64,000 bases of DNA from Akanthomyces muscarius. Taxonomy: Eukaryota; Ascomycota; Sordariomycetes; Hypocreales; Cordycipitaceae. The stretch lies in assembly GCF_028009165.1 (NCBI RefSeq), contig NC_079242.1, positions 5,146,001-5,210,000 on the forward strand, given 5' to 3'. A program made the position numbers and the translations under genes. This document shows, piece by piece, positions 1 to 64,000 of this stretch. The notes under the pieces are model-generated. The model searched no databases and had not been told where the DNA came from. It saw only the letters and a list, made by a program, of their open reading frames with translations. Within the stretch, counting starts at the first letter, position 1; each line of letters begins with the position of its first letter.

Positions 1-3000
1 GCGCTCGCAGATGGCGTCCTCGAGCGTCAGCGACGCGACGGTGCGGAACGCGCCGATGGACTCGGACGCAAACTTGGAGCTCTCGGCAAACACGGCATTG
101 TTCATCTTTTCAAACTCAATCTCGTACCGGAAGCGCCAGTACGTGGACCCCAGCAGGATGGGCACCACCACGCAGAGCGACACGATGGCGAGCTTCCACG
201 CGAAGCAAAAGGCGATGAGGATGGAGCCGAGCAGAGTAAAGAGGCCAATGTACACGCTGGCCATGTTGGCGCCCATCAGCTCCTCGAGCTTCTGCGGGTC
301 GCCAGAGGCGCGCGCCGTCATGGTCCCCTGGGAGTGGTCGTCGTGGTCGAAAAATGACGGCTTCTGGTACAGGATGGAGACAAAGTACGCGCGCTGGTAC
401 TTGGCGCGGATGACGTTGGCGGTGCGCGTCGCGAAGAAGAAGGTGCACGTGTATGCGGCGCCGACGCCGAGGGCGAGGATGAGCCACATGAGGGCGTAGA
501 ACTCGCTGTCACGACGGAAGCGCGCGCGGTCCGCCGCGTAGCCAAACACGACAATGACCTTGGCGAACAGGAAAGCCTGGATGGGGATGGCCGCGCCCGC
601 GCAGGCGGCGCAGAAGAGCGTCAGGAACATCATGTGCCAGTGGCTGCGCGTCTCGTAGAAGAAGCGTCCAAAGCTGGCAAAGAAGCCGCGGTTCTTGTCA
701 GTCGTCGCTGCTTCAGCCGCGATGGCGTCGGCTTCAGGTTTGGCCTTGCTCGTCTCGTGCGCCAACTCTTCGGCGACATCCGCCTGTTCTTCTAGGATAC
801 CCTCACCCGCATCCGTGGCCTCGCCGAGAGAAAGGGCCTGGGCGTGGACCAAACCAGCATAGACACCGCCTTCGACATCGAGCAGGCTCTCGTGCGTGCC
901 CGTCTCGACGACCTGGCCTTTTTTTAGGACGACAATCTTGTCGGCCTTTTTGATGGTGGAGAGCCGGTGCGCAATGGTAATGGTGGTGCGGTTCTGGGCG
1001 ACGCGGTCGAGGGCCGCCTGGACAATTTTTTCACCACGCACGTCGATGGCGCTGGTAGCCTCGTCAAAGATTAGGATCTTAGGCTGGCGGACAATGGAGC
1101 GCGCAATGGCGATGCGCTGCCGCTGGCCGCCGGAGAGCTTGGCGCCGCCGTCACCGACCGTTGTGTCGTAGCGCTGTCCACGTTAGTTGAAGTGTTAAGA
1201 AAGGGAAGGCGGGGGACAACATACTTGTGGCAGCTTATCAATGAATTCGTCCGCAAATGCCTCCTTGCAAGCCGCCTTGACCATCTCGCGCTTCTTTTCC
1301 TCCGGCTCGTTTTCCCATTGCGTGCCGACCAGACCGTTGCTCACGTTGGCATAGATGGACTCGTTGAAGAGAAAAGGTTCCTGCTGAACGAGGCCAATCT
1401 GCGTGCGCCACCATTTGACGTTGATGTCGTCGATGGAGTGGCCGCAGGTGGTGACGCTGCCCGCGAGGGAAATGGGAGGCCCGGACAAGGCATCCAATTC
1501 AGCCTGAGCAGCGGCCGCCTCCTCCTCGGTGGGCTCCTCGTCGTCACTGTCGCCCTTTTTCTTCTTTTTCTTCTTTTCGACGGCCTTGGCCACAACGTAC
1601 TGCTCTTTTAGCGAGTACCAGCGCTCGATGAGGCCAACAATGGTGCTCTTCCCCGACCCAGAAGGACCGACAATGGCGGTGGTCTTGCCCGATTCAAGAC
1701 GCAGGCTCAGGTTGTCGAGGACCTTGACGTGAGGACGGCTCGGATACGCAAACGTGACGTCTTCGAGAACAATGTCCTGATCGGCCGTGATATCGGGGGC
1801 GGCAAGGTGGCCAGGTTCAGGGCGCGGGGCGTCAATGACGGTGAAGAATTGGCAGGCGGCGACAGTGGCTTTGCTCACGGCGAGCAGTGGCGTGGACGTG
1901 CGTTCGAGCGAAAATAGAAGCATCATGACGGAAAACAAGACCCTTGGATGGTCAGTGGAAAAAGGGCCAAGTCGAATTCCGGAGCATGCTTACACGATGA
2001 TGGTGCCGACGTCGTTGACAGTGCCCTGGAGAAAAGCCTTGGCGCCGTACCAAAAGGACAAACTGAAAGCAGAAAAGATGCCGAAAAACTGCAGGTGGTC
2101 AGTCAAGCCTTACGCAATTGCGGAAAGGGAGTCATACAACGAGACCGAATTGTAGGGCGATCAAAGGACTGGTAGACTGTGCATTCTTTCGAGACTCTTC
2201 AATGACGGCAGCGTATTTCTTGGCGATGCGCATCTCGGCTCCGCAGGCCATAATCATACGAATGCTGCCCAAAGTCTCGCTGGCAATGGCGTTTGATTTT
2301 GCCTCCAACTGCGCCGAAGCATTAGTCTCTGTACATCTGCACCAGCGTCAGACTCATACCTTGCTCGTGCGGCTTTGCCCTTTCACGATGAGGGGCAGCA
2401 AAACGCCAATGGTAATCATGATGAAAACAATGGCCGACGATGTGACCAGAGTCAGTCGCCAGCTGTAGATAAAGGCGACCACGATGGCGGCGACCATGGT
2501 TGCGTTGAACTCGATAAAGGTGCCGAGCTTCTCGGAGATGCCGAGCTGCAGCGTGTTGCTCGTGGTGGTGATTGTGCTGGTGGCGAAGCCGGGCGGCATC
2601 GAGTCAAAGACGTGGATGCTCTGCGCAAAGAGAGCCTGCAGGAAGTGAAGACGGATGGCCGAGGAAATGCGGATTCCAATCATGCGAAAGGCAAACTGGG
2701 AGCGGCGGTCAGGTAATGTTGGGGGATGCTACGGGTCGGGAGAGAATGCATACTTTGTTGATGTAGTTGAGGAAGAGTCTGCCGAGAAACAGGCCAAGCA
2801 TGTATAATCTGGCGCAGTCGGTCAAATTAACGTACGATGTTCTGGGGTTGGAAGCGCTTACGACAGCCTTTGCAGGGTCGACCTGAAAGCTTCGGGGGAT
2901 AGGGTGCCAGAGCCAGCAAAGCTAGTAAACTGGCTGGTGAAGCGGCCTGAGATGAAGAAGACGTCAACGGTTTGCTACTGATGATGTGACGGGGGAATCG

Positions 3001-3293
3001 TACCGAACACGACATTGAGCAGGGGCAGCGTGATGCCAGCGCCGACCGAGGCCAAGGAGCCAAAGGCATATGCGGCAAAATCCCATTTGCTGGCGTATCT
3101 GAATACTCTCTGGGGAAACACCTGCGTTAGAATTCAAAACCCCATATGTCTGTCAGATGCTGAAGCGTACCAGATAATCGTGAAAGTTTGCCTCGCGCTG
3201 GGGGCGCACTTGGCTCGCCACATCTTTCTTGTCATTGTTCTTTTCGTCATCCACTGGCGGCGAGACGCCTTGCTTTTCCGGCGCGTCAGTCAT
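1..3293 (-). CDS. ABC-B type exporter (multidrug/a-factor exporter-like), partial at left edge
   Basis: Membrane ABC exporter that would pump lipophilic substrates or a peptide by ATP hydrolysis; the substrate is not readable. Nine exons on the minus strand join in frame: 3293-3171, 3121-3004, 2946-2862, 2808-2754, 2695-2360, 2308-2138, 2088-1994, 1942-1225 and 1173 to base 1, giving 958 visible residues of an expected ~1300. The start at 3293 is fixed by an in-frame TGA 27 bases upstream of it. First membrane domain is about residues 50-350. NBD1 has Walker A GPSGSGKST at 420-428, signature LSGGQ near 580, Walker B ILIFDEA near 600-605 and an H-loop (AHRLST). The second membrane domain starts near 725; NBD2 lies outside the window. 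Odd point: between Walker A and the Q-loop (LVQQEP) NBD1 carries an extra charged segment with a run of seven lysines and an acidic stretch. Intron borders are inferred by eye. Confidence 0.93.
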
Positions 3294-4424
3294 ATTCGCG
3301 CAAGGAAGTCAACGAAACATGCCATCGACAAGAAGCTTTTCTGCAGCTCCCGGTTTCATGTCGACGGGCTCCCGGCGGGCACAAAGTCTCCGAGAAGTAG
3401 GAGTAGGAGTCAGCTGCGCTTGGCACTAAGACGTCAACGGCTGGGAGCCCACTATTAACCTTGACGCGAGGAATACGGCTAGTTTTTTAGTGTCGTATAC
3501 ATTTAGATGAAAGGCTGAAGGCGCAGCGATGATGACTGCAGTCGAGCCCCGAAAATCTAGGCATCAAGATTAGAGGTGCTGTTCCTGGTGTGTCCAGGCA
3601 AGGCATCAGCTTTCCGACCAGCCCTATGGCGACGGGAGGCGCGGCAGCAACAGCCCGTTTCGTCTGTGGATTCGAACGCTCAGCTCTAAAGATTCTCATC
3701 TCTCCATTCGGTCTCGGAAGCCTTGAGTAAGATGCGAAATGTAGAGCACACCTCGCGGCTGTCGAGTCACGCCTCGTGGCTACGAGCTACTTCTTTCGGC
3801 GCAGGGGCAGTACCGGCTGCCTCAGCTCGGATGATGTTGAGAGCCGAGGACCCATTCTGCGTGACGACTGATACCAAGAGAGCAACAGCATCATGAATTT
3901 TCTTCAGATGGATGTGACGCCGCAAAACGTTTATTTCCAAGACAGTTTCTGTAATACCCGACGTCTAAATGGCTCCCCCGCTGTGGGCCAGTCCTCCGGC
4001 CGCTAGCCGCTACAGTTGCGCAACGCTTCAGGATAAAGTTTACGCATGTAAATGAATCAAATATCCGGACAAGTCAAAATGAGCAATACATCCATTCTCA
4101 TGAGTAGCCGCTAAATATCCAACACCGTAGCACCAACCGTCGGCCAGGAACATGCAGCCATACCGCTACATTGAATAGTGGGGAGCTCCCCTGCGGCGAT
4201 GGCGGGGTAGCTTAGCTTCTAGCTTGCTCAGCTTCTTGCTTCCTTTTTTCGTCTTCATTTCCATTAAACGGCCTCTTGTTTTTCTTCAACGGCCTCATTT
4301 TCTTCATTCGAACCTCTTTCTTCGTACAAAAGCATTCGCTTTGCTCCTGGCGAGTCAGGCACCGCACCGAACACCACCAACCAAACATAACCCTCCCACT
4401 CGATACCCAACATTCCACATAACC
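3294..4424. promoter_or_regulatory. Divergent intergenic region between ABC exporter and amidohydrolase
   Basis: About 1.1 kb separating two divergently transcribed genes, so it should hold both promoters and 5' leaders. I see no convincing TATA box or other gene. A pyrimidine-rich stretch (about 4225-4420) lies just before the amidohydrolase ATG, as is usual for fungal leaders. Confidence 0.5.
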
Positions 4425-5543
4425 ATGGCCTCCTCCGACAACCAGCTCGTGCTCCCCATCATCGACGCCCACATCCACCTCTACCCAGCTTCCGAGCTCG
4501 ACACCCTCTCCTGGGCGCATCCCGAGCACCCGCTCTACGGCCAGCAGTCCCTCGCGCAGTACAAGGAAGCCACCAAGACGGCCCCGTCCCTCCTCGGCTT
4601 CATCTTTGTCGAGACGGACCGCAAGCACGACCTGGCCGCCGGCGCCGCCGACGGCTCCGGCTGGGACGCGCCGCTCCAAGAGGTCCGCTGGCTGCGCCGA
4701 ATCGCGCTCGGCGAGCCCAAGGACGGCGAGGGCCACGCCGCCGAAGACAAGAAGCTCTGCCTCGGCATCGTGCCCTGGGCGCCGCTCCCCAGCGGGCCCA
4801 AGGTGCTGGACAAGTACCTCGACAGGGTCAAGGAGGAGGCGGGCGAGGCCTGGCCCAAGGTCAAGGGCTTCCGCTACCTGCTGCAGGATAAGCCCAGCGG
4901 CACCATGCTGGAGCAGGACTTCATCGACGGGCTAAAGCTGCTTGGCCGTCGCGGATTCGTGTTCGAGGTCGGCGTGGACCAGCACCGCCGGGGACGCAAG
5001 CAGCTCGACGAGCTGATTGAGCTCGTGGACCGCGTGCACGACGGCGTGCCCGAGGACGAAAAGGTCAAGCTAGTCATCAGTACGCCTCTCACTCTCCCCC
5101 CCGCCCCCAAGCTCCTGATTAGATGAGCCCGCTGACCGCAAACAGACCACCTCTGCAAGCCCGACTTCTCCGTCTACAGCCTCGCCACCGACGCCTCGTT
5201 CCACGCTTGGCGCACCACCATCTACGCCCTCGGCAAGGTGCCCCAGGTCTACATGAAGCTGTCCGGCGGCTTCGCCGAGATGCCCCCCGCCCTGCGCGCC
5301 CAGGACGCCGCCCACATCTTCCAGTCGACGTTTGGCTGGCTCGGCGTCGTCCTCGCCACGTTTGGCGCCCGCCGCATCATGTTTGGCAGCGACTGGCCCG
5401 TCTGCACCGTCGACATGCCCGAGGGCGAGGGCTGGCCGCGCTGGAAAGAGGTCGTCGAGAAGATGTGCTGGATGGCGTCGCTGGACGACGAGGAGAGGGC
5501 CATGATCTTTGGCGGCACCGCCAAGGAGGCGTACGGCCTGTGA
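4425..5543 (+). CDS. Amidohydrolase-2 family metal-dependent hydrolase
   Basis: Predicted 350-aa TIM-barrel hydrolase of the amidohydrolase-2 family, which includes fuconolactonase-like lactonases and ACMSD-type decarboxylases; the substrate cannot be told from sequence. Two exons, 4425-5079 and 5146-5543, flank a 66-bp GT...AG intron and rejoin as V-I-N-H-L-C-K. The metal motif DAHIHLY is at residues 14-20 (His16 and His18), a second histidine follows the splice in NHLCKPD, and the C-terminal GSDWPV supplies the usual catalytic Asp. The ATG at 4425 was chosen because it directly precedes the conserved N-terminus and sits in a good context (AACCATGG); the frame stays open upstream to 4224, but that segment is pyrimidine-rich leader. 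It converges with the coiled-coil gene on the other strand. Likely cytosolic, with no signal peptide. Confidence 0.9.
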
Positions 5544-5934
5544 TGGCGTGACTAGCATCGAGGCCGAGGAGGCTTGAAGGGCGTGCAACATGTCGGTAGA
5601 ATAATCATGGCTCTGTACGACATGTCGTATATCAGAAACCAGGCAGGGCCAACATCAGTATTTGTGTCGCTACAATTTCAAATTGAAGAGAGGGTAAAAG
5701 GTTCATCATCATTAAAGGCTTGAAGGTCATGCAAAAATGGTATCAACGCCCGTCATCTGCGATGACATGAGAATAAAAAATAAAAAAAAAGCAATCAATC
5801 CCACACCTAGACATGTCCATTCATCCATCCGTCCATGTTTATCCAGTCCATGTCTCAACCTATTCACCGTCTCGTAACATCATAACACACTCGTCAAGAA
5901 CCAGCATCCCAACCAGCGACTTTGAAAAAGAAAA
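5544..5934. other. Convergent 3' intergenic region
   Basis: Holds the 3' untranslated ends of two converging genes. It is A/T-richer than the genes, with an A-rich stretch around 5774-5792 (AATAAAAAATAAAAAAAA) that could serve as a polyadenylation signal for the plus-strand gene. No other gene seen. Confidence 0.5.
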
Positions 5935-8115
5935 TCACTGACCGCGGCCGCGATGGCTGCCCATCTTCTCAATCGAGCTCATAATCCCACTTCTCGATCC
6001 CGGGATTCTCAGCCCCGCCGCGCCTCCAATCCCGCTTCCTGCCGCCGCAGCAGTAGCACCACCACGATACGCCGATCCCGGGGCCCTCAGTCCCGACGCT
6101 TTGCCAACACTGCCCCTTCTCCCGTCCGGGATGATTTGCCGTCCGGGCGTGGTCGTCTGGAGCGACAGGGGCCTCTTGCCGGGTGTCTTGGCCCCAGCGG
6201 CATGGCCCGGCTCCGGCATCATCGGGCGTGAAGGGGATGGTAGCGCTGCTGCCGCCGAGGGCGCCTGCTTGCCGCCGACAATGCTCTGCATCGACATCAT
6301 CTCCTCGGCCAGCTGGACGAGCTCGCCCTTTTCGACGCGCTCCTGCTCCAGCAGGCCGTGCAGGTGCTGGTTGTCGCCCTGCACAGAGGACACGACGGCT
6401 TCGAGGCGCTGCACCGTGGCGTTGAGCTCGCGAATCGTCACGCGGTCGCGGCTCGCCTGCTCCTTGTCCGCCTCGGCGTTGGCCTGCGCGGCCACGAGCA
6501 GCGTGTCGTCTGGGTTGGGGTGTCCAGCCTGCAGGCTCGCATTCTCCTCGCAGAGGTCGAGCACGCGGCGTTCGAGCTCCTTGACTTTCTTCTCCCAGCG
6601 GGACTCGTAGGATCGCTTCAGTGCCGCCACCTTGGTCTGGTGCTTGATCTTGTACAGTCCGTGCAGCTCACGCGACATGCGCTCGACGGCCAATTCTGCC
6701 TCTCTGCTCGTCTCTCCCGGGGACGAGGGTTTGCTGGGATCCGACTCAGTCTCTCTGCCAGCGCGCAGGCCGGCAATCTTGCTTTCCGCTTCTTGGTGCA
6801 TAATCTCGGCAGCCTCGCGGCGCTTCTCGCTCTCTTCGAGCTTGTGCTCCACCTCCTCCCGTTCCTGCTGCCCGTGGACAATTTCATCGCGTAGCTTGTG
6901 CAGCACGGTCTCCATCTCCCGACCGCGGCGCTCCCAGTCTTCCTTTTCAGCCACCGCCTGCTCGCGCTGGGCCGACTCCTCGCGGAGCTTTTCCAGAGAC
7001 TCGCCCACGCGCTTCTCCGCGTCGCCGACCGCCGTTTTGAGGGACTGCACCTCGGCCTCTTTGCCACTCAGAGAGGCCTTGAGGGATGAGATTTCAGAAA
7101 GGAAGCCAGACTTCAGCGACTCGAGCTCGCGCGAGGAGATTGACGGCATGCTACGCGGCGTCGGCAGCGGGGGAATGTCAAAGTCGATGAGCGCTGTCGT
7201 GGCGCCGGCTCTGCTTGGCGTGGCCGCAGTGAGATTGGGCATCGTGCTGGACGACGGCAGCGGCTTCTTTTCCGGGGAGCGGCGCGGGTGCCGCAGCGAG
7301 TCGGTAAAGTCCATGAGAAGATTAGTCGTGTTGCTACTCTCGTCTCGTGTGCTCGGACGCGACGACGACACGTTGGCGAGCGCCGCCAGCTTGGCAGGGC
7401 TCTGCTGCGCCCGCCAGTTGGCGTAGCTAGTGAGCGTCGGTACGGCCGAAAAGGTGCTAAACGTGCTGGCCATGGTGTCGTCTGGGTTAAAGCCGCCATC
7501 TTCCTGGTTGCTCATTGCCGTCGGCGGCCGTGACGGCGCCTTGTTCTCTTCCTCCTCGTCATCTTCAAAAATGTCAATGGGACGCTGCAGGTGCCCATTC
7601 GTTCGCATTGTCTCATCCAGGCTGGCCTGCCTGTCTCGCACCTCATCCACTCCGCCGCCGCCAATCTTGACGGGGAACCGCTTCTCCGGCGACGAAATCT
7701 TTCTAGCAGTCCGCGTCGGGGGCGGCCCCATGTTGCTGCCGTCTATTTGGGACGCCTCCTCACTGCTGCGCTTGCGGTTGAGAATCTTGAGGGGCGAAAG
7801 CTCTGTGCCCGAGATGACGCGGCTGTGGCGGCGGTCTTTAACCGGCGACAGGCTCGGTCCATTCATGACGCTGGCGGGCCGCGAGCTGCCGTTTTCTTGC
7901 TGGCTGTGGGTAGTGGCGGCCGTCACGGCGCTGGTGTTGCTGACGAGCGGCGAGGACATGGTGTCTCCGTCTTCATTGACAGACGTCTTTGTGTAGATGT
8001 GGTCCTCGCTCGTGGATGTCACTGTATATTTCCGGACCTCGTAGTCGCCTTCGTAGCGACGAGGGCTAGGTGAGCGGTTGAGGGTGGCATCGTGTGCCGG
8101 TGACAGCGGAAACAT
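5935..8115 (-). CDS. Coiled-coil phosphoprotein, possibly spindle-pole-body Cut12-like
   Basis: Single-exon 726-aa protein. The N-terminal ~320 residues look disordered and rich in Ser/Pro/Thr, with many SP and TP sites (SPSPRR, LSPVKD, LSPLKI, SSPEK) of the kind used by cyclin-dependent kinases. Residues about 325-610 form long heptad-type coiled coil (repeated LKxxL, EEVEHKLEESEKRRE). The C-terminal ~100 residues are basic and Gly/Ala/Ser-rich, ending in RGRGQ. A block within the coiled coil (HGLYKIKHQTKVAALKRSY) reminds me of fungal spindle-pole-body formation proteins of the Cut12 type; this is recollection only and should be treated as a hypothesis. Start at 8115 is the first ATG of the open frame. 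Its promoter lies between the gene and a retrotransposon that begins about 500 bp upstream. Confidence 0.85.
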   Translation of the reverse strand: MFPLSPAHDATLNRSPSPRRYEGDYEVRKYTVTSTSEDHIYTKTSVNEDGDTMSSPLVSNTSAVTAATTHSQQENGSSRPASVMNGPSLSPVKDRRHSRVISGTELSPLKILNRKRSSEEASQIDGSNMGPPPTRTARKISSPEKRFPVKIGGGGVDEVRDRQASLDETMRTNGHLQRPIDIFEDDEEEENKAPSRPPTAMSNQEDGGFNPDDTMASTFSTFSAVPTLTSYANWRAQQSPAKLAALANVSSSRPSTRDESSNTTNLLMDFTDSLRHPRRSPEKKPLPSSSTMPNLTAATPSRAGATTALIDFDIPPLPTPRSMPSISSRELESLKSGFLSEISSLKASLSGKEAEVQSLKTAVGDAEKRVGESLEKLREESAQREQAVAEKEDWERRGREMETVLHKLRDEIVHGQQEREEVEHKLEESEKRREAAEIMHQEAESKIAGLRAGRETESDPSKPSSPGETSREAELAVERMSRELHGLYKIKHQTKVAALKRSYESRWEKKVKELERRVLDLCEENASLQAGHPNPDDTLLVAAQANAEADKEQASRDRVTIRELNATVQRLEAVVSSVQGDNQHLHGLLEQERVEKGELVQLAEEMMSMQSIVGGKQAPSAAAALPSPSRPMMPEPGHAAGAKTPGKRPLSLQTTTPGRQIIPDGRRGSVGKASGLRAPGSAYRGGATAAAAGSGIGGAAGLRIPGSRSGIMSSIEKMGSHRGRGQ

Positions 8116-8495
8116 GTTTTCTAGCTGTCGTTTGTTGTGTGATGAATATAATCGTAACGTCGTTTTTGGTTATGGCAGGCTAAAGACGAGAAGCAGTAAA
8201 AGAAGAATTTGATGCGCATTCAATCATTCAATCATTCAAGTCTGGTTGTTTGCGTTGTATTTGTTTGTTGAAATGCAAAAGGAGTTTCGTTTCGTTCCAA
8301 ACTCGAATGCTGGTTGTCGTTGTGGAGCTCAGACGCAGGGAGCATTCTGTGGCGGCGTTGGCCCAGCAACGATCATCGAACAAACAACTGCACGCACGTG
8401 ACGGACGACTTACACGCAGCTGCAACTCGTTCCGGTGTTACTATCGTCTCTCTTAAAAGAAAAGTAGACGAACAAAAATTAGACTAAAAGTCAGG

Positions 8496-8532
<37 letters not shown>

Positions 8533-8609
8533 ATAAAAAAATCAAAAACAAATCAAAAACAAATCAAAAAAAAAAAGTCGGGGCACTTCCAAACGAATTA
8601 TCTAGGACG
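8116..8609. promoter_or_regulatory. Upstream region of the coiled-coil gene with long A-rich tract
   Basis: Promoter/leader of the minus-strand coiled-coil gene. It contains a run of 30 A at 8501-8530 followed by A-rich, partly tandem sequence (repeated AAATCAAAAAC) to about 8577. Composition is otherwise normal and shows no sign of RIP. The retrotransposon target duplication starts at 8610. Confidence 0.55.
8501..8530. repeat. Homopolymer A30
   Basis: Uninterrupted run of 30 adenines on the plus strand, followed by a short tandem A-rich repeat. It could be a simple repeat or the relic tail of a non-LTR element; no coding remnant is visible beside it. Confidence 0.95.
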
Positions 8610-8614
8610 TTCTC
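8610..8614. repeat. Target site duplication, left copy (TTCTC)
   Basis: Five bases TTCTC immediately before the 5' LTR, identical to those after the 3' LTR at 21428-21432. Confidence 0.93.
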
Positions 8615-8788
8615 TGTTGGGCCACGGTCACGTGCTCCGCAGCACTTCCTGCCCTCCATCGCCGCCGTGCCCATCTTGTATCTTAGCTTCTATATCACTT
8701 AATACACACCAAATCTCTAATAAAGCTTTATTATATCGTGTGCTTGTTTCTCCCTTTATACCTCTATCACTTCACTCCGTACACCATA
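8615..8788 (+). repeat. 5' LTR (174 bp)
   Basis: Begins TGTTGGGCC and ends ACACCATA, where the final TA is the RIP-changed form of the canonical CA kept in the 3' copy. It aligns without gaps to 21254-21427. I count 19 differences, all transitions: in the outer half the 5' copy keeps the ancestral C/G, in the inner half the 5' copy is the mutated one. Confidence 0.95.
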
Positions 8789-9900
8789 TAGTAGTAATTG
8801 CCTTAGCGTGGAAATAAGTTCTTTAACACCCTATACCAATCCTAAGCTAGCCCCGCTCTCAGATAAGGTTTATTAACCATTCCGCTAACAGTCTATAACG
8901 TAACTTAGTCACTAGATAGTCAAGCCGCGCTCCTAATCCTAAGATTATATAAATTAAAGCCTTTTAAACTCCCTAAGTTAAGCCTCGCTCCTCTTTTAGT
9001 ATAGTTAAGCCTAAATAAGCCTCCTATAACCCTCTTTAATACGACCTCCCTAAGCTAAATAAGCTTTCTATATAGTTAAGCCTAACCCACTCCTATAAGC
9101 TATAAATTATTATTAAAAGTTTAAAATAGATACTTAAGGAACTTAAATATAAAAATCCTTTAAGTTATTACCTTTAGATATAAAAGGCCCCTATTAGCTT
9201 AGTTTTCCTCCTAATAGCTAGCCCTAACTGTCTTATAATATAATATTAATATCCTATATATTAAGACCTAGCTTATAACTACCCCTATTACTTCTTTAAA
9301 GGGAGCTAGCAGTTTATTAACTAATCTAATCTACTTTCTATCTTAGACCTTTATATCTTATTAACCTATTCTTATTACTAATAGGACCCTTTTATAGTAC
9401 TTACTTTAGATATAGTAAGAACCTCCCTTATTATAACACTAATAGACACTTCCTACTAAAAGAATAACACTAAGAAGTAGACCTTAAGCCTACTATACTA
9501 ATAGATAAGGTACCCTTTCCCTTTCCTTAATAGGATATTATAACCCTAAAAGCCTTTCCTATATCCTTTAATCTTATTAACCTTTAAGACCTTCTTACTA
9601 AAGACTTACCTATTTATAGTAGAAGAACCTTTAAACCGCTACTATTAGAATTATAAAGACCGCTCTTTACCTACTAGGCTAAATCCTTCTCTAGTTAGTA
9701 TAAACCTTAAAACATCTTATATAATAATAGTATATAAAGTAACAGCCTAGATAATATACCCTCTAAGCCACCTAGTACTAGTAAGACACCCCCTAATTCC
9801 TTCTATCTATCTATAGTCACCTCCTAACCTCCATATCCTATTATACCCCTAAAACTAGTATTACTTACTAGTATATATAGTAGTAGATAATCTAGTATAG
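8789..9900 (+). other. RIP-mutated leader of the retrotransposon
   Basis: About 1.1 kb after the 5' LTR in which I could not follow a convincing protein frame. The primer binding site should lie at its start (sequence after 8788 is TAGTAGTAATTGCCTTAG), but RIP has hidden its tRNA match. Confidence 0.5.
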
Positions 9901-11760
9901 CCCCTCTAGTATCCCTTATATAGCCACTTAAAGATTATACTAGAGCGGATTATTTAAAAGACACTATTATTATTAGTATTACCACTAAGGAAATCTAGAA
10001 TAGCTACCTCTTATATCTCTAGCCCTTACTTAATAGTAAAGTGGTAGTAACTAAAGCTATCCTTTATAGTATACCTACTATAAACTATAGTTAACTAAAA
10101 GCTAGGACTCTCTAAGATTTAAATAAGAAAACTTCTATCTTCCTTAATAAGTAAGCTATTATAGTTATAGTCTTATAGTTTTAATAAGGTCCTAATATAG
10201 CTAACCTTATATAATAATAACTAATATAATAGTACTAGTCCTACTCTAGCTAAAATATATCTACCCTTAGCCTATATTATTCCGCTAAAAGATATAGTTA
10301 TATTATAGATAATAATATCCCTAGTTCTTAACCTTACTATAAACATTACTTTAACGATAATATATATAGCCTACTACTATATTATAAATATTACTCTAAT
10401 AAAGACATATATAACCTACTAGGCTAATATAGATAGGGTAAAGAAAAGAGTAGACCTTATATCCACACTATCCCTAAGCTTAGCCTCCTTATATATAACT
10501 CTACTATTATATTAGTTAACATATATATCTCCTAGTTAAATATACTAGCTTAGCTTTATAGAGAAGACACTATATTAGCTTCTATTATTCCTAGTCTAAT
10601 ATCCTAACTAGAATTAGATAGCTATAAATAGTTTAATTCTTTTAGTCCTTTTATTAAAGACAGGCTAATCTTAGACTTTCCTTTTTAGAAGGAATAACTT
10701 TATTAACGTTTCTAGCTTAACTATAGTTAAATTATTTAAGAAGTAAATAGTATTATCTACTTATTTATAAATAAGTTAGTTTTATCTCTAAATTAGTACC
10801 TAAACTAGAAGATTACTAAATATAGTAAAGCTAGCTATATTAATAATAACTTAGTTACTTACCGCCTACTATTAGATATAGACCTTACCCTTTCTAAACT
10901 CGTTAACACTTAGAGTGATAATCTTTCTAGTAAATAGGTATAATAAACACTTATATCTAAAGCCCTAAGTGCTAGAAAAGATTAGAAATAGTAGAATTAA
11001 GTTATAATAACCTTTTAGTAAGAGCTCTCCTAATTATCTAAAAGCTATACTACTTAGAATAGATATAATTTAGGTCCTTAACTATCTTAATCTTAGCTAT
11101 ACTTATACTAAGACTCTAACAGTTTATATAGCTATAGCCGCCTATATAAACCCTAAGATAATATAGTATTTAATCGCCCTTACTCTAGAGATTTCTATAA
11201 CTTTTAATTATCTAATAGTTAGGATAATAGATATAAGCGTAAAGATTATCGTCCCTAATAAATAGGTATTCCCCTATCTAGCTAAGAATTATAACCCTAC
11301 TTAGCTAATAATAGTAACTATTTAGATTAGAATAGTCTACCCTATTCTAACTCTTAGGATTATTACTGTCCTAATAATAATAACCACTACTACTTACCCT
11401 TATAAGATAGGTACTAGTTACCTTCTTAAGATCACTATTATAATTTATATAGTAATAAACTGTATTTTAACTAGCCTAAAGTAAGGAAGGAGCGTTTTAA
11501 CCGCCTACCTCTACCCGCTGCCTAAGTCTATCTAATTTAAGTAAATATTACTAAGCTATCTTTAGATACCTTTACTAATAAGGATAGATATTAGTCCCTT
11601 ATAGTAAAAGATTACTATAGCTACTAGTAGGGAGTAAGCCGCCCCTACTATAGATATCTATATATTTATTACTATCTATTATAAAGTTATAAAACCTATA
11701 TTACTAAGAAAAGAATATACCCTAATAGGCTAGATTATAATAACTTTTACTATTAGAATT
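9900..11760 (+). pseudogene. gag-like ORF of the retrotransposon (RIP-inactivated)
   Basis: In the frame of positions divisible by 3, reading TAA/TAG as former Gln gives a long continuous, mostly hydrophilic protein. It has a helical middle section (for example around 10,660-10,960) and a basic C-terminal part near 11,220-11,260 (DNRYKRKDYRP). Around 10,332-10,415 there are regularly spaced Tyr/His residues that could be RIP-changed Cys of zinc-finger motifs. Position between the leader and pol, length, and the -1 frame relation to pol fit a Gag. No intact start codon; the limits are approximate. Function is inferred from position, not from a recognised capsid fold. Confidence 0.6.
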
Positions 11761-14700
11761 AGCAGACTAGCTTATTTATACCTAGTTATATAGCTATCTT
11801 TATACGCTTACTACTATAATATTAATAATCTTTAATACTAGAACTAGTTATAATCTTATTAGTCGCCTATATTTTTAGTTATACTTTACTTACCTACCCT
11901 TAAAACCCGTTAAACCCTTATCTATTAGTAGTATAGCTAAGATATAAGTCCTTAGTTATAAGACGGTACACTTACCTATAATATTATATATAGTTATAAA
12001 CTATTTCGTCTTATTTATAGCCACTATTCGTATAGTTAAGTTCCTCCCTTATAGCCTACTTCTTAGCAACTATTTCCTCTAGCCTAATTAGCTATATATC
12101 CTCTAGGGCTAAGGACAGGAACTAGACTATTTATAAGTCAGTAACAACTATATAGCGGTCTCTATAGTGCTACCCTAATAGAGTAAAGCTATTAAGTGTT
12201 AGTTACTTACTACTACTCCCTATATAATCCTACTAGGCAGCATAACATCCATTTCACTCCGTTATAGTCACCTCCCCTGCCACACAGATAGTTACCTTAT
12301 AGACCCAACTATTATGTCTAATTATACCAGCTAGATAATAGTATTATTAGTACCTAGTATTATTACTAGAAAGGAGACGGTATTCCCTATCTCTAATCTT
12401 AGTATAGCCCTAATACACATTTATAGAGGATAATTCTTAGGACACTTTTATTAAGTATATTAGATATAGTTAGCGGACGTTTTTACTATAGATAAGTGTG
12501 CTTATATTCCCTTAGACGAACTATTAGGCCCTAACTGCCTAAATATAGAACTAGAGGACCTAAGATAACTAGATAGATACCTATTTTATATTCCTAAACT
12601 AGACACTAATATTAATCTTTCTAGTACTAACATTTCTAATACCTAGGGCGTCACCTATACTAATAATATATATCATATTATAGCCTATTATATAAGGCTT
12701 TTCTATATAGGTATTAGGCGTTTTAATAATAGCGTAAAAATACCTATTACCCTAAAAGATAGTATCTCTTTAAAAGACCTTAGCTAATAGCCTTACACTA
12801 TATCTTACTATAATAAGGACGCTTTTAATAAGATAATTAATCCCTTATATACCTAAGGTGTCGTTAAGTCTATACCTTTAGGCGAACTATCTTTAGTGTC
12901 TAGCCCTATATTTATTATATAGTGTAATAGTAAACCTTATATAGTTATAGACCTATATCGCGTTAATACTAAGCTCGTATTAGATGCCTACCCGCTGCCT
13001 TAATAGGACGATATCCTCTCCTCCTTCTAAAGGTGTTCTATTTTTTCCTACCTTAACCTAACTAAGGGTTTCTTTTAGCAGCCTATCTATTCTAAATATA
13101 AATAGCTTACTACCTTTATTACCTAGTATTAAGAATAGGAATGTTTTACGTCTAGCACTATAAGACTAGCTATAAGCCTATCCTTCTTCTAACACTATAT
13201 AGAAGCCCTTATACGCCCCTACCTTTAGTAGTTTATCGCTATATATATTAATAATATTATCCTATACTCTTATATAACTATAGATTATTTTATTTACCTA
13301 GATATAGTCCTAAATATCCTCGCTACTTCTAGTTATACTCTTTTACTTATAAAATACTATTTTATATAGGAAGGTTTATAAGCTCTTAGATATTTTATAT
13401 CCCGCCTAGGTTTAAGCACTACCACCTAAAAGATAGAAGCTATCTATAACCTAGCTACGCCTTATAATCTTAAAGACCTTAAGATTAGCCTTAGCCTTAT
13501 AGGTTACTACTATAATTTTATTAACTACTTTACTAACTTAGTAAAGCTACTATAAAAGCTTAAAATAGCAGGATTTAAGTCTACCTCTAAATAGAACCCC
13601 TAATATAATAAGTATACTACTAAATAGGATTTAGAATAGTATAAAGCCCTTTAAGATAAAGGCAAGATTACTTAGAATAAGCTAAAGACTATATTAGTTA
13701 AAACTTATATAATAGCCTATCTAGACTTTAGTATACTATTTAAATTACACATTAATAGGAGTAAGAAATATAGTTATAATATAGCCTTATACTAATAATA
13801 ACTAGATAAAGTAATACGTCTAATTATATTCCTCTTTAAAGCGCTATTACTAGCTAAGATAAACTATAACGCTATAGAACTAGAAACTAGTATTTTAGTT
13901 TAGGCCTTAGGAAAACTAGAATATTATTTAGATAGCTTCTTAGTTATTATTATTATAGACCACACTACTATTAGAGATACCTTCTAATCTATTAGCTCTA
14001 ATAAACCTAAAAGTAAGTACCGCCTAGTAAACTAGCGCCTCTTCCTAGAAAAATAGCGAAATAAAGTATAAATTATATATCACTAAGGCCGCTATTATAT
14101 TAATATAGATACACTCTCTCACCTACCCGTAATTCCTAAGAAGGAAGTAGACGTCCTACCTATAATAGCTATTCCTATTCCTACTCTAAAAGCCTTCCTA
14201 GTAGAGCTCTATAATAAGATCTTAACTGCCCTACTAGTTAACTATATATTCTATAAGGTTTTCTATAAGATTAATAAGACTAGGTATAGTTTACTATCCT
14301 TTAAGATTTATTATTATATAGGCCTACTATTTTTCTATAAAAGCCTAAATAAGGCCCCTTACCTATATATTCTAAAAGCTATTATTTAAGATATTATATA
14401 GATAGTATATAACAACTACACTTATCCTAATATCTATAACACTTATAAGTTCCTCCTCCCTCTAATTTTCTACCTAAGTGTCTATAAAATAGTTACGTGT
14501 TATATTAATAGATATCTAGAATATACTAAGTCTAAACCTTAGTATAGCCTCCCTTATAGCGATATAGTACCTATTCTAACACTAAAAGTTCCTTTATCTA
14601 CGCTATATCTAGACTTTATTACCAGCCTACCTATAGATATAGATATAGACACTTTACTACTTATTACTAATAAGTTTACTAAGATAATAAGGGTAATTAT

Positions 14701-15640
14701 TAATCGCCTAAATTAGGACGCTACCTAATAGGCTAAGTATTATATCTAATAAATTTATCTAAATTAGGGCATACTATATATCCTAATTTATAATAATAAT
14801 CCTAAGTTAGTATCCTAGTTATAGATAGCTCTTTATTACGCTACTAATATAATAATAGTAATAAGCGCCCTATACTACTAATAGGCAAACAGATAAGTAG
14901 AACACTTTATATAAACTCTTATCTATAGCCTTTATACTATTATTAGAGCTTAATATAATACTTCTACCTAGTATTTATTTTTACTATATATCTTAAACTA
15001 CCTTAATAATTATAGATATATATTAATAGATATCTCCCTATTTAAGTTACTCTATAATCGCTTATTAGTCTATTTCTTAAACCTAAACGCTATTATTAGT
15101 ATAGAAGACTCTTATACCCTCCTTATCGCTTTATAATAGCGCTATAAGCTTACCTAAGATACTATATAGCTAGCTACTACCTAGATAAAGATTCTCTATA
15201 ATAAAAACTATAAACCGCCACCTTATATTAAAGAAGGCGATATAGTTTATATTAAGCTTACTAAACCTAGTTAAGATAGTTACTACTTATAAAGCTAAAC
15301 TAAGTTATCTTATCGCTATATTAGTCCCTTTTATATAACTAAAATTATTAGCCCGCTCCGCCTCTATCTTAACCTACTAGACTACCTTAAATAACACCCT
15401 AAAATAAGTATTAAGAACTTAGAACTAGTACACCTAAATACCTATCTAGTAGCCTTTTTAGGCCCTATACACTATTATAAGGAAGAAAAGTTTATTATTA
15501 ACGAAATTTTAGATAAGAGATATAAAAATAGCTATATAGAATACCTAATATAATAGTTTAGATATTCTTAAGATTAGGACACTTAGGAACTAGAAAGATC
15601 TTTATAATAAGATATCTTATAACTACTTAACTAGTTCTAT
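11760..15640 (+). pseudogene. Ty3/gypsy pol polyprotein with chromodomain (RIP-inactivated)
   Basis: All domains lie in one frame (positions 2 mod 3). Protease: RIP form NTRTS of the DTGAS active site at 11,834-11,848. Reverse transcriptase: the block around 12,950-13,020 reads DLYRVNTKLVLDAYPLP, then KGFFQQP near 13,070, and YINNIILYS, the RIP form of the YIDD catalytic motif, near 13,241-13,267. RNase H: KLHINRSKKY and ELETSILVQAL around 13,740-13,920. Integrase core: LDFITSLP near 14,610, the second Asp region IYNNNPKLVS near 14,800, and the Glu region ANRQVEHFI near 14,885-14,915 (Q restored from TAA). Chromodomain: EEKFIINEILDKRYKNSY from 15,482, followed by an IKW-type stretch and a DTWEPE-like end near 15,595. 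Residue changes and stops are consistent with C-to-T and G-to-A transitions only. Confidence 0.93.
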
Positions 15641-15959
15641 TTATAATAGTTATAGTAAGCTTTAATTTTAGCCGCCTATTATATATAGTTAATCACATTA
15701 AGATCCTACACCTTTATTTACACTATTAACACATCTAAAACAGCTAGTTATAGACCTTAGAGATTTTATTCTTTAAGGCTATAACTATACTATTTTTATT
15801 CTTATATACCTACCCTATCTCTAATTATAATATTATATTATATTATATATAAAAATTTTGCTATTACCTAATAACTAGCTCTAACAGTTAGGTCGCTAGC
15901 TAATAATAAATATATCTATAAATATAGTAAAATAAGTTAAAAAAGGCTAAAGTTAATAA

Positions 15960-18900
15960 ATTTTTCTATTTAAAAATATCTTTATTCTATAAGCTTATAG
16001 CTTTCTTTATTTTCTAAAAGTACTCTTAGCGCCCTACCTCTTATATTCACTAAATATTTATTACTATAGCTAAATCCTATAAAGACCGCCACTATACTAA
16101 ACATAACTAGTATACACTAAAACCTTATAGTTCTCTAGCCCCGCCCCCTTAAGATAAGATCGTAGCCTCTTAGCCCGCCCCCCCCTCTACTACCCCTAAT
16201 AGCGTTAAGAAAGATAAGATTAAGACTCTCCTATTCTCTCCACCCTCTACTACCCCTAATAGCGTTAAGAAAGACAAGCCCACAGCTATCTAGCCCAAAC
16301 CTACTAATACTAACTAGGGCTCTGATAATCCTCCTAGCCCTACTAATAATAACTAGGGCTCTAATAATCCCTCTAGTCTAATAGCCACCACCTAGGGCTC
16401 TACTAACCCGCCTAGCCCTACTAATAATAACTAGGGCCCTAAAAATCCTTCTAGTCTTATAGCTAACCCCTTTAGCCTAGCTAATAACAAATAGTACTTA
16501 GACGGCCCTCCTAGCCCTCCTAGCCCCGCTATTAACGATAGATAGATCGCTAACAGCCCTCTTAGCGTAGATAATTTTAGTCCTAACAGTATTAAGACCC
16601 TTAATAGATAAGATAATAAAGACGCCCTATTAGAGGAAAAGAAGCTAAAAATAAAAACTATAGCTTAAAAATAGTAAGAGGAACTCCTTACCTAACTAGA
16701 AGGTAAAAAACTTACTAAAGTCCTTAAAGCTAGCTATATATTTAATAGCAAGTCGACTAGATATATCCTTCTCTAGCCTAATAGCTCCGCCCCTATTTAT
16801 AGCTACTACCTTACACGTATTAGTCGTCTTAGTAAGGGTAAATAAAGCGGTTTAACTACTTATCTTAATATATAACTTTCCTAATATAGTCCTAAATAAT
16901 TTAGCTTATACTATAACTAGTATATAGGCTAAAGACACACTTTAGGCTATAATATAGTCGCGGATTTTAATAGCACTACACTTAAAGCCTAGACCTTTAA
17001 TATTAAGGAAGAAGAGGGCTATAACCTACTATACGTCCTAAACTCTATTATAAAAGACACTAATTTTCCCCTATCCTAAGCGGATAATAAAGAAAAATAT
17101 AAGATTAAGGAAAAAATTATAGACTATAACCTTAACTTAACTATCACTATAGTATACTTTCTATAAGCTACTAAGCTCTCTATCTTATTACCTAAAGGTA
17201 GTATCTTTATAGTATAATATAACTTTACTAACTAAAAGGCTATTATTAGTAATATCTAGAAAAAAGCCCTCCTCCCCTTTATAAATATCTTACTAGAAGA
17301 TAATTTAGTTAAGATCTCCTTATTTATTTATAGATAGAAAGATTAGGATAACACTTTTAAATTTATAGTTATATAAGGTGACTATATAGAAGGCTTCCTA
17401 GTTAGTTTATTTTTTAATAATATTAATAATAATAAGATACTTAATATAAGTAATATTAATATATCCTACTATCCTATCCCTACCTATTCTATTATAACTA
17501 TAAATAACTTTATTAATAATATATAATATATAAAAATCCTTACTATAGGCGTAGCTTATAAAGTAAGGTTCTTAAAGATAAAGAGTTTAGTTTATAGTTA
17601 TTTATATTTTTAGTCTAGTCTAATTCTTATAGATATAACCTAATAGCTAAAAGCACCTATAGATAAAGACACCTTTAGTATTACTAGTTATAGCTAGTAC
17701 TATAAGTTTTACCTTAAGGTTAAATATCTTAAGGACAGTTATAATTACCTACTAGATCTCTTAATCTTAGTAGAGATCTACCTAAATATAGCTTATAAGT
17801 TTAAAGATATTCCTAAAATAGCTATAAACGCTATAAATATTAATACTACTATTATAGCCTTCTTTACTAAGTTTAAAGACTATAACACTATAGCTTAGGA
17901 TTATATTAAAGGTATAGATAAGTAATATTATAACACCTATACTTATAAATAAAAAAATAACTTATATAACACTAATAGCCAGCTAATTAACAACTTTAAG
18001 GAAGATAATTATAAGCCTATATTAGTAACAGACTAGATAACAGTCTAGCTCCCCTTTATATATAAGCGCCTTATTAGTCTCCTTTTACCTAATATTCCTT
18101 ATAATCTTATAAAGTAATAGCTTACTAGTTAGAAAATTATAGACATATATAAAGCTATTACTATTAAAGCTATTACGACTCTTATTACTATCACACCTAT
18201 AAATAAGTAGGTAGTTTATATATAGCTTACTATATAGTTTAAAGCCTATCATTCTATTAAAAGTAACATAGATAATATTATTTAGATAGATATTAAGTAG
18301 TATAGTTATTATATTCTATAAGTCGTAAGTACTATTTCTAGTTATTAGTTCTATCTCCTTAAGACACTAAAACACCCTAACTAGCCGCTATACTTATCTA
18401 CTCCCTCTCTCTATTTCTCCTATAAGAACCCTAATATTAGTAGCTCTCCCTAAAAGTTTATAGATAATATAAGGTACACTATCTTTATAGTTATCTTCTA
18501 TAATATAGATACTAATATACTAAAACATAAAGGTTACTTTACCTACTTTATAAATAATCTAACTACTAACTCTAAAGGCGCCGCTTAGTAGGTATAGTAA
18601 CTAAGTCTTAATTACAACCTAAATACTATTATAAAGGCTAATCTACTAAAAGAGTTCCCTAGTATTACTATACACTTCTAATAGGGCGCTTTTTAAGGTA
18701 AATATAGTAAAGCCACCTTAGCTCTAATAACCTCTATAACTAATAAGTTTATCCTCTTAGGAGGTCTAGGATTTAGTAAGTCTACCTTTACCTAAATATA
18801 TTTATCTAGCACTTTAATAGGTAACACTATTCTTAACAGCTAGTTAGGTTAAATAACTACTATCCACACTATTAGTATAAACGCCCTTATATTAGATATA

Positions 18901-21060
18901 CACACTATATTTTTACATAATAATCCTACCTATTTAGCCACTTATACGTTTACTTTTTAGAAAGAGCTCTTAACTATCCTTTATTATAAGCCTCCTTAGC
19001 CTAAGCCTACTACTAAGGAGATTATAGCGCGGGTTATAACTAAGATCTAGCTAAAACGCCACGCCACGCCTACTACTATCTATAAACATATTATATGTCT
19101 TAAAGAACTTAGCTAGGAATTACACTCTCCTAGCCGCTATAAATATAGTCTCGCCTTAATCGCTATCTAGTATATTAAGAGTAACCTAGCCACTTATAGT
19201 GCCGTTTATAAAAGCTAGGCTAAATATAATATAGACTTTATAGTATAAGAAGCTAAGAAAAAGACACTTAAAAGTACTATTACTAAGCTACTCTATTAAA
19301 TTATCTAGGATATAGATATTATATTTTATATACCCTATATAATAAGAGACCTTAAAGATAATTATCCTAACTATATACCTACCTTAGTTATTATTAATAA
19401 GACGGGCTTCCTTACTAAGACCTAAATACTTATACCTATCGCCTATTAGCTAGATATAGCTGCTATTATCCTTAATAATCCTAACTAGTTCTATCTAATT
19501 ATTATATACTAGTATAAGCGGTTATATTTTAAGCTAGAGCTAGTAACCTAAACTAAGATAGCCCTTACTCTAGAGTTTAATAATCTTATTAGTAAGTAAT
19601 ATCGTTACCCCTTCCTCGCCTATATATAAAACCTCTATACTATAAACTATACTCTTATTTATAACTATTACGTTTTTAGATCTATAGGCGAATATATAGA
19701 CTATAATATATTTAATAGCTAAATAGAGTGTATAAACCTTACTAATAACTCTATTATATAGTCTCTCTAGTAATAGCTAGCTATAAAGTAGGAATCTAAG
19801 CCTAAAAAGAATCTCTTATAGCTTAAACTTAGTGATAGCGCTAAGGAGCTAGTAGGCACCTCCTTTACTAACCCTACTAAGATATAATATTATATTAAAA
19901 TAGCTATCTAGTTTTATTATAATATTAACTTTCCCCTAATAAGCGACTAGCTAGAATATAAGGCTAGTAAATATAATACTAATATAATTTAATATAGCTA
20001 TATTCTTATTATTTATATATATATATAATAATATAAGCTAATACTATCTATATTAATAGACATTCTAGTATATAAAGTAGACACTTTATATATTAAAGTC
20101 TATACTATTAACTAAAGTCTTAACTACTAAAAAGAAGTCGTCCTTCTATCTATTAGCTACTCTTAGAATCCTAGTTACACCTATAAGATTAAGCGCTCTA
20201 ATATCGCCCTTATATATTATATATTACTTATAATTACTATTTCTTCTAAGGACCTCTATTATAGTTTTAATCTTAATAAGTACTACTTATACTATAAGAA
20301 GTATAAGTATTTTTAGTTACTTTAAGGTTAGTCTAAATAGTATACTAAATACTTATAATATAGCTATATTATAGTAAATTATAAGGAACACCTAGTATAC
20401 GCCTTTTATAAAAGGAACTATACTAGCTGCTACTATAAGCGTATACCTACGTTAAAGCTCACTAAGGTTAACACCTAAACTAAGCCTATAACTACTAGTA
20501 ATAAGAAGCCTCTCCTAGCTATAAAAGACCCCACTACCACTAAAAAACCGCCCACCACTAGCAATAATAAGCCTATTAACAGCCTAACTATAGAAGACCC
20601 CACAGCCACTAAGAGGATCGCTAGTTATAATAATATCTAGTATTTAATTTAACACTATACTAACATTTAGAAAGGCAGGAAGCCTAAAGTTAACACTCAC
20701 CCCTTTTATACAGTAAAGACAGCTAACTATAAGCACCTTTTAGCTAAGTTCGTCTAATAAGATAACACTAAGACTAGCACTACCCCTACTACTAACACTA
20801 CCCCCGCTAACAGCGTAACGCCTAAGGATAATAGCGGCAGCTCTACTAATAGCACTTCTAACCGTAATAATCCTCCTAATATCGTCGATAATAATAAAGG
20901 CTCCTCTTTTAGTACTTTATCTACTAAACCCCCTATTATCTACCTAGCTAACTAGTATAAGATGTTAGACTAGTAATAGACTAAATAGGAAGCTTACTAC
21001 CTCTATAAGATAGACACTTCTATATAGTAAGAATAGAAGGTTTTTTAGTATAAAAGATAT
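15960..21060 (+). pseudogene. Third retrotransposon ORF: UPF1/DNA2-like SF1 helicase with proline-rich N-terminus (RIP-inactivated)
   Basis: One frame (positions 1 mod 3) can be read for about 5 kb with only TAA/TAG interruptions, each explainable as a former Gln codon. The N-terminal part (16,130-16,570) is Pro/Ser/Asn-rich with tandem repeats. Helicase motifs follow in order. Motif I is GGLGFSKST at 18,760-18,786, a RIP form of a P-loop. Motif II is NKTGFLTKT at 19,396-19,422, from DEAG-FLTET. Motif III is NNPN-stop at 19,474-19,488, from GDPNQ. Motif V is KEVVLLSISYS near 20,131-20,163. Motif VI is KIKRSNIALIYY near 20,185-20,220, from RRxNIALTRA. This order and the VVLLS...RRxNxALTRA signature are those of UPF1/DNA2/NAM7-type superfamily 1 helicases. 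Downstream (20,281-20,445) are Tyr/Cys/His-rich positions that may be ruined zinc knuckles, then a Thr/Pro/Asn-rich tail. Start and end are approximate. It lies wholly between pol and the 3' LTR. Confidence 0.75.
16187..16470 (+). repeat. Tandem repeats in the N-terminal part of the helicase ORF
   Basis: Two copies of a unit reading PPSTTPNSVKKDK (around 16,186-16,224 and 16,237-16,275), followed by several copies of a unit reading about NPPSPTNNN-stop-GS (16,330-16,470), where the stop is a former Gln. The DNA copies are nearly identical despite RIP. Confidence 0.8.
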
Positions 21061-21253
21061 AGACATAAATTATTTACTTATTTTTTCCTTACCTATTATT
21101 ATTATATAGCTCTATTAAGTATAAAAAGGGACTATATATTATAGTTATTAGGAATTTAATAAAAAGTCTTTTATTTTTCTTATATAAGTACCTTAACACT
21201 AAGACTATTATTATAACATTAAGGACGATATCTTTTTTCTTTCGCTAGGGGAT

Positions 21254-21427
21254 TATTAGGCCACAGTCACGTACTCCACAGCACTTCCTGCCCTCTATCG
21301 CCGCCGTGCCTATCTTATATCTTAGCTTCTATATCACTTAATACGCACTAAATCTCTGATAAAGCTTTATTACATCGTGTGCTCGTTTCTCCCTTTGTGC
21401 CTCCATCGCTTCGCTCCGTACACCACA
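21254..21427 (+). repeat. 3' LTR (174 bp)
   Basis: Begins TATTAGGCC (the RIP-changed form of TGTTGGGCC) and ends ACACCACA. Its inner half carries the RIP changes and its outer half is unmutated. A short purine-rich stretch (AGGGGAT, about 21,247-21,253) just before it is a candidate polypurine tract. Confidence 0.95.
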
Positions 21428-21432
21428 TTCTC
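21428..21432. repeat. Target site duplication, right copy (TTCTC)
   Basis: TTCTC directly after the 3' LTR, matching 8610-8614. Confidence 0.93.
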
Positions 21433-21740
21433 CATGGGCAGCCGGCATCAATGGACGCAGGACGCAGGGAAAAGGTCTCCATGCGTGGAAGGTTGACGGA
21501 GGCTGAATAAGAAAAAGTAGAGAGCCTCTGGTCTCGTTTCTGATTTGCTACAGAGCTGGAAATCCCCCAATTTCCATCTCCCAGATTAAATCAAAGCCAC
21601 AGAGTCGTCTGACTCCTGTCGAGCGCTGTGATGACAGGAATTGGGTCCCAGTCGCTGCAGCAGGGTAGCTTAGGGCGCTTTCAATCGCGGATCATTGCGC
21701 GTCACTGTAACGACGAAAAAAATTGGCCCAATACTTGGAG
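21433..21740. other. Intergenic region between retrotransposon and kinase remnant
   Basis: About 300 bp of normal base composition, 3' of the minus-strand kinase-like frame. No feature recognised; no RIP signature. Confidence 0.5.
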
Positions 21741-22730
21741 TCATGAGCTATGCGTGACGATGCGCTCAGCTTGGCGAGCTGGCCCATCCTCATCCTCGCC
21801 TGGCCAGAGCTTACTCACCCCGGGGACCATTGGCCAAGGTACGATCGCAGAAGAGACGGTGCTGCAACAGCTCTCCTGCAGGACATCTTTTTGCGGATCG
21901 GTGACGATCATCTTCCGGGCCAGGTCTAGAAGTACGGCTCGCAGCTCATCATAAGGGAGCTTAGCTGTGAACTGATGGGCCTCGTGTTCGGCCCAAGCTT
22001 CAATCGAGAAAAAGGACGTGATCGACGCACCGCCGTGAGCGACATCCTCGCCATGCAGGAAAGCAAACCCTTCCAAGATTTGGTACAGCGCATGCCACGG
22101 GCAATGATGTAGGATTTCCGACTCGCTTAATGGGGCGATGACTTCGGTAACCAAGCACTCATGTAATCCATTCGGTCCCTCGATTGTGAAATCGTCTAAA
22201 AGTCGGATGATTCTCTCGTAACCAGCCGTTCTCTTAGTGGTACTGTGGATTTTGGAGAGAATTGTCAATTCTTGGCTTAGACCCGGAACGTCTGCACCAA
22301 TGCAGATTTTAAGCGCGACAAAACGACTGCGGCGGTAAGCACGGCATCGCACAGCGGTTGGGCTTGTCTACCTATTGACGAGGTCTCGCGCCAGCCACAC
22401 GGTGGCAAAAGCTCCAAATCCCAACTTGAGCAGAATTCTATAACGCGGCTCTCGGTGTTTGTCTACACAGGTGCCTGCTTTGGGGAGTATGTCGCCGAGG
22501 AGAACCGGGTGGTAGCCGTTGCGTTGGTAGCGCCTCACGTCCTCGACTTGTTCTTCACATCCGGTGTACAAGAAGACGTCAAGCTGTGATGGTGTATTGT
22601 TGGCTTCGACCATGTCATCAGGCAGCAATCTGGCATCTGAGCCGAGTGTTGGATATTCACCTGCCATGATGAATGGAAGAGATGTTTGGCCGTTGAGAAA
22701 ACGGAAGCGGGGTCTAGGTGTCACGAACAT
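21741..22730 (-). pseudogene. Truncated SRPK-like protein kinase
   Basis: Two exons, 22730-22372 and 22326 downward, with a 45-bp GT...AG intron, keep a kinase N-lobe. The sequence YHPVLLGDILP is followed by RYRILLKLGFGAFATVWLARD (glycine loop, here noted in two parts) and, after the splice, RFVALKI with the ATP-site Lys. GPNGLHECLVTEV follows, a signature of SR-protein kinases. At the catalytic loop the expected HGD reads AHGG, so the catalytic Asp is lost. The activation segment (DFG, APE) is missing and the frame jumps to DLARKMIVTDPQKD, which looks like the end of a C-lobe. The protein then runs to a stop at 21,741; a possible donor GTGAGT near 21,815 could add another exon. The ATG at 22730 is the first in frame. 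Most likely an internally deleted, non-catalytic remnant; a pseudokinase is the alternative. Confidence 0.65.
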
Positions 22731-24372
22731 ATTCAGGCTGGATGTTGGGTAGGGTGAAGGTCCTGGCGTCTTCTTCTGTCCTAACTGAAGACAAGCACAG
22801 ACTACGCGCGTAGAACAAAAACAGCTTCGTTGTCGTAGCTTGCCGTCAAAATTCAACCTCTCATGATTTTTGTACGGGTATGCTTGGACATGGAGGAGCA
22901 CCGGCGGGTTGTATAGACCATCTGTCAAGAGAGGTGTAGATCATCGTTGGAAAGATTCTCATCGCTGTTTTGCAGCAACTTCTGCCAAACAAAGCAAAGG
23001 AAAGATTCTGATCAGCGATTGGCAAATAGTCATCGTTTGAATGGAGAGCCATGGAGTCGTGAGGAGCGCTCGATCGCACTCCACACATCTCTGCATGTCG
23101 GGTGGACCGTTCCGCCGTGATTCGTCGAGGTCCCATGCCGCGGCCGAAGACGGAAGTTCGTGCGTGAGCGCGGCTGAGGCCGGTGATTAATCGGCTGCTG
23201 GGTGATGACGGATCACGGTCAGAGGAAATGAAGTCGAGTTTGCCCCTGTGTGCCGGCGCGGGTCGTCACGAGAGACTTTTACTTGGCCAGGGTGGCCATT
23301 CTTGAGGAAGTGGGAGAGCAACAGGCAGGGATGGAAAAGCTTGGAAAAATGCCAAGGCGACGGGGCGATGGGTCTACGCCGTACCAGCACATACAAGTCT
23401 TTCATGGATGAGAAACCCTTTTCCGCGATGGCTATTTTCAGCGCCAGAGCGGCAGCAATGGTTGTTGGAATACTGCTAGTTGATCCATTGTCTAGTGGAA
23501 TTAATACGGTGGTAACAAGCCACACAGCGCGTTCCATTCATAAGCAGTGAAGTCTGAAGGACGGGTAGGAATGAGAAGCAGTTTCGGGTCTGTAGAAGCT
23601 TTGCCGCGAATTCCAGAGAGTCGACCCGCGGAAAAGAACTGCACGAAGCAATGAGGTGTGATGTGATGGCCGCTGGGACGGAGGAGCGGCAGTTGATGGC
23701 GCTACGAGAGTGGTCTGGATTGAATCGCCTGTGCCAGCGGCTGCAGCGTGGCGTCGGCAGAGATGAGATGAGCTGCCTAATATGTACCGTTGAGAGAGAT
23801 GCTGAGACAAGAGACAATTACCAGTCACCCAGGTGAAGAATAAGAAAAAGGCCCGGGTTAAATGCTCTATGAATAGCAAAGTAGCGTGCCACTGAAGACG
23901 GGAGCATCCTGACATGCAAGTGACAAAAAATAGCAGCGGGCCGATGCCGCCGCGATCTCTGCAGAGGGTCACTGGGGGGGGGGCATGAGGTCAAAAAATA
24001 AATTGGCAAATTGGTCACCGTCGAGAATTGAGCCGAGACGAAAAGGAGATTATCGTCTGTTTTGGTAAAATTAAACCGACGGGGGGGCCAAGGCAGGGCC
24101 AAGGAAATTATGACCCGGCCAGAGCGCGCGCGCAGGGGTGCGAGTCGGTCAAGCACGGGGAGAAGAAGGCTTCTTGACCAGGTAAAGAAAAGTCACAGAG
24201 GGCGGGGGGGAAAAAAAAAGACGAGCAAATACTTGGCCGAAAAGAAGAGAGCAGCGGTAACCGCATCTGTTCTAGACTTTGACTTGGAGCTCAGATAAGG
24301 CGACCCGTGGAAATCCCCGTTCTCCACAGCGGCTACCGAGGGAGAAGGTGAGTTATCAAGAGACCAACAGCC

Positions 24373-24399
24373 TTTTTTTTTTTTTTTTTTTTTTTTTTT
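24373..24399. repeat. Homopolymer T27
   Basis: Uninterrupted run of 27 T on the plus strand. Confidence 0.95.
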
Positions 24400-24965
24400 G
24401 AGTCGATACGAGATTTCATTTCTAAATATGGGGAAATGATAGGGGCCGTGTTGATGACTTTTTTACTCCGTATTGTTTCTATTTTGAAGAATGCAGAGTC
24501 AAAGGATGGAGCTTCGTATCTCGATGACAGACGGGCGGTGTATGGGGAAAATGCACTGGCAGGCGTCCATACAGCGAACAATGGAGGTGTGGTTGGTGCT
24601 GTAGCGCGTTCTTGTTCCGCGATGCCGTGTCTCGGCCATGGTCCCCAACGAGCCGTGAGTGCCGTGTTTCGCGTGACAGTCTTGCATCTTGTTGCTTTCT
24701 TTTGCATACTGCGATGCCTCTTTGCACGGCCTGTACGGGGTATTTTTTGGGGTTTTATTTCGCGTTGAGGCTGAGAAATCTGGCTGGGTCGCTGACAGCC
24801 TCCTTGCTTGGTTCCTGCATGAGTGGAGCCGGTTCGGGGGTACCTCTTGTTTTTTCTTTTATTTCGACGGGCTATCGCTGGCACAGAAGAACAAGGTGAG
24901 GACAGGGAAAGTGACCACCAGTCGGCTGTGAATACGGGCTGATGGCTGACTGCAATCTCTTGGTT

Positions 24966-24997
24966 GGTCAGTCAGTCAGTCGGTCAGTCGGTCGGTC
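24966..24997. repeat. Tetranucleotide tandem repeat (GGTC/AGTC)
   Basis: Eight consecutive 4-bp units that alternate between AGTC and GGTC. Confidence 0.9.
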
Positions 24998-25770
24998 TTG
25001 CTGATTGTTTGCGGCATACCGAGTATCGGTCGAGACAATGGCATTCATCACGACGGCCCCAGGGACAATAGCACGCAGCTGATGTGCAGGGCGAGGCTTG
25101 CTATTGCTGCAGCGGCAATACCGTGCCTTGGAGCTCATCGCGATGCATGACAGATTCCATGACGGGCCTGGCTAGCAGGTGGTGGTTCTTCCCCCTCCCC
25201 ACCGGGCGGTCTCCAATTTCAGTCCAGGTTCTATTACTGGTGCAAGGAGCATTATGCGCAAGCCAGCCATCGGCAAGATGAGCAATGCGTGAGATGTGTG
25301 TAGATTAGGTCGATGTGTACAGCACGTCACCTCGCAACTGGTGCTCTGTACAAGTACGATGGCTCTACCACGAAGCAATAAATAATAAGTCACAGATATT
25401 AGTTGGCAAGGCTGCCATTTGCTGGTGCTGGCCAGCGAGGGCAGCCGCTGTATTTTCGGTGGTGCACCCGCCCATCTCGCCCATCTGAGCTTCCAGAACG
25501 AGCAGCCAGTCAAGAGGCACGCGTACCTGAGCTGGGCCCACCCACCCCTATCCACCCATGCCCACTGACCCCTGGCCGACTGAGCGGTCCGGCGGGTCCC
25601 CAATCATTGTCCCCAGTCATTGTCCTCAATCACTGCTCCTTTTTTTTCCCACCACAGCGTTGCTGGTGCTGCCGTGTCTGCCAACAACAATCATACCCTG
25701 CCTGCCTGTTTGCCTGGCTCATCTCATTTGCCTCTGCCCCCCCTCCCCCCTTCTGCTTGGCCTCTGTCCG

Positions 25771-25777
25771 TATAAAG
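25771..25777 (+). promoter_or_regulatory. TATA box of the small GPI-type protein gene
   Basis: TATAAAG 190 bp upstream of the ATG at 25961, followed by pyrimidine-rich sequence with TTTCTTTCTTTCC, the layout of a strong fungal promoter. Around 25,600-25,640 there are three imperfect copies of a CAATCATTGTCC-like unit. Confidence 0.65.
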
Positions 25778-25960
25778 AACGCGCTCCTCCAAATCTCCCA
25801 CACCTTCTTTCTTTCTTTCCCTTCCTCACCCACACACATTCGCTCCTTGCTCAACTATTACCCTGACTTTTCAGTCAATTTCATTCGTTAATACAACAAC
25901 CAACAAATCAACCACTCCCGAACCCTCTTTCCGAAGAAAAACCCCCAACACACCGACAAA

Positions 25961-26413
25961 ATGAAGTTCTCTGTCGCTGCCGTCCTCGCCGTCGCCGCTG
26001 GTGCCTCTGCCCACTCCAACGTCACCGTCACCACCGAGGTCGTTGACGTCTACACCACCTACTGCCCTGAGGCCACCCAGATCACCCACGGCACCAAGAC
26101 CTACACCGTCACCGCCCCCACGACCCTGACCATCTCCGAGTGCCCCTGCACCATCACCCGCCCGGTCACCGTCACCTCTTCCGTTGTCTGCCACAACTGG
26201 TACGTCCATTCCCTCACTCGCTTGCCCGAAAACAGAACGCAATGCTAACAGATTCTCTCCAGCCCCAAGCCCACTGGCGCTCCCCCTGCCCAGAGCTCCA
26301 ACGGCACCGTTCCCGTTCAGCCCACCACCACCGGCGTCCCTCCCACCGCTGGTGCCGCCAAGGCCGTCCCCGCCCTTGCTGGTCTCGTCGGTCTCGTCGC
26401 TGCCCTTCTGTAA
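25961..26413 (+). CDS. Small secreted GPI-anchor-type cell wall protein (Neurospora CCG-6-like)
   Basis: Predicted 129-aa precursor from two exons, 25961-26199 and 26263-26413, with a 63-bp intron. Residues 1-17 (MKFSVAAVLAVAAGASA) are a clear signal peptide. The core has TTEVVDVYTTYCPEATQ and SECPCTITRP, repeated Thr/Val strands and five Cys residues; then comes a Pro/Thr/Gly-rich spacer and a C-terminal hydrophobic tail (ALAGLVGLVAALL) with small residues before it, as in GPI-anchor signals. The pattern YCP...ECPCTIT...VVC resembles small wall proteins such as Neurospora clock-controlled gene 6; that identification is from memory. Codon use is strongly biased to C-ending codons and the promoter has a TATA box, which suggests high expression. 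Acts at the cell surface. Confidence 0.85.
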
Positions 26414-29039
26414 ATCATCTAACCGCCTCATTCGCGTGACAAGGTTTTTGGTTTATAGTGGGAGGTGATTGGGTAACTTGGACCCGGAACACGGACATAC
26501 GACAAGAATTGGTACATATTTAATACGGTCCTGGAATCATGCCGCTGTGGAGCACATGACGGCCACTGCTTGGCTCCAGAACAACTTCAGTTGTATATTC
26601 TGTCTTCTTCTCGGCTCAAAAGGGGATTCGCCCATCCAGACACATGTGTGTGCGGTCTGTTTTTCGTGGTCGGGAGATTGAAAATGGTTTTCTAGCCTAG
26701 GAGCACTGGGTTACTGTCCTGCCTCTTGCAGCATCCTATGTCTCGACAACTATAATTATAGAAGTCATTTTTTTCTTCAACCACGATTTGCGCTTCATGT
26801 GGATGTCTTGCGCTCTTCTAGGGGTGCAGTGGATTGATTATAACTGTCGGGTGTTTTATGGCTTCAAATCTGTTGCTCGAGCTTATATTGTAGATAGGCA
26901 GCAAAAAAGCCACTTTTGGCCTGACCACTTAACTTGTTCGTTTCTGTTGAGCATATATCTGCTTTGAATCTGCCTGTATCTACACTTGTCATGGCAGCAT
27001 CTACGGAGCATCTCGTTTGCCCTCGTCATCTGCGTAGAGAGACGGTCCAGGCCGCGCACCCCAAGGACGCGCCCGCTGTCGACCGTGGGCGGCGGAACCC
27101 ATTGTCCCAGCCAAGGTAGGCCCTCGCAGCCAATCGAGCCGCTTGGATGGCCAAACCCGAAATTACACGTGGGGCCCATCCATGTTGGCGACCCTGGAAA
27201 TTTCAGGCACCAGATGACCTGGCAAGTGCCCGACTTGCCATCACGCTGGCGAAATAAAATAACAAATGCTGCAGAATAGACCGTCAAGAGATCTCATCGT
27301 TGATTCTGCACTCAATCTCTTTTTGCGCACCCCTTTGTCGCGGCGGTGAGAATTCGCAGCAGAAGTGGCCGATGCGCCGCCGAGGATTGCTTATCCAAGG
27401 ACGCTGAGCTGGACTAGGCTGGGCTGGGCTGGGCACACTGGGCGCTAGGCGCTGGGCGCAAGCCACCCAAATCAACGTGCTCAGGACATGGGCAATCAAT
27501 CACACGCCAAGCACGAAAGAAAAAAAGCCTGGATTGGCCCGCTGTGCTGCCCTTGAAACAAGAACTCCGGATGACAATGCTTGTACGAGATGCAACGTGT
27601 GTATTGGGCCAGCGCATCCCCCCGTCGCAGCAATAATCCAAGTAGCCTGGCCTCATTTTCCCCCCCCCCCGGTAAATGCGGCAACGGTACAGATTAGAGA
27701 AGAGCTGTGGCTGAACAACGCCGCCAGGCACAGCATTATTATCAGTAATATCGCTAGGCGTTTTTAGTGGACGGCGCTGGGTTAGGGGAGCGCGCGGCGC
27801 CATGCAGAAAACGTGGCTGTCGTTATCGCAGAGGGCTGGCTCGCTGGCTTGATGGCTTGGTCGTTGGGAAATTAGAAGCGCCAGCAGACTTGGCAAGTCC
27901 CTGCTGTACGGGTCTGTTTTCTGCAGTGTGCATCTCTACTGGTACAGCATGCCTTTTGTCGTGTAGATGCGCGCCGAGGTGCGCCACGGCCGTAGCCCAG
28001 GACAGACCATCCCACGCCCGAACACCAGGCCAGCACGGCGGAAGTATAACTGCGTGCCATATTTAGAACCCATGTGTCGCAGGAGGCTCTGCTCGTCTCG
28101 CACGTGCGTTTTGTGCATTTTAGCTATTTATGATGTCTTGCATTCTTTTCTGATGGGCTACGTGAGGTTGTGTTTCGCGGCTGGAATGTAGTCCAGTATG
28201 CCAGGTGAAATGCCTACCCTACACTAAAACCAGTGACTTCTGCAGAGTGGCTGTACGGCGCTCGCGGGTTCTGCGATGACGAAGATTAGTAAAAAATAGC
28301 TTCTGATGACAAGCCGGGATGGGCTCTGATATTTTCTTTCCGCTATTTGAGTCTGGTTGTGCTTGAGGTCGGGACTTGTTCTCACAGTCCAATACGCAGC
28401 TATCTCGTGCTCGCGATGGCAGCTTCTCAACGGAACATGTAACATGCAGCTGATCAACAGACGAAATAAACATGATGGCGAAATGACACGGCGACACTAC
28501 ACAAAGCAGCGAGATGCAACAGCCGCTACCAGCATATTTACCATTACTCGTTTCTTATAGCCGGCATTCGCGCCCGCCACCGCAGCCCTCTTCACAACTA
28601 GAGTATACTACAACAGGCCGCCAAAAGAGCCAGTCCTTGCAGCTGTCAACAAGAAAGCCAAGAGTAACCTCCGAGCTGCAAGTGTACTTGACGGAATACT
28701 CAGCATCCGAATACAGTCCGGGGAAAAGGAAGCTCGGCTGGAGAAGCGGGGACGCAGCCGACTAGTTCTCCCCAGGAGCCGCGCCAATCGAACCGGCCCG
28801 CCCCCATTGGCTGCGCTGATGTGCCGAATCCCCACACAAGCTTAGATATATTCCCAGCATCGCCATCGTGCCGTCTCTTTCATACTCACATCCGGCGTCT
28901 TGTCTCCTCCTCTTTACAGCTATCAACTTACAAGTATCAATCCACAGTTGCCAATCACAAGTTTCACGCAACGAGTTCATTGACACCCGAACTCTCACTT
29001 CCGCACATCACAGGACCGCTGACGTCTGGCCCTCGGTCC
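26414..29039. other. Intergenic stretch, no supported gene
   Basis: About 2.6 kb holding the 3' end of the GPI-type gene and the promoter of the acyl-CoA synthetase. Frames are short and without domains. Contains a G-rich block at 27,421-27,442 with four GGG runs, and a CCAAT element (ATTGG on this strand) near 28,806 upstream of the synthetase. Confidence 0.5.
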
Positions 29040-31287
29040 ATGCCTGACATTGCGCTGCCCGTCGTGCTGCCTCGCAAGAGAATGCACATCCAAGACGAGA
29101 TCCTGCAGCAGAGCCTGCGGAGCCCAGAGGCCTTCTGGGCCCGCCAGGCTGAGCAGCTGCACTGGCACCGGAAGCCCGACGCCACCCTGCGCACCTTTGA
29201 CAAGACGCTCGCCGACGGCAGCACCGCCCACGCCTCCTGGGAGTGGTTCCCCGGCGGCGAGCTGTCCACCTGCTACAACTGCGTCGACCGGCACGTCCTC
29301 GCCGGCCGCGGCGACAACGTCGCCATCTACTACGACAGCCCCGTCACCAAGACAAAGGCCCAGTACACCTACAGGCAGCTCCTCGAGGAGGTCGAGACGC
29401 TCGCTGGCGCGCTGCGCCAAGAAGGCGTCAAAAAGGGCGACGTCGTCATGGTATACAGTAAGTAGCCGACGCTTCCAACAAAGTTGCACAAGACTTCTGC
29501 TGATCCACGTTCAGTGCCCATGATCCCCGCCGCCCTCATCGGCATCATGGCCATCAACCGCCTCGGCGCCGTCCACTCGGTCGTCTTTGGCGGCTTCGCC
29601 GGCAACGCCCTCGCCCAGCGCATCGACGCCTGCGAGCCCGTGCTCATCCTCACGGCCTCGTGCGGCATCGACGGCGCCAAGCCGCCCATCCCCTACCGGC
29701 CGCTCGTCGAGGAGGCCCTGCGCCTCGCCGCCCACAAGCCCCAGCGCACCATCATCTGGCAGCGCGAGGAGCTGCGCTGGGGCAAGACGAACCGCCTCAA
29801 CCAGTCGTCGTGGCAGAAGTGGGTGCGCAGCGCCAGGGACCGTGGAATCAAGGCCGACTGCGTGCCCGTTCGCAGCAGCGACCCCGTGTACATTATCCAC
29901 ACCTCGGGCACCACGGGCGTGCCCAAGGGCGTGTGCCGCGACTCGGCCGGCCACGCCGTCGGCCTGAACCTCTCCATCAGCTACCTGTTCGACATCCACG
30001 GTCCGGGCGACGTCATCTGCACGGCGTCGGACGTTGGCTGGGTCGTGGGCCACTCGTACATTGTCTACGCGCCGCTGCTGGCGGGCGCGGCCACGGTGCT
30101 CTACGAGGGAAAGCCCGTGGGGACGCCCGACGCCTCGTCCTTTTGGCGTCTGGTGGAGGAGTACAAGGTCAATGCCTTTTTTACCGCGCCGACGGCGCTG
30201 CGCGCCATCCGCCGCGACGACCCGGACAACAAGTTCTTTACGCAGGTGGGTGAGCGCGATGGTCTGCGCTCCCTCCGGGCGCTCTTCCTCGCCGGCGAGC
30301 GCTCCGAGCCCAGCCTCATCTCCATGTACCAGGATCTCTTTGACAAACACGCCGCGCCGTCGGCCCACGTCATTGACAACTGGTGGTCGACCGAGGCCGG
30401 CTCGCCGATGACGGGGCGCGCGCTGACGCCGCACGCCGCCCACGACCGCGGCACGCGCATTCGCAATCACAAATTGCCCGTCCTTCGACCGGGCAGTGCC
30501 GGCAAGGCCATGCCGGGGTTTGATATCCGCATCGTAGACGATGAGGGCCGCGAGGTGGCGCGCGGCAGCATGGGCAACATTGTGCTCGGCATGCCGCTGG
30601 CGCCGACGGCGTTTCGCACGCTCTGGGGGGATGAGGAGCGCTTCTACAAGAGCTACCTCAAGCGCTTCAACGGCAAGTGGATGGACACGGGTGATGCGGG
30701 TATGATTGACGAGGAGGGCTACGTGCACGTCATGAGCCGCAACGACGACGTGCTCAATGTCAGCGCGCACCGTCTATCGAGTGGTGTGTACAGACCTACC
30801 ATTATAGCAGAAACAGAAGAAAGTATCAAGCTAACATGAGACAGGCGGCATCGAACAAGCAGTGTCGTCGCACCCGCTCGTCGCCGAGTGCTGCGTCATT
30901 GGCATCCCCGACGCGCTCAAGGGCCAGCTGCCGTTTGCCTTCATCACGCTGTCGACCAGCGACCACCCCCCGTCGGCGATTCCCGACGAGGCCCTCGCCG
31001 GCGAGATCCAGGCGCTGGTGCGCAAGCAGGTCGGCGCCATCGCGACGCTCGGCGGCATCATCCAGGGCAAGGGCATGATCCCCAAGACGCGCTCGGGCAA
31101 GACGCTGCGGCGCGTGCTGCGCGAGCTCGCGGAGAATGCGGTGCACGGGGAGTTTGCGAAGGAGGTGGCGGTGCCGAGCACGGTCGAGGACGCCGCGGCG
31201 GTGGACGTTGCGAGGGAAAAGGTGAGGGAGTACTTTGAGAGCATGGGGCATAAACACAAGGCGATTGAGGCCAAGGCGAAGCTATAA
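29040..31287 (+). CDS. Acyl-CoA synthetase, propionyl/acetyl-CoA synthetase-like, with peroxisomal signal
   Basis: AMP-forming acyl-CoA ligase of 709 aa: activates a short-chain acid (acetate or propionate are the family's usual substrates) to the acyl-CoA through an acyl-adenylate. Three exons, 29040-29457, 29515-30783 and 30845-31287, join in frame. The N-terminal ACAS_N-type region (EAFWARQAEQLHWHRKP) is followed by the adenylation motif TSGTTGVPKG at residues 272-281, DVGWVVGHSY, NWWSTEAGSP, the A7 region WMDTGDAG near 525, and the C-terminal IPKTRSGK with the adenylation Lys at about 648. The GWVVGHSYIVYAPLL and ST-E-AGSP pattern is closest to PrpE/ACSS3-type propionyl-CoA synthetases. 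The protein ends AKL, a valid PTS1, so peroxisomal location is predicted. The ATG at 29040 is the first in frame. Confidence 0.93.
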
Positions 31288-31856
31288 CGGAGAGGAGAGA
31301 TGTATTTACGATTTGCAGCTAGCCACCTATTGACTTGACGGTGAACCTCTATTTTCATGGCATTTTCTACGAGAGGCCACCCGATGCACCACTCTCCAGA
31401 CAAATCTGCGGTCTGCTACTGGCAATGGCTTCTCCTATCTATGCCCGCAAATACTGAGCATGGAAAGCCTTTTCTTCTATACTAGGGGCACGACACTAGC
31501 CGACCTCTGCTTTACATGGCCACAGACCGTCTAGACCCATTGCGCCACAAGGCTGCTCCGTTGCCTCCGCTTTTAGCCGCCCGTCCACAGTGGAAACGAT
31601 GGATTCCGCCTTGCGTGTTGAGATCAGTGTGGGTTGTTCATAGCTGATAGGTCCAAAGCCCATTGCGTTCTAGCCCAAATGGCCAATCAAGGGAACCTGC
31701 CTACCTCGAGGATACCCAGTAGGATGCTCGCCTCTCTAGAGAACAGTTCTAAGCACGTGCAGTAGCTCAGCCGCGCTCTTTCAGCAGTTTCGCGTGGCCA
31801 TCTGCCTCACCCCGCATCGATCATACTTACCCAACCCTAACGAATCTACACAAAAA
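31288..31856. other. Intergenic region between synthetase and unknown 782-aa gene
   Basis: About 570 bp with the synthetase 3' end and the presumed promoter of the next gene. The sequence before the ATG at 31857 is A-rich (ACAAAAAATGG). No other feature. Confidence 0.5.
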
Positions 31857-34205
31857 ATGGCAAGCTCTGCGCTATCTTTGCAATGGGGACTCGATGTCAC
31901 GACGACTGGCGCCCTTTCTATGGCCAAGGGTCTGGTCATGGCAGCCACCACTGACAATGTCTCCATCCTGGCGCTTCTGGCCTGCGAGAGATTTGGTGGC
32001 ACGCTGCCTGCCAGCTCTATGAGTATGCAAAAGGTGGCAAGCGCCCTTATACCCAGAAGCCCGGCACCGGTAGCCTTCCTCAAGGCAACCGTAGGCTTTC
32101 TCCACAACGACTGTGCCATGCAGCTTGGGACCAGCGCTGCAGGGGTTCGCTTCTTGGTTTTTGCTGCCGCACTTGTTCCTACGGCAGGAGTGTTTCAGAG
32201 TGCCGTCACGCTGGATAAAATGCTGAGAGATTCCGCGTCCGACTTGACCATTGTTCCGCCCCAGCAGGGACTGCGGGACTTGCTCAGAGTCCTGGAGCCT
32301 CGGGCGCCTGCTTGTGGTTTCTTTGACACGGTTGTATTTTGCGAAAAGCTGGTCGAAGAACACGTCATTTCAAGAGTTCTATCTACGAACATACCTAGCA
32401 ATATTCCACCCAAAGAAGTTCAACGTCTTAAGGAGTTCATGCTGAACGGCGTGCCTCCTGCGGATACATTGACCGAATTAACCAACGCATTTCGTCAAAT
32501 TGGCCGTTTAGGGCCTGCGAACGTTACAACTTTGACCGTCAGAACTGGAAGTGGGATTCCTTGGATATTGGCCTTCACTCAATGGTGCCTAGATTTCCCT
32601 ATTTCCTTGTCCGTTGGAAATTTCAACGTGCTGGCGCCGGCCAACGCAAAAGTTCACATTATTGTACCTGAAGAAGTCAAGGATTTGCAGGGGTGCATCA
32701 GAATAACGACTCATCATCAACTGGAGAGACTGGGCACTTTGATACAGCCATGCAATCAGGATACTATCGACGTGCCGCGGGCGTCTCATTATCCTGCCAA
32801 CAGACTGGTTACTTTCGGAGCGTATCGTGAGCAATTGCTACGGAGGCTTGGACTTCATAAATGGTCCCCGCAATTGCTACGAGAGGCAATAGAATACTCT
32901 ATTCCTTTACTCCTGTCATGTTCTCTAGAAGAACAGACGATCAAGCCTAAGGCGGGAAAACGACCAGGAGAACTTAATCATCACTTCGAGAACAAAGGTG
33001 ATAGCCTTCGCATTCGCCCATTTCCTGGGGCACACGTCGTTTCACGTGCTGCTAGAAGCTTGTTGTCAATCAATGAGCCATTGTCATTCAAGAAACTAGA
33101 TGAGGGCCAGTCGATTAGAAACACTCCCCAAGTATCACGTCACCTTGCTCAGCTACAAAAAATACGCTGCCATGAGTGCAATGCGAACGGGGCAGGCGAT
33201 GATAGCATTGGCCCTGACTCATGGGATGTTGGGTATTGCAGCGAGAGACATTTTTTCGAGACCTTGGCGGTCCTCACTTGCGAAATTTTTGCAATTTCTA
33301 TTTTTCGAGATCCCGAAACAATTTTGATGCAGCCAGTAACTCGGCGCAGTGCTATTTTCGAGCGGCTGGTCCCGTGTGTCGGAAAATTTCTGAACAGTCC
33401 GCAAAGAGCTCTCTCATTACTGCGAACTATTGACAGCAGCCTAGTCAAATGGGCAAAACACTTGGTTGGACATTCTAATGGCATTGATGATCCCAAGGAT
33501 GTAATCATATCGTGTCGTCAAGGCCAAGTAGTGTATCATGCCATCTTTGACACGTTCCGAGTTGAAAAGTATGGTTATGCGGAACTCATCTGTTTGCCAG
33601 GTGTACTCAGCTATAAAGGTGAGAAGTTCAACTCTGTGGTAGATGGAGAGCTGATGCCGGGTGGCCATTACATACCACCGACTCGACTTCAGAAAGATGA
33701 TCTTTTGACAACACCGAATTCTGAGGATACAAGCATATCCTGGCGCATCTCGGTATTCAGCGAAACAGCGCTCGATGCAATGCTAGTCTGGTCTTCCAAG
33801 ATAAACAATACGCAGAAAGATGCCCACCCATGTCACCTGCTGTATCACCTCCGCCGGGCATCGATATTGGAAATCTGCGCCCATTCTCAAGATACTCCAG
33901 TGGAGGAGATCGAGGACAACATCTTTGACGCTCCTGTTTGGGATTCACATTATCACGACATGAGGTTATGTACAGAAGCCATGCTTGACGCTTATGTTTG
34001 GGAGTCAGATTATGACGACATGAGGCCCTCTGGAGGGTGGCTTCATGTTGTTAGAGTGGGAAGGGAGGCCGACCAACTTTGTTTTGGGCTCGCCTCGCTA
34101 AAACGGAACCAGCCTATTGTGATAGGAAGAGGGGCTTGTTTTGGTTGCTGTGTAAAGTTGTGTCGCGTCCTGAAAGCTCAAGTATTGTTTTTTTGTAGAT
34201 GTTGA
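31857..34205 (+). CDS. Protein of unknown function, 782 aa
   Basis: Single open frame of 782 codons from ATG 31857 (context AAAAAATGG); the frame is open a little further upstream but without an ATG. I do not recognise a named domain. The N-terminal ~90 residues (QWGLDVTTTGALSMAKGLV..., with hydrophobic stretches near 40-130) are followed by a mixed alpha/beta-looking body. A segment around 440-480 carries Cys pairs (CHECNANG and later GYCSERHF). The C-terminus has an imperfect internal duplication, DAPVWDSHYHDMR and DAYVWESDYDDMR, about 25 residues apart. Third-position GC is visibly lower than in neighbouring genes. It resembles the large lineage-specific hypothetical proteins seen in accessory regions of fungal genomes. 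No signal peptide seen. Confidence 0.75.
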   Translation: MASSALSLQWGLDVTTTGALSMAKGLVMAATTDNVSILALLACERFGGTLPASSMSMQKVASALIPRSPAPVAFLKATVGFLHNDCAMQLGTSAAGVRFLVFAAALVPTAGVFQSAVTLDKMLRDSASDLTIVPPQQGLRDLLRVLEPRAPACGFFDTVVFCEKLVEEHVISRVLSTNIPSNIPPKEVQRLKEFMLNGVPPADTLTELTNAFRQIGRLGPANVTTLTVRTGSGIPWILAFTQWCLDFPISLSVGNFNVLAPANAKVHIIVPEEVKDLQGCIRITTHHQLERLGTLIQPCNQDTIDVPRASHYPANRLVTFGAYREQLLRRLGLHKWSPQLLREAIEYSIPLLLSCSLEEQTIKPKAGKRPGELNHHFENKGDSLRIRPFPGAHVVSRAARSLLSINEPLSFKKLDEGQSIRNTPQVSRHLAQLQKIRCHECNANGAGDDSIGPDSWDVGYCSERHFFETLAVLTCEIFAISIFRDPETILMQPVTRRSAIFERLVPCVGKFLNSPQRALSLLRTIDSSLVKWAKHLVGHSNGIDDPKDVIISCRQGQVVYHAIFDTFRVEKYGYAELICLPGVLSYKGEKFNSVVDGELMPGGHYIPPTRLQKDDLLTTPNSEDTSISWRISVFSETALDAMLVWSSKINNTQKDAHPCHLLYHLRRASILEICAHSQDTPVEEIEDNIFDAPVWDSHYHDMRLCTEAMLDAYVWESDYDDMRPSGGWLHVVRVGREADQLCFGLASLKRNQPIVIGRGACFGCCVKLCRVLKAQVLFFCRC

Positions 34206-35747
34206 GCATGACAGGCTGTTATTTAGCCACCACCTGAGGAGGTCGTTGAACTAGCCAATGTTTACTGCTTGCTCACAATTTGACAGCGTAGTTTCAACTC
34301 TGATTGCATCTTTAACGTTTTTCTCTTATTGACGATTTTCCAACATAGCGTTAACCTTTGATTGTCAGGCACACAATGATGCCGTCGATATGCAATACCA
34401 GATACCAGAACACAACAGCGTGGCAGCCACGCGCGGTCAACGTAGCCCTGCAGCTTCGTGCAGCAAACCGTAAACACGTACAGGTCTGCATCATCGTTTC
34501 ATGCCCTCCTCTCACTCAGCATGTCGCATTTCTTCGACGCGCATCTGCGTTTTCAAACAGGCAAATCCTGCTGGCGTGTACATTAACCAGTCCTCATTGC
34601 TGATGTTGCTGCTGCTGTGCTCCATCCCCAAGTCCTGCTGCTGTACCTTGTCAACCAGATGTCTGCTGTGCCATCTCCAAGTCTGAGATCGACGACGACG
34701 CAGCGTCGTGGCACAAAGAGATGCGGGCCTATCGCTCCCATGTACCACTTCTAATAAAAAACACGAAACAGTCGTTCTTATTCCCCAAGAAAATGGCCAA
34801 CGCTCACCTCGCACAAGCCAATCAAGGCGGGTGAAGAGGAAGAAGTCGGTGTAGGAGGCGGCGGGCGAGTCGACTAGTCTCAAGCAACACAGAAACACAC
34901 AAGAGTGAGGCTTGAATATTTGGTATTTTTATTCCATTACTTAGACAAGGGAGCACTCCATCTCTCCTCCCTCTCTCTATCGATGATGCAGTGAATGCAG
35001 AGCGGGAGCGGGAAGGGGCCAACGACAAGGCGATCGAAACATGCGGTGCGTTGTCCCCGTACAACCCGTCATTTTTTCTTCCCACCCGCAGACGTACATT
35101 CAATCATTCAGACAGATGCCGCCATGCCAATGTTCCTAATTTATTCCTGCTTCCCCCTCAGCGGTGAGGCATCTACTCGTTGCCCACCCATTCATCCCTC
35201 AACGGCCTCTTCTGTCCCACATCCTTTCTCCTCCTCCAGCCGTTGTGTAACCGCCGCTGCCCACACACACAGAGTCATCAACGCTGCATTAGCTCCCGTT
35301 GTATTTAGACCAAAAAACGCCACATTGTGCGACACTGTCTTGCAGCGGCAAGTCGTAAAAATAAATAAAAAGTCAATGACGCTAAAATGGAAGACGGTGT
35401 AGCACAGAGATTTGAGGTCTGTGACAGGTGTAGACGCAGCGACGTCTTTTTTGGGGGCCAAGAGGTGGTCGACCGGGTCCATGAGTTCTAGTCCACGCGC
35501 CGAGGGGGGCGCTTTTGGATGTGTGTGTGTGTGTGTGTGTGGGATTGAAGAGCAGGGAAGCTGATTTATTACGGCAGAAAGCCTCCGGGGTAGATGAGTA
35601 TGCCTGGTCGATATGCCTGGTCAGGGGATGAGGGGGGCTCGGCGCGTACAAGTGACGGGGAGCGATTCATTTCCCGTCCTCGACGACCAGCTGAAGAGCT
35701 ATTATTTGTGGTTTTGTATTTTCTGGCAGCAGGTGACGAGAAATCGT
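34206..35747. other. Intergenic stretch, no supported gene
   Basis: About 1.5 kb between the unknown gene and the 3' end of the BRCT gene. Only short frames without domains. Contains a (GT)n microsatellite at 35,521-35,541. Confidence 0.5.
35521..35541. repeat. (GT)n microsatellite
   Basis: About ten GT units in a row. Confidence 0.95.
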
Positions 35748-36641
35748 TCAAGCTGGCTTCTTTGCGAGGCTGTAGACGCTCGACTGGCCCTGGTGGGCAA
35801 TTTTAAGGTTGGAGAAGCGCGCCTCGGGGAGTCGTGTGCCGGCGCGGATACTTTCGAGGACCCTGGTCAATTTGTTAGCCCTTTTCTTTCTTTTCTTTCT
35901 CGAAGCATGAAATTTCTCCGAGTTTGACAACACCCAAACATGTGGGAAACAACTGCAGCTCGGTAGAGGTTGTACGCACCATTCAACGCCCACGTATTTG
36001 ATGCCTTTGCCGCCGAGGCGTCGAATCTCGCGGTCCATCTTGGTGCCGGCCAGACCACCACCGCATCCCGCCGCTGCACCTGCCGGCCGTCCGAGGACGA
36101 CGTGCGTGACCTGCCGCCGGGCCAGGTGCAGGGCGATGCGGGCGCCGTGGGCGGCCAGGGCCGTCTTGAGCTTGTGGTCGGAGATGAGCGGAAAGGTGCT
36201 GCCGTTGATGTACACGACCAGGCCGTCAAAGAGCTGCCGGCCTGGGCTTCCTCCTCCAGCATGTTCAGCAACCGGCAGCGAGATGATTTCCTTCATCGAG
36301 CCTGGCTTGACGAGCATCTCGACGACACTCTTCTTCTGCGGTGGCGGTTGTTGTTTGCTGTCCTGTGTTGGAGAGGCCGGGATGTGGCTCTGCTGCGGTT
36401 TGAACTGGCGGTTGAGCTTGAGGCCGCGCGAGGTCCGCCAGCTCGTCTCGGAGACGCCGTCGGTCTCGCGGCGAGAGGCCTCGCGGCGCTGGTGGCCGGA
36501 CGACGACGAGTTCCACGGGTCAAAGGGCCGTGGCCGGGAGAGCGGCGGCGGCTTGGGGAGGGGGTCCGTAAAGGGCTTCATGGTGGTGGGCGGCGGTTGC
36601 GGCTCATCAGTCCCACGAGATATGCCCTTTGCGTCCAACAT
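35748..36641 (-). CDS. Small BRCT-domain protein
   Basis: Predicted 258 aa from two exons, 36641-35980 and 35862-35748, with a 117-bp intron. The first ~130 residues are disordered and rich in Pro, Ser, Arg and Gln. A single BRCT domain follows. It starts at LFDGLVVYINGSTFPLISD, includes LKTALAAHGARIALHL and VTHVVLGRP, and ends with the diagnostic Trp of YVGVEW, whose codon is split by the intron and rejoined as VEWVLESIRAGTRLPEARF. BRCT domains bind phosphopeptides in DNA-damage and replication factors, so a nuclear repair or checkpoint role is likely; the specific partner is unknown. The start at 36641 is the first ATG of the open frame, but an upstream exon cannot be excluded. It is the last supported gene before the long desert. 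Confidence 0.82.
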   Translation of the reverse strand: MLDAKGISRGTDEPQPPPTTMKPFTDPLPKPPPLSRPRPFDPWNSSSSGHQRREASRRETDGVSETSWRTSRGLKLNRQFKPQQSHIPASPTQDSKQQPPPQKKSVVEMLVKPGSMKEIISLPVAEHAGGGSPGRQLFDGLVVYINGSTFPLISDHKLKTALAAHGARIALHLARRQVTHVVLGRPAGAAAGCGGGLAGTKMDREIRRLGGKGIKYVGVEWCVQPLPSCSCFPHVWVLSNSEKFHASRKKRKKRANKLTRVLESIRAGTRLPEARFSNLKIAHQGQSSVYSLAKKPA

Positions 36642-39600
36642 ACAAGCAACGCTGGCGATGGTGGTGTTGCTGGGTGAAGAGGACCATACGTCGAGTGGTG
36701 GTGAAATTCACGGTGCTTTGGTTTGGCCCCATTGATGCCAACGCGTTCAAGGGAGACATTACGCGCTACGATGTGTTTTTGGAAACCAACACTGTCCAAA
36801 TGCAATGTTTGTAAAATCTTTATTAAAATCAGATAAATATTCCATGACCAGGTACATCCTTTACAATACCCTACACCACGATTGCGACTGCAGCGTTGCG
36901 CCGAACGCACGCTGTCCGTGTTGGACCAACGCCCTTTGGCTTTGGTCCCACATCAGCAGCCGTGAACTCTACCTCTTGATCGCACGACTTGGCAGCCCAA
37001 GTTTGTTTCATGCGGGCAACTGAGCTCCTCTAAACGAAAAAAATCAGGGGCAAAAAAAAATCAGGGGAAAAACGGGAGCCACGAAAAAAACTTCACGAGG
37101 AAGGAAAAAACTCTTCAATAACCAAAAGACTGCGAGTATAAAATCAGCACAACTTGGTGGTCATTGCGGGGCGCGCCTCTCTTTTGCATTTGTGCATTTG
37201 CCGAAGTCCGCCGCCCATCTCGTCCCCTCATGCTGACACTCTCGATCAAGCAAAAAAGCCGAGACTAGCTGTATCAGTTATTGGCCAGCTTTTTCAAATA
37301 TCATCGATCCCATGCTCACTGCGAGATTGCTTTTCGGGGGGGGGGAGTTCCTGTCATGTACATGCAGCTGTACATACGGCCGGCCGATGGGCAAAGCAGT
37401 ACCGGTACACACACCCTCCCGTAACAAGACCAGAAGCGGGCGCGAAATCATGCATCCCGGGCTATTGATGCCCATTTTTAGCAACACAAAAGGCTATTGA
37501 TCGTCTTTGGCCGAGGCAAGCGAGTCAAGAAGACTAAACGATAGAGAAAGAAAAAAAAAAGGGCCATCGTGACTTGCATGGACCACGGGCGCGGACGTAG
37601 CCGCAGCCCGGGTGGCCCGCGGGGGCGAGAAAGCCTCCTCAGCCCACCACATGGCAGGACAAGTACCCAAAAAGCCAGCCAGCGCAGCAAAACGCCCGCT
37701 TGTAGTTTAGCGACTCCTGATGGAGTGGCCGCTCCACAGGGCGACCTGCAGCTGCTTGGTGGCTTACAGGATGATTGCGTTGTATCTTGTGCTGTGGTGC
37801 TGCCTTTTTGCAAGGACCACGGCCGAGGGAAATACTTTGTCAGTGATGCTGATGGAAAAATTGGAGTTGCGGAATGGACATGTCTGATGGTTTGAAACCC
37901 GGCGGCTGTACGAGATGCACACGCACGCTTGACGTATCTCTACAGGCAAACCATCACTGGTCGCAGTGTACCTCAGCACGAAGGTTACAGCAACGGGGAA
38001 CCAAGGTTCGCTGTGCCGGGCGAGCGAGCGCCGCCCGTCCCTCTCCACCTGCTGCAACGGCCCGCTGTTGCAGAAAACCGTTTTTTTAAATCATGTCTCT
38101 CTCGCTTGCTACCAGTAATTCACCGCACACTACACGCTGCACAAGCTCCCGCGATAGGCACCATGTACTGTGCTGTCTTGTTCTTGTCTTTTCGGTCTCG
38201 GCCTCGTCAGTTTCCGTCTAGACATCACACACATACCTAGGTACCTATATTGCGAAATCCAGATGAGGAGCCGGGACCCCCCCTGTTATACGCGGAAGCA
38301 GACCCGGGCCAGCTCAGACACCACCAGCTCCCCGCCCGTCCGCCCCCGACAAATAAGCTACCCAAGCGGCGAAGAGTATTTTATTTTTTTTATTCCGTGT
38401 TTTTAAATCACAAACAACTAATTTACACGTGTCAATGTGAAATAGCTACGCACTAGACTGTTTACAAAAAAAAAATTGTACTTGACCATGGAGAACTCGG
38501 CCGACCCGTCCCGTCCGGCTGACTACTGCCCTGCCCTGTCCTGCTATATCTCGCTCCCCCCCTTCGCTCCCCACCAATGACGCCTCCAAACGTGATGCTG
38601 CAGAAAAGACAACGGCCGCCGCGCTGAGTTGATCAAAATCGTACTGGTAACGGAGCCTTGTTCGTTTCATTTCATCTCACCAGGCCATCCACAGCTCTCC
38701 GACACACGCCCCTCCCCTCCTCCTCCGTCCTTCGATCCCTGCTTCTTGAGAGAAGAGACCAAAAGCAAAGTAGTAGTCCGCACCATTATTAGCCTCTCTT
38801 TGATTTGCCCTATATCATCGATTTTATAGCTGTCATATCTCTCTCGTCAAACAATACTACCACCCAAGACAGGGTCCCCCCCCCTCCCCCGTTCTGCAAA
38901 GGCCACCACCGTCCGAGGTTTGCCCCTCCAGCTGCCATCGGAGGCTCTCTGCGTCTGCATGCTTTCTGCGGTACCTCGGGCCTGCTTGCTTCCACACACA
39001 CACTTATTCACAATACATGATCCATGGTCATCGTGGTTTGGTAGCTAGGTACCCCAAAGGTCCTTGCGCCCCCGGTCCCCAAGCCACACCGGAAAACGAT
39101 GCCCACCCATGATCCTACCTTGGCGCTTTTTTTTTCTGCCTCTGCTTTTGGCAACCTTTTTGCTTTTTGCCTGGCGTCATCTGGAAGCACGTTTTGATTA
39201 CATCTTCTTTTTAATATACCGCTGCCGGTACTCACTGACCACCAATAGATGGTCTAGATACACATGATTTCTACAGATCCTCGTAATAGTGCATGTTAGA
39301 AGATGCTGCCGTCCATGACAACCATATCCGATTAGCTGCAAACGTCCAAGCGCCTTATGGTTTGTTGTATCAGGTTCGTCCAGCCATTGCTCGTGACTGC
39401 GCCGCCCCTCCCCATCATAGCGTCGTTTCACCAACGCCTCTTTTTTACCTTTTTTTCCAGAACCCAGATACCATGCCATGCCATGCTCCATCGTCAGCCG
39501 CTTTTTTTATTTACTTCCTGGCCATGCGCACCATCATCGGGTGTATCTCCTCCATCTAGAAACTCGCACTAGCAGCCTGCTCACTTGTGGCTTGAAAAAC

Positions 39601-40254
39601 GACACCACACAACCCGCTAATGCACACCATACTTGCCTTGGCCCTGCTTTTTGCATGAAGAACAAAACATCACCCAACATGAAAGCTTTTTTTGCATTAT
39701 ACAATCTCGTTTCTGATCTCCTAAATCACAAACGTCCAATATTATAGCAAAGTATAGAAACATGTTTTGCGTGATGTTGATGTAAAACATGGATAGGAAA
39801 TATCCCGCCGTCACCGAGTCACGGCACCGCCGCTCGCCGCCGCCCGCCCGTCTCCCCCGCCTTCATCTTCAGCCCCCCCGGTTGTGCACGTCTACATGTG
39901 CATACATTCTTGGGCAGATGGGACAAGCAAGAAAAGAAGCGAGCCCATTGCTAGAATCATCCCAGCAGAACCCGCCATGAGTCAAATCCCCCCCCTGGGG
40001 GCTTGGATGGGCTGCAGCAGCTACCCGCCCGCCTCCATCACCCCATGGCCACAGCCGAGCCCCCAAGGATTCTATAGTGGATTTCCTTTTACGCCCGGTC
40101 TCTCAGTCTCTTTCTCGTTCAGACGGCAACAGTAACAAACAGACAGAGAAAAACCGACACGGAGCATATTGGCCAACTATAGCGTGGATATACCTCATTT
40201 TCGCCCAGATTGGGCAATCGTAAACTCCATTATACCACAAGCTAGCTATGTATT

Positions 40255-40274
40255 AATGTAATGTAATGTAATGT
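40255..40274. repeat. (AATGT)4 repeat
   Basis: Four perfect copies of a 5-bp unit. Confidence 0.95.
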
Positions 40275-40898
40275 ACCCAGCTAGCCCTGGCTGTCAAGCT
40301 AACAACCCCACCACCACCACAATGGCCGCCGGGGTTCGACAAAAGATCCCAAGAGAATTCAAAGTGAATTGCGCCGCACTAATGTACAACGGGTGCTAAA
40401 AAAGGTCATGTTTTTCTCGGAAGAACGCTCCCATCTACAGACTATTATTCTTGGCTTTTCCTTAGCCAAGGGCGTTCATGCACACGATGGGGGCGTGTAG
40501 ATTTTCAGATGCCGTCCGCAGCTTCAATCTTGATGCTGCAAAGTCACTTGCCACTGCCTACATGTAATTGCCTACCCACCCAGCTGTTGACATGTCTGTC
40601 CAGATACAGCGCCATCACAATATTGCAACTCCAAAGCTCCGACGACGAAAAGCGACTTTCCTTGACACCTTGCCTCAATGTCGCCTCGTTTCTCACTCAG
40701 CCTCTCACGCCCTCGCATCTTACCCAGCGTTGCATTCATTCTGTCATCGCGCCGGAAAACAACGCAACCTTCTTTCTCTTCCTTTGCGGCGCAGCCCCCC
40801 ATCCCAGCCTGACCCCCCCTCCTTTCCTGGTGGGCTTGCCGCACGGCACGGGAAGACTAACGTACCTCTCATGCACACTTGCGGGACCTCCTCCCCTA

Positions 40899-40901
<3 letters not shown>

Positions 40902-40935
<34 letters not shown>
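40902..40935. repeat. (CT)n microsatellite
   Basis: About seventeen CT units inside a broader pyrimidine-rich stretch. Confidence 0.95.
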
Positions 40936-40939
<4 letters not shown>

Positions 40940-43900
40940 TCCTTCTTTTCTGCTTTTTGCTTGCTACATTGTAGCTCGCTGGCAGTGAGCCTCTTCTGCC
41001 TGATATCCACTACGTAACCCGCAGCAACCTTGTCTAGCCTCGGTCAACTATCCCAAGTACTTAGATGCAATGTGCATGCACCAGCGTCTCGTCCGTACGA
41101 ACAAACCCCTACCTGCGTATCCATCTCGCGATCTTGAGAGATGGGACACGCTTCTTGATTTTTTCAAGTGTTACTGTGCGCCGTACCTGACACAAAAAGA
41201 AACCCTGCGGCGCACGCACGCACGTACTACATCCCGTCTTGTTTCCCTCCCAAGCTGCATATACCCCCGCCTTGTTCATTTGGGGGCGGAAAAGATATCC
41301 TCTTACTGGGTCAAATACAAGTTCGACTTGTCAAGACGGGGACGCGCCTTGTACCAGCCATGTAGCCACGCTCAGGCCATGGGACAAAACTGACCTTCCT
41401 TCATTCGACATTGACATCCTGGACCTTGAAACGGAGGGCCATTGTCACCCCTTCAAGTTCCAGGGCTGAGATGCCGCACAAGAATCTGCCCCGTATCAGC
41501 ATCTCTTGTATAACAACGAGTCAGGTATTTTGTGCTATGCCACATCAGCCACTACAAGCAAACAGCCAGAGTTTGCCCGACGTCTGCCGAGCCCCAAAAC
41601 TGAGACCTTTTGTTTCTCAATGCCCAGAGAAAAACCGTTATCGAAGCGCCGCGCCCAGCCCCCCCCCCCCCGCGAGAGAGTCACAAGGGTCCCCTCCCTG
41701 TGTGTGCTCAGACAAGCGCAAGGTATTGGCATCGTCTCCTCTACTTCTCATAGTGACCTTTTGAAAACTATGTGTTTCCCGCCTGCACACCCTCGCGTCA
41801 AGATACATGCAGATACATGCACAGTGGACAAAACAGCCCATCTGGCTTGGGATGAAGGCCACTAGTTCGACGCACAGCCGGGTATGCAAGGGAAAGAGGG
41901 GCACAGGCTGGGGGAAGAGGCCAACACATCCATCGACCTGCGTCTGGCCACACGGGAAAGAGATGGCAGCGCGGCGCGACAAGAACATGCATGCTGCAAC
42001 AGGCGGTGAGGGGCATGCGCCGAATCGACTGGGGGGGGGGCGTGTCGCATGTGGTGCCGCTGGCCCCAGTCGCCCAGCCTCAAACGAGACATTTTGGATA
42101 TCGAAGACAAGATCCGAACAACAATGGGAAATCGGACACAGACGGAAGACAGGAAAAAGCTTTTCAAAAAAAGAAAAAAAAGAGAGCCATCAGTCATGAA
42201 CACAGATGCAGAAGAAAGTAGATGCAGCTTTGACGGAACCTGCCCACCAAAACGGCGCGTGTGGCCCGGCGTAGAGTTGACCGATAGCTTGCTGACTTTG
42301 CACTGCTGGAGTCCATCCCCTGCGTCGCAAAAAGATCGTCTCTCCTAGCGAAAAAGAACATGACCGGCCACCAGCCGAGCTGCCAGGGTCTTGTTTGGAC
42401 CGACGGGGATCTTACCAAGGTGGTATCTTGGGCGCGCCTCGTGCTTGTACCTCTGTAGCCACACGCCCCCCTACCCTGGTCCGCCAGATGGCCTTGAGTG
42501 GTGGTGGCCTTTGCTTTGCTCAGGGATGTTGCTTCGCTGGACTAGCACGACCGGCCGAGGCCGAAGAGCGAGAAAAGAAAACCCGCCAGTTCTCCTTCTC
42601 CCTTTGTGAGAAAGCGCGCATGGGTCGAAAAGCCCTACCCGCACTCCTTGCTGTTCTGGGAGGCTGGTCAAAAGTCTTGTCTTGACGTTGAAAGGAAGCC
42701 GCCGCTGCACTTCAGACTACTTGTGCAAGATCGCGCACGATGGGCCTACCCTGAAAAGAAAGGAAAGCTGCTCGATGAAGAGAGATCCGGCACAGCTGCG
42801 CGCGCATACTCTGTGCATAAAAGCCACAGATTAAGTGGCCCAGCCAGCGCCAGCGCAGCAAGGCAACACGGGAATCGTCCTTTATTTTTGCTTGCATTAC
42901 TCCGCCGTATGCAAACTGCACATGTGGCAACCCGCGGAAGCACGCGTGCAGAACCGGCCTCCCACGCTGCTAAAGCCCATCTATAATACGACGCCCAGTT
43001 GGGCTGACATCCTGCCATCGCATATGTACACCATGCTTTGCGCTCGCAAGGTCTCACAGTGCTGAAAGGAAAACGGCGCGGCGAAACGTCTTGATAGTAA
43101 CCGCCCAGATCACAAGTCCTGGTAGAATTTGCGCCCACCGCACTGTCTGTTCGTCTGTCTCTGCTCTCATGCCCTCTTGTCGCGGCATGTGGTTGGGCCA
43201 CGGCATGAGTTTGGTGTGGGGTGGTCCATTCTCCAGCCTTGCTTCTCTTTGGCTCGAACAATAGCTTGCCTCGCGCCGGACCACACAGACGCTATTGTTT
43301 TCTTGCGAAAAGCCAGGTGCGGGTGGGCTTGGCCAGCGCACACTTTTCAAGCCTAGTCCCTGGTTCACGCAGCCGTCGTCGCACAAGGTTCTGTGGCACG
43401 CCCCCAGAATGAGCGGGAAGCAGCGAGTCAATCAACCCCATCACACGTTGGACAATGCTGGCCAAACTGTGCCACCTCACTTCACTTGCCCTGTCTAGCG
43501 AGCATGGTGGCATGGTTGGCAGAAGCTTTGGTCTCGCATGTACCGGCGTCGGCATAGAGCTCTTGTGCGTCTGTAGATCCACCAAGGAATTGTGCATAAC
43601 AAGAGCATCGTTATCGAGACTTGAATCGCACAGGCAGATCCGAGCAATCCTCGCTGCGGCTGCAATAGCATGACAGGCCTCAGGCTGTTAGTCAATTGTT
43701 GAATGATCCCAGCAATAATGTGCTGTCAGTTCATCACGGACAAGTTTATGCCCACGCCCCTGTCAATATCGGAATCCTCCCAACCCCGTCTGCGATAGCA
43801 CGGCATCACTTCTCGAATCGGTAAGCACTGCTCGCTCCCCGATAGACACTTGAACACAAAAAGACGGTCCAGAAAATTTAAGCCAAGTGGGGAGCGGCCT

Positions 43901-46900
43901 GGGCTTTTGCCCATCGGCCTTCGCAGGTGATGGTCCGCCCGGATCTTGTCCAATTGAGGTTGTGCTGGTGGACATGGCCTGTGTGCCAGCACAACGTGGT
44001 GAGTCCTCATTGGACTGCTAGTGGTCAGCTCCCAACCCCCGACCGAAGTGACGCCACTTTGTGGGTGAACAAGGAGGAGAAAAGGCGAGAATCCACCGCA
44101 GCGAGGCTATCCGTCCTGAGGACGAGTATAATTTTTTCATGGCAGTACTGGTACGGCGCGCCGTCTTGAATGGTGATGGCTCCATATGCACCAGGATTGT
44201 TTCGCAATCACATTGCGCCAGTATGCTGCCTGCTTCGATAGCTCGGTCAGAAACGTGTGTCCAGCCACCGCTGGCCCCGTGATTCCTTTGATATGTACCG
44301 TCTAGTTCAATCGAAGCCAATGACAGACATCAGACGGCAATAATGTACGTATAACGTGTATAATCAGCTGCTCTTGCAGCCATGTCACCTGCGGCCTCGT
44401 TGAATTGTCTTGCCAATGTGGCCTGCAAGGACTTTTGTTAAAGCCTCTGCGGGCGGCTAGAGTGAAAATAGCAGGAGGCCAAAGGACCCTTGTCCAGTCG
44501 ATCGCTGCCAAACCCTGTAGCCACGGGCCAAAGGCAGTCATCGGCTCTGCAGCCTTCGATGCGGTCGCGCGGGAAGACTAATGTATGCACGGAAAACGGA
44601 GTGCGGGCTGGCGAAACCACAACGGAGGCATCCACCGAGAATGGCATCGATGGTCTGCCCACATGGGCGCCGAGCTTCTGCTTACCCCCCATCAGGCCCA
44701 CAGACGCGACAGGCATTGTGTAGTCAGGAATAGCGTTGCAGTGACAGTCCGCCCCGTCTGTCGTAGTGGTGGCTGAATGAGCGCGCAGCGGTGCGGTCGT
44801 CGTCTTATTGGTATTTTCAGGATGGTGCCGAGTCAATTCGGTAATGGCTTCCGTCTTGTCATGATTGAATTACGCCAATAACAGGGTCGCTAAAAGGCGA
44901 AACAGGCCGTCGTCACTCTAGCTGGAATATCCAGCACTCCCATTCCGGGCTGCTCTGAGACATACATAGCCGCTGCGTGTGTCATGCAAGTGCGCTGTCG
45001 GCCCTCCGACTAGCTGGCTGCAGGGACTGGCCGCTGTCAAAATGCGGCTGGCCACATGTATTGTGGCTGTTATAACGTCTTGAAGTTAATAATAGTTGGC
45101 AGCGCTGCAGCAGTGGTGCCGCTGTGCGGTCAGCAGCTACGCATTGGAGGGGCGAGATTTATCGTGCATTGCATTGGTAGCTCGCGGACGCAAAGTCGGC
45201 TTGCAACGGCATCGGCCGAGTGAACGAATGAGCAGGTCCCTTGTCTGGTTGTAATTATCAACACAGCCAATCCCACCGCGGAACGCAACCGCACCAGACA
45301 TTTCAACAGTTGTAGGCTCCTTGTGATGTACCAGTAAAAGATGCAGGCAGTGGAAGGCTGGCCCCAGGTCCACATGGGTCAGCCCAGGCAGATTATGTAC
45401 AAGATCCGGCTGTGCCATGATGATGTGCATACGCGGATAACATCTTGTGTCCAGATCGGCATGCTTCATTCTGGGCCTAACGAAGCGAAGACGGCAAATG
45501 GCATAAGGTGTCACAGTGTCTAGAGGTATAATGTAGACATGGAGTGCAGATCATGTGCACAAACAGGCCGACAACCACGTTCCAAGGCAGTGTCGGCCGT
45601 CGAGCGCAACGGCCTCGGTCGGAGTGTATGGCTGATATTGAAGCAAGTAAAATGATAGTCTCCACTGGGGCGTTGGTGGAGGTGGGGAGAATTGCGGGAG
45701 CTTTTCCAATCGTCCAGTCCCACGCAGTCTGCAAAGGAACATGTTGGCATGATGCGGGTGAGGCAAAAGATTGAAGGATACCAGGCCTGGCCTCGTCCGA
45801 CACAGCTGCGTGGAAAGGATGGGGGCGAAATGAGGTGGCGTGGAGAGGGCCTGCCAGCAGAGTGTCTCGGAAGCGTGCAAGTGTGCCACATCTTGGTCTG
45901 CAGATGGCCTGGTCCGGATGCACAGCCTTGGTTCGGGGTTGTGCAATGCAGCCCAGCGCTTATCTATTCACACTAAACCCGAGACTGGCTTGCTACTGGA
46001 GCTGGCCTGACAGCCGTCGGAGTCGGAATCTTGTAGCGGCTGTCCGCAGATTGGCAGGGCTGGCTGCGTACCAGTTTTGGCGCTGGCTGTGGTAGGATCC
46101 GAGGTTCATGGCTTTGCAGTAGATGACGCAACTTGGGTCATCAGATGGGATGCGCCATGTTGTTCGATGACATGCGCAGAATCGACGGACGGAGCACAAC
46201 GAGGCAGTGGATCAGTAAGACGGCGCATGGCTGGACGATGGCAGGCCCAGCGTGCCAGGGAACAGCCTCGTGCGAGCTCTCGATCAGGCATCGTGGAAGC
46301 TGCAGGCTCCAGCAAGTTGAGTGGCGCTGGTGAGAGGACTAGCTGTTCGTGGCAAGCGGCTAGAATGGCGCAAGATCGGGCGTGTGGGGACAGTATCACA
46401 GGGGTTTCGTATCAGCAAGGAGAATGTCACCAAGCCTTGGTGGATTGGGACGAATTGCTTGTATTTTGCCCATTTTGCGGCGACGGCAAGTCAACCGCTA
46501 CTTCTGTCACAATGAGTGTATTGGCAGCAGATCGCTTCGAGGCCAACTTGCCTGTGGTCGACCGTATTCGGCTCAGGGATCCCGGCTGCTAACAGGGTTC
46601 AACTGGTAAAGCTGGGGCGAAGGATGAAAATGCTGAAAGGTCAGCAATAGATTAGCGTGATACAGGAACGGCGGTGGGTTTGTGGCTGGCTATGCTGGTG
46701 ATGCTGTAATAATGGCACCTGTATGGAGCAGCGTCAGCCGACCCGAGGCATCTTGATTCGCGAACGCAGTATCATGCGTAGCTATTCCCATTCCGAATGT
46801 ACCGGCGCTGAGAATACATTCAGTAGTGTCCGAGCAAAACGCCATGGTGCGGGATATTATTACTGATCTGTACCTAGTTGGTGATGCAGGGACGGATGCC

Positions 46901-48199
46901 AAAGGAGGTCCTAGGCGGCATCGGATCGAGACGGCTGCAGGAGAGCTTGCAGCAGGTAATTGCGGCGGAGTGTTTTACCGACGAAGGTGGTCGTGTGGAA
47001 CAGGTTGATGGCAGAGATGAAATTGAGCACATGATTGATAGGTGGTGGTTTTCTTGCAAGATTGAATCATGATATTGGTGGCGTTTGCAGGGGTTAGTTT
47101 GTGCTTCCGCAGCCAAGACTGGATGAGGTTGCAAGCTGGCCAGACGCCAGGCTTCAGCAGAACGGTCAACGCATGAACTATGGATGCGAAATCGAGTCGA
47201 GCGCGATGGCAGGTTTGGTAACTAATAATGCAATGCCTGTAGGGTGGCGCGGGCATGCAGCATGGTGATGAAAGGCGAACGGCAGCATGGGCTGGCGTCC
47301 GGAAATAGGCGCTACGCGATAGAACCTGGCAGGGGAAAGTTCCAGCCAAAAACGCCCTAGAACAAGCCACTCAGCGCTGTACTTCTGGCTGCTGAACGGC
47401 GCACGAGAAGCAGCAAAACGGCTGAGGCACCACACTGAACCACCCCACTTGGCAGATGGTGACGGCCACTGATGACGGGCAGGTTCAACGCTTGCCGCTC
47501 AACTGCTACCCGGGGCCACTATCGTCTGCTACGTTTGGCTGGCCGACCAGTTAGTTGCGCGCCGTACATTGTAATCGTTACATTGCAATCGATATTGAAA
47601 CACAGAAGCGGGAATTAACGGTCCTCATCATATGAGGCGTAGAAATGTCGGTCAGGCGCCTGCCAACTTGCGATACTGAGAGACGAAGTCTGGTCTGTGA
47701 CAGCGATTTTGCGCAGTGGTGGACGTGATCGCCGCTCGTTCTGGTTGGGGCTCGCAGTATTTGGACCAGCCAGCATGCCCCACGGCGACTCCGCTGAAAG
47801 GGTTTTTGCTGGTGCACTCTCTTGGCCAGCCCAGCCACCCAGCTGATACGAATGCCATGGGTTTTCTTTAAACAATCAATTTAGCCCGTGGTACCTGGTC
47901 GCTCTGATTGGTACTCGGAAAAGCCCTCGTCTCATTTATGCTTTGCAGGCGAACCGGCGGTGCATGGGCAGTCTGCACGATGCTGCGGCGGGCGGTGCAT
48001 CCACACAGCAGCCCCCAGTCGGTGCCAATGTCGATGAGCAAGATTTGGCAGGCGGCCGAGCCTGCATTAATGCACATTCATGCACAATGTCGCTAGGGGG
48101 AACCAGCGTCATCGTGGGAGGGAAAAGCCAGGCGCGGATGCAGGTCGATCTGGGCCCCAAGATATTTTTGGGATCCCAGCCGGCGCTATCGGGGCCTTT

Positions 48200-48290
48200 T
48201 CGGGGCCGCTAACTAGCACGACTGGGACGGACTGGGACTGGGCTGGGCTGTGAGACGGGTGAGACAGTGGGCTGGGCTGGGCCGGGCTCT
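48200..48290 (+). repeat. GGGCT-rich block with quadruplex-type motifs
   Basis: Two clusters of four GGG runs; the second, GGGCTGGGCTGGGCCGGG at 48,269-48,286, has 2-nt loops throughout and fits the canonical intramolecular G-quadruplex pattern. Confidence 0.6.
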
Positions 48291-50150
48291 TCAATGGCTG
48301 AATCAGAGGCGTTGGGAGCCTGACCTGGCTTCTCTACATGGTTCGCAGAGCGGACATGGACATGGCAAAACGCGGCGTAGAGTCTGACCACGGGTATCGA
48401 GGAGACCAGCACGACAGAGGCGCATAAAAAGGCCAGGCGAATACGAAGGAACCAATTCGACGTCTGTTTCGGCAGCTTGTCGGCCGCTTGGAAGAAACGG
48501 AAAGCCTGCTCATCAATGCCTCGCTGGTAGAGTTAGTTACTTGGGTTTGAAAAATGTTTATGCGCTGGCCGCTGCGGGCCTCGTTCCGCGTTGCCACAAA
48601 TCCAGCCCTCCAGCTTCCGAGCTTCCCTTGCCAGCTTCCCTGTAGCACAAGCAAGCCCCCTGAAAGTTAGTGGTGTTTTAACTCAGGGATTGGTCGCCGA
48701 GCAGGCTGGTTGGCTGGCAGTCGCTCGACTTTGGAGACCTGAAGTCAGCCACGGCCCGCCCACCGCTCAAACGCCGTTGCGTCGGCTGTCTGTCGGCTAG
48801 TACGAACAGTGCTTAATACTTGGCTTTTTACTAGTCGGCCGACTCTAGTTGATCCAAAGGAAAAAAAAAACCGCAAACCTTGAGCTCCATTCACACGAGG
48901 TCAACAATAACTAATCGCTTAAGCTTCTGTTCCTGGCTAAAACGGCTCCAACCACAAGTATGGAACGCGCCATTTTCGAGTCGAGAAGCAAAAGGCAAAA
49001 GCAACGACCAGGGCTTGACGGGTATAGTTGGAAACAGAAGGCCCTGGTGCGAGAGAAAAAGGAATACCGGCCGGCGTCGAAACATGCCAGGGGCTGCATA
49101 TAGGTCAAAAGGAACGACTGCCGCCGGCCACGGCTGTGCAAGCATAAATCGGGAAAAGCAAATCGTTATCCGCAGGAACCGGAGACGTAGCGAAAAGCAA
49201 AACGACGCGACGCGAGGCAAATGCTACGCAACAGGACGAGACTGTGGTAGTGAGCGGTTGGGTAATCATGAACCAGTTTCTTCAAACTCGCTTGTCTTTG
49301 AATACATGTGCTAGGATTGGAAGGAAAAAAGACGGGGCTCTGACCTCTGACTACTGACTACAGCTCAGATCCTTGGCATCCTGGCGGGCCCAACCTCCCC
49401 GAAAACACCATGATATGAACGAGACGACACCATTATTTGCGACTGCCGTCGGGCGAAAGACCGAGTAAAAAAGCTTGCTTCTTTTTCGTCAAGGACTGAC
49501 ATAGGTACAACAGTAGCCTCAATTATTGTATACATGGCCTTCTCTCTGCACTACAATCCCGTTGCACCCGGCGTGGACAAAGTAGAGTAGTGGCATCTAG
49601 CCCTCGTAATGCTTCTGGACGCAACAATTGCAGACTCAAAATTCGTACGTCCTTGCACCCCCAATGGGAGCGCGATGACGCCCCCCTCCACTTGGTCCCT
49701 CCACCGGCGGCCAACTAGCTAAACATGTTACTACTGGTTAGCTGACGCAGGCTTTGGCGTCGGAAAAGAAAAAGCTGGCTTGTCGCTGCTGACCGTGGGC
49801 ACCCACACACGGCGCGGACAGCACGGACAGGATTGGTCCCTGTACCGGAGCAGGCTGTTTATACTTTTTTTCTACGTTGAGCGGTGACGGGAGCAAGGAA
49901 ACGCCTGGAGATGCCGGCTGGATGAGCGAGATAGTAAGCACGGAGCTCCGTGGCGCTGTCTTGGTTGATGTAGACGGGCTCTGCTCTGGCTTCACGAAAT
50001 AGACCACGGCGGCCCGTTTCACAATAGAAAAACTATGTTGCTGAAAGAGGCGCCGGGATGAGCTATAGGCGTTCAGGCTTCGTTGTACGACCCATGGTTT
50101 TATTGTAGGGACTGACACCCTCATCCACACACTTTCGCAAGGCGGAACGG

Positions 50151-50169
50151 ACACACACACACACACACA
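50151..50169. repeat. (AC)n microsatellite
   Basis: About nine AC units. Confidence 0.9.
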
Positions 50170-51499
50170 CGCCCGCGCGAGGGCCGATAACAAGCAGACG
50201 GTGGGCTGCGATTCGTTGACCTGGTCCAGCTACGTTTGGAGCCAACTGGCGATGGGGTTGGGGCGGCGGAGGGACGGCAAATGGAGAAGCGCAAGTTGAA
50301 AAGCGGTGGATGGGCAGAAAATAGCAGAGAGTAAAGGATCTTGAATGCGTAAAGATGATGCCCGTGTCATGACAGGCGAGATGCTGGGAAGCTGTAGACT
50401 ACGATCTGAATCGCGTAGAGAAACATGGAAATAGAGATAAAAATAAAACATGGGAAAGCTAGCTGGAGCCTAGGATAGATGGTTGACCGACTGCAGGTTA
50501 GAACTAGCTGAAAGGTCAGCAGTCAACTAGAGACGGGGGTTCAAGAGGCGAGACCAGGACGCAGGACGGGGGACATGGGTGTGGGCGGCTGGCGAAATGT
50601 CTCTCGCTGTTGGGGTGCTGGAGGAGGAGGAGAAGGAGGCGGACGGGAAGCACAGAGACGGGTGAGTTGATGGCAGCAGGCCATCGCCCGCTAATATCTG
50701 GTGTTACCGACGCGAGAATGAAGATACACCGCTACGCAAGTGAATAGCTCGAGTTGAGAGATGACGGGTTCTCGGATGGCTACCTAGCTACATGTATATC
50801 CGTCAATGGCTGGCTCTGTACCAGTAAATGCAAACGACAGGCGAGCAAAGGGGAGACATCGGTGCCGGCCCAAGCCCTGCCCGAGCTCTCTCTCTCACTC
50901 TTACTCTCACCACAGTCACTACAGGACGCCCACCCCCCGTGCTTCTTACCGGGTCCCATCTACAAGAGGGGTAAAGACGGGGTGGAAAAAAAAAAGATGG
51001 ATTTTGGGGGGACGGGGGCGCAGCGGGCGGGCGGCCATCTGGCAGGAAGCGGCTTTACCTTGCTGTAGGTACCGTGCAGTAGGCTGCTTTTCTGCTGTGG
51101 GCTTCAACAGCACACACACTCGCACGGCACCCGCTGGAGGCGCCACTCGCGTTGCCGCTGAATTTTGGCTGGCTGGCGGCCAAGATGTCTCTGGCACCCA
51201 CCCCCTACTTGGACAGTCTATGCTCGTACAGAGTAGCAAAGCGGAGGAAAACCATCGTCTCTGGGAAAATCACAACAAGAGGAAAAGGACAAGGAAACAG
51301 AGACACGATGCCCCAGCACATCTCGTCTGCCAGCCAGCCCAGTGCCAGCCAGCCACCGCTCTACCCAATCTGGGGCGGGAACCTTTCCTTGAACCAGCCA
51401 GGGCCTGCCTGTTCAAGGTCCCCTGTCTTGTACACTAGCCAGACCCTACACCAGCGCATCAATTTTTTTTTAATTTTTTTTTACTTGCTCGTCCACTTC

Positions 51500-53097
51500 C
51501 ATGCTGTTAGTGCCCCCCCCGGTCCATCCCCCCGGGCCATCTTGACCACGCCCCCCAGAAGCAGAGGCCGGCCCCCCTCTCCCCTCAGGCTCCTCTCTCG
51601 GTGGCCCAACTCCTCTTCTTCCTCCGTCCCGATGGGCGCGCACTAAAAAAAAAACGAAGAATTAAAAAATCGACTAGGTATGCCTGTCTGCTCGTAGGGA
51701 CCGAACGGCAGCCTCTTCTCTTTCTCTTAGACAAACGGAGAGCACTCCCACTGCTGGCCTAGTCCATCTTGCTCCTACCGATACGCCCCCCCATCCGTCT
51801 CCCCCCAGAACCCCCTCCTCCTCTCCCAGCACCCCCCGGCCAAGTTGACCGGCCTCTCTCTTCCTCCTCTCCTCTCATCACACGCCCAAAAAAACAAAAC
51901 CATCCCGGGCCCAAGTCGACTTCTTGTAGGGCCTCCTCTTCCTCTCTTCTTTTTTCCTCTACTCCCGTCTTTAAAATATTGTCCTACGTGCTCTTCATAA
52001 GCTCTTTCCCTCACTCCCTCTTTTTTTCTTTTCCTTCTACTCCATCTCCTTTCTACCAGCACCGTATCCCTCCTCCACCTCGAAACCATCCGCTACCGAC
52101 CTCTCCATTTTTCCCAATTCTCAGACTTTGTTTCGAGACGGGAAGACGAGGATCCAGAAAAAAAGGTACGGCTTCTTTTTTTCTTCTTAAATGCTCTCCT
52201 TCTTGGTGAATGGGCTTGCTTTTACTCGCACTCCACAATGGCCCTGTCTCAATCCATCCTCGCCATCGTGCATGTCGGTTGATGCGCCGCGCCGTCTCTC
52301 GCTGTGCCCTCTTCTCCGCCTGGCACCACCTCCACCACCACCAACATTTCGTACCTCCTTCTGCCCTCGCCTGTGTACCCAGCCTTCTCCCAATTGCATT
52401 ATATCCCCTCCCGCCGCTCCCACCGTTTTCTCTGCATTGTCTTCTTCTTCCTTCTTTGTATGCGACTGTGCATTCTCTGCATTCTCCCGCCTAGTCAACC
52501 TTGCAGCTAACCGCATTGCATTGCAGCTATCGGCGCACTTCTAACACCCCCGCCAGTCGTCAAGACCTTCAAACGCCCTCTTCACCTCCTTGCCGTTTGC
52601 ATAGCTTCTTGCGTACGCGCCGTCTCGCTCCGCCCTTGTTTCCCACCTCGTGCCAAACGATTCCTCCTCCCGTCTTTGACGACAGACATCACCGCCTCTC
52701 CGGGACGAGATATTCGGCTTCTTCCACCGCCTCCAGCCTCTTCGCGCATATATATCTGTCTTGCCTCTCGCGACAGTCGCACTCCGTCTTCTTGACAGAG
52801 AAACCACTTCTCTCCCAGGGATGCTTCACGATTAAGACGATTTTGTACCTTATGCCCGTTTACGATTAGCACGTCTTCTCTCCGACCACAGGTCTGCTCT
52901 TTTCGCGCCTGTCTTGTTGCTAGCGTTCCTTCCGTCCTATAACAACTCTCGACTTCCTGATTTTTTGTCGCCTCTTACGACGTCAGGCTTACGACCTCTG
53001 CTTCCATCACCTCTGCTACTCTGAATCCAGCCAGAGTTGTACTACAATTTGACCCCCCCTTCTTGTCTCGCCAGCTTGACCCTTGACAAGAGTATTT
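51500..53097 (+). promoter_or_regulatory. Long pyrimidine-rich promoter/leader of stuA
   Basis: About 1.6 kb in which the plus strand is strongly C/T-rich (most clearly 51,500-52,140 and 52,190-52,850), typical of fungal core promoters and long 5' leaders. Several short ATG-initiated frames lie in it (for example from 52,191), which would act as upstream ORFs if the leader is transcribed; stuA of Aspergillus is known for a long leader with upstream ORFs. No TATA box stands out. Confidence 0.55.
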
Positions 53098-55263
53098 ATG
53101 AGCCTTGACAGATTACCGTCATTTACTCTGCCTCCTCCTGGCCAGGCCCATTCCTCCGGCACTTCGTCCCCGCGTCTGAGCTCCTTTGCCTCTCACAACG
53201 GCTCGCAGTCCTCATTCACCTCGGCCGCCTCCTCCAACGGTCCCAAGACGCCATCGCCCACTCTGCCGCTCAACGCCATCACCGGCCCGCCCACATCAAT
53301 TGTCCGTTACGACGCCATGAATCACCCGCCCGACCTGTACTATGCCCAGCACCTCTCGGCTGGCCAGCCGCCTGCTCCTCAGACGGTCACCTCGGGCGCC
53401 ATGGGCCACTATCACCAGCAGCCGCCTCCCATGTTGCAGTCCCATGCTCAGTACACCAATCCCGCGCCCTACCAGTATGGCTACGCCAATGGCCTGACCT
53501 CGCCGCCCTCCGCACCCCCCTCAGTTTCCAACGGCATGGCTGCCCCGCAAAATGTTTTGCCTCTGCCCGGTGGCGGCGTCCCCAGCCAAAACTCCATGCA
53601 GCAACCCTACGCTCACTTTGACAACACCGGCCAGCAGCCCCCGCCCGGTATGAAGCCTCGCGTAACTGCTACGTTGTGGGAAGATGAGGGCAGTCTCTGC
53701 TTCCAGGTCGAGGCCCGTGGCATCTGCGTTGCCCGTCGCGAAGGTACGTTTTTTTTTCTTTCCTCGCTGCGCCCGCGGCGTGTTCCTGACATATCTTGCT
53801 CACCTTTACACAGATAACCACATGATCAATGGCACAAAGCTGCTAAACGTCGCTGGCATGACCCGTGGCCGCCGTGACGGAATTCTCAAGAGCGAAAAGA
53901 CCCGTCATGTGGTAAAAATAGGTCCCATGCATCTCAAGGGAGTCTGGTATGTTGCTTGATCCACATTTAAGACACTACATCGTAGATACTAAGACACGAT
54001 AGGATTCCCTATGATCGAGCTCTCGAGTTTGCCAACAAGGAAAAGATTACCGAGCTTCTTTACCCTCTTTTTGTTCAGAACATTGGCTCTCTGCTCTACC
54101 ACCCCACAAACCAAACCCGCACAAACCAGGTCATGGCCGCCGCCGACCGCCGCAAGCAGGATCAAGGCCAACAGATGCGCTCCAACTCCACCAGCCATGG
54201 TCTGCCTTCCATTCACCATCAGCAGCAGCCCGCCATGGCTCAGGTTCCTGGTCCCCAGACCACCCTGCCCTCTCACAGCTCCCTCGCACGTCCGGGCCTG
54301 GAGCGTGCACACACCTTTCCTACGCCCCCGACTAGTGCCTCCAGTGTCATCAACGGAATGGGCGCTTCGGAAAGCTTCAACTGGCAGGGCCACGGCATGA
54401 ACGGCCAGCAGGCCACCACTCCGCCCGGCTCCACCCTCCAGTCACTCCAGTCGTACCCCTCCAGCGCTCATGGCGGCTATGACAATCAGCGCCAGATGTA
54501 CAATGCTCCGTCGTCGCAGCAGTCTCCCTACCAGAGCGCTAGCAATTCTTCTCAGGACCGTCTGTACGGTCAGGCTGGTTCGTACCCCAAACACGACATG
54601 GCTCCACCATCAAGTCGACCGGCTACCACGAGCATCCTTGCTGACCACTCCGAAGCCAAACCCAATGGTGTCATGCCTTCCGACCAGTCTGCTCACCAGC
54701 AGCCCGGCGAGGAGGAGGGTGAACACGAGCAGGATCCCGAGTATACCCACGATAGTGGCGCCTATGATCCCACCCGCGGTTCCTACAACTACAACGCCCC
54801 TGGCGGCATGCAAAACGATAACAACAACATGCCCCCTGAGATGACGGGCTCCCCTAACCATCCTCCTGCCTCTGGTCGTGCCACCCCTAGAACTGCCGCG
54901 CAGCCTCAGTCATACTATCAGCACACTGGCTACAATACACCTCCTCGCGTGCAACAGTCGAGCAATCTCTACAGCGTCATGAGCAACGACCGCCCCGCCA
55001 CCAACGGCGGTTCGACCGGTGACGTCTACGCCCCTGCCGGGGAGATGCCTGGTTCCATGAACAACGGCTACGCTCCCCGCGCTCCTCTTCTCAACGGGGC
55101 TGGTGCCGGTGTCAAGCGCGGACGTGACGACGACGAGGCCAACAACGCTGGTGGTGTCGACCTCAAGCGCCGCAAGACCATGATGGAGACGAGTGTCCCT
55201 GCTCCCGTCTACGACGCCATGAACCAGTCTGCCTCTGCCGTCGGTGCTCCTCCCCGACGATGA
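53098..55263 (+). CDS. stuA: APSES transcription factor StuA (ASM-1 orthologue)
   Basis: Nuclear DNA-binding regulator of conidiation, fruiting-body and hyphal development. Exons 53098-53743, 53814-53946 and 54003-55263 give 679 aa. The APSES domain spans about residues 185-295: [18 protein letters not shown], then after the first splice [20 protein letters not shown] and MHLKGVW, then [19 protein letters not shown] and [14 protein letters not shown], matching StuA/ASM-1 very closely from memory. Two flanking regions are Gln/Pro/Ser-rich. Near the C-terminus KRGRDDDE...LKRRK (about 631-651) is a bipartite nuclear localisation signal. Start is uncertain: ATG 53098 is the first in frame, but ATG 53317 (MNHPPDLYY) matches the N-terminus I recall for ASM-1 and would give 606 aa. 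Both could be used from alternative transcripts. The gene sits at the end of a ~16 kb gene-free region. Confidence 0.96.
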
Positions 55264-56610
55264 GCACACATAACTTGCATGTCATCATGACTGCCATAAG
55301 CACGTCTCCACGACTGCTCTAATGATTGCGCCGCCCACGTCTCCAAGACTGACTTTTTTACGTTGGACACACCAAGTCATCTTGCGACGGGGCATCCCGT
55401 TCATTTTGTTCATTTTTATCCCTTGTCACAATTCTTCACTTCTCTCATTGTTTTTTTCCTAGTCACTTCTGCGTCATTAAGCGCAAGACTAGCGGTTTGA
55501 ACTTTTGTCGATGCTACAACACACAATGCGCGACGAGTTACGAGTTTTTACGATTTGTTACCATTTATTCAGCCATTTATTTTTTCTATGGCTGCGCAAC
55601 GTCTTAACGAGTCACGCCTTACCATCTTGACTGACACGGGCTTGATCTCGAATAGCCTTTGCCCACGGGGCAGATCTTATTTGAGTGTTTCCATCCAGAC
55701 CCAGACAGGTCGATGGCTTTGTTTTCTTTGCATATACTGCCTGTTACGACCCCCAGGCAAATGAGGAAAATGAAGTGCCTTGAGCGTTTATGGGAAGCTG
55801 GGACACGATTGCACAAAAAAACCTACAACGGCCTCTTCCCATGTATACAGGCGAGGCGAAAATGAACCTTTGTTTCTTTATTCTAGAATGCCTCTTTTTA
55901 TGATTGGGAAGAGTTGGAAAATGGCATTTTAATTGGAAATGGAAGAGACACCGGCTACAAAATACGCCGGTGATGACTTTATGACCTGTTTATTCTTTAT
56001 TCATATTTTTTCTCCATGGTATTTTATTTCTTTTCGGAACAAACCACCACTTTTTGGTGTTTTTCTCTTCTTTGTCGGACATGTTGCGTTATTACTTGAC
56101 GACTTATGAAATGACAATAAAAGCTATTGAGGGTTTAGACCAACAGACTTTCATTTGATGCCGTGAGCGTAATCGCTATTGAAACGAGACTGCAATGGGC
56201 TCCCTAGGTGGTGTTTCAGCTGGACGTACGGCAGGGATTGGTGCAAGCCTGATAACCTGGCTAGGCTTGGCTGTGCGACTTTATCCAGGTGCCTGGCGGC
56301 CGGCTAGCCTACAATTCCGCGCGATGCCTCAATTCTGGAAATTGGTCCAAAAATTGGCAACCTCGAGCTCCACTGCTTTCGACGATATCGCCCACTGCTA
56401 TTGCATTTGTAATCCTTTCTGTGGCCTCCGTTGGGATGGTGCGGACGTTGATCGGGTTGTGAATGACTAATCCGAGAGCTCCGTCGGAGCTCTCTATGAC
56501 CTCACTGTCGTCACTGCATAAAATGTAAAAGTTACTCGGGGTCCGGTAGCCTGGAGGCTTTTCTCTCTTCTCCAACAATCAATTTTAATACAGAATACGT
56601 CTTAGTCAAA
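55264..56610. other. Intergenic region: stuA 3' end and quinone oxidoreductase promoter
   Basis: About 1.35 kb. The left part is T-rich (3' untranslated region and terminator of stuA); the right part is the promoter of the next gene on the same strand. No other gene supported. Confidence 0.5.
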
Positions 56611-57676
56611 ATGGCCGGCACAATGAGAGCAGTCGGTGAGCATCCCCAGACATTTGCAACAGCGTTCACCCCGCATTAACCCCGCGATAGAGATCAAAGG
56701 CGGCAAGGGTGAGCTCGATGCGCTGTACATCAGCCCCGAGGCGCGCAAGCCCGAGGCGGCCGAGGGCCAGGCCATTGTCAAGATCAAGGCCTTTGGAATC
56801 AACCGCATGGACATTATCCAGCGCCGCGGCCTCTACCCGCTGCCCCCGCAGGCGCCCGCCACGCTCGGCGTCGAGTTCTCGGGCGTCATCGAGTCCTTTG
56901 GGCCCGGCGACCACGGCAACTTCAAGAACGGCGACGAGGTCTTTGGCCTCGCGTACGGCGGCGCGTACGCCGAGTTCATCGCCGTCAGCTCCAAGATGCT
57001 GCTGCACAAGCCCGCGCACCTGAGCTTCGAAAAGGCCGCCGCGCTGCCCGAGGCCTGGATCACGGCCACGCAGGCGCTGCACCTCGTCCTGGGCTTCGCC
57101 GAGGGCAAGTCCATCCTCTGGCACGCGGGCGCGTCGGGCGTCGCGACGGCGGGCATCCAGCTCTCCAAGATGGCGGGCGCGTCGGCCGTGTACGCGACGG
57201 CGGGCACCGACGACAAGTGCAAGTATGTGACGGACACGGTGGGCGCGACGGCGGCCTTTAACTACAAGACGCAGGACTGGGCCGAGGAGGTCAAGAAGGC
57301 GACGGGCGGCAAGGGTGTGGACTACATTGTTGACTTTGTGGGCGGCAGCTACTTCAACAAGAACCTGGACGCGGCGGCGCGCGATGGCCGCATCGTCATG
57401 CTGGGCACGCTGGGCGGCGCGCAGGTGCCCGACGCCCAGATCGGCATGATCCTCTACAAGCGCATCCGCATCGAGGGCAGCACGCTGCGCAGCCGCGATG
57501 AGGACTACCAGGGCAGGCTGCGCGACAGGCTGGAGAAGTACCTGCCCGAGTTTGACTCGGGGAAGCTCAAGATAGTTATTGACTCGGTGCTGCCGTGGGA
57601 GCAGATCCAGGATGCGCACCGCCACATGGAGGATGGCAAGAACTCGGGCAAGATTGTGTGCACGATTGGTCACTGA
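56611..57676 (+). CDS. Zeta-crystallin/quinone oxidoreductase-type MDR reductase
   Basis: NAD(P)H-dependent reductase of the medium-chain dehydrogenase superfamily, quinone oxidoreductase (zeta-crystallin, TP53I3/PIG3-like) branch, 336 aa. A tiny first exon, 56611-56635 (MAGTMRAV plus one base), is followed by a 55-bp intron and exon 56691-57676; the splice restores V-E-I-K-G. The GroES-like N-domain contains FGINRMDIIQRRGLYP and LGVEFSGVI, typical of this branch. The Rossmann dinucleotide motif is HAGASGVATAGIQ near residues 145-157, and GKGVDYIVDFVGG follows. It lacks the zinc-binding residues of alcohol dehydrogenases, as expected. The end IVCTIGH is typical. It converges with the dienelactone hydrolase gene. 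Probably cytosolic quinone or enone detoxification; exact substrate unknown. Confidence 0.93.
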
Positions 57677-57819
57677 TTTCTGGTGTGGCAGGTTTGGACA
57701 AAGGGAGGGAAGTTCTTCTTGATACGTATTCATGAGTTTTGATCGCTAGGTAGAAAAAGGCCAAAAGAAAGAGCAAAGAACGAAGCAAACCAGCAAAGCA
57801 GGGGCAGTCGTGCAATGAT

Positions 57820-58972
57820 TTAGTGCTCCTTGATCCATTTCAGCATCTGCTCGTAGGCAGTCGCCTGAGCTTCCTTGATATTGGCCTCTGCGTACTCGCC
57901 AACGACGGCAAACCCTACGGCTAGGTCAGTATAATGACAACGAATATTCAAACCACGGGGCGCACTTACCGTGTGGCACACCGGGATACACCTGGACCTC
58001 GTGCTCCAGGTTCGCCTTGGACATGGCGTCCTCGCCCAGCGTGCGGACCTCGTCCGAGAAGAGCGGATCGTCCTCGACGCAGACCAGGCTCAGCGGCACG
58101 CAGACGTCGTCAAAGTCCTCTGGCGCCACCGACGCGGCGTGCGCCAGCGCGCCCGCCTTGATATACGGCCCCCTCGTCGTCGGGCCGCTCTCCTCGTCCG
58201 CCGCCGCCTCGGTGGTCTGCTTGCCGAGCAGCAGGACGAAGCGCGCGCCGACGCAGTAGCCTACGGCGTAGATGCCGTCGCCCTGGCGGACCGCGTCGGC
58301 GTACCGGTCGCGCGCGGCGTCGAGGACCCGGTGCAGGACGGGCAGCACGCGGTCGGGCGTGACGCGCGCGAGCCACATGTCAATCACAAACGACTTGGTC
58401 ACCTCGGCCGCCTTGAGCTTGACCTGCTCCAGCCACGAGGAGGAGGAGGGGTCGATGGCCACGGTGCCGGGCGCCGGGCCGTCGCCCGCAAAGATGTCGG
58501 GCATCAGCACGAGGAAGCCCTCGGCGGCGAAGCGGTCCGCCTGGATCTGGTTGTTGACGGACTGGATGCCCGTGCCGCCGGTGAGCAGCAGCAGCAGCCG
58601 CGCCGGCGCGTGCGGGTAGTCGGCCGGCTTGGAGATGTAGACCTGGAGAGCAGTTGTGGTTAGCGAGTGGTGGGAGCTAGTGGTTGCGAAGGGGAGGAGA
58701 GGGTCTTTTCGTACATCAACATCGTTGAGCTTGATGATTTCGCCGGTGGATGACTGACCGGAAGCTGTATACGGCTTGTTAGTTTACAGTCCAGAGTACG
58801 AATAGAGGGAACTCTCACGAGTTGGTCGGTCAGTGACGCAATGCTCGCCTGTGACGGGTGCGGTAGCAGTAGCGGTAGCGGTAGAGGTAGCGGGAGCTGG
58901 CGCTTCGGCGGGGGTGCTGGTCTCCTGAGCGTCGCTCTCAGGTGCCCTAGTCGCATTGTCGGCGTCGGCCAT
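57820..58972 (-). CDS. Dienelactone hydrolase family protein
   Basis: Alpha/beta hydrolase of the dienelactone hydrolase family, 323 aa, from four exons: 58972-58819, 58764-58715, 58642-57970 and 57914-57820, all with GT...AG borders and consistent phase. The nucleophile elbow is GYCVGARF with Cys198, the usual Cys of this family. The acid is likely in VCVEDDPLF near 245-255, and the catalytic His292 lies in PGVPHGF, which is split by the last intron. In bacteria the family opens dienelactone in chlorocatechol breakdown; in fungi the substrates of most members are unknown. Odd feature: the first ~50 residues are an Ala/Thr/Pro-rich low-complexity extension encoded by a near-repetitive stretch. 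It is divergent from RFA1, with a 470-bp shared intergenic region, and convergent with the quinone oxidoreductase gene. Confidence 0.92.
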
Positions 58973-59442
58973 GGTTGCGGATGATTTAATGGCGAAAAAT
59001 GTGACTTTACAGAATTATGCGCAAACGTGGTTTCACGAGAGGGGTTCCTTGGCTGTCAAGCTGGCCAGGCTACATACAGATGGGCGGAGCGGTGACATGC
59101 AGGCTGCGCCAGCAGCACAGCTTCAATAGCTCTCACACAGGATTTGAGAAACACAAAAAAAAAACATTTTATCGGCACCCGATAGCCAATTTTACTTTTG
59201 GTGTTCCAACTATCCGATTTATATATTATTGAGCTGTAATGTTGACCGTTACATAAGCCAGTGGCGACCCCGCCAACCGTCTACCTATTGAGGGGCGATT
59301 TTCCATTTAACGCGTCCAACGCGTCGCGGTCCACTGTGAACCTGGCGTCCGACTTGCCGTGCTAGATTTCACGCCCAAACCACTGCGTCACTGGAAGTCG
59401 AATTCCCGCACAAACATCAACACGACATCACACTCAGCAGCC
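58973..59442. promoter_or_regulatory. Shared divergent promoter of dienelactone hydrolase and RFA1
   Basis: 470 bp between two divergent ATGs. It carries two MluI cell-cycle boxes near the RFA1 side and A/T-rich sequence (TTTATATATTATTG near 59,218). Confidence 0.65.
59310..59324. promoter_or_regulatory. Tandem MluI cell-cycle boxes (ACGCGT x2) upstream of RFA1
   Basis: ACGCGT at 59,310-59,315 and again at 59,319-59,324, about 120-130 bp upstream of the RFA1 ATG. ACGCGT is the MCB element bound by the Swi6-Mbp1 (MBF) complex that drives G1/S expression of replication genes in yeasts. Confidence 0.65.
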
Positions 59443-61390
59443 ATGGACGCCGAATCTGCGCTTTCCAAGGGGTCCTTGGAGTAAGAATTTCTCGCCTTCT
59501 GTCGTGTTCCTGCCGCTAATCCGCGTAGCCTCATCTTCAATGATCCCGACAAGGCGACCAAACAGTTCCCCATCCCGACGATGCAATGCCTGCAGGTCAA
59601 GCAGATGGCGCCTTCCGCCCAGGGTGGCGACAGATATCGTCTCGTCATGAGCGACGGTCAGCACTACGTCCAGACCATGCTGGCGACGCAAGCAAACCAC
59701 GTCGTGCACGAGGAGAAGCTGGTGCGCGGATGCATTGCTCGCGTCAAGCAATACACGCCCAATAATCTGAAGGGCAAGAAGTAGGTGCTATCTGCTAGTG
59801 ATCAGACAACGAGCTTCGGCTGACCAATCAGTATCCTCATCATTCTCGACATCGAAGTCATTGAGAGCTACGGCATCCTGGACAAGATCGGCGAGCCCTC
59901 AGCCGTCGAGTCCAAGGCCGCCGAGACAACCATTGCCGGCAACGACTTTTACGGCGTCAAAAAAGAAGAAAAGGCCACCCCACAGCAGCAATCGATGCCC
60001 TCGCGACCAGCCATGCACGCTGGAAACAACATTTACCCCATCGAGGGCCTGTCGCCCTTTTCTCACAAGTGGACGATCAAGGCCCGCGTCACATCCAAGT
60101 CGGAAATCAAGACATGGCACAAGGCGACGGGTGAAGGCAAGCTGTTCAGCGTCAATCTGCTCGACGAGAGTGGCGAGATCAAGGCGACTGGCTTCAACGA
60201 TCAGTGCGACGCCTTCTATGAGCTGCTGCAAGAAGGCTCGGTTTACTACATTTCTACACCCTGCCGCGTGAACCTGGCCAAGAAGCAATTCTCCAACCTG
60301 CCCAATGACTACGAGCTGGCGTTTGAGCGCGACACAGTGATTGAAAAGGCCGAAGACCAAACCAATGTGCCGCAGGTACGCTTTAACTTCTCCACCATCC
60401 AAGAGCTGCAGAGCGTCGAAAAGGACAACACGGTCGATGTCATTGGTGTTCTCAAGGAGGCTGGCGAGATTAGTGAGATTGTGTCCAAAAAGACGGGCGC
60501 GCCTTACCAGAAGCGTGAGCTTACCATGGTCGACGACACTGGTTACTCGGTGCGCGTCACCATCTGGGGCAAGACAGCCAGCTCTTTTGAAGCACAGCCT
60601 GAGTCTGTTGTCGCCTTCAAGGGCACCAAGGTATCCGATTTTGGCGGCAAGAGCCTGAGCCTGCTCTCATCGGGCACCATGTCCATCGATCCCGATATTC
60701 CCGACGCCCACCGCCTCAAGGGCTGGTACGACTCGGCCGGCCGCAACGACACATTTACCACGCACCAGAATCTTGCGAGCGTCGGCGCTGCCGGCGGTCG
60801 CAATGACGAGATCAAGACAATTGCGCAGGTCAAGGAGGAGAACCTCGGTGTGGACGACCAGGCCTACTACACGATCAAGGCGACAATTGTCTTTGTCAAG
60901 CAGGAAAACTTTTGCTACCCAGCGTGCCTGTCGCAGGGCTGCAACAAAAAGGTGCAAGACATGGGCGACGGCACGTGGCGCTGCGAAAAGTGCAACCTGT
61001 CGCACGACAAGCCCGAGTACCGCTATGTGCTGAGCTTCAACGTGGCCGACCACACCAGCCACCAGTGGCTGAGCTGTTTTGACGACTCGGGCCGTGCGAT
61101 CGTGGGCATGTCGGCGGACGAGCTGATGGATCTCAAGGAGAATGACGAGGCCAAGTTTCTGGCCGCGTTTGAGGCGGTCAACTGCAAGAAGCTGCAGTTT
61201 CGTTGCCGCGCCCGCATGGACAACTATGGCGAGGTGCAGAGGTGAGCTTTTTCGATCAAAGTGCCGCAAGTGTCACAAGCTAACTGTAAGCAGAGTACGG
61301 TATCAGGTCATGACAGCATCGTTCCTCGACTTCAAGTCGGAAGGCGATAAGCTTGCGGAAATGATTAAGCAATACGACATGAACAATTAG
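59443..61390 (+). CDS. RFA1: Replication protein A large subunit (RPA70/Rfa1)
   Basis: Large subunit of the RPA heterotrimer that coats single-stranded DNA in replication, repair and checkpoint signalling in the nucleus. Exons 59443-59480, 59529-59780, 59832-61241 and 61294-61390 give 598 aa, the usual length. The N-terminal OB fold (1-110) includes QMAPSAQGGDRYRLVMSDG and, across a splice, KGKNILIILDIEV. A linker with Gln/Pro follows. DNA-binding domain A begins near 175 (IYPIEGLSPFSHKWTIKARV), domain B near 300, and domain C holds a C4 zinc ribbon (Cys462, 467, 481, 484; spacing C-x4-C-x13-C-x2-C). The C-terminus VRYQVMTASFLDF...IKQYD is the trimerisation region. All parts present; it should be functional. 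The promoter has two MCB elements, fitting S-phase expression. Confidence 0.97.
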
Positions 61391-62056
61391 AGGGTGGGAG
61401 TTGAGTTGAGGAGTTGCGGGAGGGCCGTGGAATACGTGAAATCTAACTGGTTCTGTTTTTGGGTCTGGTAATACGGGAAAATTTGTACTCTATGGTATTG
61501 GTATTTGCTGTAAGGTGATGAATTACAAGTCATACTCAACTTCTGTTGCGACGCCCTCGGTTTCTCCATCTGATAGAGCGTGACTCGCTGCCGTGCCTCA
61601 TTGGAAACTATCACGACCCATGGGGCCTTGGAGGCGGCAACTACGTCATAACCACTAAAAGTCTGCATCTGCCGCTCAACGAGTCAATCTTGACGACACC
61701 TTAAAAAAGAAATGCCCCATAGTACAGTGAGATATATAAAAAGCGCACTGCTATTCTCGTCCTTGGCGCGAGAAAGCACTAACAAAAAATATCTGCAAGC
61801 CTCGTCCACGCCGGGCCTATCAGCGACAGGCACCGCAGGCAGTTTGATGTCATCGCGTCGCAGCGCCCAGCGGAGTGCAAACCCCGCGGTGGGGCCTGGG
61901 CGGGCGTTTGCTTTCGAGTGACGACAAGGAGGGGCACATGCTATTTTTCTGCATCGTCGGTATTTATTACAATCTCTCCCCGGGTAGATGCTATAATTCC
62001 CTCATTTTTTACAACCATATCCTGATCTTTCTCTTTCCACCCCCGATCATCCGAAA
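61391..62056. promoter_or_regulatory. Intergenic region with PRO2 promoter
   Basis: RFA1 3' end followed by the PRO2 promoter. TATATAAAAAG at 61,733-61,743 is a TATA-type element about 315 bp before the ATG. Two Gcn4/CPC1-type cores with the same heptamer TGACTCG are present: plus strand at 61,581-61,587 and minus strand at 61,680-61,686. No gene between. Confidence 0.55.
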
Positions 62057-63473
62057 ATGTCGCTCACAAACGCTTCTCCCGAGGCCGCCGCCCGCGAGGC
62101 CAAGTCGGCGTCGTTTACCCTCGCCGCGCTGCCGGCGTCGGCGCGCAACGAGGCCCTCGAGGGTATCCACGCCGCGCTGTCGGCCAACCGCGATGCCATC
62201 CTCGCCGCCAACGCCCGGGACTTGGAGCTGGCGCGCAAGGCCGCCGCCGACGGGTCGCTCAGCGAGGCGCTCGTCAGCCGCCTCGACCTCGGCAAGAAGG
62301 GCAAGTGGGAGGACATGCTCAAAGGCATCCTCGACGTGCGGGACCTGCCCGACCCCGTGGGCAACATCTCGATGCGCACCAAGCTAGACGACGACCTCGT
62401 CATGGAGCGCGTGTCGTGCCCGATTGGCGTGCTGCTCATCATCTTTGAGGCGCGCCCCGAGGTCATTGCCAACATTGCCAGCTTGGCCATCAAGTCTGGC
62501 AACTCGGCTATTCTCAAGGGTGAGTTTCAAAAATCACCGCCCCTCCTCTCTCTTGATGTTTCAGTATGCTGACAGTGCCAAATCAGGTGGCAAAGAGTCG
62601 ACTGAATCCTTCGTCGCCATCTCCCAGGTCATCTCCGCCGCCCTCGACAAGAGCCAGGTGCCCAACGGCGCCATCCAGCTCGTCACAACCCGCGACGCCA
62701 TTGCCAGCCTCCTCGCGCAGGACCGCTCCATCGACCTCGTCATCCCGCGCGGCTCCAACGAGCTGGTGCGTTACATCAAAGAATCTACCAAGATCCCCGT
62801 GCTGGGCCACGCCGACGGCCTGTGTAGCATCTACCTGACCGCCACCGCCGACCCGGCCAAGGCTGCCACCGCCATTGTCGACGCCAAGACGAGCTACCCG
62901 GCCGCCTGCAACAGCGTCGAGACGCTCCTTGTTCAGGACGCTGCCCTCAACAGCACCTTTGCCCCCGTCGTGGCCGGTCTCGTCGCCAAGGGCGTCGAGC
63001 TTCGCTGCGATGGCTCCAGCAAGGCCGCCGCCCTGGCAAGCCTCAACGGCGGCGACTCTAGCAAGATTGTCGACGCCACCGACGCCGACTACGACACGGA
63101 GCACCTGTCGCTGACGATTGCCGTCAAGACGGTGGCGTCGGCCGACGAGGCCATTGCGCACATCAACGCCCACGGCTCCGGCCACACCGAGTCCATCATG
63201 ACGTCGGACAGGGACGAGGCCGAGCGCTTCATGAACCAAGTCGACTCGGCGGGCGCGTACTGGAACGCCTCGACGCGCTTGGCCGACGGCATGCGCTACG
63301 GCTTCGGCACCGAGGTCGGCATCAGCACCAACAAGATCCACGCCCGCGGGCCCGTCGGCCTCGAGGGCCTGACCATCTATAAGTACAAGATTCGCGGCGA
63401 CTACCAGCCCACGGCTGGCTATGGCGATGGCGAGGGCCAGAAGCCATTCAAGCATGAGAAGCTGGCTCTTTAA
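62057..63473 (+). CDS. PRO2: Gamma-glutamyl phosphate reductase (glutamate-5-semialdehyde dehydrogenase)
   Basis: Second enzyme of proline biosynthesis: reduces gamma-glutamyl phosphate to glutamate-5-semialdehyde with NADPH, in the cytosol. Exons 62057-62519 and 62587-63473 (67-bp intron) encode 449 aa, the family length. Aldehyde dehydrogenase fold; recognisable blocks are ERVSCPIGVLLIIFEARPEV (phosphate/cofactor region), IPRGSNELVRYI, VLGHADGLCSIY, the catalytic Cys262 in YPAACNSVETLLV, and STRLADGMRYGFGTEVGIST near the C-terminus followed by HARGPVGLEGL. Unlike bacterial operons or plant P5CS, no glutamate 5-kinase is fused or adjacent. ATG 62057 has an AAAATG context right after a pyrimidine-rich leader. 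Upstream Gcn4-like sites suggest control by the general amino acid response. Symbol follows S. cerevisiae. Confidence 0.97.
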
Positions 63474-63772
63474 ATATAAAATGTTAGGAATGATGATGGA
63501 AAAGAAGAAAAAGGCATACCAGTTGTCGCGTTGGATACCCCCGTGCATATATAGCGCTTAAGAAAAAAATATCAAAATCACAATTCATTTAAATCGACAC
63601 ATGAACTGGGCTTGAAGTACGATGCAGATGCATTCTATCCTTGCGAGTCTCGACTTCGGTCTTCCCACCAAGTGGCCGAATAATCGTAGCTGTTCAAATA
63701 TATACGGAAAAACTTGGTCTACGAAAATCACTAACGACTCTATGTACTGATACTACAAAAACAACCATCCCT
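63474..63772. other. Convergent 3' intergenic region
   Basis: About 300 bp of A/T-rich sequence holding the 3' ends of PRO2 and of the minus-strand gene at the right edge. Confidence 0.5.
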
Positions 63773-64000
63773 CTAGCTGGCCATGCGCTCCGTCCGCTGC
63801 TTCAGCACCTCGGCCAGCGCAATCGCGTCCTTGGTCGCCTCGTCCAGTTCCTCCTGCGGCAGGCCGAGCAGCGCATTCTGCGCCTTGGCCGAGACGTCGA
63901 GCGCATCGTCGGGGAAAAAAGCCCGCGCGTACAGCATCTTGCCAAAACCGGCCATGTTGCCCTGGCGGACCAGCGCGCGGCCGGTCTCGAACCGCTGCCG
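63773..64000 (-). CDS. C-terminal end of an unidentified protein (cut by right edge)
   Basis: Open minus-strand frame from the window edge to a stop at 63,773, giving the last 75 residues of a protein whose main part lies outside. It reads RQRFETGRALVRQGNMAG... then FFPDDALDVSAKAQNALL and EELDEATKDAIALAEVLKQ, a mostly helical, charged C-terminus. GC-rich third positions and lack of stops support real coding. I do not recognise the family. It need not start at the internal ATG at 63,955, because the frame is open through the edge. Confidence 0.7.
   Translation of the reverse strand, partial: RQRFETGRALVRQGNMAGFGKMLYARAFFPDDALDVSAKAQNALLGLPQEELDEATKDAIALAEVLKQRTERMAS

What the first reader, a model, noticed from the sequence alone, without database searches (positions are those of the whole stretch)
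15960..21060. LTR retrotransposon carrying a superfamily 1 helicase ORF between pol and the 3' LTR
Within one TSD-bounded chromovirus, a third ~1700-codon frame downstream of the integrase/chromodomain has SF1 helicase motifs I, II, III, V and VI in correct order and in one frame: RIP forms of GGPGSGKST at 18,760, DEAGFLTET at 19,396, GDPNQ at 19,474, VVLLS at about 20,140 and RRxNIALTRA at about 20,190. Helicases are known cargo of Helitrons and some DNA elements, but I know of no Ty3/gypsy element with a UPF1/DNA2-like helicase in the env position. It could be a captured host gene, a nested helicase-bearing element, or a functional part of a giant retroelement family. I did not find the boundaries (second TSD, inverted repeats) expected for a nested insertion, and the ORF nearly fills the space between chromodomain and LTR.
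Basis: partly seen in the sequence, partly recalled or inferred. Interest (0 to 1): 0.87.

Follow-up and report, generated by a model that had tools for sequence, protein, structure and literature searches.

The report
Fungal retrotransposon carrying a helicase gene
A heavily mutated 12.8-kb jumping gene in a fungal genome carries, besides its usual parts, an extra large gene that looks like a distant UPF1-type RNA/DNA helicase, and that gene moved with the element as a unit.

Summary
Confirmed in substance. The window holds a 12,813-bp Ty3-type LTR retrotransposon (8615-21427; 174-bp LTRs, TSD TTCTC). A second full copy on contig C5 has another TSD (TATAT) and the same layout; [quoted passage not shown] A solo LTR has a third TSD, TATAG. 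So the extra ORF moved with the element and is not a later insertion at either site. The helicase reading is supported but remote: Pfam AAA_12 E=8.8e-4 for the C5 core (nothing when full-length ORF3 is scanned, nothing in the window copy). SF1 is better supported than the UPF1-like subtype: single-gene models, Pif1 included, mostly give z 2.4-2.8. ORF3 is not a recent copy of six host SF1 genes tested. Three protein searches found no relative. Precedents are insect retroelements; in eight paper searches I found no Ty3 element with a helicase ORF. Function is inferred.

The parts
8610..8614 (+). 5' target-site duplication TTCTC
   Evidence: read directly, matches 21428-21432
8615..8788 (+). 5' LTR, 174 bp
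   Evidence: 155 of 174 identical to 3' LTR, the 19 differences all transitions
9502..11832 (+). ORF1, gag position (coordinate mod 3 = 1); true ends not fixed; no Pfam match
   Evidence: TGA-free in the C5 copy between 9499 and 11833 in this frame; no family in either copy
11948..15640 (+). pol ORF (mod 3 = 2); true ends not fixed
   Evidence: 4 TGA in this frame against 16 and 29 in the others over 11700-15640 of the C5 copy
12947..13366 (+). reverse transcriptase core (position carried over from the C5 copy)
   Evidence: RVT_1 E=2.1e-5, below Pfam's cut-off, in the C5 copy
13727..14047 (+). RNase H
   Evidence: RT_RNaseH E=1.7e-6, 28.6 bits, over Pfam's cut-off, in the window copy
15236..15406 (+). 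integrase C-terminal SH3-like domain of Tf2-1 type
   Evidence: SH3_Tf2-1 E=4.8e-5 (below cut-off) in the window copy, 0.054 in the C5 copy
15491..15613 (+). chromodomain-like stretch
   Evidence: Chromo E=0.057 in the C5 copy, none in the window copy; string EILDKR...EYL read by eye
15943..21060 (+). ORF3 (mod 3 = 1), about 1,700 codons; true start and stop not fixed
   Evidence: N-terminal 819 and C-terminal 254 residues of the C5 copy match no Pfam family
16300..16463 (+). 39-bp tandem repeats (4 copies) coding a low-complexity N-terminal part of ORF3
18748..20232 (+). SF1 helicase core of ORF3: motif blocks I (18748), II (19384), III (19465, least sure), V (20104), VI (20191)
19639..20193 (+). 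stretch matching Pfam AAA_12 (position carried over from the C5 copy)
   Evidence: E=8.8e-4, 19.3 bits (cut-off 27) in the C5 core
21247..21252 (+). AGGGGA just before the 3' LTR (possible polypurine tract)
   Evidence: identical in both copies; role inferred
21254..21427 (+). 3' LTR, 174 bp
21428..21432 (+). 3' target-site duplication TTCTC

Best explanation
SHOWN: a 12.8-kb Ty3-type LTR retrotransposon, inactivated by RIP, whose mobile unit includes a third ORF downstream of pol; whole units sit at two unrelated sites with different TSDs, and a solo LTR marks a third. SUPPORTED: ORF3 encodes a very divergent SF1 helicase, most likely of the UPF1-like (AAA_11/AAA_12) type, behind a long N-terminal part with low-complexity repeats. 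INFERRED: the element made this helicase as an accessory protein from its own RNA, and the helicase acted on that RNA. Most likely it was a self-supplied RNA helicase for the cytoplasmic part of the cycle (keeping the long three-ORF genomic RNA from decay, or remodelling it for packaging and reverse transcription), because the host helicase Upf1 is itself a cofactor of the yeast element Ty1 (PMC3522557, PMC4589538, passages seen). How ORF3 was expressed (subgenomic mRNA, re-initiation) is not known.
For: Second full copy G000:C5:3916310-3929121, 12,812 against 12,813 bp, 85.7% identical, aligned end to end, TSD TATAT. 1,824 of 1,831 differences are transitions, 7 transversions, one 1-bp gap near 9115: the source copies were nearly identical, ORF3 included. 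Solo LTR with TSD TATAG and no transversion against the window's 5' LTR. TGA distribution supports the frame. AAA_12 E=8.8e-4 in the C5 core, no Pfam match at E<=5 in the five other frames of that core. RIP-damaged host motif model: 20.9 (window copy), 29.6 (C5 copy), 49.0 (both), 0 of 500 shuffles at or above in each case; with each window's own composition as background z=6.0 (0 of 120) against at most 2.5 in 17 other frame windows. All models tried, Pif1 included, put motif I at 936-937 and II at 1148; all UPF1-like models put V at 1388.
Against: No homologue in three protein searches (in 17 and 63 only about 8,000 candidates were scored), none in PDB, NCBIfam or PHROGs. AAA_12 is below Pfam's own cut-off and is lost when the whole ORF3 is scanned; a wrong-frame fragment gave an unrelated hit at E=0.013. 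The window copy has no helicase profile match. Before correction for composition, minus-strand frames scored up to 48.4 with the same model. Single-gene models give z 2.6 (L027), 2.4 (L028), 4.6 (L030) and 2.8 for Pif1, so the UPF1-like subtype rests mainly on AAA_12 and on motif V of one host gene. The two copies share an ancestor, so they are not independent evidence about it. Nothing here tests function or expression.
Confidence: 0.58

Rival explanations
1. ORF3 is passenger cargo: a gene picked up once by an ancestor and carried by a few recent transpositions without any role for the element.
For: Only two full copies, one solo LTR and one degenerate LTR piece were found in 36.2 Mb; the two copies are so recent that selection on ORF3 cannot be measured. 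LTR elements do pick up ORFs downstream of pol (PMC6431247, passages seen).
Against: The motif series is still recognisable under RIP and the frame is TGA-poor over 1,700 codons, so the ORF was probably open when the copies arose. It is not a fresh copy of six host SF1 genes.
Confidence: 0.26
2. ORF3 is a real ORF of the element but not a helicase; the motifs are chance in a composition skewed by RIP.
For: No database relative; motifs III and VI do not add to the score; raw motif scores are only mildly unusual (16 of 1000 and 77 of 1000 shuffles); host-core HMM gives 0.4 and -3.6 bits; single-gene models mostly z 2.4-2.8.
Against: Pooled model z 5.3-6.5; models of different host genes agree on motifs I and II; AAA_12 hit in the same frame and order.
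Confidence: 0.12
3. A second, helicase-bearing element (Helitron or other) was nested in an ancestor of the LTR element and has since moved with it.
For: Helitron, Academ and Kolobok helicases are the common TE helicases in fungi (PMC10799480, passages seen). A Pif1 single-gene model fits about as well as two of three UPF1-like single-gene models.
Against: Later nesting at these two sites is excluded: same place, no gap at the ORF's edges. No inverted repeats and no long direct repeats around it in the C5 copy. II-III spacing and AAA_12 favour UPF1-like.
Confidence: 0.06
4. The helicase came from an RNA virus, as in insect LINEs, and suppressed RNA silencing.
For: Precedent in insects, with weak silencing suppression reported in a plant test system (PMC6338049, PMC5563155, passages seen).
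Against: The only profile match is AAA_12; no viral helicase family appeared in Pfam at E<=1 for the C5 core or E<=5 for the window core. RIP damage makes absence weak evidence, and no viral SF1 motif model was tested.
Confidence: 0.1

Closest known systems
Tf1/Tf2-like and other fungal chromoviruses (Ty3/Gypsy, Metaviridae)
   Same: TG...CA LTRs, 5-bp TSD, RT and RNase H, Tf2-1-like integrase C-terminus, chromodomain-like tail
   Different: About twice the usual length (usual length recalled, not from a call); long extra ORF with helicase motifs between pol and 3' LTR
TRAS and Jockey LINEs of insects with viral SF1 helicase domain, and Ty1/copia ORF fusions in Aedes aegypti and Leptopilina boulardi (PMC5563155, PMC6338049)
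   Same: Retroelement protein with an SF1 helicase
   Different: Those are LINE polyprotein domains or single Copia fusions in insects, with virus-type helicases; here a separate ORF in a Ty3 element of a fungus, with an AAA_12 match
LTR elements with captured ORFs in place of env (reviewed in PMC6431247)
   Same: Extra ORF downstream of pol
   Different: No helicase among the passages I saw on LTR elements
Cellular UPF1/SEN1/DNA2-like SF1 helicases
   Same: Motif order, II-III spacing, AAA_12-type motif V
   Different: No detectable whole-sequence similarity to the host genes compared

Membership tests
LTR retrotransposon, Ty3/Gypsy | two direct LTRs bounded by a target-site duplication | tested here: met
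LTR retrotransposon, Ty3/Gypsy | RT and RNase H in pol | tested here: met
   RVT_1 2.1e-5 in the C5 copy, RT_RNaseH 1.7e-6 in the window copy
LTR retrotransposon, Ty3/Gypsy | integrase after RNase H | tested here: inconclusive
   SH3_Tf2-1 4.8e-5 downstream of RNase H, but the integrase catalytic core gave no profile match
LTR retrotransposon, Ty3/Gypsy | gag with zinc knuckle, protease | tested here: inconclusive
   ORF1 in gag position, no Pfam match in either copy
chromovirus | chromodomain at the end of integrase | tested here: inconclusive
   Chromo E=0.057 in the C5 copy, none in the window copy; string recognisable by eye
SF1 helicase | motifs I, II, III, V, VI in order in one frame | tested here: met
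   rests on I, II and V; III and VI do not score
UPF1-like SF1 helicase | match over the curated cut-off of AAA_11 and AAA_12 | tested here: not met
   AAA_12 19.3 bits against 27 in the C5 core, AAA_11 absent; so I say it resembles this family, not that it is filed in it
UPF1-like SF1 helicase | fits UPF1-like motif blocks better than other SF1 types | tested here: inconclusive
   single-gene z: L030 4.6, L027 2.6, L028 2.4, Pif1 2.8; pooled UPF1-like 5.3
UPF1-like SF1 helicase | ATPase and unwinding activity | not testable with these tools
   broken copies only
Helitron (Pif1-type helicase) | Pif1 helicase motifs and spacing | tested here: inconclusive

The most novel reading that the evidence does not exclude
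A lineage of fungal Ty3 retrotransposons that encodes its own UPF1-like helicase as a dedicated third gene, to replace or block the host Upf1 / RNA-surveillance step on its long multi-ORF genomic RNA.
Probability: 0.2. Interest if true: 0.85.

Novelty: new variant of a known kind. Interest (0 to 1): 0.6.

Why it matters
Retroelements rely on host helicases: Upf1 for Ty1 and P-body helicases for Ty3 (PMC3522557, PMC4589538, passages seen). An element that brings its own UPF1-like helicase would be a natural handle on why those host factors matter, and would extend helicase acquisition by retroelements from insects to a Ty3 element in fungi.

Tried and rejected
Profile and database searches of the window copy gave no helicase; the C5 copy gave none in the protein database, PDB, NCBIfam and PHROGs, nor did a two-row profile of the last 915 residues. 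No viral contig matched the C5 ORF3. phmmer of ORFs over 150 aa from nine host loci against the two copies gave only noise. An HMM of four host helicase cores gave 0.4 and -3.6 bits; 1 of 2,000 shuffles of the C5 core and 351 of 2,000 of the window core were at or above, taking those HMMER did not report (1,609 and 1,617) as lower. A plain motif model was only mildly unusual (the script then stopped on a file error before its frame control). The first frame control misled because the background did not fit minus-strand frames; one search corrects it. The first Pif1 comparison was unfair: pooled against one gene, and its spacing range shut out Pif1's own 36; one of its 'single' rows mixed two genes. 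Another RIP-damaged RT-bearing family at C8 and C11 was read downstream of its RT for a sister element: no blastn match; one 66-residue tblastn piece on the other strand at E=8.7e-4 without composition correction, which I take as chance; 2 of 17 such damaged loci were looked at. Selection could not be tested because nearly all differences are RIP. The four TGA codons of ORF3's frame lie in two pairs 87 and 105 bp apart; introns were considered, but C-to-T changes before G occur in that copy, so nothing follows. Structure prediction was not run: a RIP-damaged protein without relatives would give a meaningless model. Literature: eight searches of open-licence PMC papers; read as passages only: PMC6338049, PMC10799480, PMC5563155, PMC3248453, PMC6431247, PMC3522557, PMC4589538; PMC4686597 only in the search listing.
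Full report
WHAT IS THERE. The window lies at G000:C2:5146001-5210000 of a 36.2-Mb assembly in 12 contigs. From 8615 to 21427 lies one LTR element: 174-bp LTRs of the TG...CA kind (one end of each LTR is mutated), a 5-bp target duplication TTCTC on both sides, and AGGGGA just before the 3' LTR. G+C is 29%, against 56% in 50 kb of the rest of the window; CA and TG are depleted and TA is in excess, the mark of repeat-induced point mutation. That the host is a fungus is inferred from this and from the element type; no call names it.

A SECOND COPY. Searches of the genome with the helicase part, the pol part and the LTR found one further full copy at G000:C5:3916310-3929121. It aligns end to end with the window copy with a single 1-bp gap. 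Of 1,831 differences, 1,824 are transitions and 7 transversions. Its target duplication is TATAT. A solo LTR on C4 (L008) has target duplication TATAG and no transversion against the window's 5' LTR. A more degenerate LTR piece lies on C5 near 994 kb, 77% identical. So the same 12.8-kb unit, with ORF3 inside, was inserted at two unrelated places from nearly identical sources, and both copies were then mutated in place. That an ancestor took it up by a nested insertion is not excluded; in the C5 copy no inverted repeats and only short direct repeats (16-69 nt) were found in and around ORF3.

READING FRAMES. RIP makes TAA and TAG from CA and TG sites, so those stops say little. TG is largely spared in the C5 copy (773 TG against 51 in the window copy), so its TGA codons are informative, although some can come from CGA. 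Over 15943-21060 it has 47, 4 and 17 TGA in forward frames 0, 1 and 2; over 11700-15640 16, 29 and 4; over 8800-11700 9, 5 and 24. This gives a gag-position ORF1 (frame 1), pol (frame 2) and ORF3 (frame 1). Stop counts of all kinds separate frames 1 and 2 of the ORF3 region much less well. Pol is supported by RVT_1 (E=2.1e-5, C5 copy), RT_RNaseH (E=1.7e-6, window copy) and SH3_Tf2-1 (E=4.8e-5, window copy). A chromodomain is visible by eye but sub-threshold (E=0.057 in the C5 copy, nothing in the window copy). Neither an integrase catalytic core nor gag or protease gave a profile match.

IS ORF3 A HELICASE? With stops read as X, the 667-residue core of the C5 copy matches Pfam AAA_12 at E=8.8e-4 (19.3 bits, cut-off 27); scanned as the whole 1,706-residue ORF it matches nothing at E<=1. 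The window copy matches nothing, nor do the other five frames of the C5 core. A wrong-frame fragment gave an unrelated hit at E=0.013, which shows how far such E-values can be trusted. I then turned the question round: instead of mending the element, I damaged motif blocks of the host's own UPF1-like helicases (six genes, though not each gene yields each block) by simulated RIP and asked whether ORF3 fits. Each copy alone and both together place blocks I, II, III and V at residues 936, 1148, 1175 and 1388, and block VI at 1417 (1429 for the C5 copy alone); scores 20.9, 29.6 and 49.0; 0 of 500 column shuffles at or above in each case. A first frame control with a fixed background let minus-strand frames reach 48.4; with each window's own composition the true window has z=6.0 (0 of 120 shuffles) and the other 17 windows at most 2.5. 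Motifs III and VI add nothing (-2.2 and -0.3 bits), so the case rests on I, II and V and on their order.

WHICH SF1 TYPE? A pooled UPF1-like model outscored a one-gene Pif1 model (52.2 against 5.8), but that comparison was unfair. With true single-gene blocks and spacing wide enough for both types, L030 gives z 4.6, Pif1 2.8, L027 2.6, L028 2.4, and three UPF1-like genes pooled 5.3; all put motifs I and II at 936-937 and 1148, all UPF1-like ones put V at 1388, and motif III moves to 1184-1186 in three of the five. I call it an SF1 helicase with fair confidence and UPF1-like as likely.

WHERE DID IT COME FROM? Six host SF1 genes after simulated RIP are still found by their own sequence at 990-3,344 bits, by the best paralogue at 29-138 bits, and by a four-gene core HMM at 51-576 bits. 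The element's cores score 0.4 and -3.6 with that HMM. The damage rates were chosen by me and hit only CA and TG sites, so they may understate the real damage (one search shows other contexts), but the margin is large. A recent capture of one of these genes is therefore unlikely; host SF1 genes outside these six were compared only as raw ORFs. Three protein-database searches found no relative (at E<=0.1, at E<=1; word-limited). Fungal genomes other than this one are not held. The origin stays open.

MECHANISM. Shown: the gene moved with the element. Inferred: the element used it. The most likely step is handling of its own RNA. In yeast, loss of UPF1 or UPF3 lowers Ty1 transposition to 2.5 and 3.4% of wild type, and P-body helicases are needed by Ty3 (PMC4589538, passages seen); Upf1 is listed among host factors needed for Ty1 cDNA (PMC3522557, passages seen). 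A three-ORF genomic RNA whose first ORF ends near 11.8 kb, some 9.5 kb before the RNA's end, would be a natural target of nonsense-mediated decay (general knowledge of that pathway, applied here by inference). A self-made UPF1-like helicase could replace or compete with the host's. Passenger cargo is the main rival (0.26).

WHAT IS KNOWN. Viral SF1 helicases are found in insect LINEs, and fused to Ty1/copia proteins in ORFs of Aedes aegypti and Leptopilina boulardi, with weak silencing-suppressor activity reported (PMC5563155, PMC6338049, passages seen). LTR elements can pick up ORFs after pol (PMC6431247, passages seen). A survey of LTR elements in fungi has no occurrence of 'helicase' in its main text, though it mentions complex elements with inserted domains (PMC3248453), and a fungal screen of TE-derived domains attributes helicases to Academ, Kolobok and Helitron (PMC10799480, passages seen). 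In eight searches of the open PMC library I saw no Ty3 element with a helicase ORF; most subscription journals and Repbase were not searched. I therefore call it a new variant of a known kind.

Noticed in passing
G000 contig ends, e.g. C1:4184, C3:4183, C5:4183, C6:4183, C5:3965726, C8:870652: RT genes in open frames of about 1,000-1,400 aa without stops lie within 4.4 kb of ten contig ends: a telomere-proximal retroelement family that looks undamaged in a genome with strong RIP.
   Followed up: no
G000:C1:7427655-7447034 and C4:4834770-4854149: RT genes with equal scores and 1,190-aa open frames repeat every 6,299 bp, four times at each of two contig ends, as in tandem arrays of one element, without stops.
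   Followed up: no
G000:C8:757218-760358 (L047) and C11:647500-650640 (L048): Another RIP-damaged RT-bearing family; the two copies are 90% identical over 3.1 kb. No blastn match to this element.
   Followed up: partly
window 8501-8576: An A-rich tract (76 bp) ends 33 bp upstream of the 5' target duplication.
   Followed up: no
G000:C5:3916310-3929121: The second copy lies about 41 kb from the end of its contig. It kept most TG (773) but little CA (95), so one strand was hit far more; the window copy is low in both (217 CA, 51 TG).
   Followed up: partly
window 16843/16930 and 19885/19990: The only four TGA codons of ORF3's frame in the C5 copy form two pairs 87 and 105 bp apart; chance, RIP of CGA codons or intron remnants cannot be told apart.
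   Followed up: partly

What the first reader, a model, noticed from the sequence alone, without database searches (positions are those of the whole stretch)
15960..21060. LTR retrotransposon carrying a superfamily 1 helicase ORF between pol and the 3' LTR
Within one TSD-bounded chromovirus, a third ~1700-codon frame downstream of the integrase/chromodomain has SF1 helicase motifs I, II, III, V and VI in correct order and in one frame: RIP forms of GGPGSGKST at 18,760, DEAGFLTET at 19,396, GDPNQ at 19,474, VVLLS at about 20,140 and RRxNIALTRA at about 20,190. Helicases are known cargo of Helitrons and some DNA elements, but I know of no Ty3/gypsy element with a UPF1/DNA2-like helicase in the env position. 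It could be a captured host gene, a nested helicase-bearing element, or a functional part of a giant retroelement family. I did not find the boundaries (second TSD, inverted repeats) expected for a nested insertion, and the ORF nearly fills the space between chromodomain and LTR.
Basis: partly seen in the sequence, partly recalled or inferred. Interest (0 to 1): 0.87.

Follow-up and report, generated by a model that had tools for sequence, protein, structure and literature searches.

The report
Retrotransposon with Argonaute-hook RNA helicase gene
A 12.8-kb retrotransposon, present as two complete but mutated copies in what is very likely a fungal genome, carries a third gene that likely encoded a UPF1-like helicase with a predicted Argonaute-binding repeat segment, which would let the element blunt its host's RNA silencing.

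Summary
Window 8615-21427 is one LTR element: 174-bp LTRs, TSD TTCTC, RIP-type decay, Ty3-type RT/RNase H, weak integrase and chromodomain matches. A second complete copy (C5) has its own TSD (TATAT) and the same third frame. The copies differ by 1,818 transitions, 7 transversions and 1 gap run over 12,747 aligned positions; ORF3 has no gap. So ORF3 moved with the element and is not a late nested insert.

ORF3 (about 1,700 codons) shows SF1 motifs I, II, III and V in order in one frame in both copies (2 and 0 of 20,000 codon shuffles). The less damaged copy hits Pfam AAA_12 (UPF1/DNA2-like) at E 1.1e-4, below cut-off, about as attenuated as its own RT. Motifs IV and VI are imperfect.

New here: the ORF3 N-terminus has five WG/GW dipeptides in 77 residues, partly a 13-aa tandem repeat; none of 127 control frames has more than two. 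The combination resembles SDE3, an Argonaute-hooked silencing helicase. My best mechanism is an element-encoded anti-silencing factor (inferred, untested). No intact relative was found; I made no repaired or consensus sequence.

The parts
8610..8614 (.). 5' copy of the target-site duplication, TTCTC
8615..8788 (+). 5' LTR, 174 bp
   Evidence: the 19 differences from the 3' LTR are all transitions
9504..11904 (+). gag-like frame, approximate, inferred from low stop density in the C5 copy; no Pfam match
   Evidence: C5 copy; no family
12911..13564 (+). reverse transcriptase (place taken from the C5 copy)
   Evidence: C5 copy: RVT_1 E 1.1e-5, 25.7 bits, cut-off 29.6; matches RT of an intact chromovirus of the same genome at E 3.2e-15
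13727..14047 (+). RNase H-like domain of the RT
   Evidence: RT_RNaseH E 5.9e-6, 26.8 bits, over cut-off, in the window copy itself
14483..14959 (+). integrase region (place taken from the C5 copy)
   Evidence: 25% identical to the integrase region of the intact chromovirus, E 0.0012-0.0017
15236..15421 (+). Tf2-1-like SH3 domain at the end of integrase
   Evidence: E 4.7e-4, 20.6 bits, below cut-off
15491..15613 (+). chromodomain (weak; place taken from the C5 copy)
   Evidence: C5 copy Chromo E 0.046, 14.1 bits, cut-off 25.1; window copy no hit
15988..21060 (+). ORF3 frame, about 1,690 codons; start and stop codon not determinable
   Evidence: same frame in both copies, no gap; TGA codons in the three forward frames of the C5 copy 4, 17, 47 with ORF3 lowest, TAA plus TAG 94, 95, 225
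16300..16463 (+). 39-bp (13-aa) tandem repeat, about 4 units, coding part of the WG repeat segment
16315..16545 (+). predicted Argonaute-hook-like segment: five WG/GW dipeptides in the C5 copy (Trp at codons 110, 123, 149, 169, 186); all five Trp codons read TAG here
   Evidence: control frames
18760..18783 (+). helicase motif I (Walker A), RIP-altered
19396..19407 (+). helicase motif II (DEAG-type)
19474..19497 (+). helicase motif III (GDxxQFxP-type)
19597..19614 (+). pattern hit for helicase motif IV (QYRxxP-type); probably not the true one
   Evidence: not where the profiles align it
19639..20193 (+). AAA_12 (UPF1/DNA2-like helicase C-terminal) region, by position of the C5 match
   Evidence: C5 copy E 1.1e-4, 22.3 bits, cut-off 27; no match in the window copy itself
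19660..19677 (+). QYR-like motif IV as placed by the profile alignment (YNYRVF in C5, YNYYVF here); Gln not matched
20137..20151 (+). helicase motif V
20191..20220 (+). helicase motif VI, partial (last position does not fit)
21254..21427 (+). 3' LTR, 174 bp, preceded by a purine-rich tract (AGGGGA)
21428..21432 (.). 3' copy of the target-site duplication, TTCTC

Best explanation
This is a 12.8-kb Ty3-type LTR retrotransposon, held in this genome as two complete RIP-damaged copies, whose third frame between pol and the 3' LTR likely encoded a UPF1-like superfamily 1 helicase with a predicted Argonaute-binding WG/GW segment that would blunt RNA silencing of the element. Shown: one element with LTRs and TSDs at two independent sites; ORF3 in both copies at the same place and decayed to a similar degree, so it moved with the element. 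Strongly suggested: ORF3 is an SF1 helicase, most likely of the UPF1/DNA2 branch. Predicted from sequence: the N-terminal WG/GW repeats form an Argonaute hook. Inferred and untested: translated from the element's RNA, the protein would dock on host Argonaute through the WG/GW repeats, acting as a decoy or local antagonist of silencing complexes, while the helicase strips guide-target duplexes or proteins from element RNA, so that this RNA survives to be packaged and reverse transcribed. The helicase was probably captured from a cellular UPF1-like gene before the two copies separated (inferred).
For: Two complete copies with different TSDs, TTCTC and TATAT. 1,818 transitions, 7 transversions and 1 gap run in 12,747 aligned positions; ORF3 alone 782 transitions, 2 transversions, 0 gaps in 5,208. 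ORF3 and gag-pol have similar RIP indices in the C5 copy (TpA/ApT 1.85 and 1.72; second index 0.57 and 0.61). Motifs I, II, III and V in order in frame in both copies; 2, 0 and 0 of 20,000 shuffles. AAA_12 in the C5 copy, E 5.7e-4, 1.7e-4 and 1.1e-4 for three cuts; the other two forward frames, tried with one cut, give none. The certain RT of the same copy also stays below cut-off (25.7 of 29.6 bits), so RIP can explain the weak score. Profile-profile comparison with six host SF1 helicase frames aligns the stretch from the QYR-like motif to the start of motif VI, E 0.029, against 0.73 and 0.29 for the other frames. Five WG/GW in 77 residues; 0 of 20,000 residue shuffles have as many in 110 aa; none of 127 control open frames has more than 2, and the other eleven six-frame readings of the two C5 loci have at most 1. 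The host has at least two Piwi-domain genes. [quoted passage not shown]
Against: The AAA_12 score is below the curated cut-off and the window copy scores nothing. Whole ORF3 of the C5 copy scores nothing, and three cuts of C5 that hold motifs I-III but not the whole AAA_12 region score nothing, so the first helicase half rests on motifs alone. Motif IV is ambiguous and motif VI incomplete. A home-made profile of seven host SF1 helicase frames did not separate ORF3 from shuffles. The hhalign probability is only 1.7%. No PDB, NCBIfam or PHROGs match and no homologous protein among 7,993 candidates. The Trp residues of the hook are read in one copy only, three of five lie in a tandem repeat, and the test was chosen after seeing them. 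WG/GW count is not a binding test. There are no expression, small-RNA or selection data; with 2 transversions in ORF3, selection cannot be measured.
Confidence: 0.44

Rival explanations
1. The ORF3 helicase serves the element's own replication: it would unwind or remodel element RNA, or clear proteins during packaging and reverse transcription, and the WG/GW repeats are a low-complexity linker with no Argonaute role.
For: The frame is integral to the element and helicase-like; a passage of PMC4686597 cites yeast RNA helicases in Ty3 retrotransposition. The 39-bp repeat alone can multiply WG.
Against: A chromovirus of the same genome recurs at a 6,299-bp period with an intact 1,190-codon pol frame, too short for such an ORF, so a helicase is not generally needed. 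WG/GW occur outside the tandem repeat too (Trp at codons 169, 186).
Confidence: 0.28
2. ORF3 is a passively captured host gene (transduction) that rode along for a few transpositions without helping the element.
For: Only two complete copies; no relative elsewhere was found within the limits of the searches; selection cannot be tested.
Against: No close cellular parent turned up in this genome: a search with codons 407-1540 of ORF3 found only the two copies. TGA codons are fewest in the ORF3 frame (4 against 17 and 47) over about 1,700 codons, as in a frame that was still open before decay (inference).
Confidence: 0.16
3. A helicase-bearing second element inserted into the chromovirus before the two copies arose and was then carried as an ancient nest.
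For: PMC5576322 (passages) describes subtelomeric chimeras in which a chromodomain Gypsy element lies inside helicase-bearing repeats in another fungus.
Against: No convincing direct or inverted repeats at the ORF3 edges in either copy (best E 0.035, in the AT-rich window copy); same strand as pol; ORF3 fills the space to the 3' LTR; the only other complete copy carries it at the same place without a gap.
Confidence: 0.06
4. The motifs are chance in an AT-rich decayed frame and ORF3 is not a helicase (for example an env-like or unknown protein).
For: No profile match over a curated cut-off; home-made host profile negative; motif IV ambiguous and VI incomplete; no fold (mean pLDDT 25.8).
Against: Four motifs in order in both copies and AAA_12 at E 1.1e-4 in the right frame, none in the two other forward frames.
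Confidence: 0.06

Closest known systems
Fungal chromoviruses / Gypsy elements with 'additional ORF' (PMC2864245, passages read)
   Same: Ty3/Gypsy survey of fungi with lengths from about 4.4 kb to more than 13 kb; the figure legend lists an additional ORF.
   Different: There the additional ORF is of unknown function in the legend read; here it has helicase motifs and WG/GW repeats. The figure itself was not seen.
Insect retrotransposons with viral SF1 helicase domains (PMC4686597, PMC5563155, PMC6338049, passages read)
   Same: Retroelement encoding an SF1 helicase; proposed silencing suppression.
   Different: Mostly non-LTR elements (LTR fusions mentioned for Diptera and Hymenoptera; PMC4686597 also mentions viral helicase sequences close to plant LTR elements); helicase of RNA-virus type; no WG/GW hook in the passages read. 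Here an LTR element, likely the UPF1-like branch, a separate third frame.
SDE3 / MOV10 family helicases (SDE3 as AGO-hook protein: PMC10991848 passages; Garcia 2012 seen as a reference only)
   Same: Helicase plus WG/GW Argonaute hook; that SDE3 and MOV10 are UPF1-like is recalled.
   Different: SDE3 is a cellular plant gene; recalled: its hook is C-terminal, here it is N-terminal. No sequence orthology tested.
Bdelloid LTR retrotransposons with enzymatic ORF3 (PMC5408684, passages read)
   Same: Captured enzyme in the env position of an LTR element.
   Different: ORF3s there are DEDDy exonuclease or GDSL esterase.
Helitron, AcademH and KolobokH helicases in fungi (PMC10799480, passages read)
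   Same: Transposon-borne helicase in fungi.
   Different: DNA transposons with PIF1-type or DEAD/Helicase_C domains; no LTRs, no RT (recalled).

Membership tests
LTR retrotransposon | Paired LTRs and short TSD | tested here: met
   second copy; solo LTR with TSD
LTR retrotransposon | Reverse transcriptase and RNase H | tested here: met
   RT_RNaseH over cut-off in the window copy; RT match of the C5 copy E 3.2e-15 to an intact pol
LTR retrotransposon | Primer-binding site and polypurine tract | tested here: inconclusive
   AGGGGA lies before the 3' LTR; a primer-binding site was looked for by eye only and not assigned
Ty3/Gypsy chromovirus | Order RT-RNase H-integrase | tested here: met
   the integrase rests on E 0.0012-0.0017 only and had no Pfam match
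Ty3/Gypsy chromovirus | Chromodomain at the end of integrase | tested here: inconclusive
   Chromo 14.1 bits, E 0.046, cut-off 25.1, C5 copy; 0 in window copy
UPF1-like SF1 helicase | Motifs I, II, III and V in order | tested here: met
   with RIP tolerance
UPF1-like SF1 helicase | Motif IV QYR | tested here: inconclusive
   pattern hit at 19597, but profiles align 19660-19677, where Gln does not fit
UPF1-like SF1 helicase | Motif VI RRxN[IV]AxTRA | tested here: inconclusive
   last residue does not fit
UPF1-like SF1 helicase | AAA_11/AAA_12 profile over cut-off | tested here: not met
   AAA_12 22.3 of 27 bits at best; AAA_11 not listed; RT of the same copy also under cut-off
UPF1-like SF1 helicase | RecA-like tandem fold | tested here: inconclusive
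   model unusable, pLDDT 25.8
AGO-hook protein | At least three WG/GW motifs in a disordered segment | tested here: inconclusive
   five dipeptides in a P/D/G/A/S-rich stretch; the Wsearch score used by PMC10991848 is not available here
AGO-hook protein | Argonaute binding | not testable with these tools
   needs biochemistry
Nested insertion | Second TSD, terminal repeats or empty site | tested here: not met
Helitron | Rep plus PIF1 helicase, no TSD | tested here: not met
   no Rep or PIF1 family in the Pfam runs on element frames; the element has TSDs

The most novel reading that the evidence does not exclude
A fungal chromovirus lineage carries its own SDE3-type silencing helicase: an N-terminal Argonaute hook joined to a UPF1-like motor in the env position, a dedicated weapon of an LTR retrotransposon against RNA interference, captured from the host's own silencing machinery.
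Probability: 0.28. Interest if true: 0.9.

Novelty: new variant of a known kind. Interest (0 to 1): 0.7.

Why it matters
Retrotransposons are held down by RNA silencing, yet few are known to carry a counter-defence. An element that joins a UPF1-like motor to an Argonaute hook would be a concrete, testable case, would suggest what at least one of the 'additional ORFs' of large fungal Gypsy elements does, and would put silencing helicases on the list of genes that selfish elements capture.

Tried and rejected
Nested insertion: rejected as above. Chance motifs: unlikely by shuffles in both copies. Helitron or RNA-virus helicase: for the helicase pieces Pfam listed AAA_12 alone, at E up to 5 or 10. 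Host parent gene: none close; host AAA_12 genes listed.

One Pfam query (L011:3400-5400) was set in a wrong frame and gave nothing. LTR dating was not attempted because the LTR differences are all transitions (the two gap characters in its C5 pair come from 3' LTR coordinates set one base late).

Papers: passages only, from PMC3248453, PMC6338049, PMC5408684, PMC6431247, PMC4522978, PMC5563155, PMC10799480, PMC4686597, PMC10991848, PMC11345138, PMC2864245, PMC5576322, PMC3562529. The ten library searches showed, in the listings and passages I saw, no fungal LTR element with a UPF1-like or WG/GW ORF; three listings were cut short, and subscription papers and Repbase were not searched.


Full report
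What is there. The window lies at C2:5146001-5210000 of a 36.19-Mb, 12-contig genome. The element runs from 8615 to 21427: 12,813 bp, LTRs of 174 bp, TSD TTCTC. Its RIP indices are TpA/ApT 1.78 and (CpA+TpG)/(ApC+GpT) 0.23, against 0.52-0.64 and 1.29-1.32 in the flanks.

Second copy. DNA searches of the genome with three stretches (window 8600-12000, 11900-15960, 15960-21060) find one other complete copy, C5:3916310-3929123, 84-88% identical. Other matches are a solo LTR on C4 (174 bp, TSD CTATA), a diverged partial LTR on C5, and a 68-base match within the element's own ORF3. The C5 copy has its own TSD, TATAT, and is less decayed: GC 0.37-0.38 against 0.29. Between the copies there are 1,818 transitions, 7 transversions and 1 gap run over 12,747 aligned positions. 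By part, transitions/transversions are: 5' LTR 14/0, leader and gag 397/1, pol 510/4, pol end to ORF3 98/0, ORF3 782/2, 3' LTR 17/0 (65 bases between the chosen pieces were left out and one was counted twice). So the two copies were nearly identical when they separated, and almost everything since is transitions of the RIP kind. ORF3 has the same record as gag and pol. That is what a gene of the element shows, and not what a later insert shows.

Gag-pol. RT_RNaseH passes its cut-off in the window copy (26.8 bits). In the C5 copy RVT_1 scores 25.7 (cut-off 29.6) and RT_RNaseH_2 29.5 (29.8). The X-masked C5 pol matches an intact chromodomain pol of the same genome at RT (E 3.2e-15) and integrase (E 0.0012-0.0017). 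The chromodomain itself is weak (14.1 bits, E 0.046), and gag has no match. These scores are the yardstick for ORF3: in this decayed sequence even certain domains sit near or below cut-off.

ORF3 as a helicase. In the frame starting at 15988, a RIP-tolerant scan finds motifs I, II, III and V at codons 925, 1137, 1163 and 1384 in both copies. The five other frames of the same stretch give no chain. Codon-shuffled versions give a I-II-III-V chain in 2 of 20,000 (window), 0 of 20,000 (C5) and 0 of 20,000 (both); leaving out motif I as well, 57, 28 and 21 of 20,000. The patterns were set after seeing the finding. A pattern hit for motif IV at 19597 also fits the order (with it 1, 0 and 0 of 20,000), but both profile alignments put the QYR-like motif 63 bases further on, at YNYRVF in C5, where the Gln does not fit. 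Motif VI lacks the expected last Ala. Pfam on C5 pieces gives AAA_12 at 19.9, 21.7 and 22.3 bits (E 5.7e-4, 1.7e-4, 1.1e-4; cut-off 27); the two other forward frames, tried with one cut, give nothing. The window copy, the whole C5 ORF3 and three C5 cuts around motifs I-III give nothing. Comparison with six host SF1 frames aligns the stretch from the QYR-like motif to the start of motif VI, E 0.029 but probability only 1.7%; wrong frames give 0.73 and 0.29. Against: a profile of seven host frames did not find it. Read together, an SF1 helicase of the UPF1/DNA2 branch is likely, not proven.

ORF3 as a coding frame before decay. TGA codons number 4 in the ORF3 frame of C5 against 17 and 47 in the two other forward frames. 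TAA plus TAG do not single it out against one of them: 94 against 95 and 225. That RIP makes TAA and TAG more readily than TGA is recalled.

WG/GW segment. Residues 61-215 of ORF3 are rich in P, D, G, A, S, L and N. In the C5 copy they hold WG or GW dipeptides starting at 110, 123, 149, 168 and 185, three of them in a 13-aa tandem repeat whose other unit has a stop at that place in both copies; a sixth lies at 310. All five Trp codons are TAG in the window copy, a RIP product of TGG. No residue shuffle of 20,000 reaches five in 110 aa. Among 127 control open frames of 150 codons or more from the window flanks and other fetched loci, 98 have none, 25 one, 4 two and none more. The test was chosen after seeing the repeat. 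Repeats of this kind in disordered segments are what the literature calls AGO-hooks; SDE3, recalled to be a UPF1-like helicase, is one of the plant proteins listed with a hook (PMC10991848, passages). The host has at least two Piwi-domain genes, so there is a possible target.

How it most likely works (inferred). The protein would bind Argonaute through the WG/GW segment and use the helicase motor on element RNA, shielding it from silencing. An insect LINE helicase reported with weak suppressor activity is a precedent for the function (PMC4686597, PMC6338049, passages). The rivals are a replication helper, passive cargo, an old nest, and chance.

Known or new. A survey of fungal Gypsy elements reports lengths over 13 kb and, in a legend, an additional ORF of unknown function (PMC2864245, passages); insect retroelements with viral SF1 helicases are in print. 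I found no report of a UPF1-like helicase with WG/GW repeats in an LTR element in what I saw of ten searches of the open-access library. Hence: new variant of a known kind.

Noticed in passing
G000 C1:7421411-7445438 and C4:4833351-4852553: An intact chromodomain Ty3 family (1,190-codon pol frame without stops; one locus not RIP-like by its indices) stands in head-to-tail runs of four with a 6,299-bp period near the ends of two contigs (7,450,776 and 4,856,708), with one shorter frame (692 codons) beside the C1 run and single copies at C4:332294 and C7:433178; no telomere repeat array in the last 6.8 and 9.7 kb. It suggests that RIP has not hit every repeat family.
   Followed up: partly
L019 (G000 C1:5558802-5559425): A diverged host SF1 helicase-like frame with DEAGSM and GDDRQFAPLV motifs, AAA_12 71.9 bits; by eye its DEAG and QF.P signatures are closer to ORF3 than those of UPF1 are.
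   Followed up: partly
G000 C4:1153691-1153866: A solo LTR of the family, 174 bp, with a 5-bp TSD (CTATA): a third insertion that lost its inside.
   Followed up: yes
window 8500-8576: Long A-rich tract about 35 bp upstream of the 5' TSD.
   Followed up: no
window 5938-8115 (-), 29484-30836 (+), 59995-61242 (+): Neighbouring frames match Fungal_TACC, AMP-binding enzyme and replication protein A domains.
   Followed up: no
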